38,613 nt of DNA, taken from contig WHTC01000007.1 in assembly GCA_009379795.1 (NCBI GenBank), positions 1-38,613 of the forward strand, in the 5' to 3' direction. Source of the stretch: Nitriliruptorales bacterium. GTDB taxonomy: Bacteria > Actinomycetota > Nitriliruptoria > Euzebyales > Egibacteraceae. Positions 1 to 38,613 of this stretch are shown one piece after another (position 1 is the first letter of the stretch; every line of letters begins with the position of its first letter). The translations under genes and the position numbers were made by a program. The notes beneath the pieces are model-generated. The model worked only from the letters and a program-made list of their open reading frames with translations. It was not told the origin of the DNA and did no database searches.

Positions 1-2
1 CC

Positions 3-749
3 GGGGCTCTGGATCGTGGGCTGGCGGCGATTGCGGGCGACGACGAGGAGGACGGGCAGCAGCCCGGAGGGCTGATTCCACTCCTGGCCGACTGGACCCT
101 CGGGCTGCTGGCGCCACCTGTTGCCGCGGAGGTCGCCGGGGTGGTCGCCGAGCACCCGGACCGGGCGGCGAGGGCGCGTCTGCTGCGTCGCGGCCGCCGC
201 CGACTGGAGGGCCTGCCCCCGCCCTCCGACATGGGCCAGCGCATCCTGGTCGCAGTGCTGGCCGACACGCCCCCGGGCAGCACCGCCTCCCAGGCGCAGG
301 ACGGCACGCAGGACGCGGACACCGGCGGTCCGCAGGTCCCGGACACCGGCGGTCCGCAGGACCCGGACACCGGCGGTCCGCAGGACCCGGACACCGGCGG
401 TCCGCAGATCCCGGACACCGGCGGTCCGCAGGACGCGGACCACGGTCCGGTCGAGGCCGAGCGCCGCGAGCCCCCCGGCGAGGAAGCCGCCGACGCCGGC
501 GGCGTCGAGGACGCGGCGGCCGACGACGGCACCCCAGCCGGGACCGAGGGAGCGCAGCGGCCGGATGCCCGGCCCGGCCAGAGGTCGGCGGGAGGGGATC
601 CCGCGGCCGGGCCGGGCATTCTCACCAGCCGGGGGCTGGCGCGGGGCAGTTGGCAGCGCAACCGCCGCTCCGGCGGCCTGCTGCTGCGGCTGCGCGGCGG
701 GACCCTGCGATCCATGGTCCTGCTGATGGCCGTGACCGCCCTCCGGTAG
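3..749 (+). CDS. Hypothetical protein, 5'-truncated by the window, with a Pro/Asp/Thr/Gly/Gln-rich tandem-repeat linker
   Basis: The frame is open from nt 3 through the listed ORF 141-749; it reads ALDRGLAAIAGDDEEDGQQPGGLIPLLADWTLGLLAPPVAAEVAGVVAEHPDRAARARLLRRGRRRLEGLPPPSDMGQRILVAVLAD followed by five PDTGGPQ-type repeats. No family recognised. Confidence 0.5.
   Translation, partial: GALDRGLAAIAGDDEEDGQQPGGLIPLLADWTLGLLAPPVAAEVAGVVAEHPDRAARARLLRRGRRRLEGLPPPSDMGQRILVAVLADTPPGSTASQAQDGTQDADTGGPQVPDTGGPQDPDTGGPQDPDTGGPQIPDTGGPQDADHGPVEAERREPPGEEAADAGGVEDAAADDGTPAGTEGAQRPDARPGQRSAGGDPAAGPGILTSRGLARGSWQRNRRSGGLLLRLRGGTLRSMVLLMAVTALR
318..437 (+). repeat. Five tandem copies of a 24-bp in-frame repeat (GACACCGGCGGTCCGCAGGACCCG)
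   Basis: Copies at 318, 342, 366, 390 and 414, differing at a few positions; encodes DTGGPQ(V/D/I)P repeats. Confidence 0.95.
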
Positions 750-849
750 ACCCCTTCGCGCTGCTGAGTACCCGGCCGGGTGTGCTGGCGATGCGCGCTC
801 GCCAGAGGGCCGCTGCTACCCTTCGCTCCCATGCCGAACAGGAGTCACC

Positions 850-1431
850 GTGAGGGCTGAGGACATTCAGGCCAACCCCTTCGAGTCGATGGTCGAAGCC
901 TCCGTCTGGAGGAAGCTGTACGAGAACCGCACGCTCTATCTGCGCGGCCCGATCGAGGACACCGTGGCCGACACGCTCGTCGCGCAGTTGATGTCCCTGG
1001 ACGCCGAGAGCGACAAGGACGTGACGCTCTACATCAACTCGCCGGGCGGACTGGTGAGCGGCATGTTCGCCGTCTACGACGTCATCAACCTGATGCGGGC
1101 GAAGGTCAACACGGTGTGCGTCGGGGTTGCCGCCTCGGCCGCGGCGTTCCTGCTGGGTACCGGGACGGGCGTCCGCGCGGCCACCCAGAACGCGCGGATC
1201 ATGATCCACCAGCCCCTGGGCGGCGCACGGGGACAGGCCGTGGACATTCAGATCCAGGCCAAACAGATCGTGTTCCTGCGCGAACGCCTCAACGAGATCC
1301 TCGCCGAGCGCACCGGCAAGCCGGTCGAGCAGATCGCCAGGGACACCGATCGGGACTTCTGGCTGTCCGCCGAGGACGCCGTCGACTACGGCCTGATCGA
1401 CGAAGTACGCGAAAAGGCGCGCGGCATCTGA
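850..1431 (+). CDS. clpP: ATP-dependent Clp protease proteolytic subunit (ClpP family)
   Basis: 193 aa; LYINSPGG, VGVAASAAAFLL (catalytic Ser context), ARIMIHQPLGG (catalytic His context), DRDFWLSAEDAVDYGLID. Confidence 0.93.
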   Translation: MRAEDIQANPFESMVEASVWRKLYENRTLYLRGPIEDTVADTLVAQLMSLDAESDKDVTLYINSPGGLVSGMFAVYDVINLMRAKVNTVCVGVAASAAAFLLGTGTGVRAATQNARIMIHQPLGGARGQAVDIQIQAKQIVFLRERLNEILAERTGKPVEQIARDTDRDFWLSAEDAVDYGLIDEVREKARGI

Positions 1432-1465
1432 ACGCCGCGGCCACGCCGGCGACCGCGCGGGTCGC

Positions 1466-2266
1466 CTACCGCTGACAGCGGGGGCAGTAGGTGGTGCCCC
1501 GTCCCCCGAGCACGATCCTGCGCAGCGGGGTGCCATCGCGCGGGCAGGGCCGGCCGGCCTGCCCGTAGGCGATCAGGAAGTCGCCGTTGCGGCCGGGCTG
1601 GCCGTTGACCATCCGATAGTCGCGGAAGGTGGTTCCCTCCCGCTCGATCGCCTCGGCGAGCACCTCACGGATCGCCTGCCAGAGCCGGTCCGTGCGCACC
1701 CGGGACAGGCGGCGGGCGCGGGGGTTGATGCGGGCGCGCCACAGCGCCTCGTCGGCGTAGATGTTGCCCACCCCGGCGACCAGGCGCTGGGTGAGCAGCG
1801 CCGGCTTGACGGCCATTCGGCTGCGGGCGAGGTCGCGGTGGAAGGCGGCGGGGTCGAAGTCGTGGGACAGCGGTTCCGGCCCGAGCCGATCGAGGGTGGC
1901 GATCCCCGAGTAGTCCCCCGCGGTGACCACGGTCAGGCGGCCGAAGCGGCGGACGTCGCGGAAGTCCATCACGCTGTCGTCGAGTTCGAAGGTGGCGCGG
2001 ACGTAGGCGTCCGGGTGCCAGCGGTCGGCGTCGCGGAACCGGAACGACCCGGTCATCCCGAGGTGCATCACCAGCTCCAGCCCGCCGTCCAGCGGCGCGA
2101 GCAGGTACTTGCCGCGCCGGCCGACGCCCTGGATGCGATGACCGGTGACCTTCTCGACCGCGCCGAAGCGTGCCTGCGGGTCCACGGTGACCGCCCGTAC
2201 CAGTCGCCCGCGCAACCGGACGTCCAGTTGGCGGCGGACGCTTTCGACCTCGGGCAGCTCCGGCAT
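1466..2266 (-). CDS. mutM: Formamidopyrimidine-DNA glycosylase (Fpg/MutM/Nei family)
   Basis: Starts MPELPEVESVRRQL (cat at 2264-2266); H2TH-like region GVGNIYADEALWRARINP; C-terminal zinc finger CPRDGTPLRRIVLGGRGTTYCPRCQR. Confidence 0.94.
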   Translation of the reverse strand: MPELPEVESVRRQLDVRLRGRLVRAVTVDPQARFGAVEKVTGHRIQGVGRRGKYLLAPLDGGLELVMHLGMTGSFRFRDADRWHPDAYVRATFELDDSVMDFRDVRRFGRLTVVTAGDYSGIATLDRLGPEPLSHDFDPAAFHRDLARSRMAVKPALLTQRLVAGVGNIYADEALWRARINPRARRLSRVRTDRLWQAIREVLAEAIEREGTTFRDYRMVNGQPGRNGDFLIAYGQAGRPCPRDGTPLRRIVLGGRGTTYCPRCQR

Positions 2267-2403
2267 GACTCCATCATGGCGCACCACACGCCTGGTCCCT
2301 CCAAAGTAGGGTGTGCCGGCGGTGGTCAAGCCGCCGCCATGCCCGCTCCGGTGAGCCGACGCGGCGGATCCCGCGCAGCCCCGGGAACGTCCAAGGAGCC
2401 GCC

Positions 2404-4059
<1,656 letters not shown>

Positions 4060-4072
4060 CGGCGGGGGCGAC

Positions 4073-4954
4073 GTGAGCCGCGCCTTCGTCATCGTCGCCA
4101 ACTCGGAGGCAGGGTCCAGCGACGAAGCCAAGGTCGAGGCGGCACAGGGTGCGCTACGTGCCGCCGGACCGGTCGCGGTCGTCGCGTGCGGGAGCCCCGA
4201 CGATCTCGACAAGGCCCTTGGGGGGCTCGAGGGCCGGACCCTGGTGGTGGCCGGCGGCGACGGCAGCCTGCATCTCGCGGTCCAGCGCCTGCAGGCCATC
4301 GACCCCGAGGAGCTGGCCAGCACCCCGATCGGGCTGATCCCCCTGGGCACCGGCAACGACTTCGCCCGAGGGCTCGGCCTGCCGCTGGATCCAACCGAGG
4401 CCGCCAAGCGGTGCCTGCAGGGAGGGTCGCGCCGCCTGGACCTGCTCATCACCGACGACGGTCAGGTCGTGGTCAACGCCAGCCATGCCGGGCTGGGAGC
4501 ACTGGCCGCGGAGCAGGCCGAGGGCTTGAAGCCGAGGCTGGGCCCCGCCGCCTACCCCCTGGGAGCATTGATCGCCGGTGCGGGTGAGGCCGGCGACCTC
4601 ACCGTGACCGTCGACGGGCAGGTGCTTTCCCAGGGGCCGACGCTGATGGTCGGGATCGCCAACGGGCCGTTCATCGGCGGCGGCGCGGCCCTCGCGCCCG
4701 ATGCCCAACCCGATGACGGACTGTTCGACGTGGTCGTGTCGACGGCGGTCGCTCCCATGGCGCGCATCGCTTTCGCCGCGGCGCTGCGCAACGGCCGCCA
4801 CCTGGAGCGCGACGACGTGCTCCACCGCCGTGGGACCCGGGTGCGGATCGCTGGCGATCCGGTCCCCCACGACATGGACGGCGAGGTCATCCAGGCCCGC
4901 CGCAGCCTGGAGTACCGGGTCGTTCCCGGCGCCTGGCAACTGCTCGGCGGCTGA
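4073..4954 (+). CDS. Diacylglycerol kinase catalytic-domain (DAGK/YegS/BmrU-like) lipid kinase family protein
   Basis: VVAGGDGSLHLAVQ, IGLIPLGTGNDFARGLGLP, DGLFDVVV, HDMDGEV; probable GTG start at 4073 giving VSRAFVIVANSEAG. Confidence 0.88.
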   Translation: MSRAFVIVANSEAGSSDEAKVEAAQGALRAAGPVAVVACGSPDDLDKALGGLEGRTLVVAGGDGSLHLAVQRLQAIDPEELASTPIGLIPLGTGNDFARGLGLPLDPTEAAKRCLQGGSRRLDLLITDDGQVVVNASHAGLGALAAEQAEGLKPRLGPAAYPLGALIAGAGEAGDLTVTVDGQVLSQGPTLMVGIANGPFIGGGAALAPDAQPDDGLFDVVVSTAVAPMARIAFAAALRNGRHLERDDVLHRRGTRVRIAGDPVPHDMDGEVIQARRSLEYRVVPGAWQLLGG

Positions 4955-5026
4955 CTCGGCGCTTGCGAGAAGTCAGGCCGGCGCACCGCGAATGGAGCAT
5001 CATGATGCCTCCGGGAAGGCTGCGAC

Positions 5027-5380
5027 CTACTGCGAATCGCGGGTCCGCCACGATGAGACGGCAGCCCGCAGCGCCGGCACGTCTCTGTACAGGGTCTCCC
5101 ACATCGTGTCGTAATCAAGGCGGTGGTAGACGTGGTCCACCCGGATCCGCAGCCCGATCACGTCCGACCAAGGGACTTCAGGGATGGCGTCGGTCACCTG
5201 AGTGGGCAGTTTCGCCGCAGCGTCCCCAAGCCTTCCGACCACGGCCTCCCCCGCGAGGGGGTGCAGTCTGTCCTCGTTCCACGCCGTCTTGCCTCGCTCA
5301 ACGATGTCGGCAGCCGCATCGCAGGCGTCGAGCAGATCGGCGATCAGCGCCCCGACGGGCCGACGCTCGCGACCGCTCAC
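5027..5380 (-). CDS. HEPN-domain toxin, HepT-like (DUF86) ribonuclease
   Basis: 117 aa with GLRIRVDHVYHRLDYDTMWETL, which contains the HEPN R-x4-H motif followed by x-Tyr; 4-bp overlap with the upstream MNT gene. Confidence 0.8.
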   Translation of the reverse strand: MSGRERRPVGALIADLLDACDAAADIVERGKTAWNEDRLHPLAGEAVVGRLGDAAAKLPTQVTDAIPEVPWSDVIGLRIRVDHVYHRLDYDTMWETLYRDVPALRAAVSSWRTRDSQ

Positions 5381-5922
5381 AGCGACACGGCGTCCGCGAG
5401 CACGTGCTGGTCACGGTCGAGCAGCCCTCCTGAGGTGACGACGTCGACGCGGACGCCAAGCAGTTGCGTGAGTTCCCGGACAAGCCGGACTTCGTCGAGC
5501 AAGCTCCGGCCTGGGGCCATATCAACAAGCAGATCGATGTCGCTATCCGCGTTCTCTTCTCCTCGCACTACCGAGCCGAAGACGCGAACGCCGGACGCCC
5601 CATGCCTTTCCGCAACCCTGAGAATCTGCTCCCGGCGATCTGCGAGGAGTCCGAGGAGACGTCCTTCAATTGGCGCCCTCGGTGGCCCCTGCTCTCCTCG
5701 TTCGGAAGGGACGGCCAGGATCCGCATGTCCGCAGCCGCAATCAGCCGGGCCAGCGTCTCGACGTTCAAGTCCTTCGCCCCGGATTCATAGGCCGACACG
5801 CTTGACTGTGTGGTTCCCGCCCGACGGGCGAGCTCCGCCTGCGACAGTCCAGCGCTGTTCCTTGCGGCTCGAAGCAGGCGGGCTCCGGTTCGGCTCTGTG
5901 GCCGGCTCTTCCCCTGTTCCAT
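5377..5922 (-). CDS. Xre-type HTH fused to a MNT-type minimal nucleotidyltransferase (MntA-like antitoxin)
   Basis: N-terminal HTH LLRAARNSAGLSQAELARRAGTTQSSVSAYESGAKDLNVETLARL; C-terminal RVFGSVVRGEENADSDIDLLVD (GS-x-x-RG...DxD nucleotidyltransferase motif). Confidence 0.88.
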   Translation of the reverse strand: MEQGKSRPQSRTGARLLRAARNSAGLSQAELARRAGTTQSSVSAYESGAKDLNVETLARLIAAADMRILAVPSERGEQGPPRAPIEGRLLGLLADRREQILRVAERHGASGVRVFGSVVRGEENADSDIDLLVDMAPGRSLLDEVRLVRELTQLLGVRVDVVTSGGLLDRDQHVLADAVSL

Positions 5923-5929
5923 CGCCGGG

Positions 5930-5948
5930 AGTATAGCCGTTCAGCTAT
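5930..5948 (-). promoter_or_regulatory. Putative leaderless promoter (-10 TATACT) overlapped by an inverted repeat ATAGC-N6-GCTAT
   Basis: Reverse strand reads ATAGCTGAACGGCTATACTCCCGGCGATGGAACAG; TATACT lies 7 nt before the ATG; the dyad occupies 5933-5948. Confidence 0.55.
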
Positions 5949-5996
5949 GCCCGAAGGGGCAGCGTGAGAAAACGGTATTGAAGGTGCTGGGTAGGG

Positions 5997-6758
5997 CTAG
6001 CGTGGGGCCATGCGGATGGCGCCGTCGAGGCGGATGGTCTCGCCGTTGAGGATCGGGTTCTCGACGATGTGGCGGACCAGGGCGGCATACTCGCCGGGCT
6101 GCCCGAGGCGGCTGGGGTGCGGGATCTGCTGGGCCAGAGAGTCCTGGGCCTTCTGCGGCAGCCCGGCCATCATCGGGGTGGCGAAGATGCCCGGGGCGAT
6201 CGTGCAGACGCGGATCTTCTTGCCGGCCAGGTCGCGGGCGATCGGCAGGGTCATGCCGACCACGCCGCCCTTGGACGCGGAGTAGGCGGCCTGGCCGATC
6301 TGCCCGTCGAATGCGGCGACCGAGGCGGTGTTGACGATCACGCCGCGCTCCTCGCCCTCCGGGTCGGCCTTGACGATCTGCTGGGCGGCCAGGCGGATGA
6401 CGTTGAACGTCCCGATCAGGTTGACCGTGACGACCTGGGTGAACTGCGCGAGCGGGAGCACCCCGTCGCGGCCGAGCACTCGGCCGGGCGTGCCGATCCC
6501 GGCGCAGTTTACCACGATGTGCAGGCCGCCCAGGTCCGCGGCGACCGCCACCGCGGCGGCGACGTCGGGCTCGCTGGTGACGTCGGCGGCGGCAAAGCGC
6601 GCACCCGCACCCAGCCGTTCGGCCACGGCCCTGCCGTCCGAGGACGGGAGGTCGCAGACGACGACCTTCGCGCCGTCGGCCGCCAGCGCCTCCGCCGTGG
6701 CCCGGCCCAGCCCCGACGCGCCACCGGTGACCAGGGCCACCTTGCCCACGATCTCCAT
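5997..6758 (-). CDS. SDR-family NAD(P)-dependent oxidoreductase (3-hydroxyacyl-CoA dehydrogenase type 2-like)
   Basis: [15 protein letters not shown] cofactor motif, [64 protein letters not shown] (YxxxK). Confidence 0.9.
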
Positions 6759-6868
6759 CCGCCAACCTCCGTTCGTGTCCGGTTCCCGGTGTGTCAGCGT
6801 AGAACCACGGAGCCGGCGCCCGGCAGATTTCACGGCCGGCTTTGCAACACCGCGGTCCGGATGTGACG

Positions 6869-8257
6869 ATGAACCCTATGACGACTGCAGCCACGCCATC
6901 TCCACATGTCGACACCCCGGCCTCCTGGAGCCCGGGGTCCTGGCGCGGCCTCCCCGCGGCCCAGCAGCCGGACTGGCCGGATACGGGCGCGCTGGAGTCC
7001 GCGCTGCAGGTGCTCGCCGGGCAGCCGCCGCTGGTGTTCGCCGGTGAGGCGCGCGCGCTGCGCGAGCACCTCGCCCTGGCGTCCCGAGGTGAAGCGTTTC
7101 TGCTGCAGGGCGGGGACTGCGCGGAGACGTTTGCGGCGTTCAGCGCCGACGCGATCCGCGACAAGCTCAAGGTGCTGCTGCAGATGGCGATCGTGCTCAC
7201 CTACGGTGCGCAGATGCCCATCGTCAAGGTCGGGCGGATCGCCGGGCAGTTCGCCAAGCCGAGGTCGTCGGACACCGAGACGGTCGACCGCGTGACCCTG
7301 CCGGCCTACCGGGGCGACGCGGTCAACGGGCTGGACTTCGCGTCCGAGGCGCGGGTGCCGGATCCGGATCGGCTGATCCGCGTCTACAACCAGTCGGCGG
7401 CCACGCTGAACCTGCTGCGCGCCTTCACCCGTGGCGGCTTCGCCGACCTGGAGAAGGTCCACGTCTGGAACCAGGAGTTCGTGGCCGCCTCGCCCCAGGG
7501 CCAGCGCTACAGCGCCCTGGCGGAGGAGATCACCCGCGCGCTGCGGTTTCTCACCGCCTGCGGGGTGGACGTCGCCAACGACCCGACCTTCCACACCGTG
7601 GACTTCTGGACCTCCCACGAAGCGCTGCTGCTCGGCTACGAGGAGGCGTTGACCCGCCAGGACTCGCTGACCGGGGAATGGTTCGACTGCAGCGCCCACA
7701 TGCTGTGGGTCGGGGAGCGCACCCGGGATCCGGACGGGGCTCATGTGCGGTTCCTGTCCGGCGTGCAGAACCCGGTCGGCGTGAAACTGGGGCCGTCGGC
7801 CAATGTCGACGAGGTCGTCGCACTTGCCCAGCGGCTCAACCCGGAGCGCGTCCCCGGCAAGCTGACGCTGATCACGCGCATGGGTGTCGGCCAGGTGGCG
7901 GACCGCCTGCCGTCGCTGGTGCGCGACGTCGCGGACCTCGGGATCCCCGTCGTCTGGTCATGCGACCCGATGCACGGCAACACGTTCACCAGCAACGGCG
8001 GCTACAAGACCCGCCGCTTCACCGACATCCTGGATGAGCTGCGCGTGTTCTTCGCCGTCCACGCTCAGGAGGGCACCACCCCGGGGGGCGTCCACTTCGA
8101 GCTCACCGGCGAGGATGTCACCGAATGCCTCGGGGGGGCGCACGAGATCGCCGACCTCGACCTGTCCACCCGCTACGAGACGGCCTGCGACCCGCGGCTC
8201 AACAACGGGCAGGCCCTGGAACTGGCGTTCCAGATGGCCGAAATGCTCCGCGCGTGA
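6869..8257 (+). CDS. Class II 3-deoxy-7-phosphoheptulonate (DAHP) synthase
   Basis: [90 protein letters not shown]. Confidence 0.95.
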
Positions 8258-8281
8258 ACCGGACGTCGAGCTGGACGCGGC

Positions 8282-9469
8282 TCAGAAGCGGCACTCCCCC
8301 GTGCCGACCGGGCTGTTGGCGGCGATCGCGGTCTGGACGTCAGGCGCGACCCGCTCGGCGGTGAGCGCGTACCCGGTTCCCGGTTCGGCGGAGGCGGCAG
8401 CGAATACCAAGCCCCCGACCAGGCCGTCGCTGGTGACGAAGGGGCCGCCGGAGTCGCCCTGCTGCACCGGTGCCGACAGCGTGAGGATGTCCCGAGGCAC
8501 CAGTCCCCGGCCATAGATGTCCCGCCCGACGGCCTCGCCCCGGGCGCGCACGGCGGCGGGCTTGACGACCTGCTGCTGCTGTCCGCCGGGATAGCCGAGC
8601 GTCGCGCCCGCCGTCCCGCGCTCCGCCGGCGTGCTCACGAAGCCGATCGGCGGGGCGGCGGCGCCAGGCGCCGAGAGCACGGCGAGATCCAGCTCGGGGT
8701 CGAACAGGATCGCGGTGGCGTCGTGCGTCCCCGCCTGGTCACGCACGTTCAGCACCTCTCCCCCGGCGATCACGTGGGCGTTGGTGACGACGAACCCCGG
8801 AGCGGTCACGAACCCGCTGCCCGAGGAGATGCCATCGCATCCCAACGACTGCACCTGCACCGTGCTGCCGGCCGCCGCCTGTTGCGCCGCCGCCACCGCC
8901 GCGTCACTGGGCGGGTCGACTGGCGGTGCGGTCGCGCCGCCGCCGATGCCGCTGAACACCTGGGGGAAGCCCTGCTCCTGCAGGTAGTTGCCCACCTGGC
9001 CGAACAGGTTCGGCGCCTGGGGCAGCGACTGCCCAAGCGCGGTCACGATGCGTGACTCCCGCACCTGCTGGGCGATCACCGGGACCGGCCCCTGCACCAG
9101 GGCCGAGGCGAGCAGCCAGACCACGAGCAGCAGCGAGATCAACCCGACCGCGATGCCGGCACCGCGGTCAACTCCGCCGACTCCGGCGCTGTGAGCCGCC
9201 GCCTGCATGCGGTTGCCCACGGCCACGCCGATCGTCTGCCCCAGCAGGATGAAGGCCAGCAGGACCACGAACGTGATCAGCGCGAGGTCCGTACCCGGCT
9301 GGTCGACGAACTCCGCGGAGATGCGCGGCGCCAGCGTCGCACCGAACAGCAGTCCCGCGGCCGCTCCACCGAAGGTCGCAACCTGCGCCAGGGCACCCTG
9401 GCGGTAACCGCGGATCGCCGCGGAGACCAGCGCGACCAGCAGGAGAACGTCAAGCAGGTTGTACGTCAT
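8282..9469 (-). CDS. MarP-like membrane serine protease (N-terminal CvpA domain plus C-terminal trypsin-like domain)
   Basis: N-terminal multi-TM MTYNLLDVLLLVALVSAAIRGYRQGALAQV; triad contexts FVVTNAHVIAGG, DPELDLAVLSA, QQGDSGGPFV. Confidence 0.9.
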   Translation of the reverse strand: MTYNLLDVLLLVALVSAAIRGYRQGALAQVATFGGAAAGLLFGATLAPRISAEFVDQPGTDLALITFVVLLAFILLGQTIGVAVGNRMQAAAHSAGVGGVDRGAGIAVGLISLLLVVWLLASALVQGPVPVIAQQVRESRIVTALGQSLPQAPNLFGQVGNYLQEQGFPQVFSGIGGGATAPPVDPPSDAAVAAAQQAAAGSTVQVQSLGCDGISSGSGFVTAPGFVVTNAHVIAGGEVLNVRDQAGTHDATAILFDPELDLAVLSAPGAAAPPIGFVSTPAERGTAGATLGYPGGQQQQVVKPAAVRARGEAVGRDIYGRGLVPRDILTLSAPVQQGDSGGPFVTSDGLVGGLVFAAASAEPGTGYALTAERVAPDVQTAIAANSPVGTGECRF

Positions 9470-9647
9470 GAGCCGGACGCTCCTCGTGCCCGCGCCATTT
9501 CGCTGGCCTCTCCTGATCGCCGCCTCGCTCGGCGGACACCCATGACCAGCGCGGGCCATGCGGTCCGACCTGGTCACCCTGGACGATATCCAGCGCGCGC
9601 CGCGACGGCTAAACGGACGGGATCCCGCACGTTCCCGGGAAGCCCAT

Positions 9648-10133
9648 CTATATCAGCGCGCAGATCTGGCCGTCGCTGGCGTGGAGCACAGCCCGCGCGG
9701 CGACCCGCAGAGCGCTGTGGTGCCGCTTGAACTGCTCGATCTCGTCGAAGGCCTCGGCCTCGGGCGAGCCGTTGACCGGCTGGTCCTCGAGCGCGGCGAG
9801 CTCGGCGTCCCAGTCGGTGTCCGCGGCCTCGTCCTTGAGGTGCATCGCCGGCGCCTGTTTCAGCGCCCGCTCCAGATCCTGGATCACCGTCACCACCACA
9901 TCGGTGGTGGTCCGCACCCCCGGCGTGGTGAGCAGGTGAAGGGCCTGCAGCTTGCGCATGGCCATCGCCATGATCAGCTGCGGGTCGCCGAGCTCAGCCA
10001 CGGCCGTGTCGACCCCGCGCAGGTCCAGCGTCACGTGCAGCGGAACCTCGAACCAATCACGCAGAAGTGTGAACAGCGCCTCGGCCGACGTCCGGGCGGC
10101 CAGCAGTTCCCTGGGCTTCGGTATCTCCTCCAT
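9648..10133 (-). CDS. Hypothetical protein, divergent from serB
   Basis: 161-aa ORF starting inside the palindrome at 10129-10168; no family recognised. Confidence 0.7.
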   Translation of the reverse strand: MEEIPKPRELLAARTSAEALFTLLRDWFEVPLHVTLDLRGVDTAVAELGDPQLIMAMAMRKLQALHLLTTPGVRTTTDVVVTVIQDLERALKQAPAMHLKDEAADTDWDAELAALEDQPVNGSPEAEAFDEIEQFKRHHSALRVAARAVLHASDGQICALI

Positions 10134-10168
10134 TGAACCGCAACGGTATACCGTTGCGGTTCAATGGA
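10129..10168. promoter_or_regulatory. 40-bp perfect palindrome spanning both start codons of a divergent gene pair; candidate bidirectional promoter/operator
   Basis: TCCATTGAACCGCAACGGTA|TACCGTTGCGGTTCAATGGA; reverse-strand ATG at 10133-10131 and forward-strand ATG at 10164-10166; symmetric TATACC on both strands. Confidence 0.85.
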
Positions 10169-11402
10169 CGATGCGACGGCACTCCTGATCACCGTGACCG
10201 GCCGCGACCGGCCCGGTGTCACCTCCGGCCTGTTCGAGGTGCTCGCCCCGCTGGGCGCTCGGGTCGTGGACATGGAGCAGGTGACCATCCGCGATCGGCT
10301 GGTGCTGGGGATCCTGGTATCGCTCGGCGACGACGAGGACACCACCCGCGCGAGGTTGACCGAGCGCGCCGCTGAGCTGGGCGTCGACGTCGAGTTCGAG
10401 ACCATGGCCGCCCGCCGGCCTCAGGTCGACGTGCCGCGGTACTACGTCACGGTCCTCGGCCAGCCGCTGCGCGCGGCCGCGATCGCCGGGATAGCCGCGC
10501 GGATCGCCGCCTGCGGCTCCAACATCGACCGCATCACCAGGCTGTCCCGTTACCCGATCACCTGCCTGGAGCTGCTGGTCTCCGGCGGCGCGTCAGGACG
10601 CCTCCGCGGCGAACTGGCCGCCGAGGCGGCGGTGCAGCACGTCGACGTGGCCGTGCAGCGCGCCACGCTCTACCGCCGCGCTAAGCGCCTGATCGTCATG
10701 GATGTCGACTCCACCCTGGTCCAGGGGGAGGTCATCGAACTGCTCTCCACGCACGCGGGCCACGGCGAGGAGATCGCGGCGGTCACGCGGGCGGCGATGG
10801 CCGGCGAACTCGACTTCGAGGAGGCGTTGCGCCGCAGGGTCGCGCTGCTCAAGGGCCTCGACGCGTCGGTGCTGGACGCCGTGCTGGCGAACCTGCGGCT
10901 CACCCCTGGGGCCCGCACCCTGGTGCGCACGCTCAAGCGGCTGGGCTACGTCCTTGCGGTCGTCAGCGGCGGGTTCGCCCAGATCATCGACCCGCTGGTC
11001 GCCCGGCTCGGCATCGACTACGCCGCGGCCAACACCCTCGAGATCGAGCACGGGCGCCTCACCGGCAACCTGATCGAGCCGGTGATCGACCGCCCCGGCA
11101 AGGCCACGGCCCTGGAACGCTTCGCCGCGGCCGCCGGCGTGCCGATCAGCCAGACCGTGGCGATCGGGGACGGGGCCAACGACCTGGACATGCTCAACCG
11201 CGCGGGCCTCGGGATCGCCTTCAACGCCAAGCCGGTCGTCCGCCGGGCGGCCGACACGGCGGTGACGGTCCCCTACCTGGACGCGATCCTGTTCCTGCTC
11301 GGCATCACGCGCGAGGAGATCGAGGCCGCCGACGCCGAGGATCCCGGCGACGCCTGGCCGCTGGAACTGATGTCCACCAGCCAGCCCCCCGTTCCCGAAT
11401 GA
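10164..11402 (+). CDS. serB: Phosphoserine phosphatase with N-terminal ACT domain(s)
   Basis: LLITVTGRDRPGVTSGLFEVL (ACT), LIVMDVDSTLVQGEVIELL (HAD DxDxT), VSGGFAQIIDPL, AIGDGANDLDML. Confidence 0.94.
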   Translation: MDDATALLITVTGRDRPGVTSGLFEVLAPLGARVVDMEQVTIRDRLVLGILVSLGDDEDTTRARLTERAAELGVDVEFETMAARRPQVDVPRYYVTVLGQPLRAAAIAGIAARIAACGSNIDRITRLSRYPITCLELLVSGGASGRLRGELAAEAAVQHVDVAVQRATLYRRAKRLIVMDVDSTLVQGEVIELLSTHAGHGEEIAAVTRAAMAGELDFEEALRRRVALLKGLDASVLDAVLANLRLTPGARTLVRTLKRLGYVLAVVSGGFAQIIDPLVARLGIDYAAANTLEIEHGRLTGNLIEPVIDRPGKATALERFAAAAGVPISQTVAIGDGANDLDMLNRAGLGIAFNAKPVVRRAADTAVTVPYLDAILFLLGITREEIEAADAEDPGDAWPLELMSTSQPPVPE

Positions 11403-11467
11403 CCCGTGCCGGACGCCGGATAGCGCCCGGAACGGCCGATTGGGGGGCCGATAGGATCGACCTTGCG

Positions 11468-12217
11468 ATGAGGACAAAGCTGAACCCTGCCTTCTATGGC
11501 GATGAGCTCCGGCTGCTGCTCGGCGATGAGCCCGGCCGTCTCGAGCGGATGCTCCGCGAACCGGCGAACGCGGATCTGCTCACCTGGAATGTCTTCGCGT
11601 CGCTGGACCGCCACGCGGACCGCGACTATCTGGCGTACCAGCTGCAGGCCCTGGGGGGCGCGGGCGTCCGCGCGCCGGTCCGGCTGTCGCTGTGGACCGG
11701 CCGGCACCGCGAGCCGCTGCTGCGCCCCGGCAGCGGTTACGTGACCGCGGCACGCGCGCGGGCACAGCGCGCCGGGGGGAACGCGTCAGCAACCGAGGCG
11801 CTGGAGGCGCCGATCGAGGCACCGGTGCGCATCGAGACCGCGGACGTGCTGGTCCTCGTGGACACGATGCTTGACCGCTACCCCGCCGGCGTCGGCGGTC
11901 GCGACCGCATCATCGAACTGATCGACGCGGGGCTCGACCACGCCCGGCGGCTGTCCTGCGCGCTGGCGGTCGCGGTGGTCCGCCGCTCGGGCGGCCGGGA
12001 GGCGGCCGAGGTCTCCGAGCGGCTCAACCGGCTGCGCGATCCTGCCGTCCTGGCCGCCGAGCTCCCCCATCGGGGCGGCGTGCCCGAGGTGGTGCTCCGA
12101 GAACTGTCCTGGCAGCAGCTGCTGCGCACGTGGGAACAGGAGGTTCCCTACCTCGGTCTGCGGGGCCAGCCCACTCGCGGCTTCACCGAGTACCTGCGGA
12201 GCCTGGACCTGAGCTGA
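11468..12217 (+). CDS. Hypothetical protein
   Basis: MRTKLNPAFYGDELRLLLGDEPGRLERML...LTWNVFASLDRH...; a TAGGAT element (11452-11457) 10 nt before the ATG suggests a leaderless start. The alternative start at 11399 overlaps the serB stop. Confidence 0.72.
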   Translation: MRTKLNPAFYGDELRLLLGDEPGRLERMLREPANADLLTWNVFASLDRHADRDYLAYQLQALGGAGVRAPVRLSLWTGRHREPLLRPGSGYVTAARARAQRAGGNASATEALEAPIEAPVRIETADVLVLVDTMLDRYPAGVGGRDRIIELIDAGLDHARRLSCALAVAVVRRSGGREAAEVSERLNRLRDPAVLAAELPHRGGVPEVVLRELSWQQLLRTWEQEVPYLGLRGQPTRGFTEYLRSLDLS

Positions 12218-12752
12218 CCGTCTCGGCGGCCCCCACCTCGGTGCTGGCGCCCTCACTGGCGATCCGGCCGGAGCGGTCCTCCAGGTGCGCGCGGACGAAC
12301 CACTGGAACAACTCGAGTTGCTCGCTCTGCGCGATAAGCAGGTCCTGGGACACCAGGTCGAGGTCGTCGAATTGGATGATCGCGGCGCGATGGTCGGCGA
12401 CCACTCCGCTGTACACCAGGTCCAGAGCCGCCAGGTGCTCCTGGGTGCCGGCACGGTTGAGACTGTAGTCATCCCAGGTGCGGTGAGCCGCGATGTAACC
12501 GGGCGTGCCCACAGGCTCGAAGCCCAGCGTGGCGATGCGCTCAGCGAGCGTGTCACTCATCGCCCGGACCGCGTCGACCTGCGGGTCCAGCATCTCGTGG
12601 ACGCCGATGAAGTTGGCGCCCACGACATTCCAGTGAATGTGCTTCAAGGTGAGCTGGAGGTCGAGCAGGGAGTTCAACCGACCCTGGAGGGTTTCCGCGA
12701 CCTTCTGACCCTTTCCGGGCTCAAGTCCTGGAACGGTGTATTTCGATGCCAT
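12183..12752 (-). CDS. dps: Dps-family DNA-protection / ferritin-like protein
   Basis: LQLTLKHIHWNVVGANFIGVHEMLDPQVDAVRAMSDTLAERIATLG: ferroxidase His and DxxxE pattern. Confidence 0.93.
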   Translation of the reverse strand: MASKYTVPGLEPGKGQKVAETLQGRLNSLLDLQLTLKHIHWNVVGANFIGVHEMLDPQVDAVRAMSDTLAERIATLGFEPVGTPGYIAAHRTWDDYSLNRAGTQEHLAALDLVYSGVVADHRAAIIQFDDLDLVSQDLLIAQSEQLELFQWFVRAHLEDRSGRIASEGASTEVGAAETVSSGPGSAGTR

Positions 12753-13022
12753 GAAGCCTCACCTCAGTGCGAACGTCTGTCAGTTCGCTCAAGCGTCTCC
12801 CGCCGATCCACGATTCAAGCCTGAAGATCCTGCGCGCGTGGGCCTGGACGTGCTAGACCGTCGGACAACTCGAACATCGGGGGTCGCGCGGGTCAATCAG
12901 CCCCGCCTCCGGCAGGACATGCCTGGAGACGGGCGACATGGACGTGCACAACCATCCCCGGAACAGGCAAGATGCCAAGGCGTCGATCGAGGACCAACCG
13001 GAACGAGGAGGTAGGCAGCACG

Positions 13023-13490
13023 ATGGCCGCCCTGCGCCTGACGAGTCCCGCGTTCGCCCACGATGAGGTGTTGCCGCTCCGCCACACCGCTGATGGTGAG
13101 GACGTCTCCCCGCCCCTGGCGTGGACGGGCGTCCCGGAAGGCACGAAGGAACTCGTGCTGGTCTGCGACGATCCCGACGCTGACGCCGGCGTCTTCACCC
13201 ACTGGGTGGTCTACGGCCTCGCCCCTGAGGTGAACGGCCTTCCGGAGGCGCTTCCCGACGACGCCATCATCGATGAGCCCGTGTCGCTGGTGCAGGGCCT
13301 CAACGAGTTCGACGAGGTGGGTTACCGCGGCCCCGAGCCCGACGAGGAGCGCGGCCGTCACCGGCTGTTCTTCAGGCTCTTCGCCCTCGACGAGGAGCTG
13401 GATCTGCCCGCCGGGGTGACCCGCGCCGAGCTGCGCCGGGCCGCCAAGGACCACATCATCGGCAGCGCCGAACTGGTCAGCATGACGTAG
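13023..13490 (+). CDS. YbhB/YbcL (Raf kinase inhibitor-like, PEBP) family protein
   Basis: LTSPAF, DGEDVSPPLAWTGVPEGTKELVLVCDDPDADAGVFTHWVVYGL; GYRGPEPDEERGRHRLFFRLFALD. Confidence 0.92.
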   Translation: MAALRLTSPAFAHDEVLPLRHTADGEDVSPPLAWTGVPEGTKELVLVCDDPDADAGVFTHWVVYGLAPEVNGLPEALPDDAIIDEPVSLVQGLNEFDEVGYRGPEPDEERGRHRLFFRLFALDEELDLPAGVTRAELRRAAKDHIIGSAELVSMT

Positions 13491-13491
13491 C

Positions 13492-13520
13492 GCTTGCGCC
13501 GGCTGCACGCCGGCGCAAGC
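13492..13520 (+). terminator. Strong GC hairpin between the PEBP and enoyl-CoA hydratase genes, without a T-tract
   Basis: GCTTGCGCCGGC-TGCAC-GCCGGCGCAAGC: perfect 12-bp stem, 5-nt loop, immediately after the stop at 13490. Confidence 0.6.
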
Positions 13521-13535
13521 TGGTAGCGTGCCCCG

Positions 13536-14231
13536 ATGGCGATCATCAGGGAGCATGCCGACGGTGTGACCGTCCTGACCATGGACGACGGCCGCGTCAA
13601 CGCCCTGGATCTCGACCTCTTCCACGCCCTCGACAGCGCCCTCGACGGCTGTATGGACGACTCCGCGATCGTGCTAGCCGGTCGACCGGGCATGTTCTCC
13701 GCCGGCCTCAACGTCAAGGTCATGGCCGGATTGGACGCCGACGGCATGGAGGACCTGCTCACCACCTTCGGCCGCACGATGCTGCGCATCTGGCTCGAGC
13801 CCCGCCCGGTCGTCGCCGCCGTGACCGGTCATGCGGTCGCCGGCGGCACGATCCTCGCGATGTGCTGCGACCATGCGGTGGCCGCCGAGGGCGACTACCG
13901 CTGGGGGCTGACCGAGACCACCATCGGTTTCGTGATGCCGCAGTGGGTCCTGGCCGTCGCCCGAGGCAACGTCGCCACGCAGCACCTCGACGACCTGGTG
14001 CTCCCGGGCGCGACCGTCGACCCCGCTCGCGCGGTCACGGTGGGCTACGCGGATGAGCTCGCCGCTCCGGAGGTGGTGGTGGACACCGCGGTTGCCCGCG
14101 CCCGCGAGTTGGCCGCCCTGCCCCGCGCCGTCTACGCCGCGACCAAGCGGCAGTTGCGGGGCGCGGCCGCCGACGCTGCGCGCGACGGCATGACCGGGGA
14201 CCTGCGCGCCGCCCTCGCGTTGCGCACGTGA
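13536..14231 (+). CDS. Enoyl-CoA hydratase/isomerase (crotonase) family protein
   Basis: VTVLTMDDGRVNALDLDL, GMFSAGLNVKVM, GHAVAGGTILAMCCDHAVAAEGDYRWGLTET. Confidence 0.9.
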   Translation: MAIIREHADGVTVLTMDDGRVNALDLDLFHALDSALDGCMDDSAIVLAGRPGMFSAGLNVKVMAGLDADGMEDLLTTFGRTMLRIWLEPRPVVAAVTGHAVAGGTILAMCCDHAVAAEGDYRWGLTETTIGFVMPQWVLAVARGNVATQHLDDLVLPGATVDPARAVTVGYADELAAPEVVVDTAVARARELAALPRAVYAATKRQLRGAAADAARDGMTGDLRAALALRT

Positions 14232-16060
14232 TCGCCCCGTCCCAGGCGGAGACGCAGCGCCCCACCGCCGCTCCCGCGTGGATCCGCCGCTTCCGCGCCG
14301 CCCGCGTCCGGCTGCCCTCATGGGGACTGGACACGCCCCAACGGGCCGTTTACGCCACCAACGCGACCGGTGTGTGGCAGCTGATGTCCTGGGATCTGGA
14401 CAACGACCGGCACACGCCGCTGACCGACAAGCCGACCGGCGTGGCCGGCGGGCGGGTGCTGCCCGACGGCTCAGGGGTGACCTGGTTCGACGACCACGAC
14501 GGGGACGAAGTCGGTCGCTGGGTGGTCACCCCGTTCGGCGGCGGCGAGCCTGCTCCGCTGGTGGCCGACCTCGGCGAGGGCTGGAGCGCCGGGCTGTCGC
14601 TGCGCGGTCAGCAACTGGCCATCGGCATCGCCGGGCGGGACGGCTTCCGCATCCACACCGGCACGCGCGAGGCGACCCGGCAGGTATACGAGCATCGCAA
14701 ACCCGCCGCCGTCGGCGGGCTGAGCCGCGACGGCCGGCTGCTGGCCATCAGCCACCACGAGCACGGCGACGTGCTGCATCCGGCCCTCAAGATCGTGCGA
14801 GCCCAGGACGGCGAGGTCGTGGCCGAACTGTGGGACGGGGCCGGCAACAGCGTCATGCCCTCCGGCTGGTCACGTGTGCCCGGGGATGAGCGGATTGCGA
14901 TCCTCGCCGACCGCAGCGGGCGGACCCGGCCCCAGATTTGGACACCGTCGACCGGCGAGCGCACCCCCCTGACGCTCGACCTGCCCGGTGAGGTGTGGGT
15001 GGCTGACTGGGAGCCGGACGGCGCCGGCCTGCTGCTGGCCCACGATCATCTCGGCAGGACCGAGTTGTACCGTTACGACCTGGTCACCCACCGGGCGGAA
15101 CGCCTGGACCTGCCGGAAGGCACCGTGGCGGGCGCCAGCATCCGCGACGACGGCGCGCTGTGGTACGCCTTCACCTCCTCGGTCGCCGCGCCCAGGATCC
15201 GGATCCGCGAAGTCCGCGGCGACCGCGCCCTGCTCGAGCCGCCCGGCGATCCCGCTCCCGACGGCCGCGCCTACACCTCGCTGCACTACGGCAACGGCGA
15301 GGGCGAGCAGGTTCATGCCTTCCTCGCCACCCCGGACCCGGCGATCTTCGGCCCGCCCCCTTATCCGCTGGTGGTCGAGGCCCATGGCGGGCCGACTGCC
15401 GCCGCCGAGGACACCTGGGACCCCTACACCCAGGCGTGGGTCGATCACGGGTTCGCGGTCCTGCTGGCCAACTACCGCGGGTCGACCGGCTACGGCAAGC
15501 GCTGGCAGGACGCGCTGGAGGGTGACCCCGGCCGACCGGAACTGATCGACCTGCGGGCCGGGCGCGACCACCTGGTCGCCGAGGGCGTCGCGGACGCCGC
15601 CCGGATCGTGCTCGAGGGTGCCTCCTGGGGTGGCTATCTGACCTTGCAGGGGCTCGGGACGCAGCCGGAGTCCTGGTCACTGGGCGTGGCCTTCCTGCCA
15701 GTGGCCGACTACCTGAGCGCGTTCGCCGACGAGAGCCCCGAACTGCAGGAGTTCGACGCATCGCTGTTCGGCGGCACGCCGGAGGAGTTGCCGGAGTTGT
15801 ATAGGGAGCGCTCCCCCATCACTTACGTGGCGCAGGTGCGCGCGCCCGTGCTGATCGTCACCGGCCGCAACGACACTCGTTGCCCGTTACGTCAGGTTGA
15901 GAACTACGTCAGCGCGCTGAACGCGCAAGGCAAGACCGTCACCCTCGACGTCTTCAAGGCCGGCCACGGCTCCCACGCCGTCGTGGAGGTCATCCGCCAG
16001 CAGACGCTGGCCCTCGACTTCACCGCTGAGCACCTCAACACTCCCCGCGCCCAGCGCTGA
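14228..16060 (+). CDS. S9-family peptidase (prolyl oligopeptidase family)
   Basis: N-terminal propeller-like region; PLVVEAHGGPTAAAEDTWDP, LLANYRGSTGYGKRWQDAL, VLEGASWGGYLT (nucleophile), TGRNDTRCP and GHGSHAV (Asp/His). Confidence 0.92.
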   Translation: MIAPSQAETQRPTAAPAWIRRFRAARVRLPSWGLDTPQRAVYATNATGVWQLMSWDLDNDRHTPLTDKPTGVAGGRVLPDGSGVTWFDDHDGDEVGRWVVTPFGGGEPAPLVADLGEGWSAGLSLRGQQLAIGIAGRDGFRIHTGTREATRQVYEHRKPAAVGGLSRDGRLLAISHHEHGDVLHPALKIVRAQDGEVVAELWDGAGNSVMPSGWSRVPGDERIAILADRSGRTRPQIWTPSTGERTPLTLDLPGEVWVADWEPDGAGLLLAHDHLGRTELYRYDLVTHRAERLDLPEGTVAGASIRDDGALWYAFTSSVAAPRIRIREVRGDRALLEPPGDPAPDGRAYTSLHYGNGEGEQVHAFLATPDPAIFGPPPYPLVVEAHGGPTAAAEDTWDPYTQAWVDHGFAVLLANYRGSTGYGKRWQDALEGDPGRPELIDLRAGRDHLVAEGVADAARIVLEGASWGGYLTLQGLGTQPESWSLGVAFLPVADYLSAFADESPELQEFDASLFGGTPEELPELYRERSPITYVAQVRAPVLIVTGRNDTRCPLRQVENYVSALNAQGKTVTLDVFKAGHGSHAVVEVIRQQTLALDFTAEHLNTPRAQR

Positions 16061-16063
16061 GCT

Positions 16064-16151
16064 GCGATATCCCGCTCCTCGAGTGCACAGCATCGGCCCG
16101 CCCATAGCGTGCGCACGTGAACCGCGGTATCCCGCGTTTCAGGTGCGCGAT
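16064..16151. repeat. Two imperfect intergenic direct copies of about 30 bp, 60 bp apart
   Basis: GCTGCGATATCCCGCTCCTCGAGTGCACAGCAT versus ACCGCGGTATCCCGCGTTTCAGGTGCGCGATGT; shared TATCCCGC and TGC blocks in register. Confidence 0.4.
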
Positions 16152-16186
16152 GTCTCAGGCGCGAACGACCAGAGGCGGCGAAGGGA

Positions 16187-16858
16187 TCAGATGGGCCAGG
16201 ATTCCTGGCGCCAGGCGGCGTCCCAGAACATCCACTCGTAGCGGGAGGTGGTGACGAAGCGGTCGCGGACCCTCGCGAGTTCGGCGTCGCCGAGTTCGCC
16301 TCCGATGCGATCGGTCACGTCGAGCACGGCCTGGACGATGTCGCCGAACTCCTCACCGCCGTAGGTGTCGATCCACCGCTGGTAGAGCGGGTCGGGCGAC
16401 CCTGACTTGAGCAGGTGCTTGCCGACCTCCCAGTAGATCCAGTAGCACGGCAGCACCGCACCGACGGCTTCGGCGAAGGATCCGCTGTGGACCGACGCCA
16501 GCAGGTAGCTGATATACGCCTGGTTGGTCGGCGCCACAGGGGTGGCGTCGATGTCCTCGGGCGTCATCCCGAACTCGGCGAAGAAACTGCCGTGCAGCGC
16601 GCGCTCGACCGCGATCGCGCCCGCCGAATGTTCGCTGAACATCGCGACGTCGTCCTCGCGCGGTGCCCGGCCCGCGCATACGCTGAGCGCCCGCGCGTAG
16701 TCCCGCAGGTAGTGGGCGTCCTGGGTGACGTAGTAGCGGAAGACATCACGGCCGAGCGTGCCGTCGGTCAGTCCGGCCAGGAACGGGTGGGCGAGGATCG
16801 CTCGATAGATGTCCTCGATCCCGTCCCACAGGCCCTCGGTGGTCGTAACGGGCGGCAA
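16187..16858 (-). CDS. tenA: TenA-family thiaminase II / aminopyrimidine aminohydrolase
   Basis: LWDGIEDIYRAILAHPFLAGLTDGTLGRDVFRYYVTQDAHYLRDYARAL, LPCYWIYWEVGKHL, YGGEEFGDIVQAVLD; TTG start at 16858 preceded by an AGGAG-like SD. Confidence 0.92.
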   Translation of the reverse strand: MPPVTTTEGLWDGIEDIYRAILAHPFLAGLTDGTLGRDVFRYYVTQDAHYLRDYARALSVCAGRAPREDDVAMFSEHSAGAIAVERALHGSFFAEFGMTPEDIDATPVAPTNQAYISYLLASVHSGSFAEAVGAVLPCYWIYWEVGKHLLKSGSPDPLYQRWIDTYGGEEFGDIVQAVLDVTDRIGGELGDAELARVRDRFVTTSRYEWMFWDAAWRQESWPI

Positions 16859-16893
16859 CGACAGGCTCCTTCGAGTCGGCGGGTCAGGGCGGT

Positions 16894-17908
<1,015 letters not shown>

Positions 17909-17912
<4 letters not shown>

Positions 17913-19081
17913 GAGATCGGCTCCCGCACCGTGGCGCCCGTGAACCGGCGGGGCGAGAAGGGCGCGAAGCGCTCGGGCAACCCCCCACCCGCCAGCAGGT
18001 CCACGATGCCCTCGGCCGTGGCCGGGGTGAGCAGCACGCCGTTGCGGTAGTGACCGGTGGCCAGGACCAGCCCCTCGAGAACGGCGGGCCCGATCAGCGG
18101 CGCGTTGTCAGGCGTGCCGGGGCGCAGCCCGGCAGTCAACTCGGTCACTTCCAGCTCGGTGACCCCCGGCAGCAGTTCGTAGGCGTAGCGCAGCAGATCC
18201 AGCACCGCCCCGGCGGTCATGGTGGTGTCGTAGCCGCGCTCCTCCACGCTGGCGCCCACCACCAGCCGCCCGTCGGCCCGGTTCACCACGTACACGTCCA
18301 GGCCGCGGATGTTGCGGGTGGCCAGCAGCGCATCCGCGGGACCACGCAGGTGCAGCAACTGGCCCTTGACGGGGCGCACCGGCGGCACGGCCTCCGGTGG
18401 CAACCCCCGCACCTTCCCGGACCACGACCCGGCCGCCAGGACCAAGGTGCCGCAGCCGAGCTCCTCACCGCTGTCCAGCCGCACCCCGCGCACCCGGTCC
18501 CCCTCCACGAGCAGCGTGGTCGCCGCGGCAGGGCGGAAGCGCACGCCCGCGCGCTCGGCGGCCACGCGCAGGGCGGTCACCAGTGCGCGGTTGTCCACCT
18601 GATGGTCACCAGGCACCAGGATCCCCCCGCGCACCCGAGGCGCCAGCGACGGCTCCAGGGACCGGCACTCGCGAGCGCGCAGCCGCTCGACCTGGAGCCC
18701 GAGGCGCTGCTGGAAGGCGAACAGTTCCTCCAGCGCGGCGTTGTCGTCGGTGTCGCGGGCCACCGTCAGGGTGCCGCTGCGCCGGTAACCGACCGGCCGG
18801 CCCGCGGCCTCCTCCAGCTCCGCGGCGAAGTCGGGCCAGAGCTCGCTGGAGTACAGGTTGAGCCGGAGCAGCCGCTCCTCGCCGTAGTGCACCTCGGTGA
18901 CGGGCGCGAGCATCCCCGCCGCGGCCCAGGACGCGCCCTTGCCGGGGGTGGGATCGACCACCTGGGTCGACAGCCCGGCGCCGGCCGCCTTCCAGGCAAC
19001 CGCCAGCCCCAGCGTCCCCCCACCGACGATCACGAGGTCCGGACCTGGACCTGGCAAACCTTTCCTGTACGCCACGTTCAC
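17909..19081 (-). CDS. thiO: Glycine oxidase ThiO (FAD-dependent oxidoreductase)
   Basis: DLVIVGGGTLGLAVAWKAAGAGLSTQVVD, GASWAAAGMLAPVTE, VKGQLLHLRG, GLRPGTPDNAPLIGP, LATGHYRNGVLLTPATAEGIVDLL; GTG start at 19081 or 19075. Confidence 0.92.
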
Positions 19082-19216
19082 GCCCCGAACCGTACCCTCG
19101 CCCAAGGGTGGCATCAGATATCCCTGGGCGATCAGCGGTCCATCGCGGGACTGGCCACACGACCTCCGATGACGACATCGGCAGGTTGACGCTCTGGAGT
19201 TCTTCTGCCTAAGGTT

Positions 19217-19233
19217 CCGTATCCAGGATACGG
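19217..19233. promoter_or_regulatory. Perfect 8-1-8 palindrome between thiO and gntP-like genes (candidate operator)
   Basis: CCGTATCC-A-GGATACGG. Confidence 0.6.
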
Positions 19234-19341
19234 CGTTCTGCAATGCGGGAAGTTCGTCACGCCGCGTTCGTTTGTCGCGCGGGCGGCGGGTGGTCGCCAC
19301 AGCCGGCCATCCGCTTGCGGAACCTCGACAAGGGGGTCGCA

Positions 19342-20697
19342 GTGGAAGAGCAAGTGACGACCAACGCGTTTGTCGCGCTGGCGGGTTTCATCGCCGTCAT
19401 CGCGTTGCTGTTCCTGACGATCACGAGGTTCAAGTGGCACGTCTTCATCGCGCTGCTGGTGCCGATGATCCTGTTCGCGCTGCTGCCCGGCATCGACCGA
19501 GCGGTGTTCATCGACGCCTTCGAGCAGGGCTTCGGCAGCACGATCCAGAGCATCGCCGTCGTGATCGTCCTGGGCTCGCTCATCGCCGAGGCGCTCAGAA
19601 ACACCGGCGGGATCGAGCGGATCACACTGTCCATGATCAACTTCGTCGGTCGCAAGCGCATGCCGCTGGCCCTGACCCTCTCGGGGTTCGTGATCGGCAT
19701 CGCGATCTTCTCCGACGTCGGCTACGTCATCCTCAACCCGCTGGTGCACGCCTCCGCCCTGCAGGTGGGCACGAACATGAGCGTGATGGCGACCGGGTTG
19801 GTGGGCGCGATGCAGCTCACCCATGCCCTCGTGCCACCCACCCCGGGCCCCCTGGCCGCCGCCGCGCTGGTGGACGCCAACATCGGCCGGGTCATCCTGT
19901 TCGGGTCGCTCGTGACGCTGGTGGGATCGCTGGCCGGCTGGATGTTCGCCAGGATCGTGGGACCGCGCATCGACTCGCCGCCGTCCGAGGAGTTCACCGG
20001 ACAGTCGTTCGCCGACCGGGGCGAGGCGTCCCAACTGCCGGCGCTGGGGTGGGCCTACGCGCCGATTCTCATCCCCCTGTCGCTGATCGCCGGCCAGAGC
20101 GTGGCGGCTTTCGCCCTGCCGGAGGGGCACGTGGTCAACGCGGCGATGCTGTACCTGGGCTGGCCGGTGGTCGCCCTGAGCATCGGCGTCCTGCTGGCCT
20201 ACCGCAGCACCTCCGCCGAGCACCGCAAGGAGTGGACGAGCGGGTGGGTGGAGGAAGCGCTCCGCATGTCCGCCATGATCATCATGGTCACCGGGCTGGG
20301 GGGCGCCCTCAGCCAGATCCTGCAGGCCACGCCGGCGGTGGACGCGATCGCCAACGGCGTCGCGGCCACTGGACTGCCATCGATCTTCCTGCCGTTCGTG
20401 CTGGGTGTCGTCGGCAACATGATCACCGGGTCCACCACCGTCGGTGTGATCACGGCCGCGTCCATCGCCGCGCCGATGATGGGCACCCTGGGGCTGAGCC
20501 CCGAGGCGACGATGCTCGCCGGCGCGAGCGGGTCGGTCATCGTGAAGTACGTCAACTCCAGCTACTTCTGGGTCTGCACCTCGCTGTCGCGGATGCCTTT
20601 GCGATCCGCGCTGATCTCCTACGGCGGCGTCACGCTGGTCGGCGGGATCGTGACGATGGCCGCCGTCTACGCCCTGTGGGCGGTCGGGATCCTGTAG
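19342..20697 (+). CDS. GntP-family permease (gluconate/hydroxyacid:H+ symporter)
   Basis: VALAGFIAVIALLFLTITRFKWHVFIALLVPMILFALLPG, IVLGSLIAEALRNTGGIERI, FSDVGYVILNPLV, LVPPTPGPLAAA, GGALSQIL, ASGSVIVKYVNSSYFWVCT; GTG start at 19342 after AGGGGG. Confidence 0.9.
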   Translation: MEEQVTTNAFVALAGFIAVIALLFLTITRFKWHVFIALLVPMILFALLPGIDRAVFIDAFEQGFGSTIQSIAVVIVLGSLIAEALRNTGGIERITLSMINFVGRKRMPLALTLSGFVIGIAIFSDVGYVILNPLVHASALQVGTNMSVMATGLVGAMQLTHALVPPTPGPLAAAALVDANIGRVILFGSLVTLVGSLAGWMFARIVGPRIDSPPSEEFTGQSFADRGEASQLPALGWAYAPILIPLSLIAGQSVAAFALPEGHVVNAAMLYLGWPVVALSIGVLLAYRSTSAEHRKEWTSGWVEEALRMSAMIIMVTGLGGALSQILQATPAVDAIANGVAATGLPSIFLPFVLGVVGNMITGSTTVGVITAASIAAPMMGTLGLSPEATMLAGASGSVIVKYVNSSYFWVCTSLSRMPLRSALISYGGVTLVGGIVTMAAVYALWAVGIL

Positions 20698-20714
20698 CGG
20701 CGGGAGACCCGCCG
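20698..20714. terminator. Short GC hairpin shared by convergent genes
   Basis: CGGCGGG-AGA-CCCGCCG in the 20-bp gap between the stop codons at 20697 and 20718; no T-tract. Confidence 0.5.
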
Positions 20715-20717
20715 GGG

Positions 20718-23636
20718 TCAGCGCAGCGCCGCTCGCAGCAGCTCGACCGGGTGGCGGGCCGAGCGCCCGGTGCCGTGGGCGATCTGCTGGCGGCACGAGA
20801 CCCCGGTGGCGGACAGCAGCGTTCCGGGGGGCTCGGCCCGCACGGCGGGGAACAGGCGCTGACCGCCGATCTGCAACGACAGGTCGTAGTGCTCCCGCTC
20901 GAACCCGAACGAGCCGGCCATGCCGCAGCAGCCCGCATCCACCTCGACGACCTGCGCGCCCGGGATGCGCTCGAGCAGCGCGAGGGTGGCGGCGGTGCCC
21001 CGCAGGGCCTTCTGGTTACAGTGCCCGTGATAGAGGATCCGCCGGCCGCTGACCGCCGAGTCCGGGTCCAGCTCCAGCCCCCCGTCGTCCAGGGCCTCCA
21101 ACAGCACCTCGTCGATCAGCCGCGCCTGGGCGCCCACCGCCTTCGCGCGCGGATCACCGGGCAGCAGGCTGGGGTGCTCATCGTCCAGGGTGAGCACGCA
21201 GGAGGGCTCGCAGCCGACGATGGGCACCCCCCGCTCGGCCTCGGCGGCAAGGCGGCCGACCATCGTGTGCGCGGCCCGCCGCGCGTCGTCGAGCAGGCCC
21301 TTGGAGATGGCCGGCCGCCCGCAGCACCCGCGGTCCTCGAGCCGGACTCGCCAGCCCGCGAGCTCCAGCAGCTCGATGGCCGCCCGGCCGATCGCCGGCT
21401 CGCTGAAGCTGGTGAACGAGTCTGCGAGGAACACCAGGTCGCCTCGCGGGAACGGCCCCTGCGGTGCGGGGCGGCGCGCAAACCAGCGCGATAGGGTCAC
21501 GCGCTCGAAGCGCGGCAGGGGGCGGCGCCGGTCGATGCCGCTCACCCGCTCCAGCAGGGCTCTGGCCGGGCCGAGCCCGCCCGCGGCGTTGGACAGCGGC
21601 GCCAACGCCGAGCCCAGACGGCTCAGGCGCCGCACGCCGGCGAAGATGCGGGCGCGCAGCGGTGTCCCGTGCAGGTCGTGGTAGTGGGCAAGGGTTTCGC
21701 TCTTCAGGGCCGCCATGTCCACCGACATCGGGCATTCGGACTTGCAGGCCTTGCACTCCAGGCACAGGTCGAGGATCTCGTGGAGCCGCTCGTCGCCGAG
21801 CGCGGTCCGCGGATCAGGCTCTGACAGGGCTTTGACCAGGGCCATCGCGCGCCCGCGGGTGGAGTGCTCCTCTTCCTTGGTGGCCATGTAGGAGGGGCAC
21901 ATCACGCCGTCGCCCGTCTTGCGGCACGCCCCGATGCGCATGCAGCGGTCGGCGGCGGCGCGCATCGCCCCGTCGGCCGACGGCTGGTCGGCGAACGCCA
22001 GGTGGGTGCGCAGCGGCTGCGGCGGGGGTAGGGCGGGGTCCCTGAGGTGCTCGGTCATCGCGGGGGCGTCCACGATCTTGCCGGGGTTCATCCTGTTGTC
22101 CGGGTCGAAGAGTCCCTTGACCGCACGCAGGGCCCCGTAGAGCTCGTCGCCGAACAGCCCCCGGTTGAACTCGCTGCGGGCGAGCCCGTCGCCGTGCTCG
22201 CTGGAGTTGGCGCCGCCGTAGGAGGCGACCAGGTCCCGGATCTCCTCGGCGACGGCGCGCATGACCGCGGCGCCGCCCGGCCGGGTCAGGTCGATGAAGG
22301 GCCGGACGTGCAGGCAGCCCACGCTGGCGTGCCCGTAGAACCCGGCGCGGAGCTTGTGGCGATCCAGGATCTCGCGGAAGCGCTCGCTGTACTCGGCCAG
22401 GTGCCGGGGGTCGACCGCAGTGTCCTCGACGAACGCCAGGGGCCGCTCCGCGCCGCGGCTGGCGGCCATCAGCAGCCCCAGCCCGGACTTGCGGACTTTC
22501 AACAGCGGCCGCTGCTGTGCCGCGGTGACTGCCCGGACGACCGCGTAGCCGTGCCCGTGCTGCCGCCAGCGAGCCAGGAGACCGTCGAGACTGGCGGTGG
22601 CCTCGACCTCGGAGTCGGCGTAGAAGGTCACGAACAGCAGCGCCGAGGGGTCGCCGTCCAGGACGGTGGACAGCTCGGCGAACTCGTGCTTGGACTTGGC
22701 CAGATCCAGGATCGTCCGGTCCATCAGCTCCACCTGGGCCGGCTGGAAGGCCAGGGCGTCCTCGGTCGCCGCGATCGCCTGCCCCGTCGAATGGAAGTGC
22801 CCGACGGCGATGACCCGGACCTCGGGCAGCGGCACGAGCCCGACCTCCGCCTCCACCACCGCCGCCAATGTCCCCTCCGACCCCACGACCAGCTGGGCGA
22901 GGTCCAGGGGGCGGTCCAGCAGGCGGTCCAGCGCGTAGCCGCTGTTGCGCCGCCAGAACGCGGGATAGCGGTCGGCGATGTCCTGCCGGTGCCGCTCGAC
23001 CAGGGCCGGGATGTCGCGGTACAGGCGGCCCTCCAGGGTGTCCGCCCGCCCGCGCCGGGTCGCCTCGTCCCCGTCGACCGCTGACAGCCGTGCGCGCGTG
23101 GTGTCCGAAAGGATCACGTCGAGTGCGCGGATGTGCGACGCGGTGCTCCCGTAGATGACCGACTGGGAACCACACGAGTTGTTGCCGATCATCCCGCCCA
23201 GCGTGGCCCGACTGCTGGTGGACGTGTCCGCGCCGAACGCGAGCCCGTGCGCGGCCGCGGCCCGGTTGAGGTCGTCCTGCACGAGTCCGGGTTGCACGCG
23301 CGCGGTCCTGGCCTCAGGCTCCAGCGCGAGCACCCGGCTCATGTGCCGTGAGAAGTCCAGGACGACCGCCTCCCCGACGGTCTGGCCGGCCAGGCTCGTG
23401 CCCCCGCCCCGGGGCAGGACCGGGACCTCGAACTCGGTCGCCACCGCGATGGCGGCCGCCACGTCGTCCGCGTCACGCGGGCACACGACGCCGATCGGCT
23501 CGATCGCGTACGAGCTGGCGTCGGTCGAGTACAGATGGCGGGTGTAGGCGTCGAACCGCACCTCACCCTGGAGCGCCGTGGAGAGCGCCGCCTCCAGCTC
23601 GGTGCGCGGCCGGTGCGTGGGAGTGACGGATGTCAT
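20718..23636 (-). CDS. FAD-binding and 4Fe-4S-binding oxidoreductase (D-lactate / D-2-hydroxyacid dehydrogenase-like)
   Basis: 972 aa; VLPRGGGTSLAGQTVGEAVVLD, SRATLGGMIGNNSCGSQSVIYG (FAD_binding_4), LDLCLECKACKSECPMSVDMAALKSE (4Fe-4S), CCGMAGSFGFEREHYDLSL (CCG domain). Confidence 0.92.
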   Translation of the reverse strand: MTSVTPTHRPRTELEAALSTALQGEVRFDAYTRHLYSTDASSYAIEPIGVVCPRDADDVAAAIAVATEFEVPVLPRGGGTSLAGQTVGEAVVLDFSRHMSRVLALEPEARTARVQPGLVQDDLNRAAAAHGLAFGADTSTSSRATLGGMIGNNSCGSQSVIYGSTASHIRALDVILSDTTRARLSAVDGDEATRRGRADTLEGRLYRDIPALVERHRQDIADRYPAFWRRNSGYALDRLLDRPLDLAQLVVGSEGTLAAVVEAEVGLVPLPEVRVIAVGHFHSTGQAIAATEDALAFQPAQVELMDRTILDLAKSKHEFAELSTVLDGDPSALLFVTFYADSEVEATASLDGLLARWRQHGHGYAVVRAVTAAQQRPLLKVRKSGLGLLMAASRGAERPLAFVEDTAVDPRHLAEYSERFREILDRHKLRAGFYGHASVGCLHVRPFIDLTRPGGAAVMRAVAEEIRDLVASYGGANSSEHGDGLARSEFNRGLFGDELYGALRAVKGLFDPDNRMNPGKIVDAPAMTEHLRDPALPPPQPLRTHLAFADQPSADGAMRAAADRCMRIGACRKTGDGVMCPSYMATKEEEHSTRGRAMALVKALSEPDPRTALGDERLHEILDLCLECKACKSECPMSVDMAALKSETLAHYHDLHGTPLRARIFAGVRRLSRLGSALAPLSNAAGGLGPARALLERVSGIDRRRPLPRFERVTLSRWFARRPAPQGPFPRGDLVFLADSFTSFSEPAIGRAAIELLELAGWRVRLEDRGCCGRPAISKGLLDDARRAAHTMVGRLAAEAERGVPIVGCEPSCVLTLDDEHPSLLPGDPRAKAVGAQARLIDEVLLEALDDGGLELDPDSAVSGRRILYHGHCNQKALRGTAATLALLERIPGAQVVEVDAGCCGMAGSFGFEREHYDLSLQIGGQRLFPAVRAEPPGTLLSATGVSCRQQIAHGTGRSARHPVELLRAALR

Positions 23637-23892
23637 AGCGCTCCTGGCTCTTCGACGGTCGAATCGCCCGCTGCAGCGACCGGCTCCTTCCGCCTCAGGG
23701 AAGCTGCGCGAGGCGCCGAGCCTTCGTCCTGCGTCATGATAATCGAGCGGCGCGTGCAGGCCGGATGAAGACCCTCCCCCGGATGCGGCCTGGCGATGGG
23801 TAGCGGCACGTGAGCGACGTCGGGGCCACTTCTCCACAGGCCGCAGCGGAAGCTGCACGGCGATCCGGCCCGCCGGCGTTACGCTGCCGAGC

Positions 23893-24806
23893 ATGACCAC
23901 GATCACCACGGCCGCCCCCGAGGTGCACGCCGAGGACGCCGCCCAGCCCATGAGGCTGTCGTTCTCGCGGGTGGACACCTACCAGCAGTGTCCGCTGCGC
24001 TTCCGCTTCGCCTACCTCGACAAGCTCCCGTCCGAGCCCAGCCCCCACCTTTCCTGGGGCACCTCGGTGCACCGTGCGATCGAGGCCTGGTGGAGCCAGA
24101 AACTGCCCGCCGCCCCCCCGGTCGACGTGCTGTTGCAGGCGCTCTACGACTGCTGGGACGACACCGGCTTCGAGGGCATGGCCCGCGAGGACAAGATCGC
24201 CTGGTACCGGCACGCCCAGGACGTGCTGCGCCGGCACCACGAGCGCCACGCCCCGAGCTTCGTGCCGGCGGTCGCCAGCGAGGAGTGGTTCGCGCTGCAA
24301 CTCGGGCCCGACATCGAGGTGGTCGGGTCGATCGACCACGTCGCCCGCACCGACGGCGGCGGGATCGGCATCGTCGACTGGAAGACGAGCAAGCGCGCCA
24401 AGACCCGCCAGGATGTGCGCGGCAGCCTGCAGCTGGCGATCTACGCGCTCGCCGCCGTGGAGCTGTGGGGTCACGAACCGGAGTGGGTGGCGCTGGACTT
24501 CGTGGTCTCCGGTGTGCGGGTGGCGGTGCCGCGGGAGGAGATCGACACCGACGCGGCCGTGGCGACGATCTCCGAAGTCGCCGAGCGGGTCCGCGCCGAG
24601 GCCTTCACACCCTCCCCGTCACGGCTGTGCGACTGGTGCGACTTTCGCAGTCTATGCCCGGCCTTCGAGGGCGAGGGGCCCGACGTGGCGGGCCGGGCCG
24701 CCATCGAGCTCACCAGGTTGCGCCGCAAGCGCGAGCGGGACGAGGCGCGCATCAACGAACTGGAGCAACTGGTGCGTGACCGGCTCGGCCCGGAGGCGGT
24801 TCTGGA

Positions 24807-24825
<19 letters not shown>
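23893..24825 (+). CDS. RecB-family PD-(D/E)XK exonuclease-like protein with Cys-rich (Fe-S type) C-terminus
   Basis: LSFSRVDTYQQCPLRFRFAYLDKLPSEPSPHLSWGTSVHRAIE, GSIDHVARTDGGGIGIVDWKTSK (D...DWKTSK nuclease motif), SRLCDWCDFRSLCPAF. Confidence 0.9.
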
Positions 24826-25185
<360 letters not shown>

Positions 25186-25227
25186 TGACCAGCCTACTCT
25201 GCCGTCGTACGAACACCGGCCTGCCGG

Positions 25228-25962
25228 TCAGCCGGTGGGTACCAGGATGCGACCACACTGCTCGCATCGGGCCAAGCCCTCGCCGGACTGCTCCTGCACG
25301 TCCTCAAGCTCGATCGCGGTGAGAGTCAACCGGCAACCCTGGCAGGTCTGACCCCGTAACTCCGCCACGCCCACACCGTCCTTGCGGACGCGGAGTTCGT
25401 CGTAGTAGGCGACCACGTCGGGAGGCAGGTCAGCGGCAACCCTCGCGCGCTCCTCCCTGCTCGCCGCCAGGTCGGTGTCGATGCCCTGGGCGGCCGCGTC
25501 GCGGGCGCCCGTCAACTCCTGGACCGACCCGGTCAGCTCGCGGTGGCGCTCGCGCAGGGCCTCCACCACCGACTCCAACTCCTCGCGCTGCTCCATGATC
25601 TCCAGCAGCGCGTCCTCCAGGTCTCTCTTGCGCCCGCGCAGTGACGACAGTTCGGAGCGCAGCGCGTCAAGCTCGCGCTCGGAGGTGATCAGTCCCGAGT
25701 ACATGCGGCCTTCCTCGCCTTTGCGGCGGGCATCGACCGTGGAGATCTCGTCCTCGTGCCACTTCTGCTGGCGGGCGAGCCGTTCCAACTGCTCACGGTT
25801 GGCGGCGTACTCGCCGGCGATCTTCTCCAGCAGTTCGGCGTTCTCGCCCAGGGCCTTCTGCTCAGGCAGGTGCGCGCGGCGATGCTCGAGCTGGCGGATG
25901 GCCGTGTCGACCCGCTGAAGGTCGAGGAGCCTGCGCTGCTCGGCTGGCGTGGCCGCGATCAC
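25228..25962 (-). CDS. Coiled-coil C4-type zinc-ribbon domain protein (CT398-like family)
   Basis: Long coiled coil LLDLQRVDTAIRQLEHRRAHLPEQ..., C-terminal CQGCRLTLTAIELEDVQ...LARCEQCGRILV. Confidence 0.88.
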   Translation of the reverse strand: MIAATPAEQRRLLDLQRVDTAIRQLEHRRAHLPEQKALGENAELLEKIAGEYAANREQLERLARQQKWHEDEISTVDARRKGEEGRMYSGLITSERELDALRSELSSLRGRKRDLEDALLEIMEQREELESVVEALRERHRELTGSVQELTGARDAAAQGIDTDLAASREERARVAADLPPDVVAYYDELRVRKDGVGVAELRGQTCQGCRLTLTAIELEDVQEQSGEGLARCEQCGRILVPTG

Positions 25963-27137
25963 GATGTCTCTCCTGCGCTCTCCCCCTCGCCGGGGTAAGT
26001 GGTCCAGGGATCGGTGCTGACCTCCGACGCTAGCAGTTGAGCCCGCAGTCCGCGTTCACCGGCGGTGGCCGCCAGGGCGGCACGAAACGCTGGCAGCGCC
26101 GCGGCTTCGGTGGCGTAATGGCCCGCATCGATGAGCGCCAGTCCCATGGTGCGAGCATCAAGCGCGGGATGGTGCCGCAGATCCCCAGTGACGTATACGT
26201 CGGCCTGCGCGGCGAGGGCGTTGGGGATCAGCGAGTCGCCGGCGCCGCCGCACACCGCGACACACCGGACGGTCGCGGCGAGGTTCCCGGCCACCCGCAG
26301 CCCCGGGGCGGGCAGCCTACCGGCCAGGGTGGCCGCCACCTGGCGCAACGTCAACGGCGCGGGCAGCATGCCGACCAGCCCCAGCCCCTTGTCGCGGGCC
26401 TCCGGCGGAGGGGGTGGATCGACGAGGGGATAGGCGTCCCAGGCGACCTCCTCGTAGGGGTGCTCCCCGGTGAGGGCGGTGACGACCGCACCGAGGCGAT
26501 CACGGGTCACCACGATCTCCAGGCGGTCCTCGGCGACCTCGTTGAGCCGCTGCCGCTCCCCCACCGCTGGAGCGGCGGCCGCGGAGGGGCGAAAGGTACC
26601 GGTCCCCGCCACCCGGAACGAGCAGTGGTCGTACTCGCCGATGACGCCCGCGCCCACTTCGGCCATCGCGCCCAGCACCCGGGCGGTGTCGTCATGGGGG
26701 ATGAACGTCACCAGCTTGACCCGGCCCGGGCGAGGACCGGACTGGGGCGCCAGCGCGCGGACACCGGTCAGGGACAGGATCGCGGCCACGGGGTCGCTGG
26801 TCCCGGGAACGGCCGCGTCCAGGTTGGTGTGGGCGGCGAGGATCGCAATGCCGCTGCGGGCTGCGCGCAGGGCCAGGCGGCCGGCGGCGGTACTCGGGGT
26901 CAGGCTCGGCAGCGGCCGGAACAGCAGCGGGTGGTGCGCCAGGATCAGATCGGCGCCGAGCCGCCCCGCCTCCTCCAGGGTCGCCTCGGTGACGTCGAGG
27001 CAGACCAGGACCGCCGTGACCGCGTCGCGGGGGTCGCCGACCTGGAGACCCACATGGTCCCACGCGGCGGCGTCGCGCTCCGGGTAGCGGGCGTCGACCA
27101 GCGCGATCCAGTCAGCCAGGCGGTCGGCGGTGTCCAC
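25959..27137 (-). CDS. Nif3-like dinuclear metal-centre hexameric protein (GTP cyclohydrolase 1 type 2 / NIF3 family)
   Basis: WDHVGLQVGDP, VLVCLDVTEATLEEAGRLGADLILAHHPLLFRPL, ILAAHTNLDAAVPG, DVYVTGDLRHHPALDA, IDAGHYATE; GTG start near 27137. Confidence 0.9.
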   Translation of the reverse strand: MDTADRLADWIALVDARYPERDAAAWDHVGLQVGDPRDAVTAVLVCLDVTEATLEEAGRLGADLILAHHPLLFRPLPSLTPSTAAGRLALRAARSGIAILAAHTNLDAAVPGTSDPVAAILSLTGVRALAPQSGPRPGRVKLVTFIPHDDTARVLGAMAEVGAGVIGEYDHCSFRVAGTGTFRPSAAAAPAVGERQRLNEVAEDRLEIVVTRDRLGAVVTALTGEHPYEEVAWDAYPLVDPPPPPEARDKGLGLVGMLPAPLTLRQVAATLAGRLPAPGLRVAGNLAATVRCVAVCGGAGDSLIPNALAAQADVYVTGDLRHHPALDARTMGLALIDAGHYATEAAALPAFRAALAATAGERGLRAQLLASEVSTDPWTTYPGEGESAGETS

Positions 27138-27403
27138 ACCAGGATGCTTGCGGACCCCGCGGGAGTTCTCAAGCGACTGGACGTTCGCGACCAAGGCCGC
27201 TGTGCACCTTGAGCGCGGCATGCCGCCGTTCACATGCACGCCCGCCGAGCCGGACCCGCCCTGCGGACGGAAAGCGCGGGATCTCGCGCCAGAGGTGCGC
27301 AGCAGATCGGTCGCCCTCGCCTGCCTTTCGGGACAGCGGGTTTTCCACAGACGGCGAGGGCCGGAAGAGGCGTCCACGCCGCCTCGTGATCAATCCTCGC
27401 GGC

Positions 27404-27736
27404 ATGGACTCGTGGAGACAGCTTGCGAAGCGTGCCAGTCGGCAGCAAGGGCTGGTAACCCTGCATCAGGCGGTGGCGCTCGGGCTGCCGGCACGGACCG
27501 TGCAGGACCATGCCCGGCGGCTTGGGTGGACAAGGATCCACCGAGGCGTCTACGCCTTGCCCGGCAGCCTGCCGACGTTCGATCAGCAGGTGATGGCCGC
27601 CCTGCTCGCCTGTGGCCCGCGCTCGGCCGCCAGCCATCCAAGGCTCAGGCTGACGCGTGAGTCTGTAGGAAGTCACGAGCTCTGTTGTGCTGCTGGGCGG
27701 GTGCGCCTCCACCGGATCGGCGGGGTGGCGGCGTAG
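27404..27736 (+). pseudogene. Truncated AbiEi-type antitoxin-domain protein (remnant)
   Basis: MDSWRQLAKRASRQQGLVTLHQAVALGLPARTVQDHARRLGWTRIHRGVYALPGSLPTFDQQVMAALLACGPRSAASH resembles the N-terminal winged-helix of AbiEi_4/DUF559-type proteins, but the ORF ends at 110 aa without the C-terminal domain. Confidence 0.6.
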
Positions 27737-27825
27737 GGTGAGATGCCCGGTGGCGCACCCGGCGGAGCGGCCGTGATCGCGGGCGGCGGGCGTCGCAACC
27801 CATCGATGTGAGGAGAGCCTCGGTC

Positions 27826-31101
<3,276 letters not shown>

Positions 31102-31272
31102 GCCCGGCATCCGACGGCTCGGGACAAAGCGCCCTAGTTGTGCTATGTCTGTCCTGAGCAGATTCGCTCCGGTGACATCCGGTGACAGACCCCCAAACGA
31201 GGTCCGGGTACCGGGATACGGGCCACGAGATCGAGCGCAGCGCGAGATCCGATCGCCCAGGAGGGAGCCGCC

Positions 31273-31341
31273 ATGCTGTCCGACCCCGCCCTGGACGTCC
31301 AGTCCTCGCCTACACCGCCCGGTGAGGGGGCGCGCAGGTAG
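31273..31341 (+). CDS. Possible 22-aa small ORF just upstream of the GCS2-family gene
   Basis: ATG preceded by AGGAGGGAGCCGCC; encodes MLSDPALDVQSSPTPPGEGARR; stop 14 nt before the next start. Confidence 0.35.
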   Translation: MLSDPALDVQSSPTPPGEGARR

Positions 31342-31355
31342 CCCCGGCGGTACCG

Positions 31356-32831
31356 GTGGGTCTGCAACTCGACCGGGCTGACTTCGGCCCCCTGGACTAC
31401 GCACGCATGAGCGAGCGGCTCGACCAGTGCCTGCAGGCGCTGGGCAGGCTGCTCGAGCGGCCGGAGTTCGGTGCCGGGGCGCCAACGCTTGGGGCCGAAC
31501 TGGAACTGTTCCTCGTCGATGACGCGGGGCGGCCCCTGCCGCGCAACGCGGAGGTCCAGGCCGCTGCTTGCGACGAGCGCTTCACCCCGGAACTCGGCCG
31601 CTACAACCTTGAATGCAACCTTTCCCCGGTCGCGGTCCCGGGGCCATGCTTCAGCGCGCTGGGCGGCCAACTGCGCGACGCGCTCGCGACCGTGCGGCAC
31701 GCGGCGGCGCAGGTCGACACGCGGGTCGCGCTGATCGGCATCCTGCCCACGCTGCGCCGTGACGATCTCGGCCCCGCGGCCATCAGTGACGTACCGCGCT
31801 ACTGGACCCTGGACCGCCGCCTGCGGGCACTCCGCGGCGAGCCGTACCGCATTCACATCAACGGTGCCGATCCCCTGATGATCGACTGTGACGACATCTC
31901 CCCGGAGACGGCGAACACGTCCCTGCAACTGCACCTGCGCGTACCCCCGGCCGACTTCGCGCGCATCTACAACGCGGCACAGATCGCCACCGCGCCGGCG
32001 CTCGCGGTCGCCGGCAACTCCCCCACCTTCCTGGAACACCGGCTGTGGGAAGAGACGCGGATCGTGCTGTTCAAACAGGCGGTCGACCAGCGCGGCCGGG
32101 CGGTGCGCCGGCTGCGGGCACCGCGTGTCGGTTTCGGGACGGGCTGGGTTCGCCGGAGCGCGCTGGAACTGTTCGTCGAGGGCGTGCGGCGCTACGAACC
32201 GCTGATCCCGGTCACCTCCGACGAGCACCCGCTGGAACGTGTGGCCGCGGGCGACGTTCCCCTGCTGGAGGAGCTGCGCCTGCACCAGGGCACGGTCTGG
32301 CTGTGGAACCGTCCGGTCTACGACGCGTTCACCGACCCCCACCTGCGCATCGAGTTTCGCGCGCTGCCCGCCGGTCCGACGGTGACCGACATGCTGGCCA
32401 ACGTCGCGTTCCTGCTCGGGGTGACGCTGGCGCTCGCCGCGGACGCCGAGTGGTGGACGGACGCCCTGCCCTTCGACCGGGCGCACGACAACTTCTACCG
32501 AGCGGCCCAGTCGGGCCTGGACGCCGTGCTGACCTGGCCGGCACCGGATGCGGGCCTGACCAGGGTCACTTCCTGCGAGCTGATCCCGCGGCTGCTGCCT
32601 GTGGCGCGGCGCGGCCTGGCTGCCGCGGGGATCGACGGCGCGGAGTCCGCCGAGCTGCTGCAGGTCATCGCCGGCCGGGTGGCGGCCCGGCAGACCGGTG
32701 CGGTCTGGCAGCGTCACACGCTGGCCGACCTGGAGCCGCGCCTGGGACGCCGCCAGGCGCTGATGGCCATGCTGCGGCGCTACCTGAAGCACGCGCACAC
32801 CGACCGGCCGGTGCACACCTGGCCGGTGTGA
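31356..32831 (+). CDS. Glutamate-cysteine ligase family 2 (GCS2)-like carboxylate-amine ligase
   Basis: PTLGAELELFLVDDAGRPLPRN, YNLECNLSPV, RIHINGADPLMIDCDDISPETANTSLQLHLRV, AVAGNSPTFLEHRLWEETRIVLFKQAVD, LRIEFRALPAGPTVTDMLAN. Confidence 0.85.
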   Translation: MGLQLDRADFGPLDYARMSERLDQCLQALGRLLERPEFGAGAPTLGAELELFLVDDAGRPLPRNAEVQAAACDERFTPELGRYNLECNLSPVAVPGPCFSALGGQLRDALATVRHAAAQVDTRVALIGILPTLRRDDLGPAAISDVPRYWTLDRRLRALRGEPYRIHINGADPLMIDCDDISPETANTSLQLHLRVPPADFARIYNAAQIATAPALAVAGNSPTFLEHRLWEETRIVLFKQAVDQRGRAVRRLRAPRVGFGTGWVRRSALELFVEGVRRYEPLIPVTSDEHPLERVAAGDVPLLEELRLHQGTVWLWNRPVYDAFTDPHLRIEFRALPAGPTVTDMLANVAFLLGVTLALAADAEWWTDALPFDRAHDNFYRAAQSGLDAVLTWPAPDAGLTRVTSCELIPRLLPVARRGLAAAGIDGAESAELLQVIAGRVAARQTGAVWQRHTLADLEPRLGRRQALMAMLRRYLKHAHTDRPVHTWPV

Positions 32832-32837
32832 GCTGGT

Positions 32838-33347
32838 TCAGTGCTCGGAGGGCGAGGTCTCCTCCGCAGCCGGCGCGTTCGGCGCGGTCGTGCCCGGCAG
32901 GTGCAGGAAGCTGTCGACACTGCGAACGCCGGCAACCTGCTCGACCCTCCGGCGCAACTCGCGGATCTGGCCGGGCCGGTCGAGTTGGCCGCGCAACGCC
33001 ACGACGCCGTCGACGGCGTCCACGTTGATCGTGTACGGACTCCACTCGGGGCCGCCGAGCACCTCGCTGCGCACCTTGTCGACCAGTGTCCGGTCATTAT
33101 CCGGCGTCTCAGCCGCGGCGTCGCAAGTGGCCTCGTGCGCCATCCCGACCAGCCGGTCCTGGGTGCGCTTACGCTGGACGGCCATCTCGTCCTCGAGCTT
33201 GCGACCGGCGGTGCGGACGCGGGAAGCGACCTGGTCCCTTGTCCGGACGCGCCGGGTACGCCCCTGCTCGGTGTCCAGGAAGTACTGGACGGCGGCACCG
33301 GCCGTTACCGCCCCGCCCACCAGGAAGGTCTTCCAGGGAAGTCTCAT
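32838..33347 (-). CDS. BON-domain protein with N-terminal hydrophobic segment
   Basis: LPWKTFLVGGAVTAGAAVQYFLD; VRSEVLGGPEWSPYTINVDAVDGVVALRGQLDRPGQIRELRRRVEQVAGVRSVDSFLHLPG. Confidence 0.88.
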   Translation of the reverse strand: MRLPWKTFLVGGAVTAGAAVQYFLDTEQGRTRRVRTRDQVASRVRTAGRKLEDEMAVQRKRTQDRLVGMAHEATCDAAAETPDNDRTLVDKVRSEVLGGPEWSPYTINVDAVDGVVALRGQLDRPGQIRELRRRVEQVAGVRSVDSFLHLPGTTAPNAPAAEETSPSEH

Positions 33348-33435
33348 GGCTGGGTCTCCTCCGTCGGATGTTCCCCTGCCATCTACCCCTGCGACGGGGG
33401 ATGAATGCGGCGGCGCGGGATCGTGACCGGCGGGC

Positions 33436-34194
33436 TCACTGTCCGGTGCGGCGTCGGTCCTTGAACTTGGCTGTGAGGTAGTCCCGGTTCAGCATGGCGA
33501 TGAAGTCGATGCTGATGTCGACCGGGCAGGCGGCCTGGCACTCGCCGTAGTTGGTGCAACTGCCGAACTCGGACTCCATCTGATCGACCATGGCGGTCAC
33601 CCGGGTCCAGCGCTCGGGCTGACCCTGCGGCAGCAAGTTGAGATGCGCCGCCTTGGCCGACGTGAACAGTTGCGCGGCGCCGTTGGGGCAGGCCGCCACG
33701 CAGGCGCCGCAGCCGATGCAGGCAGCCGCGTCCATCGCCGTCTCCGAGGCGTCCTTGGGCACGGGCACCAGGTTGGCGTCTGGCGCACTTCCCGTCGGCA
33801 CGGAGATGTAGCCGCCCGCCTCGATGATCCGGTCAAACGCGCTCCGGTCCACCACCAGGTCCCTGATCACCGGGAAGCCCGACGCCCGCCACGGCTCGAC
33901 GGTGATGACGTCACCTTCGGAGAAGTGGCGCAGGTGCAGCTCGCAGGTGGCCGTCTTGGGGACGGGTCCGTGCGGCTGGCCGTTGATCATCACCCCGCAG
34001 GAGCCGCAGATGCCCTCACGGCAGTCGTGCTCGAAGGCGATCGGCTCTTCGTCGCGCTCCATCAATCGCTCGTTGACGACGTCGAGCAACTCGAGGAAGG
34101 ACATCGCGGGGTTGATGTCAGGCGCGTCGTAGGTCTTGAACTCCCCCGGCACGTCGGGACCAGCCTGCCGCCACACGCGCAGCTTGAGATCCAT
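33436..34194 (-). CDS. sdhB: Succinate dehydrogenase/fumarate reductase iron-sulfur subunit
   Basis: [24 protein letters not shown] (2Fe-2S), [47 protein letters not shown]. Confidence 0.95.
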
Positions 34195-36111
34195 CTACTT
34201 GTAGCTCCTCTGGGACAGCTTGACGAATTCGAAGTGCAGCGGCTCGGTGTGCATGATGGGCTTGGCTCCCTCGCCGCCCCATTCCCAGGCCGAAACGTGG
34301 GCAAAGCGCTCGTCGTCGCGCAGGGCCTCACCGTCCTCAGTCTGGTACTCCAGGCGGAAATGGCCGCCGCAGGACTCCTGGCGTTGCAGGGCGTCCCGGC
34401 ACATCAACTCGGCCAACTCGAAGTAGTCGGCCACGCGCCCGGCCTTCTCCAGCGACTGGTTCAGCGTGTCGGCGCTGCCGAGCACCTTCACGTTGGACCA
34501 GAACTCCTCACGCAGGGCGGGAATCTCCGACAGCGCCTTCTCCAGTTCCTCGGCGCTGCGGGCCATGCCGCACTGCTCCCACATGATCCGGCCGAGCTCA
34601 CGGTGGAACCAGTCCACCGTGCGGTCGCCCTTGATCGACAGCAACCGCTGGGTCTGGTCGCGGACGTCGCGCTCGGCCTGCTGGAAGACCTCGTGATCGG
34701 TGGGCACCGGCCGTGTCCCGAGCAACTCGGCCAGATGGTTGCCCAGCGTGTAGGGCAGCACGAAGTAGCCGTCCGCCAGCCCCTGCATCAGCGCGCTGGC
34801 CCCCAGGCGGTTCGCGCCGTGGTCGGAGTAGTTGGCCTCCCCGATCGCGAACAGCCCCCGGAGATTGGTCTGCAGGTCGTAGTCGACCCACAGCCCGCCC
34901 ATCGTGTAGTGGGGGGCGGGGTAGATCCGCATGGGGACGGTGTACGGGTCCTCGCCAGTGATGTTGGCGTACATGTGGAACAGGTTCCCGTACCGATCTT
35001 CGATCGTCTTGCGACCGAGACGGCCGATGGCGTCCGCGAGGTCCAGATAGACGCCGTTCTTGAGCGGCCCCACGCCGTGGCCGTCGTCCACCACCTGCTT
35101 GGCGGCGCGGGAGGCGATGTCACGGGGCGCGAGGTTGCCGTAAGACGGGTAGCGGCGCTCCAGGTAGTAGTCGCGCTCGGCCTCCGGGATCTGGTCCGGC
35201 GGCCGGCTGTCCTGTGGATCCTTGGGCACCCAGATGCGGCCGTCGTTGCGCAGTGACTCGCTCATCAGCGTGAGCTTGGACTGGTAGTCGCCGCTGCTGG
35301 GGATGCACGTGGGATGGATCTGCGTGAAGCAGGGGTTGGCGAACAGCGCGCCCTTGCGGTGCGCTCGCCAGATGGCCGTGGCGTTGGAGCCCTTGGCGTT
35401 GGTGGACAGGTAGAAGACGTTGCTGTAGCCCCCGGTCGCCAGGACCACCGCGTGCGCCGAGTACGAGCGCACCTCGCCGGTGACCAGGTCGCGGGCCACG
35501 ATGCCGACCGCCCAGCCGTCGAGCATGACCAGGTCGAGCATCTCGGTGCGCGGGTGGATACGAACCCGCCCCTGGTCCACCTGGCGCAGCAGCGCCTGGT
35601 ACGCGCCCAACTGCAACTGCTGGCCGGTCTGGCCGCGGGCATAGAAAGTTCGCGCGACCTGCACGCCGCCGAACGAGCGGTTGTCGAGCAAGCCGCCGTA
35701 CTCGCGGGCGAAGGGCACCCCTTGGGCGGTCGCCTGGTCGATGATCTCCACGCTCACCTGAGCAAGGCGGTAGACGTTGGCCTCCCGTGAGCGGTAGTCA
35801 CCGCCCTTGATCGTGTCGTAGAAGAGGCGATGGATGCTGTCGCCGTCATTGCGGTAGTTCTTCGCCGCGTTGATCCCGCCCTGCGCGGCGATACTGTGCG
35901 CCCGGCGCGGCGAGTCCTGGAAGCAGAAGGCGTCCACGCTGTAGCCCTGCTCCCCCAGGGTCGCCGCCGCCGAGGCTCCGGCCAGGCCGGTGCCAACGAC
36001 GATGACGTTGAACTTGCGACGGTTCGGCGGCGCGACCAGGCGCATCTGGAACCGGCGGTTGTCCCACTTCTCGGCGAGTGTGCCGACGGGGATCCGGGCG
36101 TCGAGGTCCAT
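34195..36111 (-). CDS. sdhA: Succinate dehydrogenase/fumarate reductase flavoprotein subunit
   Basis: [132 protein letters not shown]. Confidence 0.96.
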
Positions 36112-36137
36112 CTTCGGCCTTTCCCTGTCGAGAGGTC

Positions 36138-36905
36138 TTAGGAGACGACGCCGGTCATGACGGCTATCGGAAACGACACATTCCCCAGCACGATGACGCC
36201 GGCGAAGGCCCTGGAGAACCCGCGTCGCCACCCGTTGAAGCGCGGGCTGTTCCAGCCCACACTCTGGAACATGCTCCAGGCGCCGTGGTAGATGTGCAGG
36301 CCCAGCAGCAGGTTGGCCGCGATATAGAACAGCGCCACCGGCCACTGCTGGAAGCCCACGACCACGTTGTGATAGACGCTGCCCTCCACGAAGTCGGGAT
36401 GCACCGTGCCCGTGGTGAAGTGCAGCAGGTGATAGATCACGAACAGCGCGACGATGACGCCGCTCCAGCGCATGGTGCGGGCCGCATACGTGACTGACAC
36501 GTAGTCACGACTGGCGCGATACCCCTGCGGACGCGCCCTGCGGTTCATGAGCGTCAGCGCCACCGCCGCGTGGATGTGCAAGGCGAAGGCGACGATCAGC
36601 AGCACGCGAACGCCCCACAGCGCGCCCATCTCCGGCACCGCGGGAGCACCGAAGGCGCGCAGCCACTCGGCGTACTCGTCCATCCCCTCCGGGCCGAAGT
36701 ACAGCTTGAGGTTGCCGACCATGTGCAGGAACACGTAGCCCAGCAGCACGACACCGCTGATCGCCATGACCGCCTTCTTGCCGATGGCCGAGCGGTAGAA
36801 GTCGGCGGCCCAGTTGCCCTGCAGCAGGGGGCGACGCCCACGGGGCGTCGTGCCGGTGGTCCGCTCGTCCGTGGGCGGGCGACGCTCCGTGGTACCGGTA
36901 CTCAT
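36138..36905 (-). CDS. sdhC: Succinate dehydrogenase cytochrome b subunit (single membrane subunit, type B-like)
   Basis: [84 protein letters not shown]; directly precedes sdhA and sdhB. Confidence 0.93.
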
Positions 36906-37299
36906 CTCATCCTCCCCGAGGTTCTCCCTCGCACCCGGCGCGACTCGCAATCGCGCGCGACCGCGGAACCCCCTCAGTGAACCATGCACCGGACCCTGCC
37001 GCGGCACCGAAAACGCCACTGACCTCGGCCACTGGTGCGTTATCGCCGCGGACGGCCGGCCCATGCTCGTGGGCGCTCACTCCCTCACCGTAGTACCAGG
37101 CGGCCCGGTCGTCCGCGCGACCAGGCGGTCGTCTGCGATCGGCACGATCCAGACGGGCCATGACTTGGCAGCGGTGGCGCACTGCGTCAGTGACGGAAGC
37201 CAGGACGCATCGAACCGGTAGCGGATCGGAGTCGGGCAACGGACATTCAGCTTCCCGAGGCCACGTTGGCGCTGCTTGACGATCCGGCAGACCCCGCTG

Positions 37300-38613
37300 T
37301 CACCCTCCATGGCCGCGATCCTCGTCGGCCCCGACAGGTGAGGCGGGTCGGCCCGATTCGACCTTACCGGCAGGCGCGAGTGCATGAAGACGGTCATCGG
37401 CAGCCTCAGGTGCAAGGCTCGGGCTGGAACGCTGCCCAGGCCGCGCCCTCGATGGTCGGTTGACCCGCGTGGCTGGACGACGGTGCGTGCTGGCCGCCGT
37501 GATCTGGTTCGCCGGCGGTTCGGCATCTCTGGCCGCCACCTTGCCATCCCCGGCCACTGATCCACCCTCAGCGGAGCCGCTCCTCTGGGCCACCGCCGTG
37601 GGCTGGCGCTGGGCAGGTCGCGTTGTCCCGCGATGTGATGCGGGCGGTGGCTCTGGCGTTTGCGGCGGGCGGGGTGGACGCGACGGGTCTGGTGGGTGTG
37701 GTGGGTGGAGGGTCCAGTGGCCGTCAGGTCCGCACACCGGGGTCCAGCCGCGGTCATGGATGTCCCGGTGACAGCTCGCACACACCAGCACCAGATTGTC
37801 CAGATCCGTACGCCCGAAATCTAACCAATGCTTCACGTGGTGAGCTTCGCACCATCCCACCGGGGCGGCGCAGCCGACACACCCGCCGTCGCGGACCGCC
37901 AACGCCCGCCGCTGCGCAGCCGACACCACCCGGGTCTCCCGGCCCACATCGAGCGGCTGGGACGCGCCGGCGGTGATCACCCGCACCACGCCGCAGTCGC
38001 ACGCCAGCATCCTGGCGGCCTCACCCGAGATCGTCCCGAGCCGGTCCAACCTCGCCGGCCCCCCACCCCCACCGGCACCCGCACCGGGCGCCGGTCGGGG
38101 AACGGCACCAAAGTCCCGTCCTGGTGCCGGCCCTGCCTGAGGGCCGGCCGTCTCATCCGTCTCGGCTGCGGCGACCGCTCCCGTCCCGGCGTCCAGCTCC
38201 AGTTCCGCCTGCCCGCCGCTCTCGGCGGTTCCGCCGGTCGCAGCGGTCCCGCCGGCCCGGGTCGCGGTGGTGTTCAGTCCCGGTTCGGCCTGGCCGCTCG
38301 CGCTGCCAACAGTCTCGCCCGCCTCGCCGGCGCCGCCGGTCTCGGCCTCGGTGTCCCCGCCGGTTTCGGCTGTGCCGGCGGTTTGGAGGGTCTCCAGGGG
38401 CACGACCACAGTCACGTGGGGGCGGACCCCACCCACGACAGGTAGTTCGCCGCGGTCCAGCGCCTGCCGCGACAGGGCGACCAGCGCGTCCGCGCGACGC
38501 TGCTCAGGCAGCCGCTCGTCGTCGGCGCCGCCGGGCGCGGCCAGCGCGGCCAGCGCGGTCAGCACCGTCTCCCCGCCCAGCACATCCAGACGGCCGTCCA
38601 ACGCCACCGCACC
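37300..38613 (-). CDS. HNH endonuclease domain protein (DUF222/13E12-like), 5' end outside the window
   Basis: CVGCAAPVGWCEAHHVKHWLDFGRTDLDNLVLVCASCHRDIHDRGW (HNH); preceded by TISGEAARMLACDCGVVRVITAG...GRETRVVSAAQRRALAVRDGG, typical of this family; frame open to the window edge. Confidence 0.88.
   Translation of the reverse strand, partial: GAVALDGRLDVLGGETVLTALAALAAPGGADDERLPEQRRADALVALSRQALDRGELPVVGGVRPHVTVVVPLETLQTAGTAETGGDTEAETGGAGEAGETVGSASGQAEPGLNTTATRAGGTAATGGTAESGGQAELELDAGTGAVAAAETDETAGPQAGPAPGRDFGAVPRPAPGAGAGGGGGPARLDRLGTISGEAARMLACDCGVVRVITAGASQPLDVGRETRVVSAAQRRALAVRDGGCVGCAAPVGWCEAHHVKHWLDFGRTDLDNLVLVCASCHRDIHDRGWTPVCGPDGHWTLHPPHPPDPSRPPRPPQTPEPPPASHRGTTRPAQRQPTAVAQRSGSAEGGSVAGDGKVAARDAEPPANQITAASTHRRPATRVNRPSRARPGQRSSPSLAPEAADDRLHALAPAGKVESGRPASPVGADEDRGHGG

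Follow-up and report, generated by a model that had tools for sequence, protein, structure and literature searches.

A perfect 40-bp palindrome containing both start codons of serB and its divergent neighbour suggests two back-to-back leaderless promoters

A perfect palindrome of 40 bp, real and far beyond chance, separates serB from its divergent neighbour in the window, the whole stretch of 38,613 nucleotides that was analysed, and contains the start codons of both genes. From comparison with related genomes, it probably represents two leaderless promoters placed back to back, whose symmetry would most likely have arisen by template switching. The TAnnnT hexamers of the two promoters would then abut at the centre, each mRNA would start at most about 3 nt from its ATG, and the flanks would have been turned into exact inverted copies in this lineage, through template switching at a quasi-palindrome that already existed and was anchored by GTATAC at the centre and ATGGA at either end. 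A bound polymerase would exclude a second one, so that serB and the divergent gene would be transcribed alternately and presumably at similar basal rates. The features concerned are collected in Table 1.

Table 1. Positions of the palindrome, the divergent genes and their predicted promoter features in the window
Feature	Position	Strand	Basis or remark
Perfect palindrome, 40 bp	10129..10168	.	20-bp arms; single copy
serB, phosphoserine phosphatase with ACT domains, 412 aa	10164..11402	+	TIGR00338, E=1.1e-71; ACT and HAD Pfam domains
Conserved protein of no recognised family, 161 aa, predicted helical bundle	9648..10133	-	Homologues in 38/66 class genomes; 43 invariant columns in an alignment of 29 sequences; pLDDT 86 for the predicted structure
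Putative -10 of serB, TACCGT (TAnnnT)	10149..10154	+	9 nt before ATG; 20/30 serB genes
Putative -10 of divergent gene, TACCGT (TAnnnT)	10143..10148	-	9 nt before ATG; 20/29 orthologues
Predicted transcription start of serB, leader 0-3 nt	10161..10164	+	Hexamer position and published leaderless spacing
Predicted transcription start of divergent gene, leader 0-3 nt	10133..10136	-	Hexamer position and published leaderless spacing

The palindrome is carried by an actinobacterial MAG of 3.65 Mb in 511 contigs. Since the MAGs closest by SerB, among named relatives, are labelled Nitriliruptorales, Euzebyaceae and Egibacter, the genome should belong to or near the class Nitriliruptoria of the Actinomycetota. 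Both start codons lie at conserved N-termini: relatives have MDDATALLIT-like SerB N-termini, with Met-Asp in most close relatives, and the divergent protein begins with M[ED]xIPKP, Met-Glu or Met-Asp being found in most orthologues. This conservation speaks against true starts internal to the ORFs, an outcome that the first-pass annotation had allowed for. The 161-aa protein matched no family above cut-off in Pfam or NCBIfam and had no significant relative in the PDB by sequence or by fold, the best Foldseek hits (E 0.07) being helical bundles. In the other families of the class in which it occurs it is encoded away from serB, so that neither gene depends on being paired with the other. The next gene after it on the same strand (8282-9577) encodes a CvpA (colicin V production) domain fused to a trypsin-like protease. 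In one relative (G010:C37:203803-204308) a truncated divergent gene (residues 44-161) directly adjoins a C-terminal SerB fragment (residues 356-409), and it looks as though both gene starts and the entire intergenic region had been deleted. A search of the window for RNA families returned RNase P RNA alone (bacterial class A, 24807-25181 on the minus strand, 257 bits), distant from the palindrome.

The two self-complementary arms of the palindrome, TCCATTGAACCGCAACGGTA followed directly by TACCGTTGCGGTTCAATGGA, are joined with zero spacer. The ATGs of the divergent gene (10133, minus strand) and of serB (10164, plus strand) are symmetry mates inside it, 30 nt apart, and either arm holds a CCG-N3-CGG motif (10138-10146 and 10151-10159). 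The first-pass annotation had described a perfect palindrome with both start codons in it, ATGs mirror-placed at a separation of 30 bp and a CCG-N3-CGG subsite per arm, and all of this geometry was borne out. In a survey of 725 kb of readable sequence from the same genome (100 contig stretches, contigs below about 3 kb being masked) no palindrome was longer, and the next-longest two had 17-bp arms and were GC-rich, terminator-like stems. The palindrome is single copy in its own genome with up to 3 mismatches allowed, and a slightly relaxed 32-mer of it was not found in any of 29 further genomes of the order. The whole viral collection contained seven exact matches to a 17-mer of the palindrome, and a plasmid search gave a partial match only (E=6). 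A mobile or REP-like repeat occurring at many loci, which would have spoken against the earlier reading, was rejected because of the single genomic copy and the partial plasmid match.

By chance, about 6e-5 perfect palindromes with 20-bp arms are expected per 3.65-Mb genome at 70% GC. Some of the symmetry comes at no cost: the ATGGA/TCCAT outer ends are expected from coding alone, both proteins beginning with Met-Asp/Glu, and the TA...T of each -10 is likewise expected, so that 8 of the 20 arm positions are constrained anyway. Coincidence might draw on these positions, and an assembly artefact on the fragmentation of the MAG, but the 12 free pairs that are left all match (about 3.5e-7 by composition), with serB column frequencies the 15-nt arm has a probability of about 4e-9, and on either side lie different genes in the order seen in relatives, so that a fold-back join is rejected. 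Chance or artefact is thus a highly improbable explanation.

Leaderless genes of Actinobacteria are marked by TAnnnT at about 10 bp ahead of the start codon (PMC3160421, PMC3898074), and for both serB and the divergent gene such a hexamer is present and conserved. It ends 6-9 nt before the start in 20 of 30 serB genes (that of the window included) and at 11 nt in another, with only four further occurrences elsewhere within the last 40 nt; first-order resampling of the serB leaders (2000 times) gave a mean of 0.54 and a maximum of 4, as against the 20 observed. For the divergent gene, 20 of 29 orthologues carry it at 6-9 nt, frequently in the form CCGTATAGCCT, and in a sample of the genome TAnnnT is enriched 6-10 nt ahead of candidate starts. 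TACCGT is the window's only fitting hexamer on either strand, and its two copies abut at the dyad, each 9 nt from its ATG. No -35 element is apparent. These positions suggest that both genes are transcribed leaderless or near-leaderless from the shared palindromic region. The palindrome would reach from about -35 to +5 in either transcript and would thus give the two core promoters the same sequence.

The first-pass annotation had read TATACC as the -10, a register 2 nt off from ours: TATACC lacks the final T, and relatives, in which TAnnnT is kept in register while the bases preceding it vary (GATAGCCT, GGTAGCCT, GCTAGCCT), support TACCGT. In the latter register, transcription would be expected to start 2-5 nt nearer the ATGs than at the positions proposed earlier (10159 and 10138). 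Its broader idea, a symmetric promoter for two near-leaderless mRNAs, agrees with the TAnnnT positions and with the geometry in the sister genus; the single shared hexamer gives way to two that abut, and the operator, which is taken up below, gained no support.

The divergent pair is retained in the family, with a start-to-start spacing ranging from 27 to about 156 nt. In a tree of SerB and the divergent protein, the window genome groups with G011, from a sister genus, with 100% split support. G011 has the identical 30-nt spacing and the hexamers back to back (ACCGTA followed directly by TACGGT), but its perfect core is 12 bp only; its flanks are partly palindromic about the same axis (10/15 pairs, shuffle P about 0.018), and the arm sequence is not conserved there. 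Another relative, G008, has a 29-nt layout and an asymmetric core. Because G011 shares the 30-nt layout, this is probably older than the genus of the window genome; the compact layout appears to have been inherited and the long perfect symmetry to be lineage-specific. Upstream of the divergent gene at five loci (L124, L128, L131, L138 and L139), the conserved CCGTATAGCCT also has a TAnnnT-like sequence on the opposite strand (AGGCTATACGG), and the ancestral promoter may thus already have been capable of firing both ways.

The back-to-back geometry was also searched for more widely, as CAT-N9-ANNNTA-TANNNT-N9-ATG in 397 genomes of the phylum, 8-nt gaps being run in addition to the 9-nt gaps. 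At the 9-nt gaps 17 sites were found, mostly AT-rich matches, as against 12 for the reversed control, and a generally enriched class of such sites was therefore rejected. Of the 39 class genomes included, only the window genome and G011 have the exact geometry, in both at the serB locus. Two loci from other families, L268 and L283, show back-to-back hexamers between CAT and ATG.

How the symmetry became perfect can be approached from the same comparison. The homogenisation of inverted repeats and quasi-palindromes by template switching is documented (PMC7202029, PMC8604942), and the partial symmetry of G011 about the same axis is what would be expected of a quasi-palindrome precursor. Other divergent leaders match the arm about as well as other serB leaders do (6.6 and 6.25 matches, respectively), although G011 leans towards the divergent side (9 against 6). 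On present evidence the perfect symmetry is explained more economically by mutation, and template switching is the origin that we prefer. It seems unlikely, by comparison, that the symmetry itself has been selected, in which case SerB and the 161-aa protein would be held to equal, alternating expression by identical, mutually exclusive leaderless promoters, perhaps controlled by a dimeric regulator found only in the two genera.

A more conventional regulatory role could be that of an operator, bound by a dimeric regulator that would cover both -10s and control serB and the divergent gene jointly. Perfect dyad symmetry reaching beyond the hexamers would fit such a site, as would the fact that G011 is partly symmetric on the same axis although its sequence has changed. 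Matches to the arm across the genome, however, number 11 as against 18 for the reversed control, the core 18-mer is not enriched across the order, and no regulator gene was recognised among the flanking proteins scanned. The site thus neither recurs above control at other targets nor, given the different arm in G011, is conserved at the locus in relatives, and the operator put forward in the first-pass annotation is doubtful; if real, it may be the single site of its regulator. The palindrome might instead act through folding: in mRNAs started further upstream it would lock the start codon into a stem and leave leaderless mRNAs as the only ones translated, or supercoiled DNA might extrude it as a cruciform. 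In modelled RNA that includes the palindrome, the ATG is enclosed in an 18-bp stem (z -4.5), the single DNA strand is predicted to fold at -22.4 kcal/mol, and the start of the leaderless mRNA is predicted to be without unusual structure. Yet any perfect palindrome would fold in this way, which makes the fold a consequence of the symmetry rather than separate evidence, and its absence in relatives argues against a conserved function; a role of this kind is quite improbable.

If the leaderless reading is true, two genes have their promoters, start sites and start codons packed into 40 bp, and the locus would serve as a naturally occurring test of how two promoters with an identical core, facing opposite ways, compete for polymerase. 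Were template switching responsible, a single mutation event would have put an inverted copy of a working promoter onto the neighbouring gene. Symmetric divergent promoters are already known; what is unusual is that the symmetry is perfect, and this could reflect an accident of copying or a regulatory site.

Among known systems, the locus resembles the bidirectional promoters of Warman et al. (2021), which later papers of the same group (PMC10268837, PMC12825309) describe as a short symmetric -10 region between divergent genes at which the two polymerase orientations are mutually exclusive, with 18 bp as the commonest start separation and reciprocal -7/-11 positions. It is by analogy with these promoters that mutual exclusion is proposed for the serB locus. 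According to PMC10268837, the E. coli examples that were tested had a basal activity so low that competition did not matter, so that mutual exclusion may have little effect here unless one side is activated. Unlike in promoters of this type, the hexamers of the window abut and the symmetry spans 40 bp including both start codons. The hexamers share no -7/-11 positions, and so do not coincide reciprocally as at the 18-bp optimum, and the predicted separation of the starts, 25-31 bp (about 31 if they are at the ATGs), is at or beyond the upper limit of the 7-25 bp by which those papers define bidirectional promoters.

The locus is also like actinobacterial leaderless genes in having TAnnnT about 10 bp ahead of the start codon, and closely juxtaposed divergent promoters are reported to be common in M. 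tuberculosis (PMC3160421, PMC3898074). It differs from the usual leaderless genes in that two such promoters with the same sequence would lie back to back, an arrangement found for one among 80 divergent pairs sampled in the window's own genome. With quasi-palindrome correction (PMC7202029, PMC8604942) it shares a perfect inverted repeat where that of a relative is imperfect about the same axis; unlike in the documented cases, an inverted copy of a promoter would have resulted here, and the nearest comparison is a sister genus rather than a close ancestor. Leaderless and bidirectional promoters are both known, and the arrangement is best read as a variant of them.
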